Assembly (NCBI GenBank): GCA_947626095.1
Contig: CANQQV010000005.1
Span: forward strand, 1 to 64,000
Length of the DNA: 64,000 nucleotides
Source: an uncultured Bacilli bacterium
GTDB taxonomy: Bacteria; Bacillota_I; Bacilli_A; RF39; UBA660
Direction: 5' to 3'
Position 1 is the stretch's first letter. Every line of letters starts with the position of its first letter. This document shows positions 1-64,000 of this stretch, one piece after another. The notes under the pieces were generated by a model, which had not been told where the DNA came from, did no database searches, and saw only the letters and a program-made list of their open reading frames with translations. The position numbers were made by a program, and so were the translations under genes.

Positions 1-345
1 TGAGGTTGCTCCGACAGCAATTGTTGCTCCTGTTTCTTTTACACCATCCCATAGTTTTTCATACCAGGCTTTTTCTTTTGGTAGCTCTGCTTCTTCTATG
101 CCGAGACTTCCTTCAACACTTCCAGTTGTAAATGCCATGTTGGTAACATTATTTTCATTTTTGTCTTCAAAATCATTTAGAAATTCATTTAGATCTGCTT
201 CAACACTTTTACTTGAACTTATTTGATTATTTGAAGCATTATTATGGTTATTTTGAGTTAGATTTGAGTAATCAATAGAAAGAGTTGGGGCTTGAAGGGC
301 TTTACTCGTAATTATTTTTCCTGTATATGATCCCACTCCTGCCAT
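1..345 (-). CDS. Candidate T7SS-associated effector, N-terminal part (cut by window edge)
   Basis: Only the first 115 residues are visible; the gene continues past the left edge. The ATG at 345 follows an AGAGG ribosome binding site and lies 28 nt after the ADP-ribosylglycohydrolase stop. Residues 1-55 carry a motif (GSY, AP, DYSNL, NN, DL..FL.D) shared with the 86-residue protein at 1375-1635. An Asn/Glu-rich linker follows. From about residue 90 there is a Trp-rich segment (WYEKLWDGVKETG) leading into a small-residue hydrophobic stretch, as seen before the hydrophobic region of some large secreted Firmicutes toxins. A role as the locus effector is inferred from position and the shared N-terminus; no toxin domain is visible. 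Confidence 0.6.
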   Translation of the reverse strand, partial: MAGVGSYTGKIITSKALQAPTLSIDYSNLTQNNHNNASNNQISSSKSVEADLNEFLNDFEDKNENNVTNMAFTTGSVEGSLGIEEAELPKEKAWYEKLWDGVKETGATIAVGATS

Positions 346-373
346 ATTATTACCTCTTCCTATTCTTTGATAG

Positions 374-1351
374 TTACTTATTTAGTGATTTTTCTTTTAT
401 TACTTCATTAAATTTATTGCATAATTCTTCTGCATAAGTTCGACTTTTAATTTTAGCTAGCCATTCTTTAGGAATATTTTCATAGCCATATAATAGGCCA
501 GCCATTGAACCTGTTATTGCGCCGATTGTATCAGTATCTTCACCAAGATTAACGGCTTTTAATACTGTATCTTTATAATTATTATTATTTAATACGCACC
601 AAATGCTTGCCTCTAATGAATCTACAACAAAACCTGATGATTTAATTTTTTCTTCTGGCTCATTTATTAGAGAACCATCAAGAATTCTTTGATAATATTT
701 AATAGAATCATTTGAATATTCTTTATAATAATCGATCATTTTTAAATTATTAAAAGCTTCTACTTTATTTTGGCCATCTAATATGGCTTTAATATAATCA
801 CAGTATATTCTACATCCTAATTTGCTAATTTCATGAGCATGAGTTAAAGATGAAGCATTATCAATTAGTGTACTTTCTGAATTTCGATCTAATTGTTGAT
901 AATATGAATATAGTACAAAAGGAAGAATTCTCATTAAGGAACCATTTCCATTATCACGAACATTATTTCCGCCACACTTTGTTGCAGGAAGCCCGCTTAA
1001 ATATCGACGAATAGCACTTGATGTAGATATTCCAATATCAAAAAAAACTCCTGTTGCTGTATATTTTGATTGACCAAACCATTCAGCAAATTTTATCATA
1101 ATATCATCAAAATCAACACTGTGTTTATCATTTATTGAATCCACTGCTGCTAATGTCATTGAAGTATCATCTGACCATGTGCCTTCAGGCATATTGTGAG
1201 TACCATATCCTACCATATCAGTTACAGGGTAGCGTTTTAATTGCACTCTTGATTTAAATTCAGCTGGAACACCTAATGCATCGCCAACTATAAAACCCAT
1301 GATACTATCTAGTGATCTATTTTTTGAATTAATATTTGAATATTCTTCCAT
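374..1351 (-). CDS. ADP-ribosylglycohydrolase (DraG/ARH family)
   Basis: A 325-residue protein of the family that removes ADP-ribose from modified proteins or nucleic acid. Metal-site motifs are intact: GDALGVPAEF (residues 23-32), SDDTSM (60-65), NGNGSLMR, and near the C-terminus GEDTDTIG (270-277), which supply the Asp/Glu ligands of the binuclear magnesium centre. Length is normal for the family. AGGAG precedes the ATG with good spacing. It is the penultimate visible gene of the T7SS-like run, directly before the candidate effector. ADP-ribosylhydrolases are known to act as immunity proteins against ADP-ribosylating toxins (Tri1 in type VI secretion), so an immunity role is a reasonable inference but unproven. 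Confidence 0.92.
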   Translation of the reverse strand: MEEYSNINSKNRSLDSIMGFIVGDALGVPAEFKSRVQLKRYPVTDMVGYGTHNMPEGTWSDDTSMTLAAVDSINDKHSVDFDDIMIKFAEWFGQSKYTATGVFFDIGISTSSAIRRYLSGLPATKCGGNNVRDNGNGSLMRILPFVLYSYYQQLDRNSESTLIDNASSLTHAHEISKLGCRIYCDYIKAILDGQNKVEAFNNLKMIDYYKEYSNDSIKYYQRILDGSLINEPEEKIKSSGFVVDSLEASIWCVLNNNNYKDTVLKAVNLGEDTDTIGAITGSMAGLLYGYENIPKEWLAKIKSRTYAEELCNKFNEVIKEKSLNK

Positions 1352-1374
1352 ATGGTTACTCCTATTCTCTTTAA

Positions 1375-1635
1375 TTATTTATAATTATTTAATTGTGAAT
1401 AATCATCAAATAAAGTTTCAACTTGAGGAGCTGATGCAGATACCTGAGTTGCTTGGATAGGTTCGTCTTCTAAAAACTGACTTAAATCAAGTGTTACTTC
1501 TCGAGCTTTACTAATAACATTTTGATAATTATTTTTAACTGTTGGTTTTAGATTACTATAGTCAACTAAAACTTTAGGTGCAGTTATTTTTTCTTTAACG
1601 ATATTATCGGGATTATATGAACCTAATTCTGCCAA
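1375..1635 (-). CDS. Short protein sharing the N-terminal motif of the adjacent effector candidate
   Basis: An 86-residue protein starting at a TTG codon behind AGAGGTGAAA. I do not recognise a named family. Its first ~55 residues align by eye with the protein at 1-345: both begin MA..GSY and share an AP pair, DYSNL, an Asn pair, IS, then DL..FL.D. It could be a free copy of a secretion or docking domain, a truncated effector, or an adaptor. Net acidic, with no membrane segment. It lies 23 nt before the ADP-ribosylglycohydrolase gene and is presumably cotranscribed with it. Confidence 0.7.
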   Translation of the reverse strand: MAELGSYNPDNIVKEKITAPKVLVDYSNLKPTVKNNYQNVISKAREVTLDLSQFLEDEPIQATQVSASAPQVETLFDDYSQLNNYK

Positions 1636-1651
1636 AGCTTTTCACCTCTTT

Positions 1652-1927
1652 TTATAAGTTATTTCTTAAGCCTTTATTTATTGATGATAAAGAATTACGG
1701 CAATTTGTAATACTATCTGATATATTATTTATATTGTCGCTTTCATAACATTTATCATCAAATTTAATGCCATTATTAATATTATTCTTCATGTTTCGAA
1801 CACTAACATTGGCGGCATCAAGACTGGATATAATTGAATTTATATTATTTATTAAATTGCGATAATTATTTTTTCTTCTTATTTCTTCATAATCAATTTC
1901 GGGAGTGCTATTATTAGTTGTTGTCAT
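1652..1927 (-). CDS. Small helical protein of T7SS locus (possible effector chaperone)
   Basis: A 91-residue, Asn-rich, predicted all-helical protein. I place the start at the ATG at 1927 (MTTTNNS), which has GGAGAA nine bases upstream and abuts the previous stop at 1929; an in-frame start further upstream would overlap the previous gene without its own binding site. Size, helicity and position just before secreted-protein genes resemble the small helical partners (DUF5082/DUF5344 or Lap-type) that accompany LXG effectors in Bacillus and Streptococcus. That is analogy only; sequence similarity was not tested. Confidence 0.65.
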   Translation of the reverse strand: MTTTNNSTPEIDYEEIRRKNNYRNLINNINSIISSLDAANVSVRNMKNNINNGIKFDDKCYESDNINNISDSITNCRNSLSSINKGLRNNL

Positions 1928-1928
1928 T

Positions 1929-2246
1929 CTAAATATTCTCCTTTTGTGTATTAATATATTTAACTGCATTGTCAACTGACTCAGTGTATTTTTGATTTAT
2001 TGATCTAAATGTTTGACAATATGATGCACTATTACTTTTAAAGTTTTGCATATTTTGAAAAATTATACTTTCATTAATATCAATTGATTGACCATTTAAA
2101 ATAATTGATTTGCGTAATTTAGCTAAATTTTCCATAATTCTCGTCTCTATTGAATTACTCTTAGTTGTCATGTCATTAACTATGTCAATTGCCTTTGCAA
2201 TTTCTATTTTATTTATTGCATTAAATTCATTACTTATTCCACTCAT
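1929..2246 (-). CDS. Small helical protein of T7SS locus
   Basis: A 105-residue protein (MSGISNEFNAI...) with heptad-like hydrophobic spacing, no Trp-x-Gly turn, no signal peptide and no membrane helix. AGGTGAT precedes the ATG. It sits one base before the next gene's start and 11 nt after the preceding WXG-like gene, so translation is probably coupled. The pair of small helical proteins here looks like the two helical partners that escort LXG-class substrates to EssC; this is inferred from gene order and size. Confidence 0.65.
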   Translation of the reverse strand: MSGISNEFNAINKIEIAKAIDIVNDMTTKSNSIETRIMENLAKLRKSIILNGQSIDINESIIFQNMQNFKSNSASYCQTFRSINQKYTESVDNAVKYINTQKENI

Positions 2247-2257
2247 ATTATCACCTA

Positions 2258-2833
2258 TTATATATACTCGCTATTATCAAATAATGATATTTTATCAATT
2301 TGTAATTTTTGGAGAATATTACCGATTCGTTGCTCTAAAGAGTTTAAATTAGTAAACATTTTATCAACATTGTTTTTAGAATTTTCAAGTTTTTTTATAG
2401 TAGTATCCAAATTAAGAGCTACTCTACTTATTGACAAACGCTCTCCATAGCTACAAAAACTAGTATATAAGTTGTTTATTCTTTGCTTGATATTTTTTAA
2501 GTTGTTAATGTTATTTTTATAGTTATTTAAAATAATATCTTTATATGCTGGATTAAAGTATATATTCTTTATAGGAGATATTACTTTATTAATTTCATTA
2601 GATATATTATTATAAGATTCTTTTGTTTTATTTAAGTCAGAAATAAACCTCATTATTTCTTGACGATGAACAGTTATTTTTTCAAAGAAAGATGTAGAAT
2701 GATCATCATGCCAACTAAATTCAATATTCCTCACCTCTTGCATGATACTCATGGAATATTCCTCATATTTTTCTATTAAATAATCAAGTTCTTCTACAGA
2801 TTCTTTAATTTGATTTACATCAATTTTTAACAT
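2258..2833 (-). CDS. WXG100-like helical protein, 191 aa
   Basis: The start is taken at ATG 2833, seven bases after AGGTG; the in-frame GTG at 2842 lies inside that binding site. Residues 1-90 form a probable helical hairpin whose turn carries SWHDDHSTSFF (Trp at about 41), close to the WXG100 pattern Trp-x-Gly...Phe but with Asp in place of Gly. The second half is another predicted coiled segment without the motif. It lies downstream of two strong hairpins (2851-2920), so it may be expressed at a lower level than the gene before it. Confidence 0.65.
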   Translation of the reverse strand: MLKIDVNQIKESVEELDYLIEKYEEYSMSIMQEVRNIEFSWHDDHSTSFFEKITVHRQEIMRFISDLNKTKESYNNISNEINKVISPIKNIYFNPAYKDIILNNYKNNINNLKNIKQRINNLYTSFCSYGERLSISRVALNLDTTIKKLENSKNNVDKMFTNLNSLEQRIGNILQKLQIDKISLFDNSEYI

Positions 2834-2850
2834 TAAGTTCACCTTTTTTC

Positions 2851-2888
2851 TTAAATATAAGCAATTTATGTAAATTGCCCATATTTAA
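2851..2888 (-). repeat. Interrupted inverted repeat between wxg gene and downstream genes
   Basis: Two 18-base arms separated by TG: TTAAATAT-aa-GCAATTTA and TAAATTGC-cc-ATATTTAA, i.e. 8 + 8 paired bases with a 2 x 2 internal mismatch. It abuts the next hairpin. It could protect the upstream mRNA end or be part of an attenuator. Confidence 0.7.
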
Positions 2889-2920
2889 GAAAAAACATTT
2901 TGAATAAAATGTTTTTTCTT
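2887..2920 (-). terminator. Strong AT-rich hairpin terminator/attenuator after the WXG gene
   Basis: A perfect 15-bp inverted repeat with loop GAAT (arms 2887-2901 and 2906-2920). The descending arm ends in TTTTTTCTT on the minus strand. It lies between the WXG100-like gene and the rest of the locus and probably makes the WXG protein more abundant than the downstream products. Confidence 0.75.
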
Positions 2921-2949
2921 GATAACTAAATATACTTTGAGGGTTATTA

Positions 2950-3603
2950 TTAACCACGTAATCCAGCTTCTTGGATGTTTCTTGCATAAGTAGTTGCTGA
3001 AGCAGTATTTTCATCAATACCTTGTTTTAATTGATTAAAGCAAGCAACGATTGATTCATTGATTTGTTCAATAAATGTTTCAGCAGTAGCTGCTACATTA
3101 CTTGTTCCTTCATTTGTAAATGAATCTTTACAATTATCAACAGCATTAGTTTTAAGTTTAGTTAAACGTTTATTTACGTTATCAATTAAACTTTCTTGTG
3201 CTCTAGTAACATCAGCTTGAAGTGTACTATATACACCAACGAATCCGTTGTCTAAAACATTTTGCATTTGGTTATTTAATCCACCTAATTGAGCTTTAGT
3301 TGGAGGGTTAATGCTAACTGTGTTATTAGTATCTGCTGCTTGTTTTTCAGCAGTAGTTTTAATAACTTTACCAATTTCTACTAGAGCGTTTGATACTTCT
3401 TCACCTGTTTTATTTAATGAAGTAATTAAAGTATCAGTTACCCATGTTTTTCCTTCTTCAGTTCCCCAGTTATCTGCAATTTGTTTAAGTGTTTTGTTAA
3501 ATTCATCTGTTAATGTTTCTAGAACTTTTGCTGAATCTGCATTAAATTCTCCTATTGTATTATTTACTCTAGATTCACTAAATCCTATTGTGTTATTTCC
3601 CAT
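2950..3603 (-). CDS. Double-length WXG100-like (EsxA-type) secreted protein
   Basis: 217 residues, about twice a standard WXG100 protein. The N-terminal half has the helix-turn-helix signature around NWGTEEGKTW (Trp46-Gly47). The second half (residues 100-217) is a further helical hairpin lacking a clear WxG turn, so it may be a fused or self-partnering WXG dimer. There is no signal peptide, as expected for a T7SS substrate. AAGGAG precedes the ATG at 3603, and a promoter of its own lies at 3650-3678. Preceded by esaB and essC and followed by a terminator hairpin, it is the best candidate for the small structural substrate of the system. Confidence 0.8.
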   Translation of the reverse strand: MGNNTIGFSESRVNNTIGEFNADSAKVLETLTDEFNKTLKQIADNWGTEEGKTWVTDTLITSLNKTGEEVSNALVEIGKVIKTTAEKQAADTNNTVSINPPTKAQLGGLNNQMQNVLDNGFVGVYSTLQADVTRAQESLIDNVNKRLTKLKTNAVDNCKDSFTNEGTSNVAATAETFIEQINESIVACFNQLKQGIDENTASATTYARNIQEAGLRG

Positions 3604-3649
3604 ATTTTTTTCTCCTTCTTTTTAAGTAGTTTGTCTACTCTTTAATTTG

Positions 3650-3678
3650 ATTTTAAGCTATATTTTTTTTCTATTCAA
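3650..3678 (-). promoter_or_regulatory. Promoter of the WXG gene
   Basis: On the minus strand: -35 TTGAAT (3673-3678), 17-bp spacer, -10 TAAAAT (3650-3655). The -35 hexamer and spacing are the same as in the essC promoter. Confidence 0.6.
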
Positions 3679-3686
3679 TAATTATT

Positions 3687-3709
3687 ACGTTTTTTGACGT
3701 TTTTTTGAC
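3687..3709. repeat. Tandem ACGTTTTTTG-type repeat upstream of the WXG promoter
   Basis: Two consecutive copies of ACG followed by a T-tract and GAC lie just upstream of the -35 box. This could be an operator, or an A-tract (UP-like) element enhancing the promoter. Confidence 0.4.
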
Positions 3710-3712
3710 AAT

Positions 3713-3982
3713 TTATTCTTTCTTTTGTGACAATATTATTAATTCAGTACCGTTTCTTATGTCTGTTTCGCGAATTATACTATTATTTGAATAAACTTCA
3801 TTAGTTACTTTATTTATTAATATAAATTCATTTTTTAAATTAATACTTATATCGCATAAATCAGATACACATTTCATTACTAATTTAGTAATTTTCCATA
3901 CTAGATAATTTGCGGGAATATAGATATCAAAAACTTTACCAAATTCAGGAGCATATAGCTTAATTAATATTTTATTCTTCAT
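3713..3982 (-). CDS. esaB: EsaB/YukD-like ubiquitin-fold protein
   Basis: An 89-residue protein matching the small ubiquitin-like T7SS component in size, position after EssC and beta-grasp pattern: KILIKLYAPEFGKVFDIYIPA, a helix about residues 25-40, then short strands ending in TELIILS. In the T7SSb of Staphylococcus and Bacillus, EsaB/YukD is a cytosolic factor required for or modulating secretion. The ATG at 3982 overlaps the essC 3' end by 11 bases, with GGGAG inside essC as its binding site, so expression is coupled to EssC. Confidence 0.8.
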   Translation of the reverse strand: MKNKILIKLYAPEFGKVFDIYIPANYLVWKITKLVMKCVSDLCDISINLKNEFILINKVTNEVYSNNSIIRETDIRNGTELIILSQKKE

Positions 3983-6900
3983 TTATATCGCTCCCATCTT
4001 CACTAACAAAATCAATTAGTTTTACTATTTTAGCAAAGCCATCTTCGATATAGAAACCGATATCGTTATTATATTCAAGAGAATACTCTTTATTATAACT
4101 GGATATTTTAAATAGTGATTGATCTGATGCACCACTACCTATCCATAGACCGTTTGTAACATTGAAAATTGATTTATACCATGAATCAAATTGATATTCT
4201 TTAATTTTGCCTGCTTCTTCTACTATAATAATCGGTATTTTTTCATGTTTTTTGCATTTATCAAAGAATTCTTCAAGACTCTTATTGTTGTCGAGTTTTT
4301 TCACAAATTTGTCTAAGCCATAAATCATTATAGCGACTGGTGTTTCATTGTTGGTAGATATTCTTTGTTCAACATATTCATCTAGTTTTTTTATTACTTC
4401 CTCAAAATTATCATTAAAGTAATTTGAAGTATTGGCTTTTTCTGTTTCTAAAGCTTTTACTCCATCTATTAGGATTGTTCCTATTTTTAATTCTTTGAAG
4501 ACGCTTATTAAACTTTTTACGTAATTAATGGTATTAGCAATTTTGTTAGATGAAACTATATTTCCAACATTGGCATGATAATCGATCGTTAAAACATCTA
4601 AGTTTTCTTTTATAATTCCTATTGGAACGCTTTCAATAGTTGTAAGTTTTTCTCTAATATCATCTATTCTTACATGATCAGGTAAAGTTGGTATTCTTTG
4701 AGCATATGGAGGTTTAGTTGCTTTAATTTGGTTAATAAATTCGATTATGTAACTATTTAGTTCACCAACATCTTCAACTATAAACGCAGTTTGGAATTCA
4801 TGAATTCCATCATTATTTAACATACCTCTTCCTGGTGTATCTTGTGGAGTTTGTTTTGTTTTACCATTTAAAGTATCTCCATATTCATAGGAATCCTTAA
4901 GTCTTAATGCATAAGTATTGGTTATATTCTGTGTTACTTTTGAAGGGGTACTACCAAGTCCATTAGCTGTTAGAATATAAATAATTCCGTATCTAGCTGA
5001 ATCACGTAATAGTTCTGGCATTTCTTCATAAATTGATTCAATACTTTCTTTAGCTGTATCATAATTATTAAAGATTATTACTTTTAGTGGTAATTTGTTG
5101 CCACTATTTTTTATATAGTTAACATAGTCACCACCAAAATCAACAAATAATTTTTTTCTTTTGGCTGTTTCTTCATTAATCATTTTAATTAAATTGGTAT
5201 ATTTTTCAGTTTCGCCATCAAATACCATACCACCAAAATGAGGTAATGCTGCAAACATTCTTAGTGACTCTGATCCATAATCTACAGTGTAGAAATTTAT
5301 CTCACTTGCTGTATGATGTTTACATGCCGAATAGATTATCGCATTTAATAATTGTTCTCTTTCAGAGCCATCAGTACCATAGATAACTGTATTTCCGTTT
5401 TCAAGGAAGTCATATAAAACGATTCCTTGCTCTTGTAATTCTGGGGCATCATATTCACCAATTACAGCAGTTACATTGTATGGTGTATGTGTAATATTGT
5501 ATTTTTGTTCTACTTGATCAACTAGGATTACTTGTGGAACATTATCTAACCATAAACGTTTAGCATATTTATTAGTTTGACCAGCTACTTTTATTATTTC
5601 TTGCATAACAGCAGCAAGTTGTTCTCCTTGAGCTTCTTTTTTGGTGTCGCCGCCTTGCTCTTTTATCGTTTTAATTACTTGACCATTATTATCAATGAAA
5701 TTGATACTACGATCTATTTGTTTTTGAATTGTATCTGATGGATAATATTTAGCACCTGCCCAACCTGATTGCCCAAGTTCAAATATCTCATCCATTCCGA
5801 CTTGAAGATAGAAACGACCACTCTGTTTTAATAAAGCGGCATCTGGTTTTTTAATCATTTCATTACTATCACTAGCATCTGCAACTTTTAAACATACTCT
5901 AAATTTAGTATTAGACCAAATTTGTTCATTAACAACACCAGTTGGTTTTTGAGTTGCTAGAATTAAGTGAACTCCTAATGAACGACCTATACGAGCTACA
6001 CTTATTAAATTATCCATAAAATCTGGTTGTTGACTTTTTAACTCAGCAAATTCATCGGCAATTAGGAATAAATGAGGAATTGGTTCTTTTAATTTACCCT
6101 CATGATAAAAATTTTGATACTTATAAATATCTATTGTACTTTCACCAAGTTGATCTCTGGCTTCATTGAATTTTGCTTGTCTTCTTTTAACTTCTGAATC
6201 AATACTTACTAAGGTTCTATTCATTTCTGATTTATCTAAGTTGGTTATAGTACCAGCCAAATGTGGTAACTTAACCCCAGTTAATTTATTTTCAAAAGCG
6301 AAAGCTAAACCTCCACCTTTATAATCGATTAAAATAAAGGCAACATCTTCAGGGCTATAATTCATAGACATTGATAAAATATAAGTAATAATAAATTCTG
6401 ATTTACCTGAACCAGTAGTACCAGCAATTAAACCGTGTGGTCCATGGAATTTTTCATGCAAATCTAAGTACATTAGATTACCTTCTTCATCAACTCCGAC
6501 CTCGGCTTTTAAAGATTTAGTTGAATCGTTACTATTCCATCTATTTAAAACATTTAATTGTTCTACTTTACCAACTTGTTCCATTTCAAGGAATTCAATT
6601 GCATCTGGTAATTTAGCAGCAGCGCCCTCTATTTCTACTGGTATATTAGATAGGTTTCTAATAATACCCATCATATTAATGTTATAATTTATTTCATCAT
6701 GAAAATTAATTATTTCAGCTTTTTCAAACGAATTTTTTAAAATACCTGATGAACCTTCATTTAAATTTATGAAATTAAAACATTTACTTGGTAGTTTATC
6801 CAATTCATTTTCAATAATAATTGTACTATAACCAACGTTATTATCTAGTTCAACTAATTCTTTAAAGAAATCTAGTTTTTTATAGGCTGGATAATTATCG

Positions 6901-8546
6901 CAAATGATTAAATAATAAGGTTTTAATTCAGTTATAGGTATATTGCCTTCACTAGCTATACTTGTTTTATAGCTAAGTTCAGGTCCTAAATATGATGATA
7001 GAATTCTTGCTTCATCTAGATTAGTAGCAAAGAATCTAACATTTTTGTCATTACTAAAACAATAATTGCTATATTTTAAGTAATCCCATCTTTTAGCTTT
7101 TTCACTATTAGTAAAAACTACTATTTTTAATTCATCATAGCAGTAAAATGTCATAAATTGTAACAATATGTTGTCCATTAAACCATAGCTTTTTCTTTCA
7201 ATTCCCATTATGGCTGTTAAAAAGTTTTCATAAAATGAATATTCCAATGGGCAATTGTTGATGTATTTATATTGATCTATCATTTGTTCAGCCATTTCTT
7301 TTAAGCTATCGTTTTCGATAGTAAATCCTTCTTCAGGCCAATCAACATTTATTTTTAAAGGTACATCCCCTATTCCAACTCTTGCTGTTAAAAAATCTGA
7401 TTGTTCTACTCTTTTGCACCAAAAGTTATTTTTTTTAGAACTTATTATTTTAATACATCCCTCTGAATCGATTAAGTTATCATCTAAAATTGTCTTTTGC
7501 ATAACAAGTTCTTTTTTTAGTTCTGCTTCTTTTTCTTCTAAATATTTATTATATAGTTTTACAACTCTTTTTCTTTCTTCTTTAGCTAAATGCTCGTTAA
7601 AAGTTTTTGTTAAATTTGGCCATATTAAACTTGAAGCTAGCATTAAGACACCAGTTACTATTTGAGGCCAACTTTTAGCAAATGTTGTTGCACCACTAGA
7701 TATCTGAATTAAGGTATTTAACATGGTTGTACCTGATGTAGCAGCCATTGTTAGCATAGGTCCTGCAGTTAATAAAAGAGGCATTTTTTCGACTTCTTTT
7801 TCAGCTGGTGGTGGATCTATTTTAAGTTCTTTTTCCTCGATTAATCTTCTAATACGCGGTGATTTTGAAAAATAATCTTTCTTGGCATATATATCTATTT
7901 CTTTAACATCTTTGTTTTCATATTTATCTGTTTTGACTTGAAAATTAGCTAATCCAGCCGATGCTAAATTTATAATTATTGAATTAAAAGGATTATTGAC
8001 AATTATTGTGTTTTTTAAAAACATTATTTTTAGGCCGAATATATTTAGTACATCGCCGATGTTTATTATTGTAGTCTGTTCATTTACTCTTTCACTATTT
8101 ATATATGATAAAATTGATAAATTACTATTCATTACAAGTTGTTCATTAATCATTTTTATTTCACATACGACACCTGTAATATAAGCGAATTGATAAGGCA
8201 TGTTACATTCTGGAGCATTACCAATTATTAAATCAAGGACTTGATTATACGAATAAATGGCAAAGTTAGTTTCTAAAGAGGATGTTGCTATTAATAAATA
8301 TGTTATATCTTCATTTTTCAAGAGATAAAAGTCATTTTCTTTTAAGATTCTTTCATTTACTGTTTTATTATCATAGATAAGTAGGGTATCTTCATGGCCT
8401 TTTATTACCCAATTATTGTCTACAGCTTCTATATTGACTAATTTTTCTTCACTATTTAAATCTTTGCCAAACATATAACTACCTGATATTTGATTAGGTA
8501 AAGTATATTCATTGGCTTTTTCTGGTGTGTATATTGTTACCTTCAT
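3972..8546 (-). CDS. essC: EssC-type FtsK/SpoIIIE ATPase, T7SS motor
   Basis: The membrane-bound hexameric motor that recognises and exports T7SS substrates. The start is set at ATG 8546 because GAGGGG lies about eight bases upstream; an ATG six bases earlier is almost on the binding site. Layout (numbered from the earlier ATG): FHA-like N-terminal region about 1-200; two membrane helices about 257-276 and 285-311; coiled segment 318-352; ATPase domain 1 with intact Walker A GTTGSGKS (711-718) and Walker B LIADEF (830-835); domain 2 with a degenerate P-loop GTDGSERE (1059-1066); a third domain from about 1320 with no recognisable P-loop. Total length resembles staphylococcal EssC (about 1480). 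First gene of the locus. Confidence 0.95.
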   Translation of the reverse strand: MKVTIYTPEKANEYTLPNQISGSYMFGKDLNSEEKLVNIEAVDNNWVIKGHEDTLLIYDNKTVNERILKENDFYLLKNEDITYLLIATSSLETNFAIYSYNQVLDLIIGNAPECNMPYQFAYITGVVCEIKMINEQLVMNSNLSILSYINSERVNEQTTIINIGDVLNIFGLKIMFLKNTIIVNNPFNSIIINLASAGLANFQVKTDKYENKDVKEIDIYAKKDYFSKSPRIRRLIEEKELKIDPPPAEKEVEKMPLLLTAGPMLTMAATSGTTMLNTLIQISSGATTFAKSWPQIVTGVLMLASSLIWPNLTKTFNEHLAKEERKRVVKLYNKYLEEKEAELKKELVMQKTILDDNLIDSEGCIKIISSKKNNFWCKRVEQSDFLTARVGIGDVPLKINVDWPEEGFTIENDSLKEMAEQMIDQYKYINNCPLEYSFYENFLTAIMGIERKSYGLMDNILLQFMTFYCYDELKIVVFTNSEKAKRWDYLKYSNYCFSNDKNVRFFATNLDEARILSSYLGPELSYKTSIASEGNIPITELKPYYLIICDNYPAYKKLDFFKELVELDNNVGYSTIIIENELDKLPSKCFNFINLNEGSSGILKNSFEKAEIINFHDEINYNINMMGIIRNLSNIPVEIEGAAAKLPDAIEFLEMEQVGKVEQLNVLNRWNSNDSTKSLKAEVGVDEEGNLMYLDLHEKFHGPHGLIAGTTGSGKSEFIITYILSMSMNYSPEDVAFILIDYKGGGLAFAFENKLTGVKLPHLAGTITNLDKSEMNRTLVSIDSEVKRRQAKFNEARDQLGESTIDIYKYQNFYHEGKLKEPIPHLFLIADEFAELKSQQPDFMDNLISVARIGRSLGVHLILATQKPTGVVNEQIWSNTKFRVCLKVADASDSNEMIKKPDAALLKQSGRFYLQVGMDEIFELGQSGWAGAKYYPSDTIQKQIDRSINFIDNNGQVIKTIKEQGGDTKKEAQGEQLAAVMQEIIKVAGQTNKYAKRLWLDNVPQVILVDQVEQKYNITHTPYNVTAVIGEYDAPELQEQGIVLYDFLENGNTVIYGTDGSEREQLLNAIIYSACKHHTASEINFYTVDYGSESLRMFAALPHFGGMVFDGETEKYTNLIKMINEETAKRKKLFVDFGGDYVNYIKNSGNKLPLKVIIFNNYDTAKESIESIYEEMPELLRDSARYGIIYILTANGLGSTPSKVTQNITNTYALRLKDSYEYGDTLNGKTKQTPQDTPGRGMLNNDGIHEFQTAFIVEDVGELNSYIIEFINQIKATKPPYAQRIPTLPDHVRIDDIREKLTTIESVPIGIIKENLDVLTIDYHANVGNIVSSNKIANTINYVKSLISVFKELKIGTILIDGVKALETEKANTSNYFNDNFEEVIKKLDEYVEQRISTNNETPVAIMIYGLDKFVKKLDNNKSLEEFFDKCKKHEKIPIIIVEEAGKIKEYQFDSWYKSIFNVTNGLWIGSGASDQSLFKISSYNKEYSLEYNNDIGFYIEDGFAKIVKLIDFVSEDGSDINEE

Positions 8547-8573
8547 AGACATACCCCTCTATTATCTCTTATA

Positions 8574-8602
8574 ATAATATCACATATTGCCTACATATTC
8601 AA
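8574..8602 (-). promoter_or_regulatory. Promoter of the essC operon
   Basis: Minus-strand -35 TTGAAT (8597-8602), 17-bp spacer, TG-extended -10 TATTAT (8574-8579), about 25 bp before the essC start. Confidence 0.65.
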
Positions 8603-8624
8603 AACAATATTTATGAAAAAAAAG

Positions 8625-8652
8625 GCAAAAAAAATACTCATTTCTGAGTATT
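8625..8652 (-). terminator. Terminator of the rpsF-ssb-rpsR operon
   Basis: 8-bp stem AATACTCA/TGAGTATT with a four-base loop (8633-8652), followed on the minus strand by a run of eight T. Confidence 0.85.
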
Positions 8653-8658
8653 AATTTA

Positions 8659-8874
8659 TTATTTTACGAATGGAATTAATGCCATATATCTTGCCCATTT
8701 AATTTGTTGAGCTATATGTCTTTGATGTTTAGCACATGCTCCAGTCATACGACGAGGCATGATTTTTCCTTTTTCATTAATATATTTAGAAATAATCATT
8801 ACATCTTTATAGTCAACGCTTTTTCCAGCACACATTTGGCAAATTCTTTTCTTTTTACGATAAAATTCAGCCAT
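8659..8874 (-). CDS. rpsR: 30S ribosomal protein bS18
   Basis: A 71-residue protein with the bS18 core PRRMTGACAKHQRHIAQQIKWARYMALIPF. It binds the platform of the small subunit together with bS6. Cysteines in the CQMC and GAC positions suggest the zinc-binding type of the protein. AGGAGG precedes the ATG. Third gene of the rpsF-ssb-rpsR operon conserved near the origin of Bacilli, 15 nt after ssb. Confidence 0.97.
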   Translation of the reverse strand: MAEFYRKKKRICQMCAGKSVDYKDVMIISKYINEKGKIMPRRMTGACAKHQRHIAQQIKWARYMALIPFVK

Positions 8875-8889
8875 TTTAAATCCTCCTTT

Positions 8890-9339
8890 TTAGAATGGTA
8901 GGTCGTCATCACTTAAAGCTACTTCACTACCGAAATCTTTGAATGGATCTTCGCTTATATCTGTTGTAGCTATATCGTTTTCAGGACCTACATAATTATT
9001 ACTAGAATCGCCAACATCTGTATTTCTTCCACCTAGGAAAGTAACATTGTCAGCAATAATCTCTGTTACATATCTTTTCGTTCCATCTTGAGCGTCATAA
9101 TTTCTAGTTTGGATTCTTCCTTCAACAGCTACTTGTGTACCTTTCTTACAATATTTAGCAACATTTTCAGCTTGCTTACGCCAAGTAACACAATTTAAGA
9201 AATCTGTATCTCTTTCACCACTTTGATTGGTGTAGTTACGTGATACAGCTACAGTAAATGTTGTGGAATTAACACCACTAGCAGTTGTACGCATTTCTGG
9301 GTCTCTAGTTAATCTACCGATAATAATCGCTTTATTCAT
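8890..9339 (-). CDS. ssb: Single-stranded DNA-binding protein
   Basis: 149 residues: OB-fold about 1-105 (NKAIIIGRLTRDPEMR; FTVAVSR; EIIADNVTFLG), an acidic linker, and the conserved C-terminal partner-binding tip DDDLPF. It coats single-stranded DNA during replication and recruits repair and restart factors through the tip. AGGAG precedes the ATG. It lies 8 nt after rpsF, the normal arrangement in Bacilli. Confidence 0.98.
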   Translation of the reverse strand: MNKAIIIGRLTRDPEMRTTASGVNSTTFTVAVSRNYTNQSGERDTDFLNCVTWRKQAENVAKYCKKGTQVAVEGRIQTRNYDAQDGTKRYVTEIIADNVTFLGGRNTDVGDSSNNYVGPENDIATTDISEDPFKDFGSEVALSDDDLPF

Positions 9340-9347
9340 AACTTATC

Positions 9348-9638
9348 TTACTCCTCATCTAATTTAACAATTAAATGTCTTAGAACGTTTTCATCAAGTC
9401 CAGCTTTACGGCTTAATTCAGCTTCAGTTTCTTTTGTTGCTTCTATTTCCATTACGAAATAGTAACCATTAAGTTCTTTTTTGATAGGATATGCTAATTT
9501 CTTTTCACCTAATTCTTTGAATTCAGTAACATTTCCTCCACAAGAACTAACAACTTTTTTCATATTTTCAGCTGTAGCTTTAACTTGGTCGCTTTCCATT
9601 GTTGCTTTAACAATGAACATCATTTCATATTTGTTCAT
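9348..9638 (-). CDS. rpsF: 30S ribosomal protein bS6
   Basis: A 96-residue protein starting MNKYEMMFIVK, with the bS6 fold and the KKLAYPIKKELNGYYF segment; partner of bS18. The start is the ATG at 9638 behind AAGGAGGTG; the in-frame extension upstream overlaps the leader and has no binding site. First gene of the rpsF-ssb-rpsR operon, preceded by a strong promoter and a folded leader. Confidence 0.97.
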   Translation of the reverse strand: MNKYEMMFIVKATMESDQVKATAENMKKVVSSCGGNVTEFKELGEKKLAYPIKKELNGYYFVMEIEATKETEAELSRKAGLDENVLRHLIVKLDEE

Positions 9639-9639
9639 A

Positions 9640-9708
9640 TTGCACCTCCTTATGGTCTTTTCGGCTTTATATCCAGTATAAAGCAAGGAGTAATTTTCTT
9701 ACTCGCTC
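9640..9708 (-). promoter_or_regulatory. Candidate S6:S18 autoregulatory leader of rpsF
   Basis: In the mRNA, CUCCUU (from 9690) can pair with AAGGAG (9646-9651) of the Shine-Dalgarno, enclosing a second 8-bp hairpin (GCUUUAUA/UAUAAAGC) whose 3' side runs into CCGAAAAG. A sequestered ribosome site with a CCG next to an inner helix is the layout of the known S6:S18 binding leader. Seen by eye; no covariance test was done. Confidence 0.6.
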
Positions 9709-9710
9709 AT

Positions 9711-9739
9711 ATTATAGCATGGGCTTTTGGTATTGTAAA
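9711..9739 (-). promoter_or_regulatory. rpsF operon promoter
   Basis: Minus-strand -35 TTTACA (9734-9739), 17-bp spacer, consensus -10 TATAAT (9711-9716) with TGC in front (extended -10). Confidence 0.8.
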
Positions 9740-9742
9740 GTT

Positions 9743-10549
9743 TTATTTTGCTTTCTTTTTATGGGCTTTTTTCGTTGTTTTTGTTACTGGTTGGGGTTTA
9801 TCTAACTCTGCTAGTAGCGCTAATTCATTATTACGTTTTCTAATTAGTTGATATAGTAATATTGCTATTATGACACCAGTTACTTCAATAGTTATAAATG
9901 GTGGGAAGCTTTCAATAAATGGATATAATGCTCTTATATTAGCAGGTATTTCACTGGAGTAAATATAGTTCATATTAAAGATATAGTTAAATGGCATCAT
10001 AAGAAGAACTAAACAGTTGGTAAAGATGAAAGCTTTAATTATATCTTTAATTCCTATTTTGTAATTTAAAGCAAAGTAGGAAAAGAAACTAGCACAAATA
10101 AATATATGATGAGAAATAAAATATTTCCAGAAATTAAAGTCATCAAAAGTTGATGGTAAATCAGGCCATAAGATGGCAGGAATAGGACCAATAAATGATA
10201 AGAATAAGGTGTATTTTAAAATCCATTCTTTGTTAAACAAAATACCATACATAAACATGTAACCAGAAATAAAGCACAATTGAAATGGTAAATGAATTTT
10301 ATAATCAAAATAGCCAAAGACATGAGGAGCTATATTATAAATAATCATGTTGATTAACATTAGGATAGCTGAGGATTTTAAAATGATTTTTTTAGTTTTG
10401 TCATTCATAGCTGATATTCGGTTACGATTTAAATAAATTATTATTAATACTATAACAACTAAAATTATACATAAACAATGAATAAAGCCAAATTCTTTAA
10501 AAGGAATAAAAGGATTGTCATTTCTAAAAAATTCTCTAATATACTTCAT
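9743..10549 (-). CDS. YwaF-family integral membrane protein (TIGR02206-like)
   Basis: A 268-residue protein with about seven hydrophobic helices and the family signature around IHLPFQLCFISGYMF, then a basic C-terminal tail (KKAHKKKAK). The family is widespread in Firmicutes and has no firm function; a TMEM164/acyltransferase-like relationship has been proposed. The ATG at 10549 is 5 nt after the ychF stop, so they are probably cotranscribed. The rpsF promoter begins 4 bp beyond its stop. Family assignment rests on the motif and topology. Confidence 0.75.
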   Translation of the reverse strand: MKYIREFFRNDNPFIPFKEFGFIHCLCIILVVIVLIIIYLNRNRISAMNDKTKKIILKSSAILMLINMIIYNIAPHVFGYFDYKIHLPFQLCFISGYMFMYGILFNKEWILKYTLFLSFIGPIPAILWPDLPSTFDDFNFWKYFISHHIFICASFFSYFALNYKIGIKDIIKAFIFTNCLVLLMMPFNYIFNMNYIYSSEIPANIRALYPFIESFPPFITIEVTGVIIAILLYQLIRKRNNELALLAELDKPQPVTKTTKKAHKKKAK

Positions 10550-10554
10550 ATATT

Positions 10555-11664
10555 TTATTTACTAACATTAAATCTAAAGTAACATATATCACCATCCTGC
10601 ATAACGTAGTCTTTTCCTTCTAATCTTAGTTTACCAGCTTCTTGAACAGCTTTTTCAGAACCTAATCTGGCTAAGTCGTCATATGACATTACTTCAGCTT
10701 TAATAAATCCTTTTTGGAAGTCGGTATGAATTATACCAGCACATTCAGGAGCTTTCATTCCTGTCTTAAATGTCCAAGCACGACATTCATCTTGACCTGA
10801 CGTGAAGAAAGTTTTTAAACCTAATAGTTCATATGTAGCTTTGATTAATAAATCTAAACCGGAAGCATTTAAACCTAAATCTTCCATAAAGGCTACTCTT
10901 TCTTCTTCAGTATAATCAGTTAATTCACTTTCTAACTTAGCACACATAATAATTACTTTTGAGCCTTCTTTATCGGCATAATCAGTTACTTGTTTAGTGA
11001 AATTATTACCACCTGCAATAGCATCTTCTTCATTAACATTGGCAGCATAGATAATCTTTTTTAAAGTAATAAAGTTAAAACCAGATAAACATGTTAATTC
11101 ATCATCAGTATATTCAATATTTCTTAAAGCAGTTCCACTTTCTAGAGCTTCTTTAGATTTTCTTAAAGCATTTAATTCAAGTAGCGATTGTTTATCTTTT
11201 GTGGTTTCAGCTTTCTTTTCAATTTTACTAATACGACTTTCAACTATTTCTAAATCAGCTAAAATCAACTCAGTGTTGATTATCTCAATATCTCTAATTG
11301 GATCAATTGTTCCTTCAACGTGAGTTATTTCGCCATCTTCAAAACATCTTACTACTTCAACTATGGCATCTACTTCTCTAATGTGAGATAAGAATTTGTT
11401 ACCTAGTCCTTCACCAGTTGATGCACCTTTTACTAAGCCTGCAATATCAGTAAATTCAAAAGTTGTTGGAACTAGTTTCTTAGGTTGATACATTTCGTTT
11501 AATTTATCTAATCTTGCATCAGGAACAGTTACAACACCAACATTTGGTTCAATTGTAGCAAATGGGTAATTAGCTGCTAGAGCATCTTGTTTTTTTGTTA
11601 TTGCATTAAATAATGTAGATTTACCAACGTTTGGTAATCCAACTATGCCAGCTTTTAATGACAT
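10555..11664 (-). CDS. ychF: Obg-family ribosome-binding ATPase YchF
   Basis: 369 residues. P-loop GLPNVGKST near residue 10, switch region NYPFATIEPNVG, G3 DIAGLVKGAS, and NVNEED where GTPases have NKxD, the feature that makes YchF prefer ATP. A C-terminal TGS domain ends FRFNVSK. The ATG at 11664 follows AGGTG with good spacing; the GTG nine bases upstream is part of that site. In Bacillus (yyaF) it also lies beside rpsF-ssb-rpsR. Confidence 0.97.
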   Translation of the reverse strand: MSLKAGIVGLPNVGKSTLFNAITKKQDALAANYPFATIEPNVGVVTVPDARLDKLNEMYQPKKLVPTTFEFTDIAGLVKGASTGEGLGNKFLSHIREVDAIVEVVRCFEDGEITHVEGTIDPIRDIEIINTELILADLEIVESRISKIEKKAETTKDKQSLLELNALRKSKEALESGTALRNIEYTDDELTCLSGFNFITLKKIIYAANVNEEDAIAGGNNFTKQVTDYADKEGSKVIIMCAKLESELTDYTEEERVAFMEDLGLNASGLDLLIKATYELLGLKTFFTSGQDECRAWTFKTGMKAPECAGIIHTDFQKGFIKAEVMSYDDLARLGSEKAVQEAGKLRLEGKDYVMQDGDICYFRFNVSK

Positions 11665-11698
11665 AATTAACACCTCAATTCATTAGTTATTATATAAA

Positions 11699-11724
11699 AA
11701 AACAATTGATAGTTCAATTGTTTT
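11699..11724 (-). terminator. Terminator of the AbgT transporter gene
   Basis: 11-bp stem AAAACAATTGA/TCAATTGTTTT, loop of four, then a T-run on the minus strand. It overlaps the stop codon of the transporter gene. Confidence 0.85.
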
Positions 11725-13255
11725 ATGTTGTTATAGCTCCACCGATGCCGATTGGAATACCTATTAGGTACCAACCAATTACTAAAGCTAGTAGTAAAGC
11801 ACCAACAACGATACCATATACCCATTGATATCTTAAAGTTCTAAATAAACTGATCGGATTATCTTGTTGATTGTATTTTTCTAGGTAAGCAATGTATATT
11901 GTAAAATAAGCTAGTAATGGAGTTAAACCAATAGTCATACATTCACCGAAACGCATTATTACTTGGGCAAATTCAGGACTTAAACTATTATTCATAAAGG
12001 CTGGAATAGCAGTAGTGGAAATAATCGCCCACTTACTAGTTGAGCCGGTTAGGAATAAAGTTGATAAGGCACTAACAAGGAATAAAGCAATGATAAGGGA
12101 TATTCCTGATAGTGATGAATTACCAATAAAATTAGATAAGGTAACAGCAATAACTGTACCAATATTACTCTTTTTAAAAATATTAATTAGGATTGAACCA
12201 AGTAATATTAAGATTAAGGTACGACCAGTTCCATCTAAAGAATGGGTTAAATCTTCACAGAAGTCATTATTGTTTTTAATAGTTTTAGCACCAATTCCAT
12301 AAGCTAAACCTAAGATGATAAAGAAAATAGTGACAATGAAGACGAAACCATTACTAAAGAAGGAATCGTAACTAAATAATTTATCAATATAGAATTTTTG
12401 ACTATAATCTAATAAATTACCAGAAAATGGTAAACCAGGAATTATATTATAAATAAAGATTAATAAATATATAGCTCCAGCAGTTATTGAGAATATTAAA
12501 CCACGGTATTCTCTTTTGCCTAAACGAAGTTCTTTTTTCTCATCTTTAAATTCATATTTTTCAACATTATTAACACTTATTTTTTCAGTAATAATGGTTA
12601 TAACTATAGAAACTAAGATTACTGCTACGGTCATAATAAAGATAAAACACATAGTAGATAAAGTATAGTTCATATCAATGTTTGTAGCATTAACAATAGT
12701 ATATCTAAGCATTTCGCTATCAATAGATGTTAGAAGAATACTAATACCACTACCAGCAGTTAAGGCAGCATAAACAGCGACTATTCCGAGTAATGGGTTA
12801 CGCCTTCCATAACTAAACATTAAAGCAGCAATAGGAATCATAATTACGTATCCTAAATCACCAACTATACTAGATATGATACTTAATAAAACTAACCAAA
12901 AGGTTATGGTATATCTTTTACAATACTTAGTAAGAATAGTAAATGTTGTTTTAATAAACCCACTTTTTTCCATAATACCGATACCAATAAGAACGATTAT
13001 TAACATACTTAATGGTGTAAAGGCGGTAAAGTTAGAAACAGTAGAAGTAAAGATGTATTTAATTCCACTTAAACTAAATAACGATTCAACACTTTCTGAT
13101 GTAACAGTATATTCACTAGTAACAGGGTCTATTTTATTATATGTTGCTTCAAAACCAATGAGGTTTAAGAAACCACTTAAGACAATTGTTAAGAGAATTA
13201 GGATAAGAAAAGTCATTACGGGGTTTAAAGTTATTTTTTCTTTAAATTTATTCAT
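11723..13255 (-). CDS. AbgT-family transporter
   Basis: A 510-residue polytopic membrane protein. It matches AbgT transporters in length, in the long periplasmic-side loop after helix 1 (GFEATYNKIDP), and in the segments LTGSTSKWAIISTTAIPAFM and RFGECMTIGLTPLLAYF. Family members move p-aminobenzoyl-glutamate inward or export sulfonamides by proton coupling; the substrate here is unknown. AGGAGG precedes the ATG, and the gene overlaps the DUF951 stop by 8 bases. Confidence 0.88.
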   Translation of the reverse strand: MNKFKEKITLNPVMTFLILILLTIVLSGFLNLIGFEATYNKIDPVTSEYTVTSESVESLFSLSGIKYIFTSTVSNFTAFTPLSMLIIVLIGIGIMEKSGFIKTTFTILTKYCKRYTITFWLVLLSIISSIVGDLGYVIMIPIAALMFSYGRRNPLLGIVAVYAALTAGSGISILLTSIDSEMLRYTIVNATNIDMNYTLSTMCFIFIMTVAVILVSIVITIITEKISVNNVEKYEFKDEKKELRLGKREYRGLIFSITAGAIYLLIFIYNIIPGLPFSGNLLDYSQKFYIDKLFSYDSFFSNGFVFIVTIFFIILGLAYGIGAKTIKNNNDFCEDLTHSLDGTGRTLILILLGSILINIFKKSNIGTVIAVTLSNFIGNSSLSGISLIIALFLVSALSTLFLTGSTSKWAIISTTAIPAFMNNSLSPEFAQVIMRFGECMTIGLTPLLAYFTIYIAYLEKYNQQDNPISLFRTLRYQWVYGIVVGALLLALVIGWYLIGIPIGIGGAITT

Positions 13256-13442
13256 CTTGTCCTCCTAATACTTTTTTTAATTTCTTCTCGAATTCAAGAC
13301 GATCCATCATTATTTCACGGTTACAATTAACACATTTAATTTTGATATCAACGCCCATACGAGTTATTTGCCATTTATTAGTACCACAAGCGTGGTTTTT
13401 TTTCATTTCAACAAGATCATTTAATTTATAGTTATTTTTCAT
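13248..13442 (-). CDS. DUF951 protein (YyzM-like)
   Basis: 64 residues starting MKNNYKLNDL at ATG 13442, behind GGAGG. Contains the DUF951 signature: HACGTNKW.I.R.GVDIKIKC..C.R.IMMDR..FEKKLK, with a possible zinc site formed by Cys-x2-Cys and an upstream Cys. Function unknown. In Bacillus the homologue also sits between the soj/spo0J region and ychF, so this is conserved origin synteny. Confidence 0.9.
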   Translation of the reverse strand: MKNNYKLNDLVEMKKNHACGTNKWQITRMGVDIKIKCVNCNREIMMDRLEFEKKLKKVLGGQDE

Positions 13443-14250
13443 AATGTACCTCCAATTGAGGATATGGAATACTAATATTATGTTTACCAAATTCAATTAA
13501 GACGATTTTATTAGCGTCCCTTTTAGCTTGCCATTGTTGATCTCTTTTACAAGAAAAACTAATTAAGTATTTAACGCATGATTCAGCTAAATCATTAACA
13601 CCTAAATATTTAACAGAATCCTTGTTAACATTTTCGATATTTTTAAACTTAGGTAAAATATCCTTGTTTATTATTTTTTCAATTGTTTCAACTGGTTGTT
13701 CATATGGCAAGCAAATATTATACAATACATTTTGCTCTTTTTGGGATAAATTGTTAATTTCCATTATATTACGATTGGCAATAACCATTATTTCACCATT
13801 GGCATTTTTTAATTTAGTAGTTTTTAAACCAAATTCTAATACTTCACCAGTAAAATTATTATAAGTTACGATATCGCCAACAATAAAATAATTTTCAGCA
13901 ATAATATTAATACCATTAATGATATCTTTAAAAGTATCTTGTAATGCTAAACCTAAGATGGTTCCAGCAATTCCTAGTCCAGTTATTAGGCCTTTTACAT
14001 TAACACCATAGATACTTAATATTGTTAAAGCGGCAATTATAACAATTAAATATTTAATAACATTTTTAAATAAGTTAGTAATAGTTTTGCGTTTTTTCTT
14101 TTCATAATCTACTTTACCATAGTTAATAACTTCTTCAAAAAGAATAACTAGAGTTTTATAGATAAAGTATGAAATAGAAAGCGTTATGACAACACCATAT
14201 ACTTCTTTTTTAGTTATTATATTTAATATTGCCTTAAGAAACTCGATCAT
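13432..14250 (-). CDS. Small-conductance mechanosensitive channel, MscS family
   Basis: 272 residues: three membrane helices with the pore helix GLITGLGIAGTILGLALQ about residues 87-104, the beta domain (GDIVTYNNFTGEVLEFGLKTTKL) and a cytoplasmic C-terminal domain. It relieves osmotic downshock by opening under membrane tension. The start ATG shares one base with the parB stop (TAATG), indicating translational coupling. An MscS gene next to spo0J is usual in Bacilli. Confidence 0.93.
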   Translation of the reverse strand: MIEFLKAILNIITKKEVYGVVITLSISYFIYKTLVILFEEVINYGKVDYEKKKRKTITNLFKNVIKYLIVIIAALTILSIYGVNVKGLITGLGIAGTILGLALQDTFKDIINGINIIAENYFIVGDIVTYNNFTGEVLEFGLKTTKLKNANGEIMVIANRNIMEINNLSQKEQNVLYNICLPYEQPVETIEKIINKDILPKFKNIENVNKDSVKYLGVNDLAESCVKYLISFSCKRDQQWQAKRDANKIVLIEFGKHNISIPYPQLEVHYEK

Positions 14251-15140
14251 TATTCACCATCCATGTTAATACCAAGGATTTCTAATATTCGATCTAAATC
14301 ACTATCAGAATCAAAAGGTATTTCTATTTTACGATTATTTATTTTGACTCTTGTGCCAATCTTTTCGCGCATTACACCTTCATACATATTGTATTTAGGA
14401 TTATAGATAGGAGTCCTTTTTATCTTATTAGTTTTAGGCATTTCAGCAGCACTTGTTAGTTTTTCGGTTTCACGTACGCTTAATCCTTCTTCGATTATTT
14501 TATTAGCTATTTCATCAATTTGTTCAGAGTCAGATAGTTTACTTAGAACACGAGCATGACCCATAGATATTTTACCTTCTTGAACATATTTTTTAGTTGT
14601 AGATGGAAGGCGTAATAAACCTAATAAATTAGTAATGTAGCTACGACTCTTACCAAATTTTTTAGCTACTTCTTCTTGAGTAAATTTATTATCTTCAATT
14701 ATCTTGTTAAAAGCTTCAGCTTCTTCAATTGGATTTAAGTCTTCACGTTGAATATTTTCTAGTAAAGCAACTTCCATCATTTCTTGATCGGTAAAATCTC
14801 TAACGATAGCAGGAATAGTTGTTTTACCAGCCATTTTAGAAGCTCTAGTTCTTCTTTCACCAGCGATTAATTCATAACCTTTGATACTTTTTTTAACGAT
14901 AATTGGTTGAATAACACCATGTTCTTTAATACTTTCAGCAAATTCTCTTAATGATTCTTCATCAAAGTCTTTACGAGGTTGATAAGGGTTACTACGTATT
15001 TCAGTTAGAGGGATTTCGATAATATCCCCTTCTTTGGTAGCATCATTAACTATTTTCTTTTCAAAGTTATCGAAATCAATTACTTCGTTTGAAAACAGTT
15101 GTTCTAGTCCTTTACCTAGGGCTTTTCTCTTACTCTCCAT
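14250..15140 (-). CDS. parB: Chromosome partitioning protein ParB (Spo0J)
   Basis: 296 residues: CTP-binding N-terminal domain with GERR (ELIAGERRTRASKMAG) and the ENIQREDLNPIEEA motif, a helix-turn-helix with KSRSYITNLLGLLRLP as in ParB rather than Noc, and a C-terminal dimerisation region. It loads on parS sites, slides as a clamp and recruits SMC. It overlaps parA by 11 bases. No parS consensus was found by eye inside this window. Confidence 0.96.
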   Translation of the reverse strand: MESKRKALGKGLEQLFSNEVIDFDNFEKKIVNDATKEGDIIEIPLTEIRSNPYQPRKDFDEESLREFAESIKEHGVIQPIIVKKSIKGYELIAGERRTRASKMAGKTTIPAIVRDFTDQEMMEVALLENIQREDLNPIEEAEAFNKIIEDNKFTQEEVAKKFGKSRSYITNLLGLLRLPSTTKKYVQEGKISMGHARVLSKLSDSEQIDEIANKIIEEGLSVRETEKLTSAAEMPKTNKIKRTPIYNPKYNMYEGVMREKIGTRVKINNRKIEIPFDSDSDLDRILEILGINMDGE

Positions 15141-15915
15141 TTCGACTAATCACTTCCTTTGCTAAATTTTGATATGCTAAAGTTGCTCGACTCTCTGGTT
15201 CATAATCGCTGATTGGTTTACCATGAGATGGAGCTTCAGCTAATCTTACTAGTCTGGGAATAATTGTATTAAATACTTTATTTTTAAAATACTTTCTTAC
15301 TTCTTCAATTACTTCTAAGCCAATGTTCGTACGACCATCTAGCATCGTTAGGAGTACACCTTCAATACGAAGGTTGGGATTCATATTAGATTGAACCATA
15401 ATAATTGTATTTAGTAGTTGAGTAATTCCTTCAAGAGCATAGAATTCACATTGAACAGGAATGATAATTGAATCACTAGCTACTAGAGCATTGATTGTTG
15501 TATTACCTAAAGATGGCTGACAATCAATTATAATATAATCAAATTCTTCTTTAATTGGTTCTAATGCATTTTTTAGCTGTTCATTTAGTTTAAATGATGA
15601 ATTTTCTAACATATTTTTGATAAACTCTACATCTAAACCAGCTAATTCGATAGTTGATGGGATTATATATAAATTTTTAAATTTAGTTTTAATAACTGCT
15701 TCTTTAGCTGTACAAGCCCCCATCATTACTTCATATATATCATGATTAAAGTCACCTGTATTGTAACCTAAGCCAGTTGAAGCATTACCTTGAGAGTCTA
15801 AATCGATAAGAAGAGTTTTTTTACCTTCTTTACCTAAAGCAGCTGCTAAATTTATACTTGATGTTGTTTTACCAACCCCACCTTTTTGATTTGCTATCGA
15901 AATAATTTTTGCCAT
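15130..15915 (-). CDS. parA: ParA-family ATPase (Soj)
   Basis: 261 residues with the deviant Walker A KGGVGKTT near residue 11, Walker B DYIIIDCQPSLG, and a typical Soj C-terminus. It drives origin segregation with ParB and regulates DnaA in Bacillus. Start taken at ATG 15915, eight bases after AGGTGG; an in-frame GTG further upstream lies within that site. Operon parA-parB-mscS. Confidence 0.97.
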   Translation of the reverse strand: MAKIISIANQKGGVGKTTSSINLAAALGKEGKKTLLIDLDSQGNASTGLGYNTGDFNHDIYEVMMGACTAKEAVIKTKFKNLYIIPSTIELAGLDVEFIKNMLENSSFKLNEQLKNALEPIKEEFDYIIIDCQPSLGNTTINALVASDSIIIPVQCEFYALEGITQLLNTIIMVQSNMNPNLRIEGVLLTMLDGRTNIGLEVIEEVRKYFKNKVFNTIIPRLVRLAEAPSHGKPISDYEPESRATLAYQNLAKEVISRNGE

Positions 15916-16010
15916 CTTATGTACCACCTTTTTTATGTATCATTTCTCTAAATAATTTTATCATATATATGATGAAATGTCATAAACTTTTAATAAATTT
16001 ATGAGAAGAA

Positions 16011-16043
16011 AAAAGGAAAACTTTTTTTATTCGTTTCCCTTTT
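16011..16043 (-). terminator. Terminator of ftsH
   Basis: 11-bp stem (plus-strand arms AAAAGGAAAAC 16011-16021 and GTTTCCCTTTT 16033-16043, one G-U pair), then TTTTTTCTTC on the minus strand; overlaps the ftsH stop. Confidence 0.75.
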
Positions 16044-18018
16044 ATTTTTCTTCATTTAGAGCTTCTTCAAGTTCTTCTTTAGTCATTTTGTTGTAACCTT
16101 TAATACCTTTTTCTTTGGCTTGTTCTCTTAAGTCATCGATTGATACTTCTTTTACTTCTTCTTTTTTGTCGTCGAATAGCTTTGGATCTATTTTACCATT
16201 TTCGACTAATGAATCAATTTGTTCTTTAGTTAATGTTTCATGTTCCATTAAAGCATCAGCAATTAGTAATACTAAAGTTTCATGTTTAGCTAATAACTTT
16301 TTAGCATCTTTATAACAACTTTCAAGAATTTTTCTTACTTCTTGGTCAATTTCTAAAGCTACTTGATCAGAGAAGTCTCTTGATTTAGCATAGTCTCTTC
16401 CTAAGAAGACACCTTCTTGTTTTTCTTCTAATTGAATTGGTCCTAAGTCACTCATACCATATTCAGTAACCATTGAACGAGCAATCTTAGTAGCACGTTT
16501 TAAGTCGTCAGATGCACCAGTTGTGATTTCACCCATAAAGGTTTCTTCACTAGCACGACCACCCAATAAACCAGTTATTTGACCAATTAATTCATCTTTA
16601 GTCATAATACCAATTTTTTCTTCTTTTGGAAGCATCATGGTATATCCACCAGCAACACCACGTGGAATAATGGTAATTTTATGAACTTCTTGCGCATCTT
16701 GATGTTTTAAACCGATTACAGCGTGACCAGCTTCATGGATGGCAACTAAACGTTTTTCTTTATCTGTTATTTTTCTTGAAGTTTTAGCAGGGCCTAATAA
16801 GACTCTATCCGTAGCTTCATCAATTTCTTCCATTGTTATAGCATCTTTATTTCTTCTTACAGCAAGTAAAGCTGCTTCATTAAGTAAGTTTTCTAGGTCA
16901 GCACCACTATAACCTGGAGTTCTTTTACTAACGTTCTTTAAATTAACATCGTCAGCAAATATTTTATTACGAGCATGAACTTTTAAGATATCTTCTCTTT
17001 CATTTGAATCAGGTAAACTAACAGTTACTTGTCTATCGAATCTACCTGGACGTAATAAGGCTGGATCTAGAACATCTGGACGGTTAGTAGCTGCGATAAT
17101 GATAATTCCTTCATTAGCACCAAAGCCATCCATTTCAGTAAGTAATTGGTTAAGGGTTTGTTCACGTTCATCGTGTCCACCACCTAAGCCAGTACCTCTT
17201 TGACGACCAACAGCATCGATTTCATCAATAAAGATTAAACATGGTGCAGTTTGTTTAGCTTGTTTAAACATATCTCTAACACGTGAGGCACCTACACCAA
17301 CGAATAATTCAACGAAATCAGAACCACTTATATAATAAAATGGAACGTTGGCTTCACCAGCAACAGCTTTAGCAAGTAAAGTTTTACCTGTTCCTGGAGG
17401 ACCTACTAATAAAACGCCTTTAGGAATACGTGCACCTAATTTTTGGAATTTCTTAGGATTCTTTAAGAAGTCGATTAATTCTTGAACCTCTTCTTTTTCT
17501 TCTTTTAAACCAGCAACATCTTTGAATCTAACTTCGCCACCATCATCACTTAATTTAGCACGGCTGCGACCAAAATCCATAGATTTGTTATTGCCAGCTG
17601 CTAATCTAGTAAACATGAAGTAAGCAGCTACAACGATGATTAGAATTGGTAAGAAGTTTACGATAATATAAAGTAAGTCGTTTGAACCTGGATCTTTATT
17701 AGTTTCGTATTCTTTAATCTTTTGGTCTTTAGCATACTCAGTTATCGTATTTATTTCTTCACTAATAACACGAGCTGTAAAAGATTCACCATCTTTATAA
17801 TCTTTTAATTTACCTTCAACTATATATATACTCTCACTACTTTTGGGAGTAATAGTTATCTCGGTAACATTCTTATCTTTTATTTCAGATATTAATTCGC
17901 CTGTTTTTAATTCATGTGGTTTTTGATCTCTATTCATAAAGAATAAAGCACCAACAAGAACAATAGCTATTACAATGTAAGGCATCATTGCCATTAATGC
18001 ATTATTTTTCTTTTTCAT
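16042..18018 (-). CDS. ftsH: ATP-dependent zinc metalloprotease FtsH
   Basis: 658 residues: two membrane helices (about 10-30 and 105-128) flanking the extracellular domain, AAA module with GPPGTGKT and [13 protein letters not shown], second region of homology, and the zinc site HEAGH. It degrades membrane and regulatory proteins. The C-terminus carries an extra ~30-residue charged tail ([20 protein letters not shown]...) resembling a Rho-N/SAP helical module. Start at ATG 18018 after AAGGAG. It follows tilS by 31 nt; the hpt gene usual between them in Bacillus is absent. Confidence 0.97.
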
Positions 18019-18049
18019 ATTTGTCTCCTTCGTATAAATCTGCATAAAA

Positions 18050-19369
18050 TTAATTATACCATAGTATTATATCATATATTTCATTATTTGATTTAGCAAA
18101 TTTAGATTTTTTTATACCTGGTAACCAGATAATATTATTATCGCTATCAACAAGGATGGGTAAAGTGTCTCTTTTAGCTTGTGGTAGCTTGCTATCAATA
18201 AAGATATCTTTGAGTTTTTTTGGTGAGGTCATATTTTTAATGATCATTTTATCACCAGGTTCTCTTGTTCTAATATATAATGGTAAAGTTAATTCTTTAC
18301 TATTCAATTTTATGTAATAATTAGTATTTTTAGCAGTATCTTTTATTTTAGTAATATGTCGGCCATTAGGAAGTAAGTTATCTTCTTGAAGTTCAAACTT
18401 ATATTTTTCTTTATTTAATTTTTCTTTCGTAAATAATAAATTATTATAAGACTTTATAGCTAGTAAGTTATCGGGAAGATTAGTTTTAATATTGGGTTTA
18501 GGATTATTAATAATTTCCAGTAACATATTAACATGTTTATCACTTACTAAGTAGAGATTATGATAATAGTTATCATCTAGGATATATTCAATTATTTTAG
18601 TTTGAATAAGATTGTCTAACTTAGAGAAGCCTTTTAGATTTAAAGTTTTATTTTGATAACGTTTATTTATTTCTTTTTGGACTTGTTTATCAACATAAGT
18701 TACATATTTATCTAATTCATTACTATATTTAATATATTTTAAATGAATATCTTTGTTTTCTTCCTTTAAAAAAGGTAAGATGTTATGACGATATCTATTT
18801 CTAGTATGTTCATCTTCTAAATTAGTTTGGTCGATAACATAGGGAATATTATTATCTTGATTATACTTTTCTATTTCTTTTTTAGTCATAAAGATTAATG
18901 GTTTAATAACAGTTAATTCTCTTTTTTTAGACTTAACTTGAAAACCAGAATAACCTCTTAAATTAGACCCACGTGATATACGCATTAGAATAGTTTCTAC
19001 TAAATCATCACCATGATGAGCAGTAAACAAGTATTTAGCTTGATATTTGTTAATTACATCAGCAAAATAAGCATATCTTTTTTCTCGTAGTTCTTGTTCA
19101 TTATAATCTTCTTCATTGCTTTTTTTAGCAAAGGTTGTTGTTTCTAAGATAAGATTTTTATCTTGGCAATAATCAGTAATAAATTCTTGTTCTTTAAGAC
19201 TTTCTTTTCTAAGGCCATGATTAATATGAGCACATACAATTTTAAGCTTTTTATTTAAAGATAGAATAATATTAAGTAAGCACATAGAATCAGGGCCACC
19301 TGATAAACCAAGGACAATAGTATCATTATCTTGCAATAAATTATTTAGATAAGCTATTGTTTCATGCAT
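18050..19369 (-). CDS. tilS: tRNA(Ile)-lysidine synthase
   Basis: 439 residues with the PP-loop SGGPDS (about 24-29), HINHGLR, and HHGDDLVETILMRISRG, plus a C-terminal domain ending in the LPGIKKS segment. It converts C34 of the AUA-reading tRNA to lysidine using ATP and lysine, which is essential for Ile/Met decoding. GAGGG precedes the ATG. Operon with ftsH downstream. Confidence 0.95.
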   Translation of the reverse strand: MHETIAYLNNLLQDNDTIVLGLSGGPDSMCLLNIILSLNKKLKIVCAHINHGLRKESLKEQEFITDYCQDKNLILETTTFAKKSNEEDYNEQELREKRYAYFADVINKYQAKYLFTAHHGDDLVETILMRISRGSNLRGYSGFQVKSKKRELTVIKPLIFMTKKEIEKYNQDNNIPYVIDQTNLEDEHTRNRYRHNILPFLKEENKDIHLKYIKYSNELDKYVTYVDKQVQKEINKRYQNKTLNLKGFSKLDNLIQTKIIEYILDDNYYHNLYLVSDKHVNMLLEIINNPKPNIKTNLPDNLLAIKSYNNLLFTKEKLNKEKYKFELQEDNLLPNGRHITKIKDTAKNTNYYIKLNSKELTLPLYIRTREPGDKMIIKNMTSPKKLKDIFIDSKLPQAKRDTLPILVDSDNNIIWLPGIKKSKFAKSNNEIYDIILWYN

Positions 19370-19422
19370 AATAATCCCTCTTTTTCGAGTATTTTATATT
19401 AATAAGTTCTTTAAATCAATAG

Positions 19423-20518
19423 TTAGTTCATTTTTAGAATAGATTCGATAAATGGTTTAATATCGCCATCTAAAACTTTATCGGCTTCAGCGGTTTCATA
19501 ACCAGAACGAGTATCTTTAACCATTTTATATGGTTCTAAGACATAACTTCTTATTTGACTACCGAAATCAATTCCTGTACTTATACCTTTTAATTTAGCT
19601 AGTTCTTGTTCCTTTTTCTCTTGTTCTAAATTAAATAATTTACTTTTTAAGACTTTCATAGCTTGTTCTTTATTTTGTAGTTGACTACGTTCATTTTGAC
19701 AAGTTACAACTATTTTACTAGGAAAGTGTGTAATTCTAACAGCTGATGGCGTGGTATTAACACCTTGACCACCATGTCCACTAGCACAATAAGTATCGAT
19801 TCTGATATCTTCTTCTTTGATTTCAATATTAATACTTTGATCTATTTCAGGTATAACGGAAACAGAAGCAAAGGAAGTATGACGGCGTTTATTAGAATCA
19901 AATGGGGATATTCTAACTAAACGATGAACGCCTTTTTCACATTTAAAATAGCCATATGCATAATTACCAGTAATATGTAAAGTGACTGATTTAAGGCCTG
20001 CTTCTTCACCAGCTTGTTCTTCCATTACTTCGTATTTAAAATCATTTTTATCACAGAATCTTTCATACATACGAAGAAGCATACTCGCCCAATCACAAGA
20101 CTCGGTACCACCAGCACCAGGATGAATTTCTAAGTAACAAGCAAAATTATCATATTCGCCGTTTAATAAAGTGTTTATTTCTAATTCGTTTATTTCATTA
20201 ATTAAGGTTGGTAAACTGGCTTCTATTTCATTTTTTAATTCTTCACTATAATCTAATTCTAGTAAATCAATTATTTCTTCATTATCTTTTATTTTTTGAC
20301 TAAGATCTTTGTATGAACTAATTTCTTTTTTTAATAAGGATAGTTCTTGGTTAGTTTGATTAGCCGTATCAATATCATCCCAGAAATTAGGTTCATTCAT
20401 TTTACTTTCTAAAGAGGCAATTTGACTTTCTTTAGTAGTAATGTCAAAGTGACCTCCCAATAGTTTCTAATCTTGCACTTTGTTTATTTAATTCATTTTT
20501 TATTTCTTTTAATTCCAT
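19423..20518 (-). CDS. prfB: Peptide chain release factor 2, with programmed +1 frameshift
   Basis: RF2 terminates at UAA and UGA. The gene starts at ATG 20518 (after AAGGTG), encodes 24 residues in the first frame (ending GRSL), and meets UGA at 20446-20444. The slip site CTT TGA C sits three bases after GGGAGG, the standard stimulator, and reading resumes at GAC (20445) to give about 364 residues, the usual RF2 length. The second frame carries the stop-codon tripeptide SPF and the catalytic GGQ (GHGGQGVN). The frameshift is autoregulatory: low RF2 favours slippage. Confidence 0.97.
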
Positions 20519-20555
20519 TTATATCACCTTTTTTATTATATCATAAAGAAATTAA

Positions 20556-20578
20556 GAAAAAAGTGACATAAGTCACTT
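20556..20578 (-). terminator. Terminator of the PurA-like gene
   Basis: 7-bp stem AAGTGAC/GTCACTT with loop ATAA (20561-20578), followed on the minus strand by TTTTTTC; three bases beyond the stop. Confidence 0.85.
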
Positions 20579-20581
20579 ATA

Positions 20582-21955
20582 TTATTTTGCAATTGGTTTT
20601 ACCAATTCTTTCTTTAAGATACGATCATTGTTTTTAGAGCCAGTTCCTAAAGCTAATATTTCTGCACCGGTTTCATTTTCAAGCCAAGACAAATATTCTC
20701 TTTGATAGCGATCAAAATACATTTTATTAAAGTCACCAACTGTTGCAAAGAAATCATAATCTAGATGCTGAAAGAAATTTAGGTATAAACCATATGGTGA
20801 ATTAATACGACAGTTGTTTTTAAGTTTTTGAATATCTAAATCAAAGATACGGCGTTCCATCTTAGTAACAGAAGTTTGTTCTGATTGATCAATAATTGTA
20901 TTAGGTGGAAAATCACTATCAACCATAGGTAATTCAATAATAGCGCTTTCATAAATGTCTTCCCCTTTAGATTTATGATATAGTCTTTCTAATTCTAAAG
21001 CTTCTAGTAATGTTATGGTAGTTAAATCTTTTTGACGAAAGTTAGGACCAAATAGTTGTTTTAAATACATAGATGGACATTTAGTAAGTAATTTTTTGAT
21101 GTAAGTATAATTAATATGATGATTGAAACACTCAACATCGCCTTCACACGGATACTGACCAAACATGGAAGATAAATTTACTTGCATCCAAGTTAGTTTA
21201 GCACCTGTACCATAATCACCAGTATAATGATATTCGCCACTAGGAGTAACATTATTGATACGAATAGGAAATGGTCTTATAACCATAATTGTTTCTAAAA
21301 GACGTTCAGCAGAAATGCCACTATCGGCTAGTAATTGAGTTGTTGAAACATTACGACTTGTAACATATGGATAGTTACCACTATGATTTAAGTCTAAATC
21401 ACATCCTTGAGCTCCCTCTAATAAGACATATTCATTAGGATTATCAAGATGACTATATAAACGATCTAACCACTCATCATTAGAACAAACAACTAGATCT
21501 TCATAGGATTTAAAAAATTGGAGGTTTTCGTCACGAATGATTTTGGCCATTGAGACAGCACCACAGCCTTTATTAGTAGAACCAGATTTAATATGAGTTT
21601 TTTCGTAGTCTTTATGAGATTGTTCAATAAGAGGTACTAGTTCATGAACATATATTTTACGACCATTTAGAAAATGGCGAACATTTTGGTATTCTTCTTT
21701 TATGACAGCCATATCAATAGCTGAGCCGGGGCCAATAAATAATTCAGTATGAGGATTAACACAAGAAACAGGAATATTTCTAAATAAAGTACGATGGCCT
21801 TGTTCATCAACAAAAGTATGACCAGCATTAGGCATACAGTTAGTAATAGCAGCACCAAGGTTTATATTTTTGTCAGTAGCTATTTCACCAACAACTTTTG
21901 CTTTACCACAACTACCGGCAGCTCCATCAATAACAGAAATGACATTCTTTAACAT
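20582..21955 (-). CDS. Divergent adenylosuccinate synthetase homologue (PurA/PurZ-like)
   Basis: 457 residues with the PurA fold: phosphate loop (IDGAAGSCGKAK), NAGHTF (His46, equivalent to catalytic His41), LLEGAQGCDLDL and YPYVTS. PurA makes adenylosuccinate from IMP, aspartate and GTP. Two key features differ: the catalytic Asp of the GDEGKGK loop is Ser15 (GSCGKAK), and the Arg-rich aspartate/IMP loop (TGRRRR in E. coli) is replaced by GDYGTGAKLTW (246-256). Phage PurZ enzymes, which use dGMP to make 2-aminoadenine precursors, also lack that Asp. The true substrate is unknown. Start at ATG 21955; a hairpin overlaps the initiation region. Monocistronic by its terminator. Confidence 0.8.
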   Translation of the reverse strand: MLKNVISVIDGAAGSCGKAKVVGEIATDKNINLGAAITNCMPNAGHTFVDEQGHRTLFRNIPVSCVNPHTELFIGPGSAIDMAVIKEEYQNVRHFLNGRKIYVHELVPLIEQSHKDYEKTHIKSGSTNKGCGAVSMAKIIRDENLQFFKSYEDLVVCSNDEWLDRLYSHLDNPNEYVLLEGAQGCDLDLNHSGNYPYVTSRNVSTTQLLADSGISAERLLETIMVIRPFPIRINNVTPSGEYHYTGDYGTGAKLTWMQVNLSSMFGQYPCEGDVECFNHHINYTYIKKLLTKCPSMYLKQLFGPNFRQKDLTTITLLEALELERLYHKSKGEDIYESAIIELPMVDSDFPPNTIIDQSEQTSVTKMERRIFDLDIQKLKNNCRINSPYGLYLNFFQHLDYDFFATVGDFNKMYFDRYQREYLSWLENETGAEILALGTGSKNNDRILKKELVKPIAK

Positions 21956-21956
21956 A

Positions 21957-21986
21957 AAAACCACTACTTTCTTAAGTAATGGTTTT
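21957..21986 (-). terminator. Terminator-like hairpin abutting the start of the PurA-like gene
   Basis: 13-bp stem (arms 21957-21969 and 21974-21986, one G-U pair) with a four-base loop; the minus-strand 3' arm ends GGTTTTT directly before the ATG at 21955. It can end the upstream surface-protein mRNA and also occupies the place where the downstream binding site should be. Confidence 0.7.
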
Positions 21987-22035
21987 TATTTTAATACATT
22001 TTTAAATGTAAGTATAGACTTATTAACCTTATTAT

Positions 22036-25000
22036 TTATATTTTAAATATTTTTTCCTTATATACTTTTCTAATAATTGAAATAAGTGGTAACATAAACA
22101 TTAATATTATAATAAATCTAGCAAAATAACCAGTGATTGGATTTTGGGGTTTATCTTCTTCAGGAGGTTGAGTTTCTGAGTCATCTGGTTGTGGACCATT
22201 TAATGATTCAATAATAGTGATTTCCGTACTATCACTAATATCTGTTCCTTCGATTTCAACTGTTATAGTAACTGTTCCTAAATCATGAGCAATAATATTT
22301 CCTTTTGAATCTATAGTTGCGATTTTATCGTTATTACTTGACCATTTGATATTGGTTATTTCAAGATTTTCAGGATATACTTTATAAGTAAGTGTTAGGT
22401 TTTCATCTAATCTTAAAACATCTTGAGTTTTAACAATTTCAATTCTATCAGGAGTTTCTGAAACGGTTAATTGAACAGACGAACTAATATTATCTTCTTC
22501 GATGGTTCCGGTTATTTTTGTAGTTCCAACACTCAAAGCTGTAACAATTCCTTCTTCATTAATGATAGCGACTTGTTCATCACTACTCTGCCATTTTATA
22601 TCTTTATTGGTTACATCACTTGGCTCCATAATAAAGGTCATTTTTTGTTTGGCTCGTTTTGGTAAATTATATGTACCTGTTATTGTAAATTTATTAACAG
22701 CTTTTCTTACATAAACAAGACATTCACTCTTACTTTTATTATCTTTTGATATTGCTTTTATAATAGTTGTACCATTGTTTTTAGCTAAAATATTTCCTTC
22801 ATTATCAACTGTTGCGACTTCTTCATCACTTGAAGACCAATTGATATCTTCAAGAGTATACCCAGTTAATGTATAATCGACCTTTTGGCTTTCACCAGCT
22901 TTGATTTGGTAATTTGTTTTATTGAAGGTTATTTTTTTTGTTTCATCGTTTGTTGGTTTATTTAAGACAGATACAATAACGTTTTCTTCGATATTATTAT
23001 GTGATGTTAATTTTATTGTTGTATTACCTGGGGCGACAGCAGTAATTTGTCCTTGTTCATTTACAGTAGCGATTCTTGGTGTAGAACTTGTAAAATTGAT
23101 TACTTTATTACTAGCCGTTGTTGGTAATACTTGATATTCAATATTAGCTTGATCACCGACATATAAGACATAGTTTTTCTTTGGGATGGCTATTTTAGTA
23201 ACTTGAGTTGTAACATTTACTTTCACACTAGCTGTAACGCTTCCATCACTAGTTGATGCAGTAATTGTGGTTGTTCCATTTTGTAAAGCTCTAACTATGC
23301 CAGTGTTACTAACCGTAGCTATGTTACCATCTTGACTATGCCAAATTACATTTTTGTCAGTAGCAGTAGTTGGAGTGATTTGAACTTTTAATGTTTGAAA
23401 GTCATTAACGTTCATATTTAGTTCAGATGGGACAATTGATAATGATTTAACTTTTGTTATGACTCTTACTACACAAGTTGCTGATAAATTACCATTTTCT
23501 GTTGTTGCAGTTATAATGGCTGTACCATTATTTATGCCAGTTACTTTTCCGGTTTGATCTACTGTGGCAATTGTTGCATTATTAGTACTCCATCTAATGT
23601 TTTTATTAGTTATATTGGCTGGGGTAATTGTTGCTATTAAATTGAAAGTATTAGTTCTTTCCAAAGTATAATCAGTATAATTAAGTTTTATGCTTGTAGC
23701 ATTGTCGGTGACGTTAACTACACAATTAGCAGTCTTATTATTTGATGTACTAGCTGTAATTGTGGTTGTTCCTTTACTAAGAGCTGTTATTTTACCTGTA
23801 CTATCTACCATAGCAACACCCTGATTTGAACTAGTCCAATTAACTGTTTGGTTACTTGCTGTTGAAGGTAGGACATTAGCGGTTAAATTATAAACGTCTT
23901 CGACATTTAAAGTTAGTTGATTTTGACTTAGAGTAATACCAGTTGGTTCAGTTGTAACTGTTACAGTACACTGAGCTTCTTTACCATTAGATGATGTAGC
24001 TTTGATAACAGCAACTCCATTAGATATAGCACTAACTACTCCGTTATTATTAACAGAAGCTACTCCCGCATTTGTAGATGACCATGTAATTGTTTTATCA
24101 AGAGCTGTAGTTGGACTAACAGTGGCAACTAAAGTAAACTGACTTCCAGCATTCATATTTAAAGATGTTTGATTTAAAGTTACTGAGTTGACTATTTTGG
24201 CATATTCGGCTGCTGGTGTTTCTATATCAACTACTACATTTGTACAATTATTGTAGTAATCGCAGACTTGAACTGTAGGATTCTTAGTTGTTGGGGAGAA
24301 TGTTTTAGTTACAGTAGTTGTATTAGATTGAGTCCAACCATCTGGAGCTTTAATTTCATCTTTAGATGATAATGTAATTTTAATATTATTACCACTTAAT
24401 TCTGGTTTTTGAGTTATTTTTGGTTTAAATGTCGCTTCGGATGTAGTATAGAATTTATAACCATAAGTGTTATCTGTTTTTCTTGTGGCATAACCAAGGT
24501 ATAATTTATTGCCTTTAAAACTTAGTGATTCAATTTCACCAATTTGGTCACTTATATGAAAGACTTTAACAACTTTACCAAAATTAACGTTAGGTGTTCC
24601 ATTTTGATTTAATTTGGCATTATATACAATTACGTCTGATGTGGCATGAGGTTCATAACAATACATTGAGTATTTGTGATATCCTGCATTTCCTGGAGTA
24701 CACGAATTCGTTGATTGATAAACAATTGTATATAAATATCCATTATGATATTCAATACCACCAGTAACACCTAAGGCAATTGAATCGATAGAATATAATC
24801 TTTGTTGAAAATCTTTGGAAACAATATAATATCTTCTGGCATAACTTCCTATATATTTATCATGGAATTTATCGTATGTTATTCCAGTGTAAGCGATAGG
24901 AGTTTTAATAACTGAACTGTAACTTAAATCCGAGTCATTATTATATAGTGAAACATAGTTGTATTTATATGGACCAACTACTAAAATCTTCTTTAGTTTT

Positions 25001-26106
25001 GTATCATATGTTAAATCGTTACCATGGCCACCAACTATTTTTCGATAATTTAAACCTTTATTGCCATTAGTTACTATACCGGCAGTAACTTGTTCAGTTG
25101 AATAAGTACCTGATTTATTTAGGTTATAACTTAATAATAAACCTTGGGCTTTTTCATTTTTGTTGGAATAAAATATTAAATTATCACCAGCCCAAGTAAC
25201 TCCTTGAAGTTGAGTATATTTACCTTTTTCTTTGTTCTTATCATCTTTTAAAGCTTGACTTAATTCTTTAACTGGAGCAGTATCAATCATACCGTTTAAG
25301 ATAGATTCATTAGAATAAGTATATTCTTTATCAACATAGCCAAAATTAGCATAATTGGTTAACTTTATATTGGTTTTACTGGCTTGCTTGCTACTAAATA
25401 TTTTCTTATTCAAAGTTATAACTGGTCTAATTCCTCTAGAGCCGGTTTTTTTCGCATAATTAATATTACCAGTATAAGTAACGCATAAGGCGTAATTACT
25501 ATCGTCAGTAGCAGAATTATTCGTCCAATATCCTGGAGGACTAGCTTTTTCTTTACCATTTAAATATTGTTTATTATTTAAAAAATAGAATGAGTTAATA
25601 TAAGTAAATGATACTTTTACATCTGGGGAAATAGCTGAATAACCATCAGTTTTTTTGGCAGGTGATTTACTAGTATCAATTTTTAATATGTTATATATTT
25701 GTTTTTTAGTTATAATAGATGGAGTTAATTTTTGACCTTTTTCATCAACCCAATTTAATTTATTTAATTCGGTTTTTCTATCTGTCCAAGAAGCAAAACC
25801 AATATCGTGGTCCAACATAACTTTAACTTGAGAATTGCTTGTATCACTATCCTCTATGACAAAGAAACGGTAGCAATTGACATTATTATAAGGTGTCCAG
25901 TAATTACTACAAGTAGTACCTTTAATAGGGTTATAATATACATATTCGCCGATTCTATAAACTGGATATGTTTCAGAAGACAAAAAATCTTTGATTCTTG
26001 TAATTACAACAGATATTTGATTTCTAAATATAAAAGAAAATATTATAGCAATCATTACAATTAACAGCATTGTAAGGGAAAGAAATGTTCTTTTTTTACT
26101 TCTCAT
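22036..26106 (-). CDS. Large surface protein with eight Ig-like (Big_2) repeats
   Basis: 1356 residues. An N-terminal membrane helix/signal anchor (about 8-30) is followed by a Tyr/Cys-containing domain (about 45-240), a beta-rich region with propeller-like repeats (about 290-560), then eight bacterial Ig-like repeats of 75-85 residues, each with the pattern WSSxxxxIATVxxxGxVxAxxxGTxxITA. The end is a Pro/Glu linker, NPITG, a hydrophobic helix and basic residues, i.e. a sortase-like or C-terminal anchor. Probable cell-envelope adhesin or scaffold; ligand unknown. AGAGGTG precedes the ATG, with a TATAAT at 26130-26135. Confidence 0.85.
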   Translation of the reverse strand: MRSKKRTFLSLTMLLIVMIAIIFSFIFRNQISVVITRIKDFLSSETYPVYRIGEYVYYNPIKGTTCSNYWTPYNNVNCYRFFVIEDSDTSNSQVKVMLDHDIGFASWTDRKTELNKLNWVDEKGQKLTPSIITKKQIYNILKIDTSKSPAKKTDGYSAISPDVKVSFTYINSFYFLNNKQYLNGKEKASPPGYWTNNSATDDSNYALCVTYTGNINYAKKTGSRGIRPVITLNKKIFSSKQASKTNIKLTNYANFGYVDKEYTYSNESILNGMIDTAPVKELSQALKDDKNKEKGKYTQLQGVTWAGDNLIFYSNKNEKAQGLLLSYNLNKSGTYSTEQVTAGIVTNGNKGLNYRKIVGGHGNDLTYDTKLKKILVVGPYKYNYVSLYNNDSDLSYSSVIKTPIAYTGITYDKFHDKYIGSYARRYYIVSKDFQQRLYSIDSIALGVTGGIEYHNGYLYTIVYQSTNSCTPGNAGYHKYSMYCYEPHATSDVIVYNAKLNQNGTPNVNFGKVVKVFHISDQIGEIESLSFKGNKLYLGYATRKTDNTYGYKFYTTSEATFKPKITQKPELSGNNIKITLSSKDEIKAPDGWTQSNTTTVTKTFSPTTKNPTVQVCDYYNNCTNVVVDIETPAAEYAKIVNSVTLNQTSLNMNAGSQFTLVATVSPTTALDKTITWSSTNAGVASVNNNGVVSAISNGVAVIKATSSNGKEAQCTVTVTTEPTGITLSQNQLTLNVEDVYNLTANVLPSTASNQTVNWTSSNQGVAMVDSTGKITALSKGTTTITASTSNNKTANCVVNVTDNATSIKLNYTDYTLERTNTFNLIATITPANITNKNIRWSTNNATIATVDQTGKVTGINNGTAIITATTENGNLSATCVVRVITKVKSLSIVPSELNMNVNDFQTLKVQITPTTATDKNVIWHSQDGNIATVSNTGIVRALQNGTTTITASTSDGSVTASVKVNVTTQVTKIAIPKKNYVLYVGDQANIEYQVLPTTASNKVINFTSSTPRIATVNEQGQITAVAPGNTTIKLTSHNNIEENVIVSVLNKPTNDETKKITFNKTNYQIKAGESQKVDYTLTGYTLEDINWSSSDEEVATVDNEGNILAKNNGTTIIKAISKDNKSKSECLVYVRKAVNKFTITGTYNLPKRAKQKMTFIMEPSDVTNKDIKWQSSDEQVAIINEEGIVTALSVGTTKITGTIEEDNISSSVQLTVSETPDRIEIVKTQDVLRLDENLTLTYKVYPENLEITNIKWSSNNDKIATIDSKGNIIAHDLGTVTITVEIEGTDISDSTEITIIESLNGPQPDDSETQPPEEDKPQNPITGYFARFIIILMFMLPLISIIRKVYKEKIFKI

Positions 26107-26268
26107 AACTCACACCTCTATTCTTTATAATTATACAATAAAATCATATAGCCAAATCATTATTTATATTTTATTTTACGTGCTTTAATAAAATTTATCG
26201 ATATATTATAAATTCTTAAATGAGCTATGAATAATGAATTTTGAACATTTAATTAAGTTATTAAAATT

Positions 26269-27291
26269 CTATTTAGTAAAATGACCGTAACGTGATAAAG
26301 GTTCATATTTAATTTTCTTTAAATTTAATTTTTTAATAATATTTTGTGGTTCACATAATTCATACCAACTAGATGGTACTTCATAATCACCTGAGTTAGT
26401 TTTAGCATAGATAGCTAATGGGTTTTTTAGACCAATAGCATAAGATATCTGAATTTCACACCAATTATATTTTGAATTGGTTTTAACTACTTGTTTAGCT
26501 AGTTCTCTGGCCATATAGGCACCTGATCTATCAACTTTGGTTGGATCTTTACCAGAAAAAGCACCACCACCGACTGAAGCAAATGACTGGTAAGTATCAA
26601 CAACAATTTTACGGCCAGTTAAACCGGTATCGCCTTCAAAACCACCAATTAAAAAACGACCTGTTGGATTAATAATAAATTCTTCGATTTCAACATTGTA
26701 TTTTTGGCATATTTTTAAACATAAATCCTTTATTATTTGATCAGTTTCTGCACGATTTTCTTCAGTATTTTGATAGCAGATAGTAAATGTTTTTATTTTT
26801 TGTAATTTGTTATTTTCATAAAGGCCGGTTATTTCAGCCTTACCATCAGATTTAAAACGAGAATCTTTAATTCTTAATCTATCGTATTCCTGACTTAGTT
26901 CCTGTAAGATAACCATGGCAGTTGGGAGATATTTATCTGTATCTTGACAAGCGTAACCAAACATCATGCCGTTGTCACCGGCACCTCCTACTACGTTGTT
27001 TGTTCCAAGAGCTATATCTGGGCTTTGTAATCCTAAGTTATTAATTATTTCATAATTGGTATTATATCCAACATCTTTTAAAACTCTTTTGACTACTTTT
27101 TCGATATTTATTTGGGCTTTACTAGTTACTTCACCACTAATAAATATCTTGCTTTTTCCGCCCATTACTTCAATACCACATCGGCTATCAGTATCTCCTT
27201 TAAGATAAGCATCTAATAGGGCATCGCTAATTTGGTCACATACTTTATCTGGGTGACCTCTAAAGACTATTTCATTGGTGAATAATTTCAT
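26269..27291 (-). CDS. metK: S-adenosylmethionine synthetase (short, divergent form)
   Basis: 340 residues, shorter than the usual 380-400. Makes S-adenosylmethionine from methionine and ATP. Motifs present: GHPDKVCDQISDALLDA, GAGDNGMMFGYA (usually GAGDQG), GRFLIGGFEGDTGLTGRKIVVDTY (usually GGPxGD) and GGGAFSGKDPTKVDRSGAY. The substitutions in the second and third motifs are unusual but conservative in layout. AAGGA precedes the ATG. A SAM-I riboswitch lies immediately upstream, which supports the assignment and shows feedback control. Confidence 0.93.
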   Translation of the reverse strand: MKLFTNEIVFRGHPDKVCDQISDALLDAYLKGDTDSRCGIEVMGGKSKIFISGEVTSKAQINIEKVVKRVLKDVGYNTNYEIINNLGLQSPDIALGTNNVVGGAGDNGMMFGYACQDTDKYLPTAMVILQELSQEYDRLRIKDSRFKSDGKAEITGLYENNKLQKIKTFTICYQNTEENRAETDQIIKDLCLKICQKYNVEIEEFIINPTGRFLIGGFEGDTGLTGRKIVVDTYQSFASVGGGAFSGKDPTKVDRSGAYMARELAKQVVKTNSKYNWCEIQISYAIGLKNPLAIYAKTNSGDYEVPSSWYELCEPQNIIKKLNLKKIKYEPLSRYGHFTK

Positions 27292-27325
27292 TTTATAAAT
27301 TCCTTCTTTCTATCTTGAAATCCAT

Positions 27326-27455
27326 AAAAAAGATGTTCAAGATAACCTTGAACATCACATAGTTTAAAGTTATCTTATCGATCTAGCTTTACCACCTAAT
27401 CTAATAGGTTGGTGTGATTTCATAGGGCTAGTCCCTCCATCACTCTTTATAAGAT
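27326..27455 (-). promoter_or_regulatory. SAM-I (S-box) riboswitch with terminator
   Basis: On the minus strand the aptamer (27455-27372) has TCTTATAAAGAG, GATGGAGGGACTAGCCCTATGAAA, CACCAACC, a variable hairpin, GGTGGTAAAGC, and closing GATAAGA: the S-box core in order. An expression-platform terminator follows (10-bp stem GATGTTCAAG/CTTGAACATC, 27332-27356, then T6). SAM binding should terminate metK transcription. Confidence 0.95.
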
Positions 27456-27465
27456 TTCTAGTTAA

Positions 27466-27494
27466 ATTATACTACGATTGATTATTAATAACAA
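27466..27494 (-). promoter_or_regulatory. Promoter of the SAM riboswitch-metK unit
   Basis: -35 TTGTTA (27489-27494), 17-bp spacer, -10 TATAAT (27466-27471) on the minus strand. The rest of 27472-27602 is AT-rich spacer between divergent genes with no other feature seen. Confidence 0.75.
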
Positions 27495-27574
27495 GATATA
27501 GTAAATAAACACACTGTTGATTTGTTATATAAATTATATGTACATTATTTTCTTTAAAAATTTATTCATCATGA

Positions 27575-27580
27575 TATAAT
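27575..27580 (+). promoter_or_regulatory. -10 element of the membrane protein gene at 27603
   Basis: TGATATAAT, an extended -10, 22 bp before the chosen start; no good -35 box. Confidence 0.5.
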
Positions 27581-27602
27581 TTTAATGAAAGTAGGTTTTA
27601 AA

Positions 27603-28415
27603 ATGAGAGAAAAAACCAAAAATTTAAAAAAGGAAAAGATAGATACTAAAATTGATAATATTCAAGTTTTACGTCCTCTTAATGATAGTAATTCTTTAAC
27701 TTCAATCATTTTAGGTATTATAACAATTATTATTGCTTTATTTTTAGGAATTATTGCTTTACCTTTAGGAATTGTTGGCATTATTTTAGGAATTATAAGT
27801 AAGGCGAAAAATAAAATAGTCGCAATTATCTTAAATATTATTGGTATGAGTATAGCTGTTTTTACAACTATATTATTGGGAACATTACTTTTTAGTTTCT
27901 TCGAAAATGTTAAAAATGATTTTACTAATATTGATTTTGATAATTCCTTATATAATACAGACAACTTTGCTTTACCACTTAATAAATCGTGGTCAAAAGT
28001 TAAAGTTGAACCAAATGATATAGAAAGTCTTATGTATAAAGACAATGAATTGTATTTAATACCAGTCGGTGTTGAAAGTCTTGAAGATGTTGAAAACAAA
28101 TTAGCATGTAACTATGAAAATGTTGATTGTCAAAAAAAATTATATGATAATTTCTATAATTACTGGAACAATAATGAAGATATAAATCAGTTACTTGATG
28201 GAGAAGAAAAATTTAATAAATTAAAATATGATGCAGATTACATAACAATTAATTATGGAGAGACACCTGATACGGTCAATGGTAAATTATATTTAATTGT
28301 ATCTGACTTTAATAATATGGTTATTTGTTTTATTTCTAAAAGCGATCATTATGATAATAGTTATGATTATGTAGTTATAGACTTATTAAAAAATATATTA
28401 ATAACTAAGAATTAG
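27603..28415 (+). CDS. Membrane protein of unknown function
   Basis: 270 residues from ATG 27603, which has AGTAGG seven bases upstream; an in-frame ATG 18 bases earlier would sit inside the promoter/TSS region. Basic N-terminus (1-28), then two or three hydrophobic helices rich in Gly/Ile (about 36-105) resembling DUF4190-type membrane hairpins, and a 160-residue soluble domain with a Cys pair (CNYENVDCQKK) that might form a disulfide outside. I do not recognise a family for the soluble part. It is a single gene between metK and a bidirectional terminator. Confidence 0.75.
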   Translation: MREKTKNLKKEKIDTKIDNIQVLRPLNDSNSLTSIILGIITIIIALFLGIIALPLGIVGIILGIISKAKNKIVAIILNIIGMSIAVFTTILLGTLLFSFFENVKNDFTNIDFDNSLYNTDNFALPLNKSWSKVKVEPNDIESLMYKDNELYLIPVGVESLEDVENKLACNYENVDCQKKLYDNFYNYWNNNEDINQLLDGEEKFNKLKYDADYITINYGETPDTVNGKLYLIVSDFNNMVICFISKSDHYDNSYDYVVIDLLKNILITKN

Positions 28416-28441
28416 TAAAAATGATAGTAATTCGTAATAAA

Positions 28442-28474
28442 AAAATATAGAGTTGATTTTGAACTCTATATTTT
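28442..28474. terminator. Bidirectional terminator
   Basis: 13-bp stem AAAATATAGAGTT/AACTCTATATTTT with T/A runs on both sides, between two convergent genes. Confidence 0.85.
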
Positions 28475-29195
28475 ATTTTTGTAACGCTTGAATTAAATCG
28501 ATACGTTCACATCTATTTGTGTTTTCGTTATATAAAAAGTTATCTCCTAAACAAGTTATAGTAGCGGCTTTCTTGCTAGTTATAAGACATTCATCATCAG
28601 TTTGGAAGCCTTCTTCGCAAACTAAAGTGTCTATTGGTTCAGATGTTTTATAGCACTTGCCTTTGTATTCAATTGTATCACTAGGACAAGTCTTGGTAAT
28701 TTTAAAATCGATGGCAATTGTTTCTTTAGTAGAATAAGCTTTTAAGGTTTCATTATAGTTTTTCCAATAAGTAAGGTAGCATGTTCCACCATCTATATAA
28801 GTTTCATTTTGCGTTGTGATAATACTGCCTGATTCTAAAACTTTAATTGTGCCTTTGGCAATATCGGATGGTATTTCACAGGCAGTCAATATATCTTTAG
28901 GGTAAGTCTCATCACTTATACATTGTTTCTTATCATTAAAATGGAAGCCTTCTTCACAAGCCTTAGCTGGCACAGCAGGAACTAATTCAACTTTAGTACA
29001 TGTTCCATCAACAAGTTTAAAGCCATCTTCACAAGTTAGAGCTGCATCTTTAGAAACCGCAATGGCACAATTATTAGCTCTAAGTTCTCCTTCTTGACAA
29101 TAATATTCACTTTTACCATTTTCTTTTTGATAGCCACATCCAGTTAAACATAAAGTTAACAAAATAACTAACAATAAGGTTATTTTCTTTTTCAT
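28473..29195 (-). CDS. Cysteine-rich lipoprotein
   Basis: 240 residues. The start is ATG 29195 after GGGGTG. Signal peptide KKKITLLLVILLTLCLTGC with lipobox LTGC. The mature part has about 20 cysteines in loose C-x2-GF-...-C repeats (CEDGFKLVDGTC, CEEGFHFNDKKQC, CEEGFQTDDEC), reminiscent of growth-factor/EGF-like disulfide modules. Exposed on the outer face of the membrane; function unknown. The Cys content implies an oxidising environment or a disulfide-forming system. Confidence 0.85.
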   Translation of the reverse strand: MKKKITLLLVILLTLCLTGCGYQKENGKSEYYCQEGELRANNCAIAVSKDAALTCEDGFKLVDGTCTKVELVPAVPAKACEEGFHFNDKKQCISDETYPKDILTACEIPSDIAKGTIKVLESGSIITTQNETYIDGGTCYLTYWKNYNETLKAYSTKETIAIDFKITKTCPSDTIEYKGKCYKTSEPIDTLVCEEGFQTDDECLITSKKAATITCLGDNFLYNENTNRCERIDLIQALQK

Positions 29196-29216
29196 GTTTT
29201 CACCCCACGGATTGAT

Positions 29217-29246
29217 ATTATATGTTATATATTGAAAATATGTCAA
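29217..29246 (-). promoter_or_regulatory. Promoter of the Cys-rich lipoprotein gene
   Basis: Consensus -35 TTGACA (29241-29246), 18-bp spacer, consensus -10 TATAAT (29217-29222). Confidence 0.8.
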
Positions 29247-29349
29247 CATTTGGTTTAGAGAAATGTAAAATTTAAGACGATATTTTTCTTGTTAAATCTT
29301 TTTGTTATATAATATAGTATATTTAATTAATTGTTTGGGATGAATATAA

Positions 29350-30399
29350 ATGAAAAACAAATATAAACTAGTGATTATTGGTGCTGGTCCGGCGGGTATT
29401 AGTACAGCTTTGTACTTAAATGAACTAGGTATTAAGGACATATTAGTTGTTGAGAAATATAAGTATCCAAGGTATAAATGCTGTGCTGGGTATATTACAG
29501 ATAAAACTAAAAAGGAATATGAAAAATTAGGTCTTAGTATAGATGATTGTCATTATTCACTTATTAATGATTTTAAATTATTTTATAAGGGAAAATTAAA
29601 ACAAACGATTGTTAATAAGTTCTTATTTACTAACAGAAAAATTGATAGAGTTGAACTTGATTATGAATTTTATAAGTTATTAAAAAAGAAAAAAATTAAA
29701 ATATTAGAAAATACTTATATTAAAGATAATGATATGGAGAAAAATACTGTGTTGTTATCAGATGATAAAAAGGTTAATTATGGATACTTAGTCTTTGCTG
29801 ATGGAACTAATAGTTTTGGGAATAAATATCAAAAGGAATATAATAAACATTTAGCTATGCAAATGACGTTTCAAAGTGATAAGGAAGATGAAATACAAAT
29901 TCACTTTGGTTATTCTAAAAAAGGATACGTATGGATAAGTTCTTATCAAGGTATTACTAATGTTGGTCTTACAGATGTTTATAATAAATCAGTTAATTAT
30001 CAAGAATTATATAAAAAGATATTAGATGATAATGGATTTAATGTTGATACTAAAGAATTAAAAGGAACTTTTACGCCGATTGGAGTTAGAAAGCCTATTA
30101 TTAATGATAATATATTTTTTGTAGGGGATGCAGTTGGTGCTTGCGACCCATTAACATTATCTGGTTTGAAATATGCATTAAAGACAGGAGAATATGCTGC
30201 TTTAGCAATTAAAAATAATAGCAATAAAATATATCTTAAATATATTAAGAAATTAAGATTTAAATTTGGTTTTATGAAGATATTATTAAAAATATTTTAT
30301 CTTAAAGCTATATTGTTTTGCGTTTTTGAAATAGGCTGTCGTTTCTTTGGAAAGATTATTGAATTTGCATTTAACAATTTCTTTATTAATAAAAAGTAA
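29350..30399 (+). CDS. Geranylgeranyl-reductase-like FAD-dependent oxidoreductase
   Basis: 349 residues. N-terminal FAD-binding Rossmann motif VIIGAGPAGISTALYL (about 8-23), EKYKYPRYKCCAG (the GGR-family P-R-x-K-x-C-G segment), and a second FAD motif FVGDAVGACDPLTLSGLKYAL (about 258-278). Family members reduce prenyl chains or act as general flavin monooxygenase-like enzymes. Substrate unknown; archaeal-type lipids are not expected here, so menaquinone or polyprenol modification are possibilities. The C-terminal ~50 residues are hydrophobic and basic, suggesting membrane contact. Single gene with its own terminator. Confidence 0.85.
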   Translation: MKNKYKLVIIGAGPAGISTALYLNELGIKDILVVEKYKYPRYKCCAGYITDKTKKEYEKLGLSIDDCHYSLINDFKLFYKGKLKQTIVNKFLFTNRKIDRVELDYEFYKLLKKKKIKILENTYIKDNDMEKNTVLLSDDKKVNYGYLVFADGTNSFGNKYQKEYNKHLAMQMTFQSDKEDEIQIHFGYSKKGYVWISSYQGITNVGLTDVYNKSVNYQELYKKILDDNGFNVDTKELKGTFTPIGVRKPIINDNIFFVGDAVGACDPLTLSGLKYALKTGEYAALAIKNNSNKIYLKYIKKLRFKFGFMKILLKIFYLKAILFCVFEIGCRFFGKIIEFAFNNFFINKK

Positions 30400-30425
30400 A
30401 AGAAGACAAATATTTGTCTTCTTTT
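30398..30425. terminator. Bidirectional terminator
   Basis: 13-bp perfect stem AAAAGAAGACAAA/TTTGTCTTCTTTT with a 2-base gap, between convergent genes. Confidence 0.85.
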
Positions 30426-30433
30426 GTTATCTA

Positions 30434-31393
30434 TTATTTCTTTTTATGATTCTTATGGATAGTTAGAGCAAGAATAATTATTAATATAGTAAATAATACA
30501 GTCCCTACTATAATGGATATAATAATTTTTTTATTTAGTTTTATTCTATTATTTTCTGATGGTTCTTCTTTTATTGAATCTTGTGACTCGTTTTCTTTTT
30601 CTTCTTCGATTACTTTAACTTGGCGAGTTACATTTAAAATATATTCTTTTACTTCTTCATTTTCAGCTTTTACAGTAATTGTTATTTTATTTTGACCTTC
30701 TTGTAATTGATAAGTATCATTACCAGTAATAGTTGATTTTTCATCTTCGGGTATAGATGTAATAGTTAACTCTTCCACTTCGTTTGGTACTTCTATATTA
30801 TATTCTAAAGTATCTTTATTAAATTCAATTATTCCTGTGGAAAGATTTAACTCTTTTAAATAATTATTAGAAGATTTTGGCGTTTCAACTGGTTTTGGGG
30901 TAGTTTCGGTTTTATTATTAGTTGGTGTTTCTTTTTTAGGTGTTGGAACTTGATCAAGGTAAATAAAACCTACTAGAAAGCTACTCATTTCATCCATGTT
31001 TAAATAGCCACTATTAATGCCATCTTCAGTCATAGGTGATCCACCTTCAATATAATAGACAGTATCACCTTCTACTTCAACTACATATGATACATGGCCA
31101 CCCCAGCCTTCGCCATAATCCCATACCATTAAAGAATCTTTTTTAGGTTCTTTTCCTACAGAATAACCAGCTTTTTCGGCTTTACTATACCAAGTTTCAA
31201 CATAGTACCACAAAGGTAGTTCTACGCCCATTCGGTCTTTAGCTTGCTGCCATGCATACCATGTACAATTTATTATTTCACCACCAAAAATATTTTCTTC
31301 CATTTTAGGATATGGATTACTTTTAGCTGATACAAAGAAGATTGAAGTTATAAATAACAGAATAATATACAAATAATTAATTACTTTTTTCAT
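30434..31393 (-). CDS. CHAP-domain cell wall hydrolase with C-terminal anchor
   Basis: 319 residues: signal peptide (1-23), CHAP amidase/endopeptidase domain about 35-155 with catalytic Cys in INCTWYAWQ and His in GGHVSYV, a Pro/Thr linker, a cadherin-like beta-sandwich domain (YLKELNLSTGIIEFNKDTLEY ... EYILNVTRQ, about 180-260), an acidic linker and a C-terminal membrane helix followed by basic residues. Likely cleaves peptidoglycan cross-bridges while anchored at the surface. AGAGG precedes the ATG. Confidence 0.88.
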   Translation of the reverse strand: MKKVINYLYIILLFITSIFFVSAKSNPYPKMEENIFGGEIINCTWYAWQQAKDRMGVELPLWYYVETWYSKAEKAGYSVGKEPKKDSLMVWDYGEGWGGHVSYVVEVEGDTVYYIEGGSPMTEDGINSGYLNMDEMSSFLVGFIYLDQVPTPKKETPTNNKTETTPKPVETPKSSNNYLKELNLSTGIIEFNKDTLEYNIEVPNEVEELTITSIPEDEKSTITGNDTYQLQEGQNKITITVKAENEEVKEYILNVTRQVKVIEEEKENESQDSIKEEPSENNRIKLNKKIIISIIVGTVLFTILIIILALTIHKNHKKK

Positions 31394-31451
31394 AAACTAC
31401 CTCTTTTCACTTAAATTATATGTTTATTTTAAATGAAGAACAATATTAAAA

Positions 31452-32510
31452 TTATCGATGATATTTATTCATGTATTCAATAATTGTATAGTTGGGATTT
31501 GGTAATATGTTATCTTGTTCGCAACTGCCATAAAGAGCTTTTTCTAAATCCATATCCCACTGATTATTTATATCGAAATGCCAGTATTCACCTTCAAATT
31601 CAGTAAAGCTATTATTCTTTTTGACTAAATTACAAGAATTAATTAGATTGGTAGTAGGATATTTTAAAAGGTTACAAGTTATTCTTCTGATTATTAAGTA
31701 AGTTATTTCTTCGTCGGTTAATAGATGTTCTTTCTTTAATTTATTTTCAAAATAATTAAGATGAGCTATTTTATCAAATTTATCAAATTTACAACCATAG
31801 TTTAAAGCCTTACCATTACAATCACAGATAATTAAATCAATTGCTCCACCAGTATTATGAGTTGATGGTGGATTAAATGATGGGTAGGATACATAATATG
31901 GCATAATATAGGTTTCAATATGTTTAATTAATTCATCATTATTAGTAGTTTTGTTTTCTAATTTACTTTTCTCAATTAAAAGTTTTTTATTTAAGACTTC
32001 TTCATATAACTCTTTTTGACATTCATAGGTTCTATAACCATCAAAAACAATAAAACCATATTCTTCTGGTAAAAGTTTTAAATGTGTTAAAAGGCTTTCT
32101 AGAACTTGTTCTCTGACATATATTTTGGGATAAGTTCCTTTTCTTTGATCTTTAAAATAGACAGGTTCAACAAAAATTCGAGGATGAAGAGGAATAAATT
32201 CTCTTTTAGAATAATCGTATTTATTTAAAGCTACCAATGGTTCTTTTCTTATTTCAGTATTAATAATTTCTTTTTCTTGCCAGTTATCTTTTGACCTTAT
32301 TTGAATTGGTTGAAAATAATATAAATCTTTAGCAAAATAATGATAAAGTTGATTATTCTTAATTATATCCTTAATTCTAGTAAAAGTATCTGCATCTGCT
32401 TCTTTGAATAAAGTTTGTAATATTTTATCGTAATTCTTATTTATATATTCTATTTCTTCTTTTGTTTTATTAAAATTATTTAAAAGTTTTATGATGTCTT
32501 CTTCATTCAT
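31452..32510 (-). CDS. D-Ala-D-Ala dipeptidase (VanX family)
   Basis: 352 residues, longer than the ~200 of VanX because of an N-terminal helical extension (about 1-95). The M15D zinc site is intact: STHNTGGAIDL (Ser-x-His-x6-Asp) and the C-terminal EGEYWHFD (Glu-x-x-His). GYRTYECQKELYEE is also typical. It cleaves D-Ala-D-Ala; no vanA/vanH is nearby, so a wall-recycling role is more likely than glycopeptide resistance. No signal peptide, so cytoplasmic. GAAGG precedes the ATG. Confidence 0.88.
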   Translation of the reverse strand: MNEEDIIKLLNNFNKTKEEIEYINKNYDKILQTLFKEADADTFTRIKDIIKNNQLYHYFAKDLYYFQPIQIRSKDNWQEKEIINTEIRKEPLVALNKYDYSKREFIPLHPRIFVEPVYFKDQRKGTYPKIYVREQVLESLLTHLKLLPEEYGFIVFDGYRTYECQKELYEEVLNKKLLIEKSKLENKTTNNDELIKHIETYIMPYYVSYPSFNPPSTHNTGGAIDLIICDCNGKALNYGCKFDKFDKIAHLNYFENKLKKEHLLTDEEITYLIIRRITCNLLKYPTTNLINSCNLVKKNNSFTEFEGEYWHFDINNQWDMDLEKALYGSCEQDNILPNPNYTIIEYMNKYHR

Positions 32511-32563
32511 ATAGTGACCTTCTTTATTGTTTATATTATAACACAGTTCTTATAAGCTAAAGA

Positions 32564-32591
32564 AAAACTCGCATATATAAATGTGAGTTTT
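32564..32591 (-). terminator. Terminator of the MBOAT gene
   Basis: 11-bp stem (AAAACTCGCAT/ATGTGAGTTTT, one G-U pair), loop of six, then TTTTTC on the minus strand. Confidence 0.8.
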
Positions 32592-32670
32592 ATTTACTAC
32601 ATCAGTTTTTGTATTTTTTTCACTTTCCTAAGTGGAACATACTCCTGTTCTTAATGGTAAATATGAGTTT

Positions 32671-34083
32671 TTAAAATCTAAAATAAATAAAAGGATTATA
32701 TTTGGAACTAATTAAATAAACAACACATATGAATAATAAACATAATAGAATAATATTCATTATTATTGTGTAAACGATATTATTAGAATATTTTTCTTGG
32801 AGTTTTTTAAATATTGGGAATGATAAGATAATAGCGGGGATTAAAAAGAATATAGAATTAAAATTTACCAGATTATTTGGTAATATAGTTAGCCAATCTG
32901 TTTTATGATATATAAACATAGTTCTGATAAAATATAATAACTCATTTAGATTATTGGCACGAAAAACAGTCCAACCAATCATAATAATGATAATGGTATA
33001 TAGCCAAGAAATAAATTTAGGTAATTTTTTTAATATTTTATCTAAAAATATTTTTTCACATAGTAATAATAAGCCATAAAATAACCCCCAAATAATAAAG
33101 TTCCAAGAGGCACCATGCCAAAAACCTGTTAATAACCAAACAATGAAGATATTTCTAATCCATTTTATTTTGCTTACTCTATTTCCACCTAGTGGAATAT
33201 AAATATAGTCTCTAAACCAACTTGATAGTGATATATGCCATCTTCGCCAAAACTCTGTTATTGAAGTAGATATATATGGATAATTGAAGTTTTCAAGAAA
33301 ATGAAAGCCAAAAATTTTACCAAGACCAATAGCCATATCACTATATCCAGAGAAATCAAAATATATTTGGAGTGTATAAGCTAATATACCAAGCCATATT
33401 ATCGATGTTCCATAAGCAGGTGTATGATTATTAAAAACCATATCTGCCATAATACCCATTTGATTTGCAATAATAATTTTCTTTGAAAGACCAATAATAA
33501 ATCTTTTAGTACCATTTATAATATCATCAATATTCTCCTTACGATTATCTATCTCGTCTTCAATAGTTTCATATCGAACAATCGGACCAGCAATTAATTG
33601 AGGAAATAATGACACATAAAGAGATAATGATAAAATATTTTTTTGAACTTTAATTTTTTTATTATATAAATCAATGATGTATGATAGTATTTGAAAAGTA
33701 TAAAAACTTATTCCTATAGGAAGAATTATGGATAAAATTTTAATATTAGAATTAAAAATATTATTAATATTTTCTATAAAAAAATTGGTATATTTAAAGA
33801 AAATTAGATTCCCTACTACAAGAATTATACAGATTATTAAACTTATTTTTTTAAGAAGCTTATTTTTATCTCTATCAAACTTGTCGATAAGTAAGCCAAA
33901 CACATAGACAACTATAATTGTTATAAGCATCAAGAAAATATATTTTGGTTCACCCCAAGCATAAAAAAGAATAGAGAACAAAAGTAAAATAATATTTTTT
34001 ATTTTACGAGATTCTACGATAAAATACAATGCAAGAAGAAGGGGTAAAAAGCCAAACAAAAAGGTTAAACTATTAAATAACAT
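32671..34083 (-). CDS. MBOAT O-acyltransferase (AlgI/DltB-like)
   Basis: 470 residues, about 11 membrane helices. AlgI/DltB signatures: STSITEFWRRWHISLSSWFRDYIYIPLGG and the catalytic His in FWHGASWNFIIWG. Such proteins pass acyl groups across the membrane for acetylation of exported polysaccharide or wall polymers. The start is ATG 34083 after GGAGGTG, overlapping the stop of the DHHW gene (34085 region), so the two form a coupled operon. Substrate not determinable from sequence. Confidence 0.92.
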   Translation of the reverse strand: MLFNSLTFLFGFLPLLLALYFIVESRKIKNIILLLFSILFYAWGEPKYIFLMLITIIVVYVFGLLIDKFDRDKNKLLKKISLIICIILVVGNLIFFKYTNFFIENINNIFNSNIKILSIILPIGISFYTFQILSYIIDLYNKKIKVQKNILSLSLYVSLFPQLIAGPIVRYETIEDEIDNRKENIDDIINGTKRFIIGLSKKIIIANQMGIMADMVFNNHTPAYGTSIIWLGILAYTLQIYFDFSGYSDMAIGLGKIFGFHFLENFNYPYISTSITEFWRRWHISLSSWFRDYIYIPLGGNRVSKIKWIRNIFIVWLLTGFWHGASWNFIIWGLFYGLLLLCEKIFLDKILKKLPKFISWLYTIIIIMIGWTVFRANNLNELLYFIRTMFIYHKTDWLTILPNNLVNFNSIFFLIPAIILSFPIFKKLQEKYSNNIVYTIIMNIILLCLLFICVVYLISSKYNPFIYFRF

Positions 34084-34084
34084 G

Positions 34085-35269
34085 TTACACCTCCATATTG
34101 AAATCATTAGATTTAAAGAAGCCATAATTTCCAATTAGTAATACAATATGGATATTATTTTCTTTAAGATATTTTGTATATTCAAACTCTTTTCCATTTT
34201 CTCTTTTATAACTACGTAAATCAACAGAATATGTTTTATTGAAATGTGAAGCTAATAATTTTAAAATTGCATTATCATAAGAATCTCCTAAAATAAGAAT
34301 ATTTGGTTTTGAATTATCGTGATTATCAATAATTATTTCTCCGAAGTCATTACCGTAATAATTAGCATATGAAATATCTGAGCTTTTTGTAGTTAAATAA
34401 TATTCTTCATTACCATAATCCGTTTCGTTTCCATTTATCATAATGGTATAATCTGGATAATTAAACTTATAAACGCAAAAACTTTCTTTATAAGAGTTTT
34501 TAACATCACTAATGGAAGCTTTGGAACCACTAAAATTATTATTAAGACATATTTCATCGACTGGTTTTAATGGATTATCATCTGTTAAAATGTTAACTAA
34601 TTCTGTATATGCTTTATACGATCCTTTATAATTCCAATGATGATCAGTTTTATAGAAATACTGAGAAAATTCAGCAAAATTATTTATCGCAAAATGATAT
34701 ATATTATTCGTATTTATATTTTTTTTGAGGTAGGAATATATATCTGTCTTTTTATTAGTAACAAAATCAATATCTGAATCTTTTTCAATATAATAAATAT
34801 AAGTATTAATATCTGTTGCTTTTAAAGTTTTGTTAATATTTTTTATTCTATTATCGATTTCTTCCTGGGCATTTTTTACATATATGCCATAATAAACTAA
34901 ATTTTTATTGCAGCCATAACTGGCTAGTGAATCATCTATCCTTATATACATTTTGTCACAGGTATTTTCAAAAATTATATTTGAAAAGATGTTTGAAGCA
35001 AAATTACGAGTTAAGTTGTACCCTTTTTTTATATTTGTACTAAATGGTAATTGATCAGAAAAAGCTAGTTCAATATTGTTTTGAAAATTTCCATTTAATA
35101 TTTCATTTAAATTAAACTGAGGTGTTTGGTAAGCTGTTCTATTTTCATAATAATTAATTTTATTAGAATTAAATACAACACATAAAAGCCCAACAATAAA
35201 TACAAAGAAAACAATTATGACAAATATAGTATCAATTTTTTGTAATTTTGTTATTTTATTGCTTTTCAT
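34085..35269 (-). CDS. DHHW/AlgJ-like membrane-anchored SGNH protein
   Basis: 394 residues. One N-terminal membrane helix (about 15-38) and an extracellular domain with the DHHW motif (TDHHWNYKGSYKAY) and a GDSYD nucleophile block (ILILGDSYDNA), i.e. an SGNH-hydrolase fold as in AlgJ/AlgX. It is the usual partner of MBOAT proteins and probably completes transfer of acetyl groups onto an exopolysaccharide. Start at ATG 35269 behind AAAGGTG. First gene of the two-gene operon. Confidence 0.88.
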   Translation of the reverse strand: MKSNKITKLQKIDTIFVIIVFFVFIVGLLCVVFNSNKINYYENRTAYQTPQFNLNEILNGNFQNNIELAFSDQLPFSTNIKKGYNLTRNFASNIFSNIIFENTCDKMYIRIDDSLASYGCNKNLVYYGIYVKNAQEEIDNRIKNINKTLKATDINTYIYYIEKDSDIDFVTNKKTDIYSYLKKNINTNNIYHFAINNFAEFSQYFYKTDHHWNYKGSYKAYTELVNILTDDNPLKPVDEICLNNNFSGSKASISDVKNSYKESFCVYKFNYPDYTIMINGNETDYGNEEYYLTTKSSDISYANYYGNDFGEIIIDNHDNSKPNILILGDSYDNAILKLLASHFNKTYSVDLRSYKRENGKEFEYTKYLKENNIHIVLLIGNYGFFKSNDFNMEV

Positions 35270-35361
35270 AACTTTCACCTTTTTCTTGGCTTTTTTATAC
35301 AATTATTTAACTTAGTTTTATGGTGCTATTATATCATAAAGGGCTGTTTATATAACTATAA

Positions 35362-35386
35362 AAAGATAGCAATTGATGCTATCTTT
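35362..35386 (-). terminator. Terminator of secA
   Basis: 10-bp stem AAAGATAGCA/TGCTATCTTT, loop ATTGA, then TTTTTA on the minus strand. Confidence 0.85.
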
Positions 35387-35398
35387 CTAAATTATTAA

Positions 35399-37897
35399 TT
35401 ACTTTCCACAACAATTTTTGTATTTCTTACCACTGCCACATGGACATGGATCGTTTCTTCCTACTTTGTTAGTATTTTTAATAGGAGTTCCTTTTGTCTT
35501 AAGGTGAGTATCATGAACTATTTTGTTATTTCTTTGATCTTTTCTTTCAGTATTTTGTCTTACTTCGGCTTTTAATAAGAAGATAGATATACGTGATTCA
35601 ATACTACTCATTAAATCATCGAATAATTCATAACCTTCAGTAGTATAAGCTTGTAATGGATTAATTTGACCATATCCACGAAGACCAATACCTTCTCTTA
35701 AGTGTTCCATAGCTCCAATGTGATCTATCCATGCTTCATCAATAACTCTTAAAGCAATTGCTTTTTCGAATTCATTAATAACATCTTCAGGAATAGCTTT
35801 GGTTTTTTCTTTATAGTCTTCTCTAACTTTTTCAGTTAAGTAAGCTTTAACTTCTTCAGTTTCTTTCATATCTTCAATTTCAGAAACTTCTAATTTAGTT
35901 GTTTTGATTAAGTTAGTATTTAAGTATTCAATAATTTCACTTTTATCATCATCTGTTAAGTAACCTTCTGGTTCGATATGACTATCAACTAAGTTTGCGA
36001 TATTACTATCGAATGTTGCTTGTGTTCTTTCAGAAATAGATTCTTGGTCAAGAATTTCATTTCTTCTTGAATAGATGATTTCTCTTTGTTCATTCATGAC
36101 ATTATCGTAATCAAGTAATGATTTACGAGTATCATAGTTGTTTCCTTCAACTTTCTTTTGAGCTGTTTCAATACTCTTAGTAAATGTTTTAGAACGAATT
36201 GCTTGGTCATCACTAAAGCCAACTTTAATTAACATTTCTTTAATCTTATCCGTACCAAAACGACGCATTAAGTCATCATCAAATGAGACAAAGAATTGAG
36301 ACATACCTGGATCTCCTTGACGTCCTGAACGACCACGTAATTGGTTATCAATACGACGAGATTCATGTCTTTCTGTACCAATTACACAAAGACCACCAAG
36401 TTCAACAACACCTTCACCTAATTTAATATCGGTACCACGACCAGCCATGTTAGTAGCAATAGTTATTGCACCTTTTTGACCAGCTTGAGCAATGATTTCA
36501 GCTTCTCTTTCATGATTCTTAGCATTTAAGACTTCATGTTTTAAGCCTTCTTTTTTAAGCATTGCACTTAATTTTTCGTTGTTTTCAACAGATATTGTAC
36601 CAACTAGGATTGGTTGTCCTGTTTCATGTATTTCTTTAATCTTTTTAACGATAGCAGCAAATTTACCTTTTTCAGTAGCATATACTAAGTCAGGTAAGTC
36701 TTCTCTGATTACTGGTTTGTTTGTAGGTATTTGGATAACGTACATATTGTAGATATCTCTAAATTCTTCTTCTTCAGTTTTAGCAGTACCTGTCATACCA
36801 GATAATTTATTATACATTCTAAATAAGTTTTGGAATGTAATTGTAGCCATTGTTTTAGTTTCTTCATTGATCTTAACATTTTCTTTAGCTTCTAAAGCTT
36901 GATGTAAGCCATCACTAAATTGACGACCATGCATTAAACGTCCTGTAAATTGATCAACGATAATAACTGCACCATCTTCAACAACGTAGTCAACATCGAC
37001 TTTGAAACCATAATTAGCTTTTAAAGCTTGATTTAAATGATGAACTAAAACTGCGTTATCTAAATCATATAGATTATCTAAGTGGAACATTTTTTCAATC
37101 TTTTCAACTCCACTATCAGTAAGTGAAACACTCTTAGTTTTTTCATCTACGGTATAATCTTCTTCTTTTAAACTTTTAGCAGCACGATCAGCTGATGTAT
37201 ATAAATCTTTAGAATCGAATTTACCACCAGATATAATTAATGGAGTACGAGCTTCATCGATAAGGATTGAGTCAACTTCATCAACAATACAGAAGTTTAA
37301 TGGTCTTTGAACTCTATCTTGAGCTCTAACTACCATATTATCTCTTAAGTAATCGAAACCAATTTCATTATTTGTTGAATATAAAACATCGCAGTTATAT
37401 GCTTCTCTTTTTTGTTCAGGAGACATTTCACGCATATTTAAACCAACAGTTAAACCTAGGAATCTAAAAATATTTCCCATCCATTCTGAGTCACGTTTAG
37501 CTAAGAATTCGTTAACTGTTACGATGTGAACACCTTTACCTTCTAAGGCATTTAAATATGTAGGCATTGTTTCAGTTAAAGTTTTACCTTCACCTGTTTT
37601 CATTTCAGCAATATTACCATAGTGAATTGCTAAACCACCTAATATTTGAACAAAGTATGGTTTTTCACCAATAACACGGTATGCAGCTTCTCTTACAACA
37701 GCAAAAGCTGGTACGATAATATCATCTAATGTTTTACCATTAGCTAATTCTTCTTTAAATTCATCAGTCTTAGCACGAAGTTCTTCATCGCTTAAAGCTT
37801 CCATTTCTTCGCTAAGATTATCTATTTGATTAGCTATTTTTTCAAACCTTTTTAATTCTTTATATTCTGAGTCGATTAATTTTCTAAAAAATCCCAT
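35399..37897 (-). CDS. secA: Preprotein translocase ATPase SecA
   Basis: 832 residues. Walker A TGEGKTLT near residue 100, DEVDSILIDEARTPLIISG, the HHLNQALKAN cross-linking region, NMAGRGTDIKLG, QLRGRSGRQGDPG, and a C-terminal zinc tail DPCPCGSGKKYKNCC. It drives Sec-dependent export. The start is ATG 37897 (MGFFRKL) behind GGAGG; an in-frame upstream extension has no binding site. A TATAAT in the upstream region suggests its own promoter. Confidence 0.98.
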   Translation of the reverse strand: MGFFRKLIDSEYKELKRFEKIANQIDNLSEEMEALSDEELRAKTDEFKEELANGKTLDDIIVPAFAVVREAAYRVIGEKPYFVQILGGLAIHYGNIAEMKTGEGKTLTETMPTYLNALEGKGVHIVTVNEFLAKRDSEWMGNIFRFLGLTVGLNMREMSPEQKREAYNCDVLYSTNNEIGFDYLRDNMVVRAQDRVQRPLNFCIVDEVDSILIDEARTPLIISGGKFDSKDLYTSADRAAKSLKEEDYTVDEKTKSVSLTDSGVEKIEKMFHLDNLYDLDNAVLVHHLNQALKANYGFKVDVDYVVEDGAVIIVDQFTGRLMHGRQFSDGLHQALEAKENVKINEETKTMATITFQNLFRMYNKLSGMTGTAKTEEEEFRDIYNMYVIQIPTNKPVIREDLPDLVYATEKGKFAAIVKKIKEIHETGQPILVGTISVENNEKLSAMLKKEGLKHEVLNAKNHEREAEIIAQAGQKGAITIATNMAGRGTDIKLGEGVVELGGLCVIGTERHESRRIDNQLRGRSGRQGDPGMSQFFVSFDDDLMRRFGTDKIKEMLIKVGFSDDQAIRSKTFTKSIETAQKKVEGNNYDTRKSLLDYDNVMNEQREIIYSRRNEILDQESISERTQATFDSNIANLVDSHIEPEGYLTDDDKSEIIEYLNTNLIKTTKLEVSEIEDMKETEEVKAYLTEKVREDYKEKTKAIPEDVINEFEKAIALRVIDEAWIDHIGAMEHLREGIGLRGYGQINPLQAYTTEGYELFDDLMSSIESRISIFLLKAEVRQNTERKDQRNNKIVHDTHLKTKGTPIKNTNKVGRNDPCPCGSGKKYKNCCGK

Positions 37898-38090
37898 GAC
37901 GCATTCCTCCACTTGTCTTATTATAACAAAAATATTAAAAGCATTAAAGCTTTCTTTTTCACGCATATAATATTTTAAGATATTTTATAACTAAATTCAA
38001 CCATTTAAAGCTTTTTTTAGCACTTTTTGGCTAATTTATCCATATCGGCGTTTATATTATTATATTATTTAAGAATTTAAAGTCAATAAA

Positions 38091-38109
38091 AAAAGGAGCT
38101 TAGCTCCTT
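38091..38109 (-). terminator. Terminator of hpf
   Basis: 7-bp stem AAGGAGC/GCTCCTT, loop TTA, with T7 on the minus strand; overlaps the hpf stop. Confidence 0.85.
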
Positions 38110-38650
38110 ATTTCATATTAATTATACCGTAATTACCGTCTTTTCTTTTATATAGAACAGATACACATTCTTCATCAATGTTTTTGAAAACGAAGAAATC
38201 ATGGTTAAGTAATTCTATTTGAAGCATTGCTTCTTCTTCATCCATTGGTTTCATAGATATATTTTTTCTTTTAACGATTGTACTTACATTTTCTTCAGTT
38301 TCTTCGTCATCTTCTGGTTCATAGTTAAAATTAAATTCTAAATTTTCAACGTTTTTATATTTTCTATTTAAGCGATCTTTATTCTTTCTAATTTGTCTTT
38401 CTAGTTTATTAATAACTAAGTCAACTGCTGCGTAAAAGTCTTCATTAGATTCCTCAGCTCTTAGAGTAAATCTCTTAGTTAAGGCAGTTACTTCAATTAT
38501 TTGTTCTAAACCTTTTACTTTTGCAAGAACGTTAACGTTAATCTCATCTGGTTTTTCAAAATACTTATCCATTTTAGATAGTTTATCAGTTATATAATTT
38601 TTCATAGATGGAGTAACAGTTACTTTCTCACCGCGAATATTATATTTCAT
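38108..38650 (-). CDS. hpf: Long-form ribosome hibernation promoting factor
   Basis: 180 residues: S30AE domain about 1-100 (KYNIRGEKVTVTPSMKNYITDKL ... DFYAAVDLVINKLERQIRK), an acidic linker, and the C-terminal dimerisation domain (KPMDEEEAMLQIELLNHDFFVFKN). The long form dimerises 70S into 100S ribosomes at rest. Start at ATG 38650, nine bases after AGGAGG; two further ATG codons lie too close to that site. Confidence 0.95.
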   Translation of the reverse strand: MKYNIRGEKVTVTPSMKNYITDKLSKMDKYFEKPDEINVNVLAKVKGLEQIIEVTALTKRFTLRAEESNEDFYAAVDLVINKLERQIRKNKDRLNRKYKNVENLEFNFNYEPEDDEETEENVSTIVKRKNISMKPMDEEEAMLQIELLNHDFFVFKNIDEECVSVLYKRKDGNYGIINMK

Positions 38651-38705
38651 ATTCATCATCCTCCTAAGTCCATTATATCATCAATAAATTTATTTGGCTA
38701 TAAGA

Positions 38706-39296
38706 TTATGTTAATAATTTAATAGGCATTAAATCGGGGTGTGAATAAATATAGATGTCTTTTAAAAATGTTTTACTTAAATATTTAACTAGTGGTTCAT
38801 AATCTTCGTAATTACCAAATATTTTAATTGTTTTGATGTTTTCACTAGGTATAAGTTCTTTTAAATACATCGCAAGTGTTTGTTTATATTTATTAAAGTA
38901 AACGTTAAAACTCAGGATTTGATTATTATAATAGAATTTTATACTATTTGTGGATATGTCGATTAATAATTCGTGATTAGATAGAGAGAAAATATTGATG
39001 ATATTAATAAAATTAATTTGATTAAACGATAATTCTTTAAATAAATCGATTAGATTTTCTTTTTCATAGTTAGAATATGTATCATCAATTATAATATTTA
39101 GATTATCGGTTATAATTTTCTTGTTAATATTATTTTCATTCATGATTGTGGTTATTTCTTCAATAAATATTTGTTTGTTAATAATTTTATAGTTATCAAC
39201 AGAGGACATAATAAATTTTAAGAGTTTTTGATGGGTATATACTATTAAACCATTTTGGATAAATTCAATGGTTGTAATAGTTCTTTTTTTTAACAT
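38706..39296 (-). CDS. Degenerate actin-like protein (possible Mbl/MreB relic)
   Basis: 196 residues, not confidently assigned. Two segments look like actin-fold motifs with lost catalytic residues: LLIDISTNSIKFYY (like the second phosphate loop, DhGxxT) and IKTIKIFGNYEDYEPLVKYLSK...IYIYSHPDLMPIKLL (like the adenosine loop that ends MreB). In Bacillus, mbl lies just downstream of spoIIQ and spoIIID, the same side as here, which supports a relic. ATG at 39296 shares a base with the spoIIQ stop. It could equally be a PilM/FtsA-like protein. Confidence 0.55.
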   Translation of the reverse strand: MLKKRTITTIEFIQNGLIVYTHQKLLKFIMSSVDNYKIINKQIFIEEITTIMNENNINKKIITDNLNIIIDDTYSNYEKENLIDLFKELSFNQINFINIINIFSLSNHELLIDISTNSIKFYYNNQILSFNVYFNKYKQTLAMYLKELIPSENIKTIKIFGNYEDYEPLVKYLSKTFLKDIYIYSHPDLMPIKLLT

Positions 39297-39928
39297 TAAT
39301 TATTACTACTATTTAGGAATTCCTCTGGATTAGTTAAACTACCTTCTTGATATACTTCAAAGTGAAGACAGTTTTCTTTTTCACCTTCTAATTTGTTAGA
39401 GCCACTAGTAGCGATAATAGTATCTTGAGTTACCTCATCACCAACTTTTACTTTTACATCTTTAACACTTTGATAGATAGTTACAATGTTGTTAGCATGT
39501 TCAATTTCAATAATATTACCTAAAATATCATCAGTTTTAACTTCACTTACTTTACCAGGAAGAACCGGTACTATATCAAATTGTTGGTCAGAAGAATATA
39601 GGATACCAGTATTAGGCATATAAATATTTTGATAACGAATTAAAGATTTTTGTTGTTTGTCTTCTTCATCTTCATTGTTATAGTAATATTTACTAATGGT
39701 TATATTTTCACCTTTATATGGTTTGATTATTTTTACTTCTTCTTTTTCAGTTACTTCGTTTTGAACATCGATTGTGTTATCAACTAAGGCATCTGTTACG
39801 TAAGAGTTATCGGATACTAAATTGGTATTTAAGATATTACTAATTAAATAGTAACTAAATAAGGCTCCTACTAAGATAAAGATTCCTAAAGTTGGAATAA
39901 CCCAATCTTTTAATTTCTTTCTTGTCAT
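39296..39928 (-). CDS. spoIIQ: SpoIIQ-like M23-fold protein
   Basis: 210 residues: one membrane helix (12-34), a linker, then a LytM/M23 domain (about 105-205) closely following SpoIIQ: NTGILYSSDQQFDIVPVLPGKVSEV, IEIEHANNIVTIYQSV, and CLHFEVYQEGSLTNPEEFL. The zinc-binding His of active M23 enzymes (HxGxD) is absent from NTGILYS, as in Bacillus SpoIIQ, so it is probably a structural partner of SpoIIIAH in the engulfment channel. Immediately downstream of spoIID as in Bacillus. Confidence 0.88.
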   Translation of the reverse strand: MTRKKLKDWVIPTLGIFILVGALFSYYLISNILNTNLVSDNSYVTDALVDNTIDVQNEVTEKEEVKIIKPYKGENITISKYYYNNEDEEDKQQKSLIRYQNIYMPNTGILYSSDQQFDIVPVLPGKVSEVKTDDILGNIIEIEHANNIVTIYQSVKDVKVKVGDEVTQDTIIATSGSNKLEGEKENCLHFEVYQEGSLTNPEEFLNSSNN

Positions 39929-39979
39929 TTTATCACCTTTCTAATATTAAGTGTGGACAAGAAAAAAAGAAATATACAT

Positions 39980-40882
39980 TTAAATACTATCTATTTCAAT
40001 ATTTTGATAATAGTATTTTAATATTTCTTCATAGGTATATCCTTCTTTAGCCATAGCATTAGCACCATATTGACTCATTCCTACACCATGGCCATACCCC
40101 TTAGTAGTTATTTCAATGTCATTATTTATTTTTATTGTAAAATCAGTTGATCTTAGAGATAGTAGTTGACGGATTTCGATACCAGTAAAAATTTTATTAT
40201 TTATGGTTATCTCTGATACACGATTAGATTCGTCTTTAGATATATTTGAAATAGTTATTTGGTTACATGAGATAGATAATTTTTGGCAAAATTCTTCTTT
40301 AGGAATAGTAATAGTATTTTCGTTATCTTCGTCCCATGGAGATGGAATGATGTTTAAATAAGCCGTTTCATCATTAAAGACATTAATAGAACTTTCAGTA
40401 TAACCGTTAGACATAGAATAATAGTAAGCTTTAATAGGTTCATTTTGATAGTACATTATTAAGTTTTTCGTACCATTAACGGCATTACTTATTTTTTGAT
40501 AATATTCTGAGTATTTATCTTGCCATTTATTTTGCATCTCTTCTTTACTTAGATAAACTTGATTATCAGTAGTAGTTTTAAGAGATGGATGGTTTTTTAA
40601 GTAAGATATGGCATATGTACGGGAAGCAATGGCTTGGGCTTTTAGAGCTTCTTCTTCAAAGAGTGCGGGCATTTCGCCAGCGACAACACCAATTATATAC
40701 TCTTCTAATTCGAGATTAGTTTCTTCATTATTCTTATTAATTGTTACTTCTTGCTTGTTATCAACACTCTGTTGATTATTTTCTTCCATATTAAAATTAG
40801 TTTCTTTTAGGAAGAAACTAATTATCGTTATTGGTATTAATAAAACAATGATATAAAGTAAGTTTTTAGTCAAAAAGATCAT
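39980..40882 (-). CDS. spoIID: Stage II sporulation protein D (SpoIID)
   Basis: 300 residues: membrane helix at 7-25, then the SpoIID/LytB domain with LEEYIIGVVAGEMPALFEEEALKAQAIASRTYA (catalytic Glu in GEMP) and the C-terminal GYGHGVGMSQYGANAMA block. SpoIID is the lytic transglycosylase that works with SpoIIP and SpoIIM to thin the septum and drive engulfment. It overlaps the DUF1146 gene by 4 bases. A sporulation role is inferred; related proteins exist in non-sporulators. Confidence 0.92.
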   Translation of the reverse strand: MIFLTKNLLYIIVLLIPITIISFFLKETNFNMEENNQQSVDNKQEVTINKNNEETNLELEEYIIGVVAGEMPALFEEEALKAQAIASRTYAISYLKNHPSLKTTTDNQVYLSKEEMQNKWQDKYSEYYQKISNAVNGTKNLIMYYQNEPIKAYYYSMSNGYTESSINVFNDETAYLNIIPSPWDEDNENTITIPKEEFCQKLSISCNQITISNISKDESNRVSEITINNKIFTGIEIRQLLSLRSTDFTIKINNDIEITTKGYGHGVGMSQYGANAMAKEGYTYEEILKYYYQNIEIDSI

Positions 40883-41082
40883 CCTTTTATGATACTGCTT
40901 ACATTTATAAAATCAGTTATAAAGTTAGTAACTAAATAACTAGTAGCAAAGCTTAATAGCATTACTAAAATACGAGCTTCAATGGCTTTATTAGTTTTAA
41001 TGAAGCCATCAAAGTTAACACCAGATAAAGCAAAGATACTTATTAATAAAGTTACAATATAGATATAAGCTTTATAGTTCAT
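40879..41082 (-). CDS. DUF1146 membrane protein (YwzB-like)
   Basis: 67 residues with two membrane helices and the family core FALSGVNFDGFIKTNKAIEARILVMLLSFATSYLV. Function unknown. In Bacillus ywzB lies between the ATP synthase operon and murA-spoIID-spoIIQ, the same neighbourhood. It overlaps rpiB by 11 bases and spoIID by 4. Confidence 0.88.
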   Translation of the reverse strand: MNYKAYIYIVTLLISIFALSGVNFDGFIKTNKAIEARILVMLLSFATSYLVTNFITDFINVSSIIKG

Positions 41083-41521
41083 TATATGTACCTTCTTCGT
41101 AGTTTATGATTTTATTTACTCTTCTTTGATGTCTTTCTTCAGTTGATGGTTCAGTAGAAATAAATTCTTTAATCATGGCAATTAATTCATTTATATCTTG
41201 TTTATAACTTAAAGCGATAATATTGGCATTATTATGTTCACGGGCTAGATGAGCTTGAGATATGTTAGAACAGTGAGCACAGCGAATACCTTTAACTTTA
41301 TTAGCAGCGATACTCATACCAATACCGGTACCACACATTAGGACACCTAGGTCAGCTTCTTTACTAATAATACTTTTACTTACACGAAAAGCAAAATCGG
41401 GATAGTCATCAGTTGGATTGTTATCAGGACTAAGATCAATTATTTCATACTCTGATAATGCTTTAATTATTTCTTTTTTTTCATTAACACCATTGTGATC
41501 AGTTGCGATTGCTATCTTCAT
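41072..41521 (-). CDS. rpiB: Ribose-5-phosphate isomerase B / RpiB-LacAB family
   Basis: 149 residues. ATDHNG near the N-terminus, MCGTGIGMSIAANKVKGIRCAHCSN (active-site Cys in the anion hole) and LAREHNNANIIALS are typical RpiB. It interconverts ribulose-5-phosphate and ribose-5-phosphate; allose-6-phosphate or other sugar substrates cannot be excluded. Start chosen at the second of two consecutive ATGs (seven bases after AGGAG). The 5' end overlaps the ATP-grasp gene. Confidence 0.93.
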   Translation of the reverse strand: MKIAIATDHNGVNEKKEIIKALSEYEIIDLSPDNNPTDDYPDFAFRVSKSIISKEADLGVLMCGTGIGMSIAANKVKGIRCAHCSNISQAHLAREHNNANIIALSYKQDINELIAMIKEFISTEPSTEERHQRRVNKIINYEEGTYNEL

Positions 41522-42530
41522 CATTATTCTCCTTTTTATTCATAGCTTCTTTAAATCTTGGTAATAAACCTTGGCCATTAGAACGATGTGGTGGTAGTTG
41601 ATATAAGTCATGGCCTGGGAATTCGTTGCCTTCTATTAAGAATGGATCTTTAGGTCCTAGGCAGACATCCCAACCAACATAACCTACTTCAGGAACTTCA
41701 TAGGATGCTTTAATAACGAAACGTTTTATACGAGGCCATTTAGGGATTTTAAACCATATTATTGATTCACCAGTTATAGGATGTTTATCGTATATATTAC
41801 CTTTTTTATCAACTGCTAGGTAATCTATAATACCTGTTTCAATGTTGATTGGGGCGACTAATCCATCATGATTAAAATTATCAACAATATTATTATTGTT
41901 ACCGATTCTTAAGTAAGCAGCGACGATTATATGGTTTAAAGTAACAATTCTAATAGTATTGACTGATGATGGATGAAGAGACGCAATTTCTGGACATTGA
42001 ACAGCTATTTCTTCAACTAAATATCTTTTAGTTTCTAATAAGTTATTATATATCTTTTTAACATTATGGGTATTAACTTTAAATATTTCAATGCCTTTAC
42101 CACAGCTTTCAGATAAAGGTTTGACTAAGATACTTGGATGTTTTTTACAGAAGGCCGTAAATTCTTGGTAACTTTCTTTAGTATCTTTTACTTCCATCCA
42201 ATCTCTTAAAAGGTATTTATGAAATTTCTGATTAAAAGTTATTTTATTACTAAAATATTTCATATATTCAGGATTATTATATTTTTTAACGATATCATTA
42301 TTAATTCCGCGAGTAATGATAGTTTCTCTTTGAGCTTTATTTAAATTATACATTTCATATAATTTATAATCCATATAGCCAGCTTGATATTTAAAACCAC
42401 AATTAACAATATCACAGAAAATAAATAATCGATTCTTATGATTCTTTTCATGAATGTAGTTAATGGTATCAAAAAGGCCACGATAGTTCATGCTTTTTAT
42501 TCTTGTAAATAAATAACCTATTTTACCCAT
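41499..42530 (-). CDS. Sugar-transfer-associated ATP-grasp protein
   Basis: 343 residues, start at ATG 42530 behind GGTGG. ATP-grasp features include ILVKPLSESCGKGIEIF (phosphate loop), the YLVEEIAVQCPEIASLHPSSVNTIRIVTL block and a C-terminal VGWDVCLGPKDPFLIEGNEFPGHDLYQ with metal-binding residues. This is the ATPgrasp_ST type often found in capsule or glycopeptide loci; it should join a carboxylate to an amine or thiol on a sugar-linked substrate. The actual reaction is unknown, and no glycosyltransferase is adjacent. Confidence 0.82.
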   Translation of the reverse strand: MGKIGYLFTRIKSMNYRGLFDTINYIHEKNHKNRLFIFCDIVNCGFKYQAGYMDYKLYEMYNLNKAQRETIITRGINNDIVKKYNNPEYMKYFSNKITFNQKFHKYLLRDWMEVKDTKESYQEFTAFCKKHPSILVKPLSESCGKGIEIFKVNTHNVKKIYNNLLETKRYLVEEIAVQCPEIASLHPSSVNTIRIVTLNHIIVAAYLRIGNNNNIVDNFNHDGLVAPINIETGIIDYLAVDKKGNIYDKHPITGESIIWFKIPKWPRIKRFVIKASYEVPEVGYVGWDVCLGPKDPFLIEGNEFPGHDLYQLPPHRSNGQGLLPRFKEAMNKKENNDEDSNRN

Positions 42531-42584
42531 AATTACCACCCTGTTTATAGTATACCACAATTTTTAAGGAATGAAAAAAAGCTA

Positions 42585-42800
42585 CTATTTAGCAGCTTCT
42601 TGATCATAACCATATCTACGGTTGAACTTTTCAACTGAACCAGTCTTTTTAGCCTTACCTTGTTTTCCTGTATAGAATGGATGACATTCACTACATACTT
42701 CAATATGGATTTCATCTTTAGTTGATTTAGTCATGAATGTAGCTCCACAAGCACAAGTTACTTTGCAATCTTTAAGTTCTGGATGGATATCTTTTTTCAT
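42585..42800 (-). CDS. rpmE: 50S ribosomal protein bL31
   Basis: 71 residues: [33 protein letters not shown] and [10 protein letters not shown]. Cysteines at CxC and CxxC form the zinc site of the C+ type. GGAGAA precedes the ATG. Monocistronic, with its own promoter and a short hairpin leader. Confidence 0.97.
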
Positions 42801-42885
42801 TTTTATTCTCCTTCCGCCATGTCTAATATTTAAGACATAGTAATTTCTTCGTCTAATGTATTATATCATAAGAATTGAACTTATC
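42801..42885 (-). promoter_or_regulatory. rpmE promoter and hairpin leader
   Basis: On the minus strand TTGATA, a 16-bp spacer and TGA-TATAAT, then a leader with a hairpin (ATGTCT/AGACAT, loop TAAATATT) followed by GGCGGAAGGAG. A small hairpin directly before the binding site fits an L31 autoregulatory leader, but this was not tested. Confidence 0.45.
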
Positions 42886-42914
42886 AAGTCTTAATCTTAT
42901 TTTTTCTTACTATT

Positions 42915-43436
42915 TTACTTCTTTTTGAAGATAGAAATAACTTTTCCTGTCATAAAAACGATAGAATCACTATTTTTAGTAGCAACATTTTTAAAAACAG
43001 CTTTGAAACCAACAGTTAAAGCAGAAATTACAGCGGTAACTAAGATAGTTGTGATAGTAGTACTAAAGTGGAAATAATTAGCAATAGATAGAGTTAGGAC
43101 AGCACCTAAACTACCACTTACAATACCACATATATCTCCAATAACATCATTACATACTGAAGATACTTTAGTTGAATTTTTTAACAAGGATATAGCTTCT
43201 TTAGCACCTTTTAATTTTTTAGTAGCTTTAGCATGAAGATTAGCTTCTTTACTAGTTAAAACAGCAACACCTATCATATCAAAGATAATACCAATTGAAA
43301 TAACAACTAAGATAATTATTGTTAAGACTATTTCATTAAAAGTATCAGATATTACAGTAGAAATACCACTAAATAAGATAGATAAAATAAAAGATAATAA
43401 AAAAACTTTATATATCCAGTTAACATTACTCTTCAT
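42915..43436 (-). CDS. Four-helix membrane protein, candidate OapA (OLE RNA partner)
   Basis: 173 residues with four hydrophobic helices (about 8-27, 34-60, 98-122, 126-148) and a basic Lys/Ala-rich loop between helices 2 and 3 (EANLHAKATKKLKGAKEAI). It looks distantly like the DUF21 membrane module of CNNM/CorC magnesium proteins. OapA, the OLE RNA-associated protein, has this size and topology and is normally encoded directly downstream of OLE RNA; here the gene starts about 55 nt after a long structured noncoding stretch. AAGGAG precedes the ATG. The name is inference from topology and context. Confidence 0.65.
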   Translation of the reverse strand: MKSNVNWIYKVFLLSFILSILFSGISTVISDTFNEIVLTIIILVVISIGIIFDMIGVAVLTSKEANLHAKATKKLKGAKEAISLLKNSTKVSSVCNDVIGDICGIVSGSLGAVLTLSIANYFHFSTTITTILVTAVISALTVGFKAVFKNVATKNSDSIVFMTGKVISIFKKK

Positions 43437-43489
43437 ATTAACTCTCCTTATAAAGTAATTTAATAAAAACTTATGGTATATTATAAATT

Positions 43490-43930
43490 AATTTTACGGC
43501 TTTGGTCGAGTTGAATTTCTCTAGCTCCTACCATCGATTACTCTCTGGCGATTTCTCTTTAAAGGATCCAATCGAATGTTACCGGTTCGATTACTCGATT
43601 ACCACTTAGTCCGTACCTCAAACTTTATAATACATACACCCTAGAGAATTTCTCTATCATATAGGGATTATTCTTATTCGCTTTTGCAATTACAATTTCA
43701 ATTACTATCCCTTGTAATCACTCACGACATGCACTAGTTATATCTTCACGGCAGACGGGATAAAAGGAACTCTTTATATGCCATTATAATTTGTCCTTAA
43801 ATCTTAAATCATATACCCACCCGATTCTGGGCGAAACAAGCAAGTATACAAAGTGTCATATCAGCACAATTGGTAGATTTTTAGCCCCACCTTCAAATAA
43901 TTTTTATGACTAGGATAATGCACCATAACG
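43490..43930 (-). ncRNA. Long structured noncoding RNA, candidate OLE RNA
   Basis: About 440 nt without a reading frame, clearly richer in G and C than the surrounding genes and full of local complementarity (AATCGAA/TTCGATT and CCCTA.TAGAGAA/TTCTCTA.GGG hairpins, plus GGTGGGGC and GAGGTACGG blocks). It starts just after a consensus promoter and ends shortly before the four-helix membrane gene. It is not a tRNA, rRNA, tmRNA or RNase P RNA by their conserved cores. Gene order (large RNA, then OapA-like protein) suggests OLE RNA, which binds OapA at the membrane and affects stress and magnesium responses. Both ends are approximate. Confidence 0.65.
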
Positions 43931-43936
43931 ATTAAA

Positions 43937-43965
43937 AGTTTATCAAATCTAGGAAAAAATGTCAA
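43937..43965 (-). promoter_or_regulatory. Promoter of the noncoding RNA
   Basis: Minus-strand -35 TTGACA (43960-43965), 17-bp spacer, TGA-extended -10 TAAACT (43937-43942), right at the murA stop; predicted start near 43930. Confidence 0.75.
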
Positions 43966-43971
43966 ATCTTC

Positions 43972-45225
43972 CTATACTTCTTTAATCTTAATTTTAGCAC
44001 CAGCTTTAGTTAGTTTTTCAACGATATTTTCGTATCCTCTTAGGATATGTTCTATCTCATTAACAGTAGTTTTTCCTTTAGCTATTAAACCAGCTATAAC
44101 CATAGCTGCACCAGCTCTTAAATCAGTAGCGGTTACTTCTTCGCCTTTTAATGGAGTTTTACCAACAATAATCGCCGTACGATCATTAACGCGAATATTA
44201 GCACCCATTTTTTGTAAGTATTTAATATGGCCCATACGATTTTCATAGATGGTTTCTTCAAAGATAGACATACCATCAGCTTGCGTTAGTAAGACACTCA
44301 TCGGTTGACCTAAATCAGTGGCAAAACCGGGGAAGACTAATGTTTTAACGTTGATTGATTTATATTTTTTAGGCCTGTTGATAACTATCGAGTTATTATC
44401 AATTTTCATATCAACACCCATTTCTTTTAATTTAGATAATAAAGCATCAATATGTTCTTCGATAATACCACTTATTTTTAGGTTTTTACCAAGTAAAGCT
44501 CCCATTATAATGTAGGTTCCAGCTTCAATACGATCAGGAATAACATCGATAACGGCTTTACCTAGCTTTTGAACACCTTCAATTTTTATTTCACTAGTTC
44601 CTGCACCAGTAATTCTAGCTCCCATATTATTTAGTAAGGTCGCAATATTAACGATTTCTGGTTCTTTAGCAGCATTAGATATATAAGTAGTTCCTTCAGC
44701 TTTAACGGCAGCTAGCATAATATTAATAGTCGCACCAACTGAAGCAAAGTCTAAATAAATACGAGCTCCTTTTAATTTATCTGTTTTAAAAATATATTTA
44801 TTGCCTTCAATAGTTACTTCAGCACCTAGTTTTTGAAAGCCATTAATATGGAAATCAATTGGTCTTGAACCAATATTACATCCACCTGGGAAGTATATTT
44901 CAGCATAATGGAATTTACCAAGTAAGGCCCCCATAAAGTAGTAAGATGCTCTTAGTTTTTTACTTAGTTCTTCAGGAACTAATTTATTTTCAATATGACT
45001 GGTATCGATTTTCATTATTTCATCTTGATATTCAACTTTACCGTTTAGTAAATCAATAATATCTAGTAAAGCTCTAGTATCAGATATATCTGGGACGTTA
45101 TATAATGTAACTTCTTCATCTGATAAAATAGCAGCTGGTATTAAAGCTACAACACTATTTTTAGCACCACTGATTTTAATTTCACCAGTTAGTTCATGTC
45201 CCCCATCAATTATTAATTGTTTCAT
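43972..45225 (-). CDS. murA: UDP-N-acetylglucosamine 1-carboxyvinyltransferase
   Basis: 417 residues: SGAKNS (Lys22) near the N-terminus and GGCNIGSRPID with the active-site Cys116, the fosfomycin target. It adds enolpyruvate to UDP-GlcNAc, the first committed step of peptidoglycan synthesis, so the cell makes a wall. It lies in the rpmE/spoIID/prfA neighbourhood as in Bacillus. GAGAGTG precedes the ATG; the upstream gap has no clear -35. Confidence 0.97.
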   Translation of the reverse strand: MKQLIIDGGHELTGEIKISGAKNSVVALIPAAILSDEEVTLYNVPDISDTRALLDIIDLLNGKVEYQDEIMKIDTSHIENKLVPEELSKKLRASYYFMGALLGKFHYAEIYFPGGCNIGSRPIDFHINGFQKLGAEVTIEGNKYIFKTDKLKGARIYLDFASVGATINIMLAAVKAEGTTYISNAAKEPEIVNIATLLNNMGARITGAGTSEIKIEGVQKLGKAVIDVIPDRIEAGTYIIMGALLGKNLKISGIIEEHIDALLSKLKEMGVDMKIDNNSIVINRPKKYKSINVKTLVFPGFATDLGQPMSVLLTQADGMSIFEETIYENRMGHIKYLQKMGANIRVNDRTAIIVGKTPLKGEEVTATDLRAGAAMVIAGLIAKGKTTVNEIEHILRGYENIVEKLTKAGAKIKIKEV

Positions 45226-45334
45226 TTAATCACTCTCATACTTCTATAAGTAAATTTTGATAATTATTACTTATCAAATTTACTATATAATTAACAATTA
45301 ATTTTGTCAATTGATTTAATTGTTATCTATAGCT

Positions 45335-45844
45335 TTATGAACCTAGTTTTTCTAAGATTTCTTGAATAAAGAATTTATATTCAACTTCATCATAATCTTC
45401 TTCATTAGATTCTAATAAACATAGTGGTGGATACATAACACACCACCAGTTATTACCTTGAGCTTCACCTAAAGAGATAACTAATGATTCATATTCACCT
45501 TCATTATAAGTTACACCTTTATAATTTTTGGATGGGAAATAATTAGGTCCATAATTTACTTTGTATGGTATATTATATGAATTTAAAGTATTTTTGATAA
45601 TATCTTCGTTAGCAGAAATAATTTGACGAGATTCTTCTAAGGAACTTGCATTTTCAAGTAAAGGAAAGAATTGTTGTTCTAAGTCTTTCTTTATAGCTTT
45701 TTTAGTATTTTGATCAAGATCAGAGTTACTATTAGCGATTATTCTAAATCTAATTGAATCATTAGGTATTATAGGATTATTATTGTTATATAGGAAGAAT
45801 GATAAGACAATTATAATTAAAACAATGTAGATTATTTTTTTCAT
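45335..45844 (-). CDS. spoIIR: Stage II sporulation protein R (SpoIIR)
   Basis: 169 residues starting MKKIIYIV at ATG 45844. Signal/anchor helix 2-19, then the SpoIIR core: IRFRIIANSNSDLDQNTKKAIKKDL, YGPNYFPSKNYKGVTYNEGEYESLVISLGEAQGNNWWCVMYPPLC. SpoIIR is made in the forespore and triggers SpoIIGA to process pro-sigma-E. The binding site AGGTG lies inside the 3' arm of a hairpin (45848-45878). It follows prmC as in Bacillus. Confidence 0.93.
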   Translation of the reverse strand: MKKIIYIVLIIIVLSFFLYNNNNPIIPNDSIRFRIIANSNSDLDQNTKKAIKKDLEQQFFPLLENASSLEESRQIISANEDIIKNTLNSYNIPYKVNYGPNYFPSKNYKGVTYNEGEYESLVISLGEAQGNNWWCVMYPPLCLLESNEEDYDEVEYKFFIQEILEKLGS

Positions 45845-45847
45845 TAA

Positions 45848-45878
45848 AATATCACCTAACATAATGTTGGGTGATATT
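45848..45878 (-). terminator. Hairpin after prmC that covers the spoIIR ribosome site
   Basis: 14-bp stem (AATATCACCTAACA/TGTTGGGTGATATT, one G-U pair), loop TAA. The 3' arm on the minus strand includes the AGGTG of spoIIR and is followed by TTTAATG, so termination and initiation signals coincide. Confidence 0.75.
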
Positions 45879-45886
45879 AGTATATT

Positions 45887-46606
45887 TTATTCATTGATTA
45901 TAAAAATATAACGATTTAGATGGCGAAAATCTTGTTCTAAGATAATTTTAGCGTTAGGAAAATAAGTATTAGCGATATCTTTGATAGCACTACCCTCTTC
46001 TTCACCAATTTCAAAAGCGATTATTGATTTTGACTTTAAGTACTTAGAGGATTCTTTAATTATTTCTTTATAGAAGTATAAACCATTATCTTTCGCATAT
46101 AAAGCAAGATGAGGCTCATTATTTTTAACAATTGGCATTATTTCTTCATCTTCTTTAATATATGGGGGATTACTAATTATTAAGTCGAATTTGCCATCTA
46201 TGTTAGAAAAGATATTACTTTCTTGAAAGTTAATATTAACATTATTTAGTTTAGCGTTAGAAATAGCTACTTTTAAAGCTTGAGGTGAGATATCACAAGC
46301 TGTAATATTTGCATTTTGAAATTCTTTTTTTAAAGCAATAGGTATACATCCGCTACCAGTACCAATATCTAAGATACTTAAATTAGATGGAAAATATTCT
46401 TTGATTAATTTAACGACTTTTTCCACTAATTCTTCAGTTTCAGGGCGAGGGATTAAGACATCTTTATTAACTTTAAGTAAGCTATTATAGAAGTATGTTT
46501 CGCCGATAATATATTGGACTGGTTCACCATTTTCTAACCTTTTAATAGCTTCTTCTAAGTTTCTTTCTGGAGGAAGATATTTTTTTAAATATTCTAATTC
46601 AGTCAT
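45887..46606 (-). CDS. prmC: Release factor glutamine methyltransferase
   Basis: 239 residues. Methylates the Gln of GGQ in RF1 and RF2. DIGTGSGCIPIAL (SAM site), NPPYIKEDEEI (catalytic NPPY) and the N-terminal helical domain with GEPVQYIIGETYFY are all present. Start uncertain between ATG 46606 and 46615; the downstream one has better spacing to a weak AGAAAG. It follows prfA, its substrate gene, across a terminator. Confidence 0.95.
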   Translation of the reverse strand: MTELEYLKKYLPPERNLEEAIKRLENGEPVQYIIGETYFYNSLLKVNKDVLIPRPETEELVEKVVKLIKEYFPSNLSILDIGTGSGCIPIALKKEFQNANITACDISPQALKVAISNAKLNNVNINFQESNIFSNIDGKFDLIISNPPYIKEDEEIMPIVKNNEPHLALYAKDNGLYFYKEIIKESSKYLKSKSIIAFEIGEEEGSAIKDIANTYFPNAKIILEQDFRHLNRYIFIINE

Positions 46607-46621
46607 AGGAATCATCTTTCT

Positions 46622-46646
46622 AAAAAAAGGAGATTATTCTCCTTTT
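46622..46646 (-). terminator. Terminator of prfA
   Basis: 9-bp stem AAAAGGAGA/TCTCCTTTT with loop TTAT and T7 on the minus strand; it overlaps the prfA stop and ends about 16 bases before prmC. Confidence 0.85.
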
Positions 46647-47689
46647 AGTTTTCTTTGTAAGTCTTCAGTAATTAAAGCTTCGATGATGTCTTCTAAGTCA
46701 CCATCCATAACACGATCGAGATTATTAGTAGTATAACCAATACGATGATCGGTTACTCTGTTTTGAGGATAGTTATAAGTTCTAATCTTTTCGGCACGAT
46801 CACCGGTACCTATCTTACTACGTCTTTCATTACCAACTTCAGCATCTTGCTTTTCTTGTTCGGCTTGATATAAACGAGCTTTTAAAACTTCCATAGCTTG
46901 AGCTTTATTTTGTAATTGGCTTCGTTCATTTTGACAAGTTACTACTGTATTAGTTGGTAAGTGAGTAATACGTACAGCAGATGGAGTGGTATTAACACCT
47001 TGACCACCATGACCAGTTGCACAGTAAACATCGATTCTTAAATCATTAGGATTAATATCGATTTCAACATCTTCGACTTCAGGCATTATAAGAACAGTAG
47101 CGGTAGATGTTTGGATACGACCATTAGATTCAGTAACAGGAACTCTTTGAACACGATGAGAACCTGATTCATATTTTAATTTAGAATAAACACTTTCACC
47201 TTTTATTTTAGCTTCAATTTGGGAATAGCCACCAGCTGTTCCTGGTTCTGAATTGATGACATCAATCTTCCAACCTTGAGAATCGGCATAACGAGAATAC
47301 ATTCTAAACAAGTCACCAGCAAAGATATTAGCTTCATCTCCACCAGCAGCTCCTCTTATTTCCATAATTATATCTTTATCATCATTTTCATCTTTAGGAA
47401 TAAGTAATATTTCTAGTTCACTAATTAATTTTTCTTTTTTAGCTTGGCCTTCTTCTAATTCAAGAGCAGCCATCTCACCCATTTCAGGATCATTTAATAA
47501 TTCTTTAGCTTCTTTAATATTACTTTCAACTTTTTGATATTCTTTATACTTTAAGTATGTTTCTTCTAAATCTTTTTGTTCTTTAGATAATTTCCTTAAA
47601 GTATTATAATCATTTAATACTTCAGGGGTAGAAAGTTTTTCTGTTAATTCTTCGTATTTTGCTTGTATCGCTTCTAATCTTTCAAACAT
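46634..47689 (-). CDS. prfA: Peptide chain release factor 1
   Basis: 351 residues. Reads UAA/UAG: the anticodon-like tripeptide is PVT (RVPVTESNGRIQTSTATV), and the peptidyl-hydrolysis GGQ is in GHGGQGVNTTPSAVRI. Full length for RF1. The ATG at 47689 follows AAAGGCG. Gene order prfA-prmC-spoIIR is that of Bacillus. Confidence 0.97.
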   Translation of the reverse strand: MFERLEAIQAKYEELTEKLSTPEVLNDYNTLRKLSKEQKDLEETYLKYKEYQKVESNIKEAKELLNDPEMGEMAALELEEGQAKKEKLISELEILLIPKDENDDKDIIMEIRGAAGGDEANIFAGDLFRMYSRYADSQGWKIDVINSEPGTAGGYSQIEAKIKGESVYSKLKYESGSHRVQRVPVTESNGRIQTSTATVLIMPEVEDVEIDINPNDLRIDVYCATGHGGQGVNTTPSAVRITHLPTNTVVTCQNERSQLQNKAQAMEVLKARLYQAEQEKQDAEVGNERRSKIGTGDRAEKIRTYNYPQNRVTDHRIGYTTNNLDRVMDGDLEDIIEALITEDLQRKLKGE

Positions 47690-47752
47690 GATTATTTCAC
47701 GCCTTTCGTCTTGTATTATATCATATTAAAATTAAATGTAAAAAACAAATGG

Positions 47753-48202
47753 TTACATCATGCCATTTGCTTCTTCATCTTCATCGATTATGACTAAATC
47801 TTTTAAATCATCGTCATCAGTTAAATCTTCAGTTTCATCTTCTTCATCAGAATAGATATCTTTATCTTCTGTTTCATCTTCTTCGATGTCATCTAAGTCA
47901 ACATCTTCTTCGATGTCTTCATCGTCATCATCATTATCAATGATTACTTTAGTAGAATGTTTAGTTTTTAAATCCCAAAGACCATTTCCTAACATTATGA
48001 AACGGCGATCAGTTGATAAAACATCTAAGAAAGCTGGTAATTTATCTACAAATTCGTCATCAGATAAACCAACTAATTTGCAAATTTCCTTAAATAATTC
48101 GTTGATCTTCATTTGACGATTAGTTTCAGTTAGGATCATTTCTGCTATATCATCGTAGGACATAGCCTCTAATTCGGCTTGAGTTAAATCTTTTAATTTC
48201 AT
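47753..48202 (-). CDS. rpoE: RNA polymerase delta subunit
   Basis: 149 residues from ATG 48202 (GGAGG upstream). N-terminal winged-helix domain about 1-80 (KLKDLTQAELEAMSYDDIAEMIL ... GLWDLK) and a highly acidic, disordered Asp/Glu C-terminus (about 90-149). Delta is a Firmicutes-specific subunit that improves recycling and selectivity of RNA polymerase. It lies next to argS. Confidence 0.95.
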   Translation of the reverse strand: MKLKDLTQAELEAMSYDDIAEMILTETNRQMKINELFKEICKLVGLSDDEFVDKLPAFLDVLSTDRRFIMLGNGLWDLKTKHSTKVIIDNDDDDEDIEEDVDLDDIEEDETEDKDIYSDEEDETEDLTDDDDLKDLVIIDEDEEANGMM

Positions 48203-48289
48203 TTTAGTTATAACCTCCAAATATTTCACTAGACACCATTATACATATTTTTTTTAATATGACAATAGAAATTTTTAAATTTTTTTAAT

Positions 48290-50041
48290 TTACATTCTAT
48301 CTGGTACTTCGATACCTAAAATATTTAATAGCTTCATATTATTTTCATAGATAACTTTAGTAAGAATTAACCAAGATTCTTGTAAAGATTTATCTTCTTC
48401 TGTAAGTATATGATGGTTAGCATAAAAGTTGTTATATAGATTGGTTATTTTATATAAATGTTCAGTAATATCATTTAGAGATTTGACATTTATTGATTTA
48501 GTTAGAACACTTCTTAAGTTTAATAAACAGATTATAACGTCACGATCGAGATTATTATTAATTATTTTGTATTCATTATATTTTAAATTAGCTTCTTCGG
48601 CTTTTTTTAGTAATGAACGCATTCTAATTGTGGAATATAGAAGATATGGCCCTGTTTTACCTTGTAGGTCACTAAATTTAACTGGATCAAAGTTATAATC
48701 AGTTAAACGGAATGGAATTAAGTCAGCATACTTAATGGCTGCTACCGATAAGGTTTCAGCAACTTTATCACGTTCATCACCAGTTATATTTGGTAAGATT
48801 TTCTTTTCACATTCGACTTTAGCTAGATCAAGTAGGGCTTCAAGAGTCATTACGCCACCATCTCTAGTTTTAAATGGTTTACCATCGGCACCATTCATTG
48901 TACCAAAAGGAATAAATTCTAATTTAACATTATCATCAACGATATGAGATTTTTGAGCTGCTCTAAAGACTTGTTCAAAATGTAATGATTGACGAGCATC
49001 AGTTAAATACCATATTTCATCTGGATGCCATTTTTTCATTCTCTCCCAGATACAAGCTAAATCGGTTGTTTCGTATGATGCACTACCATTTGATTTAACT
49101 AATAATAAAGGAGGTATTTCATGGTCATCGTCTTCTTCTTTAACGTTAATAACACGAGCTCCTTCACTATTCTCAACAATGTGTTCGCGTTCTAAATACT
49201 CTGTCATTTCATCAATATATTTATAGCCGTCTGATTCACCTTCCCAGACTTCGAAGGTTGTATTTAATTTATCGTAAATTCTTTTAATATCAGTTTTAGA
49301 AACATTCATAATATGATGCCATAAAGCCATTAAGCCTTTTTCGCCTTCTTGGAATTTAGAAGTCATTAAACGAGCTTCTTCCATATATGTTTCATCTTCT
49401 TTGGCTTTATTACTAGCATATGGATACATTTCCATTAAATCATCATTAGTAACTGGTGATTCAGTTGGATATTCACCACTAAAATCTGGATCAAAATATG
49501 GTAATTCTGGATGACGATGCTTTAGTTCAACCATTACTAATCCGATTGGACGTCCCCAGTCACCTAAGTGAGCATCGGCAATCGTTTTATTACCTAAAGC
49601 GTTTGATAGTCTTTTTAAAGCTTCACCAATATTAGCACTTCTTAAATGGCCGACATGTAAGGCTTTAGCAACATTAGCACCACCGTAATCCATAAAAATG
49701 GTTTTAGGATGATCATTTTCGTAATTAATGTTAATATTAGTATTTAAATCATTAACATGTTTAATTAAAGATTCATTACTAAAAGTAATATTGATAAAAC
49801 CTGGTCCAGCAATATTTATATCTTGATAATGATTATCTTTTTTTATACATTCAACTATTTCAGTAGCTATATCACGTGGATTTTTACCATATTGTTTAGA
49901 CATAGCCATAGCTCCATTAAATTGATAATCACCAAATTCCGGACGTGAGGAAACATTTAAAACTACTTCATTACAATCATAACCACATTCTTTAATTTTA
50001 CTTTTTAAATAAGTTTGTTCTTCTTCGATAAAACTACTCAT
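48290..50041 (-). CDS. argS: Arginyl-tRNA synthetase
   Basis: 583 residues, class I synthetase. HIGH-type motif HVGH in GGANVAKALHVGHLRSANIG, the Add1 domain at the N-terminus and the anticodon-binding C-terminal domain with KTGPYLLYSTIRMRSLLKKA. AAGGTG precedes the ATG, which overlaps the DUF1934 stop by 8 bases. Operon DUF1934-argS, as ywiB-argS in Bacillus. Confidence 0.97.
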   Translation of the reverse strand: MSSFIEEEQTYLKSKIKECGYDCNEVVLNVSSRPEFGDYQFNGAMAMSKQYGKNPRDIATEIVECIKKDNHYQDINIAGPGFINITFSNESLIKHVNDLNTNININYENDHPKTIFMDYGGANVAKALHVGHLRSANIGEALKRLSNALGNKTIADAHLGDWGRPIGLVMVELKHRHPELPYFDPDFSGEYPTESPVTNDDLMEMYPYASNKAKEDETYMEEARLMTSKFQEGEKGLMALWHHIMNVSKTDIKRIYDKLNTTFEVWEGESDGYKYIDEMTEYLEREHIVENSEGARVINVKEEDDDHEIPPLLLVKSNGSASYETTDLACIWERMKKWHPDEIWYLTDARQSLHFEQVFRAAQKSHIVDDNVKLEFIPFGTMNGADGKPFKTRDGGVMTLEALLDLAKVECEKKILPNITGDERDKVAETLSVAAIKYADLIPFRLTDYNFDPVKFSDLQGKTGPYLLYSTIRMRSLLKKAEEANLKYNEYKIINNNLDRDVIICLLNLRSVLTKSINVKSLNDITEHLYKITNLYNNFYANHHILTEEDKSLQESWLILTKVIYENNMKLLNILGIEVPDRM

Positions 50042-50387
50042 TTACATCACCTTCAATATTAATTTCTATTTTAATAATATCTTCATCACTAGATAATCTA
50101 TACTCTAATATTATATTATTATCAGTAAATTTAGAAGATAATTTTAAGACTTCAATGTCAAATAACATATCATTTTCTTTTAATAAATATAAACCTTCTT
50201 TAGTTATTAAATCTAAGCTAAATTTAAATTCATTATTTTCTCTAGTAAACTTCTTTTTACTAATTGTTGTTTTAGTACCATCAATTTTAAAAGTATAAGT
50301 ATCATTAGTATATAAAGCTTTAATATTAAAATATTCATTTTCAATCTTTTTAGCTTTATAAAGTCTTAAATTTAATAACTTTTTCAT
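50034..50387 (-). CDS. DUF1934 beta-barrel protein (YwiB-like)
   Basis: 117 residues from ATG 50387 (AAAAGGAA upstream). Predicted calycin-like beta barrel with alternating hydrophobic strands; matches YwiB in size and in its position directly upstream of argS. Function unknown. Confidence 0.75.
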   Translation of the reverse strand: MKKLLNLRLYKAKKIENEYFNIKALYTNDTYTFKIDGTKTTISKKKFTRENNEFKFSLDLITKEGLYLLKENDMLFDIEVLKLSSKFTDNNIILEYRLSSDEDIIKIEINIEGDVNE

Positions 50388-50484
50388 AAAGGTCATTCCT
50401 TTTGCCAGTGATTATAACATAATATTATATAGTTTGCACTTATAATTTAGAAATTTTTTTTAATAATAATTAATGGGTGTTTTT

Positions 50485-52434
50485 ATGAAATTATTAAAAA
50501 AATTATTTACTTTAGTTTGTGTTTTATTTATTATGGGTATTTTTGGGATTGTTGGATTATATTTATACGCTTATTTTTCACCAAAGTTAGATATTAAAAA
50601 TACTAATCAAATATATATTTATGATGATAAAGAGGATTTAGTTTATCAAGGTTCAGGTAATAATGAATGGGTTTCTTTAGATAATATATCACCATACTTT
50701 ATTGATGCGGTATTAAGTACAGAAGATAAGAATTTTTATAAACACCATGGATTTGATATACCAAGAATTATTAAAGCTATGTATGTAAATATTAAAAGTG
50801 GCAGTATTGTCCAAGGAGCTTCAACAATTAGTCAACAATATATTAAGAATATGTATTTAGATTTTGATAAGACTTGGAAAAGAAAAATAGAAGAAGCTTT
50901 TTTAACTTTAAGATTAGAAGTTCAGTATGAGAAAAGTGAAATATTGGAAGGATATTTGAATACAATTAATTTTGGTCAAGGTAATTATGGTGTTGAAAAT
51001 GCTAGTCATTTTTATTTTAATAAGGATGCAAAAGATTTAACTTTGGAAGAAGCGATTATTTTAGCAGGTATTCCAAAATCGCCGAATAAATATAATCCAG
51101 TTAGTGATTATGAAGCTTCTTTAAAGAGAGCTAAAGTAATTAGTAAGTTAATGCTTAATAATGATTGTATTGATCAAGGTACTTATGATAACTTATTTAA
51201 AGATGATATAGCGATATATGGTAAAGCAAGTGATAATAATTTAAATATGCTAATGTATTATCAAGATGCGGTTTATGATGAATTAGAAAGTTTAGAAGCA
51301 ATACCTGATTCGTTGATTGAATCCGGAGGAATTAGAATTTATACTTCACTTAATATGGATGCGCAAAAGTTAATGGAAGAAAATATCTTAGCCGAAATGA
51401 AAGATGAAGATAGTATGCAAGTAGCAAGTATTATTGTTAATCCTAAAACTGGTGGAGTTATGGCTTTAACTGGTGGGTTTGATTATGCTAAAAGTCAGTA
51501 TAACCGAGCAATAAGTAGTAAAAGACAAGTGGGATCATCTATTAAACCGATTCTTTATTATGCGGCATTAGAAAATGGGATGGTTTCTTCTTCAACTTTC
51601 TTAAGTGAACCAACAACTTTTATGTTTTCATCTAATCAAGAATATTCACCATCTAATTATAATGATAAGTATGGAAATAAAAATATTACAATGGCCGCGG
51701 CGATTGCTTATTCAGATAATATTTATGCGGTTAAGACACATTTATTTTTAGGGGAAGATACTTTAGTTAATACAGCTCATAGGATGGGTATTAAAGCCGA
51801 TTTACAAGCTATACCTTCTCTGGCTTTAGGTACTTGTGAATTAAGTATGTTAGATTTTGCAAGAGCTTATACAACTTTAGCTAGTGGCGGCTATAAAAGA
51901 GATTTAACGTTTATTAATAGAATTGAAGATATACAAGGAAATGTATTATATGAAAAGAATGATAGTGCTGATTTAGTATTAAATGAAGCTTATGACTATA
52001 TATTAAATGAAATGATGACTTCGACTTATAATTCAGCTTTCGTAGATTATAATACACCAACGGTTATGAGTGTTGCTTCGAAGATATCAAGTAAGTATGC
52101 TATAAAGACTGGTTCATCTGGAACTGATTGTTGGATGGTTGGGTATAACCCAAATGTTTTGATGATGGTATGGAATGGTAATGATGATAATAGCGAACTT
52201 AAAGTAGCGGATGGTAAGATATCCAAAAACATTTGGGTGAATACAGTAGAAAATTTAGATATCGATAAGACTTGGTATGAAAAACCAGCTAATGTAGTTG
52301 GAGTGCCACTTAATGCAATTACTGGGGAAGAAACGAAAGATACGAAAAATTCAACAATCTTTTATTATGTAAGTGGTAGTGAATATCGTAATGCGGATAC
52401 AGAAGCAGTTTTTAAAGAAGTAACTAAAGAATAA
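50485..52434 (+). CDS. Class A penicillin-binding protein
   Basis: 649 residues. Membrane helix 5-30; GT51 transglycosylase domain with STEDKNFYKHHGFD, QGASTISQQYIKNMYLD and RKIEEAFLTLRLE; transpeptidase domain with SxxK (GSSIKP), SxN (YSDN) and KTG (IKTGSS). Polymerises and cross-links peptidoglycan. The ATG at 50485 follows GGGTG; the ATG 12 bases earlier has no site. Its position beside argS matches pbpG (ywhE) of Bacillus, a PBP used in spore wall synthesis. Confidence 0.95.
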   Translation: MKLLKKLFTLVCVLFIMGIFGIVGLYLYAYFSPKLDIKNTNQIYIYDDKEDLVYQGSGNNEWVSLDNISPYFIDAVLSTEDKNFYKHHGFDIPRIIKAMYVNIKSGSIVQGASTISQQYIKNMYLDFDKTWKRKIEEAFLTLRLEVQYEKSEILEGYLNTINFGQGNYGVENASHFYFNKDAKDLTLEEAIILAGIPKSPNKYNPVSDYEASLKRAKVISKLMLNNDCIDQGTYDNLFKDDIAIYGKASDNNLNMLMYYQDAVYDELESLEAIPDSLIESGGIRIYTSLNMDAQKLMEENILAEMKDEDSMQVASIIVNPKTGGVMALTGGFDYAKSQYNRAISSKRQVGSSIKPILYYAALENGMVSSSTFLSEPTTFMFSSNQEYSPSNYNDKYGNKNITMAAAIAYSDNIYAVKTHLFLGEDTLVNTAHRMGIKADLQAIPSLALGTCELSMLDFARAYTTLASGGYKRDLTFINRIEDIQGNVLYEKNDSADLVLNEAYDYILNEMMTSTYNSAFVDYNTPTVMSVASKISSKYAIKTGSSGTDCWMVGYNPNVLMMVWNGNDDNSELKVADGKISKNIWVNTVENLDIDKTWYEKPANVVGVPLNAITGEETKDTKNSTIFYYVSGSEYRNADTEAVFKEVTKE

Positions 52435-52435
52435 G

Positions 52436-52468
52436 AAAAGATACATAGTGTTGATTATGTATCTTTTT
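52436..52468 (+). terminator. Terminator of the PBP gene
   Basis: 12-bp stem AAAAGATACATA/TATGTATCTTTT, loop of eight, T-run; begins 2 bases after the stop. Confidence 0.85.
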
Positions 52469-52484
52469 CAAATGTATATAATAA

Positions 52485-52508
52485 AAAGACAACTTTTTAG
52501 TTGTCTTT
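52485..52508 (-). terminator. Terminator of noc
   Basis: 10-bp stem AAAGACAACT/AGTTGTCTTT with loop TTTT; T-run on the minus strand; contains the noc stop. Confidence 0.85.
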
Positions 52509-54017
52509 ATGTATTTGCATTGTAATTTGATAATTGTTATCAAAGTCGATTTCTTCAACATTAATGAAGAAACCTTTTTCGCCTAATCCTTCAATACAAG
52601 AACGAACTGTAGCAATTGCATCTTTTAAATCCATCTTACCTGGAGCGGCTGGTTTTTGACCATTATTCATTAGTTGATCTACAGCTTGCATTGGATCCAC
52701 TTCTTTTTCTTCTTTATTAGCTATTTCAATTTCTGGACTATTATCCATAACTGGAGTAAAGAATTTATTATTTGGATTACGATCAAAATCAGTATTTAAT
52801 GGAGCACCATTATATGGATTAATTGAACTATTAACGACTGGTTTAGGTGGTTCTGGTTTTGGCTCTTCTACTGGAGTTGGATTAGGATTATTATTCATAT
52901 TGATAAATGAATTACTTGGAGTTGGTGAATCAAATACTTCAAAAGTATTATTATTTTCAGCAACTGGAGTCATATTATTCATTGTATTATTCATTAGTTC
53001 TGTGGAATTCATAAAATTTGATTGTGGAGTTGTATTATTATCAAAAGTATTTGCCATATTAAAGTATTTATTTTGTTCTGAAGGTTGTTCAACGATACTT
53101 TCTGGTGGCATAATTGTACTTACAGAATTTGGTGTAGCAATATTAAATTCAGGAATCGTTGTTGCTTGAGTATATGGAGCTGGTTCTTCTAACGATTCTG
53201 GTTCATTTGATACTGGTTGAATATTATTTGATACTGGTGTTTCCTCTAATGTTTCTAATGTTTCTAGTTGCTCTGGAGGATTATTTTTAATTCGATTAGC
53301 TTCACTAATATCGATTGAATTAGCTTTGATATCTTCGATACTTGGAATTGATGATACTAATGGAACTTCACCAGTACCTTCATCTTCTTCATCGGCACTA
53401 ACCATTTGATTAGCTTCATTTAATTTTTTTAATTCTAAGTCTAATTGTCTAACTGTTAAACGTTCATTAATTATACGATGTAGCCATTCTCTTTGGGCAT
53501 TCTTGTCTTCTAAAGATAACAAAGTACGAGCATGACGTTCAGATATTTTTTCTTCAAGTAAGGCTTGTTGTACTTCTTCGTCTAAGTTTAATAAACGTAA
53601 TTTATTAGCAATAGATGGTTGAGATAAACCCATTCTTTTAGCTAGTTGTTCTTGAGTAAGATAACCTTTATCAAGTAAACTTTTATATGAACGAGCTTCC
53701 TCAATAGCTGTTAAATCTCTTCTTTGAACATTTTCAACTAAAGCTACTTCGGCTGATTTATTATCATCGATATTAGCTATTACTGCTGGAACTGTAGTAA
53801 GACCAGCTATTTGAGCAGCTTTATATCTTCTTTCACCAGCAATTATTTCATATTTATCGCCTAATTTTCTTAATACTAATGGTTGGATAATACCATGTTC
53901 TCTAATAGAATCAGCAAGTTCTTTTAAACCTTGTTCATCGAATGAAAGTCTTGGTTGGAATCTATTAGGTATTATATCTTCAATATGTACTTGTAGTACG
54001 CCTGATTCTAGATTCAT
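52497..54017 (-). CDS. noc: Nucleoid occlusion protein Noc (ParB paralogue) with long linker
   Basis: 506 residues, versus about 280 in Bacillus Noc. Residues 1-200 are a ParB/Noc core: GERRYKAAQ, ENVQRRDLTAIEEA, and helix-turn-helix GLSQPSIANKLRLLNL, which reads like Noc rather than ParB. Residues ~205-445 are a low-complexity Asn/Pro/Glu/Thr linker, and ~450-506 a compact C-terminal domain (DLKDAIATVRSCIEGL...). The amphipathic N-terminal membrane helix of Bacillus Noc is missing. Noc stops division over DNA. It lies between rsmG and the PBP gene, as noc does next to rsmG in Bacillus. Confidence 0.88.
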   Translation of the reverse strand: MNLESGVLQVHIEDIIPNRFQPRLSFDEQGLKELADSIREHGIIQPLVLRKLGDKYEIIAGERRYKAAQIAGLTTVPAVIANIDDNKSAEVALVENVQRRDLTAIEEARSYKSLLDKGYLTQEQLAKRMGLSQPSIANKLRLLNLDEEVQQALLEEKISERHARTLLSLEDKNAQREWLHRIINERLTVRQLDLELKKLNEANQMVSADEEDEGTGEVPLVSSIPSIEDIKANSIDISEANRIKNNPPEQLETLETLEETPVSNNIQPVSNEPESLEEPAPYTQATTIPEFNIATPNSVSTIMPPESIVEQPSEQNKYFNMANTFDNNTTPQSNFMNSTELMNNTMNNMTPVAENNNTFEVFDSPTPSNSFINMNNNPNPTPVEEPKPEPPKPVVNSSINPYNGAPLNTDFDRNPNNKFFTPVMDNSPEIEIANKEEKEVDPMQAVDQLMNNGQKPAAPGKMDLKDAIATVRSCIEGLGEKGFFINVEEIDFDNNYQITMQIHKDN

Positions 54018-54074
54018 ATAATCAGCCCCTTTTATCTAGTCTTTCCTATTATTAATAATACCCTATTTTACTTT

Positions 54075-54782
54075 TTATTTCAATGGGTACTTAACTATCT
54101 TGTCATATCTTCTTGGGTATTCCTTAGGTGTATTATTTATTTTTTTTATTTTAATTATATTTCTGGTACTTTCTTCGTATGGTAAAGAAAATTTAATTAT
54201 TTCTTCAATGTTTCCACCTAGCTTTTTAATCGCATTTAATGAAGAATTTATCTCTTCTTCATTTGATCCTTTTAAAGGAATAAAATAGCCATTTAATTTA
54301 GTTAGTGGTAAACATAATTCTGATAATGTAGTCATATTACTTACAGCTCTGGCAGTAACTAGGTCGAAGATTTCACGATTTTGAAGACAGAATTCTTCGG
54401 CACGACCATGATAATAATTTATATTAGTTAGTTGTAATTTATTTCCCAATTCTTGTAGGAAGTTGATTTTTTTATTGTTAGAATCTAGCAATGTTACTTC
54501 AATGTTGGGAAATAATATTTTAATAACCATACCAGGAAATCCTGCACCTGTGCCAATATCTATTAAGTTATTTATTTTATTTAAGTCAATTGCTTTTACT
54601 AAAGTTAGAGAATCATAAAAATGTTTTAAATAGATTTGGTCTTCTTCAGTAATAGCTGTTAGGTTGGTATGAGAGTTATATTCAACTAAGAATTTAGCAT
54701 AGATATCTAACTTATTTAATTGTTCTTCTGTTAGATTAAGACCTAGTTTGCTAACTTCTTTTATAAATTCTTCTTTATTCAT
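54075..54782 (-). CDS. rsmG: 16S rRNA m7G527 methyltransferase
   Basis: 235 residues. SAM-binding IDIGTGAGFPG, YNSHTNLTAI near the N-terminus and LVTARAVSNMTTLSELC. Methylates G527 of 16S rRNA; loss gives low-level streptomycin resistance in other species. Overlaps mnmG by 8 bases; ATG 54791 is an alternative start. Confidence 0.96.
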   Translation of the reverse strand: MNKEEFIKEVSKLGLNLTEEQLNKLDIYAKFLVEYNSHTNLTAITEEDQIYLKHFYDSLTLVKAIDLNKINNLIDIGTGAGFPGMVIKILFPNIEVTLLDSNNKKINFLQELGNKLQLTNINYYHGRAEEFCLQNREIFDLVTARAVSNMTTLSELCLPLTKLNGYFIPLKGSNEEEINSSLNAIKKLGGNIEEIIKFSLPYEESTRNIIKIKKINNTPKEYPRRYDKIVKYPLK

Positions 54783-56643
54783 CTTTACCATATTCCTTTT
54801 TTAAATAAACTGAAAGAATTGAAATATCAGCAGGATTTACACCACTAATTCGAATTGCTTGAGCTATTGTTTTAGGTCTTACTTCTTTTAGTTTTTGACG
54901 GGCTTCAGAAGCAATATTTTTAATCTTATCATAATCAATATCTTCAGGTATTTGTTTTTTTTCAAGTTTTAACATTTTTTCAGCTTCTTTATAAGCTTTG
55001 GCAATATATCCTTCGTATTTTAAATTGATTTCGATTTGTTCTTTGATTTCGTCAGGATATGGTATTTCAACTATTTCATTTAAAAAGTTCATTGTTATTT
55101 CTGGTCTTTTGATTAATTGTTCTAGGGTAATACCATTGTTAGGTACTTGGTAGTTATTAGTAATAAATTTATTTTTGATTTCGTCAGTTAGTTTTAATTT
55201 AGTTTCTTTCATATAGTTAAGTAATTCGTTTATAGACTCTTCTTTAGTTTGTAAACGTTTTATTTGTTCTTCGTTTATTAGTCCGACCTCATAACCATAT
55301 TTTCTTAAACGTAAATCAGCATTATCACTACGTAATAATAATCTAAATTCAGCACGGGAAGTTAGTAAACGGTACGGATCTCTAATTCCTTTAGTAATTA
55401 AATCATCGATTAAAACACCGATATAAGCATCAGATCTTTTTAAGACGAATGGTTCTTTTCCTTCTAGTTTTAGAGAAGCGTTGATACCTGCCATTAAACC
55501 TTGGCAAGCAGCTTCTTCATAACCACTTGTACCATTTATTTGACCAGCAGTATATAAGTTTTCAATTATTTTAGTTTCTAATGAAGCATTAAGTTGTGTT
55601 GGATAGATAGCATCATATTCAATGGCATAACCATATTTTAAGATTTTAGCATTTTCTAAGCCTGGTAAGCTATGTACCATTAATTCTTGAATTTCAGGAG
55701 GCATAGAAGTTGAAAATCCTTGAAGATAGATATCGTCATAATAACGACTTTCTGGTTCTAAGAATAGTTGATGTCTTTCTTTATCAGCAAAACGAGTTAC
55801 TTTATCTTCAATTGATGGACAATATCTTGGACCAATACCTTTAATATCATCTAGTGCACCATACATACTTGATTTATTTAAATTATCTCTAATTATTTGA
55901 TGAGTTTTTTCTGTTGTATAAGTTAGATAGCATGGTTCTTGGTCTTCGATTTTATATGATGGTTCTAAATCAAAACTAAAGGTATGATATACACTATCAC
56001 CTGGTTCTAATTTAGTTTTAGAAAAATCAATTGTTTTACGATCGATTCTTTGTGGTGTACCAGTTTTTAATCTAATTATATTAAAGCCATATTCTTTTAA
56101 TTTATCACTTAGGAAGGTAGATGGTTTTTCACCATGAGGACCTTTTCTTGTACGAGTATTTCCCACTAAAATATCAGCTTTTAAATATGTACCAGTAGTT
56201 AGAATGACAGCTTGGGAAATAATTTTAGTACCATCTTCTAGGATAACTCCCCCTACTTTGCCATCTTCAATTATTAGGTCTTCAACCATTCCTTCTTTAA
56301 TATCTAAGTATTCTAATTTATTTAAAGTATTTAGCATTTCTTTTGGATAAGCTATTTTATCGCCTTGAGCACGTAATGATTGGACAGCTGGACCTTTAGC
56401 ACTATTTAGCATTTTGATTTGTAAATGGGTTTTATCAGCTACTTTACCCATAATGCCACCTAAGGCATCTATTTCTCTAACTACTATACCTTTAGCACTA
56501 CCACCAATATGAGGATTACAAGGCATATCAGCGATATTTTTTAAGTTACTGGTTATTAATAAAGTTTTATGTTTTTTAGTAGCGCAGGCATGAGCTGCTT
56601 CACAGCCGGCATGTCCCCCACCGACAACAATTATTTCATACAT
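54775..56643 (-). CDS. mnmG: tRNA uridine-5-carboxymethylaminomethyl modification enzyme MnmG
   Basis: 622 residues. FAD site VVGGGHAGCEAAHACA, CNPHIGGSAKGIVVREIDALGG, TGTYLKADILVG and a C-terminal helical domain with SEARQKLKEVRP. Works with MnmE at wobble U34. AGAGGTG precedes the ATG; it lies 18 nt after mnmE. Confidence 0.98.
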   Translation of the reverse strand: MYEIIVVGGGHAGCEAAHACATKKHKTLLITSNLKNIADMPCNPHIGGSAKGIVVREIDALGGIMGKVADKTHLQIKMLNSAKGPAVQSLRAQGDKIAYPKEMLNTLNKLEYLDIKEGMVEDLIIEDGKVGGVILEDGTKIISQAVILTTGTYLKADILVGNTRTRKGPHGEKPSTFLSDKLKEYGFNIIRLKTGTPQRIDRKTIDFSKTKLEPGDSVYHTFSFDLEPSYKIEDQEPCYLTYTTEKTHQIIRDNLNKSSMYGALDDIKGIGPRYCPSIEDKVTRFADKERHQLFLEPESRYYDDIYLQGFSTSMPPEIQELMVHSLPGLENAKILKYGYAIEYDAIYPTQLNASLETKIIENLYTAGQINGTSGYEEAACQGLMAGINASLKLEGKEPFVLKRSDAYIGVLIDDLITKGIRDPYRLLTSRAEFRLLLRSDNADLRLRKYGYEVGLINEEQIKRLQTKEESINELLNYMKETKLKLTDEIKNKFITNNYQVPNNGITLEQLIKRPEITMNFLNEIVEIPYPDEIKEQIEINLKYEGYIAKAYKEAEKMLKLEKKQIPEDIDYDKIKNIASEARQKLKEVRPKTIAQAIRISGVNPADISILSVYLKKEYGKDE

Positions 56644-56661
56644 AGTTATTCACACCTCTTT

Positions 56662-58029
56662 TTATTTCCCAAGACAAAATCTACTAAACATTTCATCTAG
56701 TAATTCTTCTTCATAGGTAGTTCCATTAATCATACCTAGTTGTTCCCAAATATTTTTGATATCAAGTTCGATCATATCTATTGGTTGGTTATCTTTTAAA
56801 CCTTTTTCAATTTCTTCAATTGAAGTTAGACATTTTCTTAAGATACTTATACTACGACTATTACTTAGGTATGTTGGGTCAGCACTTTCTAGTTTATTTA
56901 GGTTAAATAATTCAATTATTTTGTTTTTTAATTCGTCAATTCCTTGATTATCTTTAATACTCATGTTGATAAGGCGAGATTTATCAACATTTAATTTAGT
57001 TATATCTATTTTAGAAGCTAAATCACATTTATTTAATATAACAATATATTCTTTTTCTTTAATTTTAGTTAGTAATTCTTCGATATCTGGGGTTAGTTCT
57101 TCATTATTATTTAGAACTAATAATACTAAGTCAGCTTCATCAATTGTTTTTAAGCTTTTAGAAACACCGATAGATTCTACTTTATCATCAGTTTTACGAA
57201 TACCAGCTGTATCGATTATATTTAAAATTATGCCATTAATACTTATTTGACCTTCGACTATATCTCTAGTTGTACCAGCGATATCGGTAACAATGGCTTT
57301 ATCTTCTTCTAGTAAAGCATTTAGTAAACTACTTTTACCGACGTTAGGACGACCAACGATGGATGTTTTAATGCCTTCTTTAATTATTTGACCGTTTTTA
57401 CTTTCTTCTAATATTTTATTAATTCTTTCTTTTAAGGATGTTATTTTAGGAATAAGTAAGTCGTTTGTTATTATATCGACATCATCATATTCAGGATAAT
57501 CGATATTAACGTTGATATTAGATATTATTTGAACTAAATCACTACGTAAGTTATTAATTAAATTTGAGACTTTACCAGTTACTGTATTAGTAGCTAGTTC
57601 TCTTTGAGTATCAGTTTTAGCATTGATTAAGTCCATTACACCTTCGGCTTCTAGTAAGTCGATACGGCCGTTTAGGAAAGCTCTTTTAGTAAATTCACCT
57701 GGTTCAGCTAGACGACAACCATTTGTAAGTAATAATTCTAGGACTTTATTAGTTGAGGCAATACCACCATGCGTGTTTATTTCAATAACATTTTCTCTAG
57801 TAAAAGTTTTAGGAGCTAACATAACGGATACTAAGACTTCATCAATTACTTTATTATCAGATGGATCGATTATTTTACCATAGTTAATAGTATGAGTTGC
57901 TACTTTAGTTAGGTCTTTACCTTTAAATAGTTTATTTACTATTTCAACTGACTCATCACCACTAACTCTAATGATAGCGATAGCCCCTACTCCTTGACTG
58001 GTAGCTATGGCACAGATTGTATCATTCAT
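56662..58029 (-). CDS. mnmE: tRNA modification GTPase MnmE
   Basis: 455 residues. N-terminal tetrahydrofolate-binding domain, G domain with GRPNVGKSS, DIAGTTRD, DTAGI and NKCD, and the C-terminal CLGK whose Cys is conserved. Partner of MnmG. AAGGAG precedes the ATG; an extended -10 (TGC-TATAAT, 58053-58058) lies upstream, just downstream of the Noc site. Confidence 0.98.
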   Translation of the reverse strand: MNDTICAIATSQGVGAIAIIRVSGDESVEIVNKLFKGKDLTKVATHTINYGKIIDPSDNKVIDEVLVSVMLAPKTFTRENVIEINTHGGIASTNKVLELLLTNGCRLAEPGEFTKRAFLNGRIDLLEAEGVMDLINAKTDTQRELATNTVTGKVSNLINNLRSDLVQIISNINVNIDYPEYDDVDIITNDLLIPKITSLKERINKILEESKNGQIIKEGIKTSIVGRPNVGKSSLLNALLEEDKAIVTDIAGTTRDIVEGQISINGIILNIIDTAGIRKTDDKVESIGVSKSLKTIDEADLVLLVLNNNEELTPDIEELLTKIKEKEYIVILNKCDLASKIDITKLNVDKSRLINMSIKDNQGIDELKNKIIELFNLNKLESADPTYLSNSRSISILRKCLTSIEEIEKGLKDNQPIDMIELDIKNIWEQLGMINGTTYEEELLDEMFSRFCLGK

Positions 58030-58112
58030 ATTTTTAGCTCCTTTCGGCCTGTATTATAGCATACTTTAGGTATTTGGGAAATGATTTTTATTATATATTA
58101 ATTATAGCAAAA

Positions 58113-58130
58113 TTATTTCCCGGGAAATAA
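58113..58130. promoter_or_regulatory. Noc-binding site (NBS), perfect palindrome
   Basis: TTATTTCCCGGGAAATAA, an 18-bp perfect palindrome containing ATTTCCCGGGAAAT, the published Noc consensus. It lies in the gap between jag and mnmE, about 4 kb from noc and 2 kb from oriC. It is the only such site I found in the window. Confidence 0.85.
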
Positions 58131-58156
58131 AAAAGAAGAGTTACTTTACTCTTCTT
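58129..58156 (-). terminator. Terminator of jag
   Basis: 9-bp stem AAGAAGAGT/ACTCTTCTT (58133-58156), loop of six, T-run on the minus strand running into the Noc site; overlaps the jag stop. Confidence 0.8.
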
Positions 58157-58787
58157 CACCATTTTCTTCTGGCTCTTCAGTTTCGACATATCTAATAACA
58201 ATATGACGATTTGGCTCTTCACCTTCACTAGTAGTTGATAGATTTTTGTATTTAGATAAGGCATTATGAATTATTCTTCTTTCATAAGAGTTCATATTAT
58301 CTAAACTAACATCTATTTTGGTTTTTAATACTTCACGAGCAATACGTTTAGCATTTCTTTCTAAATTAGATATTTTCTTTTCTTTATAGTTTTCAACATC
58401 TAATAAGATATATGGGTATGTACCAATTTCATTAAAAGCTATTTGACGTAGAACTGTTTGGATAGCCATTAATGTTTGACCATTACGACCAATTAAAATA
58501 TTATTTTTATCAGAATACATTTTAATGTTGATTTGTTCATCTCTAACATTTGTTTCGAATTGGCATTCGATTCCCATATTTTTTAACATTTCAGCTAATT
58601 TTTCTTTTAAGAAATTAGCAACATCAGTTATTTTAACTACTTTGCAAATATAAGTTGTAGCTTTGAATAATTTACCCTTTTTTTCTTCTTCTTTAATGAA
58701 TACTTCATTTTCTGTAACATTTAATTCAGCTAAAGCTTTTTCTTTAGCTTCCTCTTTTGTTTTTCCTTCAAATACTTCAATCTTCAT
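58146..58787 (-). CDS. jag: RNA-binding protein Jag/KhpB
   Basis: 213 residues: Jag-N domain (KIEVFEGKTKEEAKEKALAEL), KH domain with ILIGRNGQTLMAIQTVL, and R3H domain (NSYERRIIHNALSKYKNLSTTSEGEEPNRHIVI). KhpB binds many RNAs and affects elongation and division. It overlaps nothing; the yidC stop precedes by 1 nt. Ends in an acidic tail. Confidence 0.96.
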   Translation of the reverse strand: MKIEVFEGKTKEEAKEKALAELNVTENEVFIKEEEKKGKLFKATTYICKVVKITDVANFLKEKLAEMLKNMGIECQFETNVRDEQINIKMYSDKNNILIGRNGQTLMAIQTVLRQIAFNEIGTYPYILLDVENYKEKKISNLERNAKRIAREVLKTKIDVSLDNMNSYERRIIHNALSKYKNLSTTSEGEEPNRHIVIRYVETEEPEENGEEE

Positions 58788-58788
58788 A

Positions 58789-59727
58789 CTACTTCCTCTT
58801 CTCCATTAATTTCTTTATAACAAAATTTTGAATGACAGCAAAACCATTAGTTACGATCCAATATAAAGCAATGGCAGTTGGTAAACTTAATGATGCTACT
58901 GAAACCATTAAAATCATAAAGATAAACATAAAATTAGTTTGTTGAGCTATTTCGGAGTTTTTATCTTGACTGGCCATTGATATCTTAAATGATAAGAACG
59001 TTGTTAATATAATTAAGATTATCAACAATATATATAAATAATTATGTTGCATAATACCAGTTACTGGAGTCATACCTAAGTTCATTGTTAAGAATTTCCC
59101 TTCGAATATTGCTGGTACTCTATTAATTGCTTCTAAGAAAGCAAAGAATAACGGCAACTGAATGAAGGCTAGTAAACAACCACTAACAGGATTTATTTCA
59201 TATTTTTTATATACTAACATTGTTTCTTGGCTCTTAGCCATTAATGATTCATTATCTGTTTTATTACGATATTTTCTTTCAATACGTGCTATTTCTGGTT
59301 GAGCTTTTTTCATATTTTCTGATTGTTTGACGGTTTTAATTTGAATTGGTAACATAATTAATCTTATTAATAAACCGATTATCATTACTGATATACCCAT
59401 ATTCTTAACTAAGTAACCAAATTTTAAGATGATATAAGCTAATGGTTTAATAAAGATTGATTCCCATAAACCTTGGTATTTTAATTTGCCTGGCGTAAAA
59501 TTTTTACATGTTGGTAAATCTTCTAAACTTACTTTTAAATTATCATCATATTTCTCATAAGTTTTTAATAAATCTTCATCACTTGGTTTACATAATATGT
59601 TAGAAGTAAGAGTTTGACCAGTTTTTTCATTGGTTACAGCTTCCTTACCATCTTTTAAAGTTTGGGTACATCCGGTTAATAATATTAGTAATAATGCAAT
59701 AATAAATATTTTTGTTTTCTTTTTCAC
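58789..59727 (-). CDS. yidC: Membrane protein insertase YidC (SpoIIIJ/OxaA1)
   Basis: 312 residues. GTG start at 59727 after AAGGGTGA. Lipoprotein signal with lipobox LTGC (about residues 17-20), then five membrane helices with the hydrophilic-groove Arg in LLIRLIMLPIQIKTVKQS. Inserts membrane proteins, alone or with SecYEG. In Bacillus the homologue SpoIIIJ is also needed for sporulation. Confidence 0.97.
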   Translation of the reverse strand: MKKKTKIFIIALLLILLTGCTQTLKDGKEAVTNEKTGQTLTSNILCKPSDEDLLKTYEKYDDNLKVSLEDLPTCKNFTPGKLKYQGLWESIFIKPLAYIILKFGYLVKNMGISVMIIGLLIRLIMLPIQIKTVKQSENMKKAQPEIARIERKYRNKTDNESLMAKSQETMLVYKKYEINPVSGCLLAFIQLPLFFAFLEAINRVPAIFEGKFLTMNLGMTPVTGIMQHNYLYILLIILIILTTFLSFKISMASQDKNSEIAQQTNFMFIFMILMVSVASLSLPTAIALYWIVTNGFAVIQNFVIKKLMEKRK

Positions 59728-59737
59728 TGTATCACCC

Positions 59738-60058
59738 TTATTGATTTAATAAATCTATTAAAGCTTGTTCTAAGATTGCATATTTTACTTCTGAACAGCT
59801 CCTTCTTATCATTATAATATAATTATGGTTATTTTTAAATAAATTTCTGTTTTTATCAATAATAGATCTTACTTGTCTTTTTAATTTATTTCGTAAATGT
59901 GCTTTACCGACTTTATTACTAATAGCGATACCAAAATTTATTTCTGGGTCTTCTTTTTTAGAACTATATAAGACAAAATATGAATTTTTTATATATTTAC
60001 CATTCTTTATTATATTATTAAATAATTTTTGGTCTTTGATGGTTTCAGCCCTTTTCAT
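59738..60058 (-). CDS. rnpA: Ribonuclease P protein component
   Basis: 106 residues with FGIAISNKVGKAHLRNKLKRQVR, the RNR motif that binds the RNA subunit. Helps RNase P mature tRNA 5' ends. It lies between rpmH and yidC, the canonical order. No rnpB gene was found in this window. Confidence 0.96.
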   Translation of the reverse strand: MKRAETIKDQKLFNNIIKNGKYIKNSYFVLYSSKKEDPEINFGIAISNKVGKAHLRNKLKRQVRSIIDKNRNLFKNNHNYIIMIRRSCSEVKYAILEQALIDLLNQ

Positions 60059-60082
60059 ATTCTTTCATCCCTTTTAATACAT

Positions 60083-60107
60083 AAAAAACCACTTAAGATA
60101 GTGGCTT
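60083..60107 (-). terminator. Partial terminator after rpmH
   Basis: 8-bp stem (AAACCACT/AGTGGCTT, one G-U pair), loop of six, T6 on the minus strand; overlaps the rpmH stop and probably lets rpmH exceed rnpA. Confidence 0.7.
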
Positions 60108-60231
60108 ATTTAACTACGACTTTTTTACGTCCCTTTTTTCTTCTTGAATTTAGAATATTACTTTCTTTTCTAGCAAAGAATCCATGTTTTTTTGCTCTTT
60201 TTCTATTATTTGGTTGATAAGTTCTTTTCAT
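60106..60231 (-). CDS. rpmH: 50S ribosomal protein bL34
   Basis: 41 residues, [20 protein letters not shown] then a basic tail ending GRKKVVVK, slightly shorter than the usual 44. GGAGGTG precedes the ATG at 60231. It is the first leftward gene from oriC, the classic rpmH-dnaA divergence. Confidence 0.96.
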
Positions 60232-60562
60232 GTATTACACCTCCACATCTAAATAAGCTCCCTTATTATAATATTAAGATTTAAAAATTGTCAAGAAATA
60301 TCGGGCTATAGTTCAATTTTGGCATGAATTAGACATTTATCAACAGCATCCTGTGAATATGTGGATAACTTTTTGCACATGTTTATTTGAAATTTGTGGA
60401 TAATGTGGATAAATGGCTTATTCTTAGGTATTTTGTGTCGTTTTTTGTCGATAAGCTTGTTTATATATTTGTGGATGAAAAAATTTTTAAAAATATTGCT
60501 TTTATTTTTCCACAGGTTGAGTTAAAATATTTGTACATAAATGGCAAAGTGGGGTGATGGGA
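60232..60562. other. Replication origin oriC, rpmH-dnaA part
   Basis: Gene-free, AT-rich. DnaA boxes: perfect TGTGGATAA at 60360-60368, 60395-60403 and 60404-60412 (the last two directly adjacent), near matches TTATCAACA 60337-60345, TGTGGATGA 60470-60478 and TTTTCCACA 60506-60514. A T/A-rich stretch (60478-60510) between the last two is a candidate unwinding region. The rpmH and dnaA promoters also lie here. Confidence 0.92.
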
Positions 60563-61924
60563 TTGAACTCAGAAGAGATCTGGGCACATTTTTTAGATAT
60601 AATTAAAGAAAAACTTAACCCAGTATCTTTTAGTACATGGTTTAGAGATACTAAATTACATGAAATTACTGATTCAAAGATAGTATTACAAGTACCAATG
60701 CCTTTACACAAAAAATTTTTATTATCAAATTATTATGATTTAATGGATGAGGCTTTTTCTAAAATTACAGGGGTAAAAAGGGATATAGAATGTTTATTGG
60801 AAGAAGAAATTGAAGCTCCAGTTACAGAATTAATTAATGAGGTTGTTAATGAACAAGTAGATATTCACAATGATGATACTCCTTTTGAAACTAATTTAAA
60901 ACCAAGTTTAAATTTTGATAATTTTGTAGTAGGGGATACGAATAAATTTGCAAGAACAGCGGCTTTTGCCGTAGCTGAGAATCCTGGAGTTCAATTCAAT
61001 CCGTTATTTATATATGGAAAAAGTGGTATTGGAAAAACTCACTTAATGCATGCAATCGGTAACTACATTACGGAACATCATAAAGAACTTAAAGTATTAT
61101 ATGCAACTAGTGATGATTTTAGAAAAGATTATACTGGTAGTGATAGTAGTGATAATAAAGAATACTTTAATAAATTTAAGAATAAATATCGTAATGTTGA
61201 TGTTTTAATTATTGATGATATTCAATATTTAGTAGATGCAAAGAAAACCCAAGAAGAATTCTTTCATACTTTTAATTATTTACATGATAATAATAAACAG
61301 ATTATTATAAGTTCTGATAGATCACCTGATGATTTAAAATTATTAGAGGATAGACTTAGAAGTAGATTTGCTTGGGGATTACCAGTTGATATTTATCCAC
61401 CTGATTTTGACTTAAGATGTCGTATTATAAAAGATAAAATTAATAGAATACCTAATTTAGCGAATAAAATTACTGATGAAGCAGTAGAATTTATAGCTAA
61501 TAATTGTGATACTGATGTAAGAAGTATTGAAGGAGTAATAAATAGGTTAGTTGCTTATACGGCAATCTTTGTACCTAATAAATTAGATTTAGAATTTACA
61601 AACGAAGCACTAAAAGATTATTTAACAAAGAATCCTTATATGACTAATGATATTGTAAGTATTCAAAAGGCGGTAGCTGATTATTATAATATTACAGTTG
61701 AAGTATTAAAAGGAAAGAAAAGAAGTAAAGATATAGCTTATGCTAGAATGTTAGCAATGTACTTATGTCGTATGATGACAGATCAATCTTTTCCAAGAAT
61801 TGGCTTAGAATTTGGTGGTAAAGATCATTCAACAGTAATACATGCTGTTAATACAATTGAAGAAGACTTAAAAAATAATAGTCAATTAAAAGAAATTATT
61901 AATGAAATTAAATCTAAATTATAA
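60563..61924 (+). CDS. dnaA: Chromosomal replication initiator DnaA
   Basis: 453 residues. Domain I (SEEIWAHFLDIIKEKLNPVSFSTWF), linker, AAA domain with Walker A GKSGIGKTH and Walker B VLIIDDIQYL, and DNA-binding domain IV with GGKDHSTVIHAVNTIE. The best start is TTG 60563, because GGGGTGAT sits four bases upstream; ATG 60557 and GTG 60554 lie within that site but are possible. Confidence 0.97.
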   Translation: MNSEEIWAHFLDIIKEKLNPVSFSTWFRDTKLHEITDSKIVLQVPMPLHKKFLLSNYYDLMDEAFSKITGVKRDIECLLEEEIEAPVTELINEVVNEQVDIHNDDTPFETNLKPSLNFDNFVVGDTNKFARTAAFAVAENPGVQFNPLFIYGKSGIGKTHLMHAIGNYITEHHKELKVLYATSDDFRKDYTGSDSSDNKEYFNKFKNKYRNVDVLIIDDIQYLVDAKKTQEEFFHTFNYLHDNNKQIIISSDRSPDDLKLLEDRLRSRFAWGLPVDIYPPDFDLRCRIIKDKINRIPNLANKITDEAVEFIANNCDTDVRSIEGVINRLVAYTAIFVPNKLDLEFTNEALKDYLTKNPYMTNDIVSIQKAVADYYNITVEVLKGKKRSKDIAYARMLAMYLCRMMTDQSFPRIGLEFGGKDHSTVIHAVNTIEEDLKNNSQLKEIINEIKSKL

Positions 61925-62078
61925 GTTTGTTAATTAATTGTTAGTAAAAGAAGAATTATTAACAGGAAAAAATGAACGTTTTTTATAGATAATTGTGAGT
62001 AAAATCGTAGTTATTCACATTATTCACGTTGTAATAATAATAAAACTATAAAAAAATAAAAAGAAAGAAGGAAAATAA
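61925..62078. other. oriC, dnaA-dnaN part (second DnaA-box cluster)
   Basis: 154 bp with degenerate DnaA boxes: TGTGAGTAA 61994-62002, TTATTCACA 62011-62019 and TTATTCACG 62020-62028, the last two directly adjacent as in the upstream cluster. A bipartite origin flanking dnaA is known in Bacillus. Confidence 0.65.
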
Positions 62079-63197
62079 ATGAAATTTACGATTGAAAAAA
62101 ATATTTTATTAGAAAATTTATCAAACGTTGTTAAAGCTATTTCTACTAAAAATATTATTCCAATATTAAATGGTGTTAAATTTGAATTAAATGATGAAGG
62201 TTTATTTTTAACAGCTAGTGATAGTGAATTAACAATAAGAGCATTTATTGATAAGAAATCGATTACTAATGTAGAAAAAGAAGGATCTATAATAATTCAA
62301 AGTAAATATATATTAGATATAATAAGAAAGCTACCTTCAGATTTAATTAACTTTGAATTAATGGATGGTTTAAAAATAAAGATATCATCTGATAATAGTC
62401 AATATGATTTAAATTGTTTAGATCCTAAAGAATATCCAAGTTTAAAATTAGAAGAAGTAGAAAAACCTATAATTATTAAGGGAGATACATTTAAAACAAT
62501 TATCAGTCAAACAGCTTTTGCAATATCTACACAAGAATTAAGACCTTTACTTACAGGACTTAACTTTAAAATAGTAGGGGACTTACTTGAATGTATTGCA
62601 ACTGACTCTTACCGTCTTGCTAAAAAGAATATTACTTTAGATGTACCTAGTGAAGAAGAGATTAATATTGTTATACCTGGTAAGAATATAATGGAATTAG
62701 ATAAAATAATAAATGAAGATGAAGATGTAGAAATGCATGTCTTTACTAATAAAGTATTATTTAAATATAAAAATATAATCTTTCAAAGTAATCTTCTTTC
62801 TGGAACATATCCTAATACTTCTAATTTAATACCTAATGATTTTGCCATTATTGTTAATACTAAATTAGATAATTATTATAATGCTATTGATAGAGCAGCT
62901 TTACTTACACAAAATAAGGATAAAAATATTGTTAAAATGAGAATAAAAGGCAACCAAATGATTATTAACTCTTATGCATCAGAAATAGGTAAAGTAGAAG
63001 AAAAACTTGATATTGAAACGGCAGCTGATGCTAATATAGATATTTCATTTAGTGCTAAATATATGTTAGATGCTTTAAAAACAATGAAAGATGAAGAAAT
63101 ATTAATTTTACTTAATGGGGAAGTAAAACCAATTGTTATTAAATCAGTATCTGATGAATCTTTAATTCAATTAATTTTACCTATTAAAACATTTTAA
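62079..63197 (+). CDS. dnaN: DNA polymerase III sliding clamp (beta)
   Basis: 372 residues, three similar domains. Typical segments KFTIEKNILLENLSNVVKAIS, ATDSYRLAKK and C-terminal LIQLILPIKTF. AAAGAAGGAA precedes the ATG. Standard place after dnaA. Confidence 0.98.
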   Translation: MKFTIEKNILLENLSNVVKAISTKNIIPILNGVKFELNDEGLFLTASDSELTIRAFIDKKSITNVEKEGSIIIQSKYILDIIRKLPSDLINFELMDGLKIKISSDNSQYDLNCLDPKEYPSLKLEEVEKPIIIKGDTFKTIISQTAFAISTQELRPLLTGLNFKIVGDLLECIATDSYRLAKKNITLDVPSEEEINIVIPGKNIMELDKIINEDEDVEMHVFTNKVLFKYKNIIFQSNLLSGTYPNTSNLIPNDFAIIVNTKLDNYYNAIDRAALLTQNKDKNIVKMRIKGNQMIINSYASEIGKVEEKLDIETAADANIDISFSAKYMLDALKTMKDEEILILLNGEVKPIVIKSVSDESLIQLILPIKTF

Positions 63198-63211
63198 TTA
63201 AGAGAAAAATT

Positions 63212-63244
63212 AAATCACTTTCTGTAAAAGAGAGTGATTTTTTT
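63212..63244 (+). terminator. Terminator of dnaN
   Basis: 12-bp stem AAATCACTTTCT/AGAGAGTGATTT (one G-U pair), loop of five, then T-run; separates dnaN from comK. Confidence 0.85.
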
Positions 63245-63270
63245 GTGAAATAAAAAATTTTTGTAATTAA

Positions 63271-63303
63271 TCGACAGAATGTGACAAAATTCGACATTAT
63301 AAT
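63271..63303 (+). promoter_or_regulatory. comK promoter region with three phased GACA repeats
   Basis: Three imperfect 10-bp repeats TCGACAGAAT, GTGACAAAAT, TCGACATTAT place GACA at 63273, 63283 and 63293, directly upstream of and overlapping the -10 TATAAT (63298-63303). No good -35 hexamer, so activator-dependent transcription is plausible. Confidence 0.5.
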
Positions 63304-63347
63304 AGAGTATAAGGTTGGTAAATTTTGGAAAGAGGGAGGTTTTGGAT

Positions 63348-63800
63348 ATGGATTCTTATGAAATTAATAAGAATACAGTGGCTTTAGTACCAAAAGATGA
63401 TCATCATACAGTAGTATATGAAGTTGAAGATTCTTTTACTGTTGATAAACCAGTTTTAAAGATAGTAGAAGAAAGTTGTGAATATTTTGGTAGTTCATTA
63501 GAAGGAAGACAGATAGGAACTTCTAAATTAGTTGGTTTTACTCATAAAGTACCAGTTATTATTGAAGAAACATTTAATCTAATCTTTTTTCCAACGTTAT
63601 CACCAAAGAATAAAGAATGTTCATGGTTATCTTATGAACATATTTATAAGCCAAATAAGTTTAAAGATAAAACGATTATTGAGCTTAAAAATGGGAAAAA
63701 GTTACTAGTTGATGTATCGTCAGCGATAATAGATAATCAACTTTATCGTTGTTCAAGATTAAAAGATACATTACAAATGCGAAAAATTGCGAAAAAATGA
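63348..63800 (+). CDS. comK: ComK-family competence transcription factor
   Basis: 150 residues from ATG 63348 (GAGGGAGG upstream). ComK signature: YEINKNTVALVP, ESCEYFGSSLEGRQIGTSKLVGFTHKVPVIIEE, FFPTLSPKNKECSWLSYEHI. ComK is the master activator of DNA-uptake genes in Bacillus, binding paired AT-boxes in the minor groove. Most Bacilli carry the S4-domain yaaA gene between dnaN and recF; here that slot holds comK. It is its own transcription unit, flanked by terminators. Function as competence regulator is inferred from family. Confidence 0.88.
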   Translation: MDSYEINKNTVALVPKDDHHTVVYEVEDSFTVDKPVLKIVEESCEYFGSSLEGRQIGTSKLVGFTHKVPVIIEETFNLIFFPTLSPKNKECSWLSYEHIYKPNKFKDKTIIELKNGKKLLVDVSSAIIDNQLYRCSRLKDTLQMRKIAKK

Positions 63801-63802
63801 TT

Positions 63803-63828
63803 AAAAAGCTACTAAAAGGTAGCTTTTT
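63803..63828 (+). terminator. Terminator of comK
   Basis: 10-bp stem AAAAAGCTAC/GTAGCTTTTT, loop of six, T-run. Confidence 0.85.
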
Positions 63829-63905
63829 GTGTTATAATTTATTTGAGGTATGGGAGTACTCAAAAAATACTTTTGTTAATCTATGGTCGTAAAAGAGGCT
63901 AAAAA

Positions 63906-64000
63906 ATGAAGATACAACATTTGAGATTATTAAATTTTAGAAATTATGAAAAAATGGAAATTAGTTTTGATCCTAGTTATAACATAATATATGGTAATAA
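63906..64000 (+). CDS. recF: DNA repair and recombination protein RecF, N-terminal part
   Basis: 32 residues visible: MKIQHLRLLNFRNYEKMEIS...NIIYGNN, the RecF start leading into the Walker A (GxNGxGK), which is cut by the window edge. AGAGG precedes the ATG. RecF loads RecA at gaps; the dnaA-dnaN-recF order is conserved. Confidence 0.93.
   Translation, partial: MKIQHLRLLNFRNYEKMEISFDPSYNIIYGN

Follow-up and report, generated by a model that had tools for sequence, protein, structure and literature searches.

A short, variant 2-type OLE RNA adjoining oapA in an uncultured RF39 bacterium, and the reduced forms among its relatives

Introduction

OLE RNAs rank among the largest structured RNAs of bacteria that still lack an assigned biochemical function. 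In H. halodurans, OLE has been described as an abundant RNA that is bound by OapA and transcribed within one polycistronic RNA. The published mark of OapA is a DxxxD motif, reported to be absent from CNNM domains, and a 2025 review locates OapA sites at or close to P2 and P4a and proposes that P3 crosses the membrane. In the cryo-EM reports on longer OLE RNAs, the RNA is a dimer bridged by an A-A contact of the P4 loops (B1), by contacts among loops 5, 6 and 7 (B2), and by the L9.3 kissing loop (B3), whose tetranucleotide switches among the palindromes GGCC, GAUC and AGCU. An anticorrelation of MpfA and OLE has also been published.

Two reduced forms have been described. In variant 1 (TANB77 clade), P7-P9 are shorter rather than missing, and variant 2, which is widely distributed and common in RF39, is entirely devoid of P7 and P8, with hosts that largely lack OapB and OapC (Fernando and Breaker 2024, PMC11332333). 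Here we analyse an OLE RNA on a 64,000-nt stretch of DNA (hereafter the window; contig CANQQV010000005.1 of assembly GCA_947626095.1, positions 1 to 64,000) from an uncultured RF39 bacterium, together with its relatives.

Results

An OLE RNA of the variant 2 type

The Rfam OLE model (RF01071) matched 486 nt of the minus strand over model positions 1-616, with 239.1 bits and an E-value of 2.8e-66 (gathering threshold 50). The longest open reading frame overlapping this stretch on either strand has 40 codons' worth of amino acids (40 aa), and its GC content is 34.0% compared with 28.5% in the window (Table 1). The original prediction had proposed an OLE RNA here from a non-coding, GC-enriched stretch, a promoter-like site and a following membrane protein, all of which lie on the strand and at the places it gave; only its length of about 440 nt has to be revised upward. 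As an alternative it had considered a different large RNA with its own membrane partner. Shorter than typical OLE and set in an unusual gene context, the RNA could have belonged to a class that merely resembles OLE, but the full-length model match and the adjoining known partner rule this out for practical purposes, and we regard the RNA as OLE with near certainty. It was the single OLE found in a genome of 1.6 Mb in 34 contigs (completeness 91%, contamination 7.9%). A SAM riboswitch also lies in the window (27372-27455, minus strand; RF00162, 64.6 bits).

Table 1. Positions of ole, oapA and neighbouring features in the window, and of the helices of the RNA
Feature	Positions	Strand	Basis or remark
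murA, upstream neighbour	43972..45225	-	ORF; name from the original prediction, outside any family scan
Promoter-like site TTGACA-17-TAAACT, TG before second hexamer	43937..43965	-	10/12 consensus
OLE RNA, short (variant 2) type	43457..43942	-	Rfam RF01071
P1 AUGGU/ACCAU	43926-43922 with 43477-43473 (span 43473..43926)	-	Consensus fold
P2, closes 5' domain 1	43917-43910 with 43644-43637 (span 43637..43917)	-	100% of cells paired, 28 sequences
P3/P3.1	43908-43904 with 43662-43658, 43901-43896 with 43672-43667 (span 43658..43908)	-	11 consensus pairs
P4 hairpin, A-rich loop GCUAAAAA (43885-43878)	43872..43891	-	Published dimer bridge B1
P4a	43868-43864 with 43734-43730 (span 43730..43868)	-	Changes on both sides in 4/5 pairs
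P5/P5.1 hairpin, loop GCCCA (43832-43828)	43809..43851	-	Part of published bridge B2
P6 and P6.1, loop AUGGCA (43784-43779)	43759..43803	-	Other part of B2
24-nt linker in place of P7/P8, both absent	43735..43758	-	Model alignment
P9, shortened; apex 43709-43700 without palindromic loop	43678..43727	-	Bridge B3 (L9.3) missing
Domain 2 (3' domain), between P2 and the P1 3' arm; highly conserved CGGACUAAGUGGUAAUCGAGU block	43473..43636	-	
oapA, 173 aa; basic loop, DVIGD (DxxxD)	42915..43436	-	Intact frame
L31-Firmicutes ribosomal leader, upstream of rpmE	42808..42840	-	RF03156, 38.9 bits
rpmE (bL31), downstream of oapA	42585..42800	-	ORF; name from the original prediction and the L31 leader

Within 42750-44050, 13 promoter-like sites were counted against a mean of 7.2 in shuffled sequences, so the site upstream of OLE proves little on its own. 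Because the Rfam match shares its first 6 nt with the second hexamer of that site, the RNA probably begins near 43930. In the same region no terminator-like site was found between OLE and oapA, whose start codon follows the end of the match after 20 nt.

Compared with full-length OLE (H. halodurans, C. acetobutylicum), the RNA shares P1-P6, the base of P9, domain 2, the conserved blocks and the downstream oapA. It differs from them in its length (486 nt versus about 600), in the absence of P7, P8 and the P9.3 loop, in k-turn motifs that were not recognised, and in having murA and rpmE as neighbours. With variant 1 it shares the reduced state and a gut host of a kind largely without OapC and probably without OapB; unlike in that form, P7 and P8 are missing altogether. 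Both the window RNA and variant 2, as the latter appears in the available text (PMC11332333), lack P7/P8 and belong to RF39-type gut bacteria with OapA, OapC not having been found, and no feature separating the two was detected. The original prediction was right that the RNA is shorter than the type of about 600 nt; it is a divergent form that is already published, and the window OLE is an ordinary, newly located member of this described variant, not a new class.

OapA is related to CNNM membrane domains

The predicted four-helix, basic-loop protein of OapA size was borne out by the comparison with OapA. In its AlphaFold2 model (pLDDT 84), long helices span residues 5-32, 35-61, 88-122 and 126-154, and membrane character and a basic stretch (63-90) were judged by eye. 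Both aspartates of the DxxxD motif (D97 and D101) are invariant in 13 of 13 aligned proteins, an alignment that leaves out L007, whose OapA is cut by the locus end. Residues 34-170 have the fold of the CNNM membrane domain (MtCorB, 7M1T) and weak homology to that domain, and a Foldseek search with the model gave no match at an E-value of 0.001 or better (best 4.9e-3). To the fold shared with CNNM/MpfA proteins, OapA adds a first helix, the DxxxD motif and an RNA partner, and its 173 residues leave no room for CBS and CorC domains, neither of which appeared for it in the Pfam list. We thus rejected its identification as an MpfA/CorB transporter, which combines CNNM, a CBS pair and CorC_HlyC.

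Among named genomes, the best-scoring OapA matches came, for example, from an uncultured Bacilli MAG (86%) and from Candidatus Coprovivens excrementavium (78%), whose genus has been placed in order RF39, family CAG-1000 (PMC8035907). Many OapA proteins accompanying long OLE RNAs carry a lysine/arginine-rich N-terminal arm and those accompanying short ones do not, with exceptions; the medians are 26 residues with 9 K/R versus 4.5 with 1, in a comparison where 17 of 112 rows were unparsed and others misparsed. Since several long types are short-armed, we do not claim that the basic arm was lost together with the RNA elements.

Genomic neighbourhood

The murA and rpmE neighbours, singled out as unusual in the original prediction, recur among short-type loci: rpmE follows oapA in 11 of 28 such loci besides the window, all 11 with murA upstream, and in none of 52 long-type loci, as counted within flanks of 1.5-2.5 kb, some of which were ended by contig ends. 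A scan of 80 loci revealed the L31 leader in 5 of them. Downstream of rpmE lies an ATP-grasp gene of the sugar-transfer type (41499-42560, minus strand), a relative of which is found downstream in several short-type loci. Genes of the SpoIID (39980-40882, minus strand) and SpoIIR (45335-45862, minus strand) families are also near ole; a correlation of sporulation genes with OLE has been reported (Fernando and Breaker 2024, PMC11332333).

Co-occurrence of OLE, OapA and other partners

OLE and oapA adjoin in the window and are closely associated in its family. Among 243 same-family genomes, mostly MAGs in which single absences may reflect gaps, OLE was found in 159 (with stricter filters that lose weak matches) and OapA in 160; when the lists were compared by eye, 156 genomes had both, 80 had neither and 7 had one alone (OLE in G416, G429 and G531; OapA in G474, G476, G535 and G598). 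This near-constant co-occurrence, the 20-nt distance with no terminator-like site found in between, and the presence of a second leader, L31, just downstream are also in line with OLE being only a long cis-regulatory leader of an oapA-rpmE operon, for instance one that senses ions and controls oapA. We consider such a leader role unlikely. A 330-aa gene separates OLE from oapA in G059, and the two are on different contigs in the genomes of L038 and L059 as well as in G404, a separation which suits a trans-acting RNA but could be mimicked by binning errors. H. halodurans OLE, moreover, is abundant and OapA-bound although it comes from one polycistronic RNA. The OapA genes of L038 and L059 had appeared to be orphans; both MAGs hold OLE on another contig (cf. 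L095, L098).

Unusual arrangements were seen in two other cases. G422 (L112, L133) has two OLE matches, a full one and a partial one, the latter lying at a contig end. In L065 (2176-2332; L100), only model positions 436-595, i.e., domain 2, were matched upstream of an oapA, and ahead of this match the sequence resembles an ABC-transporter reading frame; possible explanations are a disrupted ole, a chimeric sequence or an RNA made of domain 2 alone.

The CorC_HlyC domain of MpfA (PF03471) was found in none of the 243 family genomes (the control was positive in 11 of 14 genomes), and since this holds whatever the OLE status, the published anticorrelation cannot discriminate within the family. 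The 80 genomes in which OLE, OapA and MpfA were all not found may lack both proposed devices. They include G551, of the same genus and 90% complete, and given this genome the OLE particle may be dispensable within the genus.

A check for OapB and OapC had been suggested along with the original prediction. The L7Ae family of OapC (PF01248) had no match in 30 family genomes including G000, the control being positive in 7 of 14 genomes; the family was found in B. subtilis and in the genome of L086. For OapB, a KOW profile, which may be unable to find this protein, was run on G000 and two other genomes and gave two above-cut-off matches in G000, which were taken as L24 and NusG by size alone. DUF2187, searched in 28 genomes as a candidate family for OapB, proved wrong; the match with the lowest E-value (L148) had no fitting gene and was antisense to an unrelated ORF. 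Ribosomal protein bS21 was present in all 25 genomes searched, of which 24 belong to the same family.

The fold is conserved by compensatory changes

A consensus fold of 129 pairs was obtained with RNAalifold from an alignment of 28 short OLE RNAs, the window included. Standard pairs occupy 97.3% of cells versus 85.1% in shuffled alignments, and 75 of the 129 pairs have changes on both sides versus 47.4 in shuffles, none of 500 shuffles reaching as high a number. Sliding the helix partners lowered pairing to 36-44%; this control is partly circular because the structure was derived from the same alignment, and the double-sided changes are the stronger support for the fold. The consensus reproduces P1, P2, P3/P3.1, P4, P4a, P5, P6, a short P9 and the 3' domain, with P-numbers assigned by analogy with the published structures, and in P3/P3.1 changes on both sides affect 10 of 11 pairs. 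All 30 short types retain the P4 loop motif as well as loops L5 and L6, and L5 and L6 hardly vary. A simple L5 search missed 14 of 80 long OLE RNAs. The AAGGA/UCCUU strands of P6 resemble, by eye, the published SD/anti-SD-like bS21 site.

A small genome (1.6 Mb) and the missing P7, P8, P9.3 and k-turn motifs might instead point to a relic that decays in the course of genome reduction. This appears very improbable: double-sided changes keep the pairs among the 28 relatives, the oapA frame is intact, and the short form is common to a supported clade.

Size classes and order of loss

For comparison across size classes we assembled 114 OLE sequences spanning the whole model. The 80 named loci are the best 80 of 532 relatives and lean towards the window, and L101-L127, the best-scoring OLE RNAs of the family search, lean towards long types, so that the numbers of long and short forms given here are not natural frequencies. 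From L015-L094, 67 whole-model OLE RNAs entered the set; L026, L032, L043, L047, L050, L065, L078 and L093 were left out as partial, L038, L051, L059 and L080 for having no match, and L036 for being the same locus as L132. Outside that range, the partial L129 and L133 were excluded too. L072 and L106 are likewise one locus.

A palindromic P9 loop with at least two G/C was found in 76 of 80 long OLE RNAs (GGCC in 56, AGCU in 11, GUAC in 6, CUAG in 2, UCGA in 1; 11.5% in shuffled P9), L004 and L009 being among the four without it, and in 4 of 30 short ones (all GAUC; 5.6% in shuffled P9); it was not found in the window OLE, and L014 was left unparsed in this analysis. In the available text of Fernando and Breaker 2024 (PMC11332333) we found no mention that most short types have lost the P9.3 kissing loop. 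Of the 80 long OLE RNAs, 54 had a recognisable J4a/5 k-turn motif and 60 the J6/7 block UGGAGACC; neither was recognised in any of the 30 short ones. Most of the long OLE RNAs from the same family (L002-L013) keep the J4a/5 motif by eye, and OapC was not found in the 11 of their genomes that were checked, which implies that the motif does not serve OapC alone.

Even smaller OLE RNAs of 378-381 nt (134-139 bits, whole model) were identified in the three related genomes G430, G553 and G494, at loci L036 (2128-2508; same locus as L132), L130 and L131, and no published description of such a form was found in the open literature. They lack P5-P8, and a tetraloop hairpin of 6-7 pairs replaces the P4a lead-in (by eye). 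The three hardly differ in the P4 loop CUAAAAAUC or in the 3' domain, and downstream of each lies an oapA frame (172-174 aa) containing DxxxD. GAUC is present in P9 and was exposed by the minimum-energy fold in none of the three, but would be exposed in an alternative hairpin. All size classes have in common P1-P4a, the P4 A-loop, the base of P9, domain 2 and OapA.

An OapA tree of 112 rows (L095 and L098, which have no OapA, were left out), whose bootstrap had not settled, places the long types, L014 among them, on one side of a branch with support 97/94. Sister to the short types (99/88) is L014, whose RNA has a UAGCUA loop in P9 but neither P7/P8 nor the k-turn motifs; its branch is long, which makes its place unsure. 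The three small OLE RNAs form one clade inside the short ones (100/100). In the simplest order of events, P7/P8 and the k-turn motifs were lost first, P9.3 later and repeatedly, and P5/P6 last and once. Loss of P9.3 more than once is suggested by the GAUC kept in some short types and the palindrome lacking in the long L004 and L009. A single loss of P9.3 after that of the k-turn was considered and dropped, given that L014 is already without the k-turn, 4 of 30 short types have GAUC and 4 of 80 long types have no palindrome. This order is a history and not a set of independent tests.

Discussion

The locus is probably best explained as encoding a reduced OLE ribonucleoprotein at the membrane. 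A single transcript would start just upstream of the RNA and run into oapA, and the RNA, with two domains joined by P3/P3.1, would be held at the membrane by OapA, a relative of the CNNM Mg2+ transporter domain. Both the membrane-spanning helix and the dimer are taken over from structures published for longer OLE RNAs; two window RNAs would then pair via the P4 loop (B1) and the P5/P6 loops (B2), not via a P9.3 kissing loop. By analogy with H. halodurans, the particle might help the cell under stress, probably via divalent-ion handling, a role that we find plausible while stopping just short of favouring it. In the window clade it would work without OapC and MpfA, and probably without OapB.

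The interest of this locus lies mainly in the surrounding reduction series, as the shortened form itself is already described and its relatives include even smaller OLE RNAs. We tentatively suggest that these relatives are a natural deletion series defining a minimal OLE particle, with a core made of the OapA-bound stem that has been suggested to span the membrane, the P4 contact and domain 2; under the same tentative reading, the OapC and bS21 sites and both kissing-loop bridges could be accessory. Structural studies of domain 2, which present cryo-EM models leave unresolved, would have a small target in a 380-nt OLE RNA that retains this domain, and such an RNA would also tell required dimer contacts apart from dispensable ones. 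The clade is more useful than the single case in the window, showing which structural parts were dispensable while the RNA and OapA stayed together.
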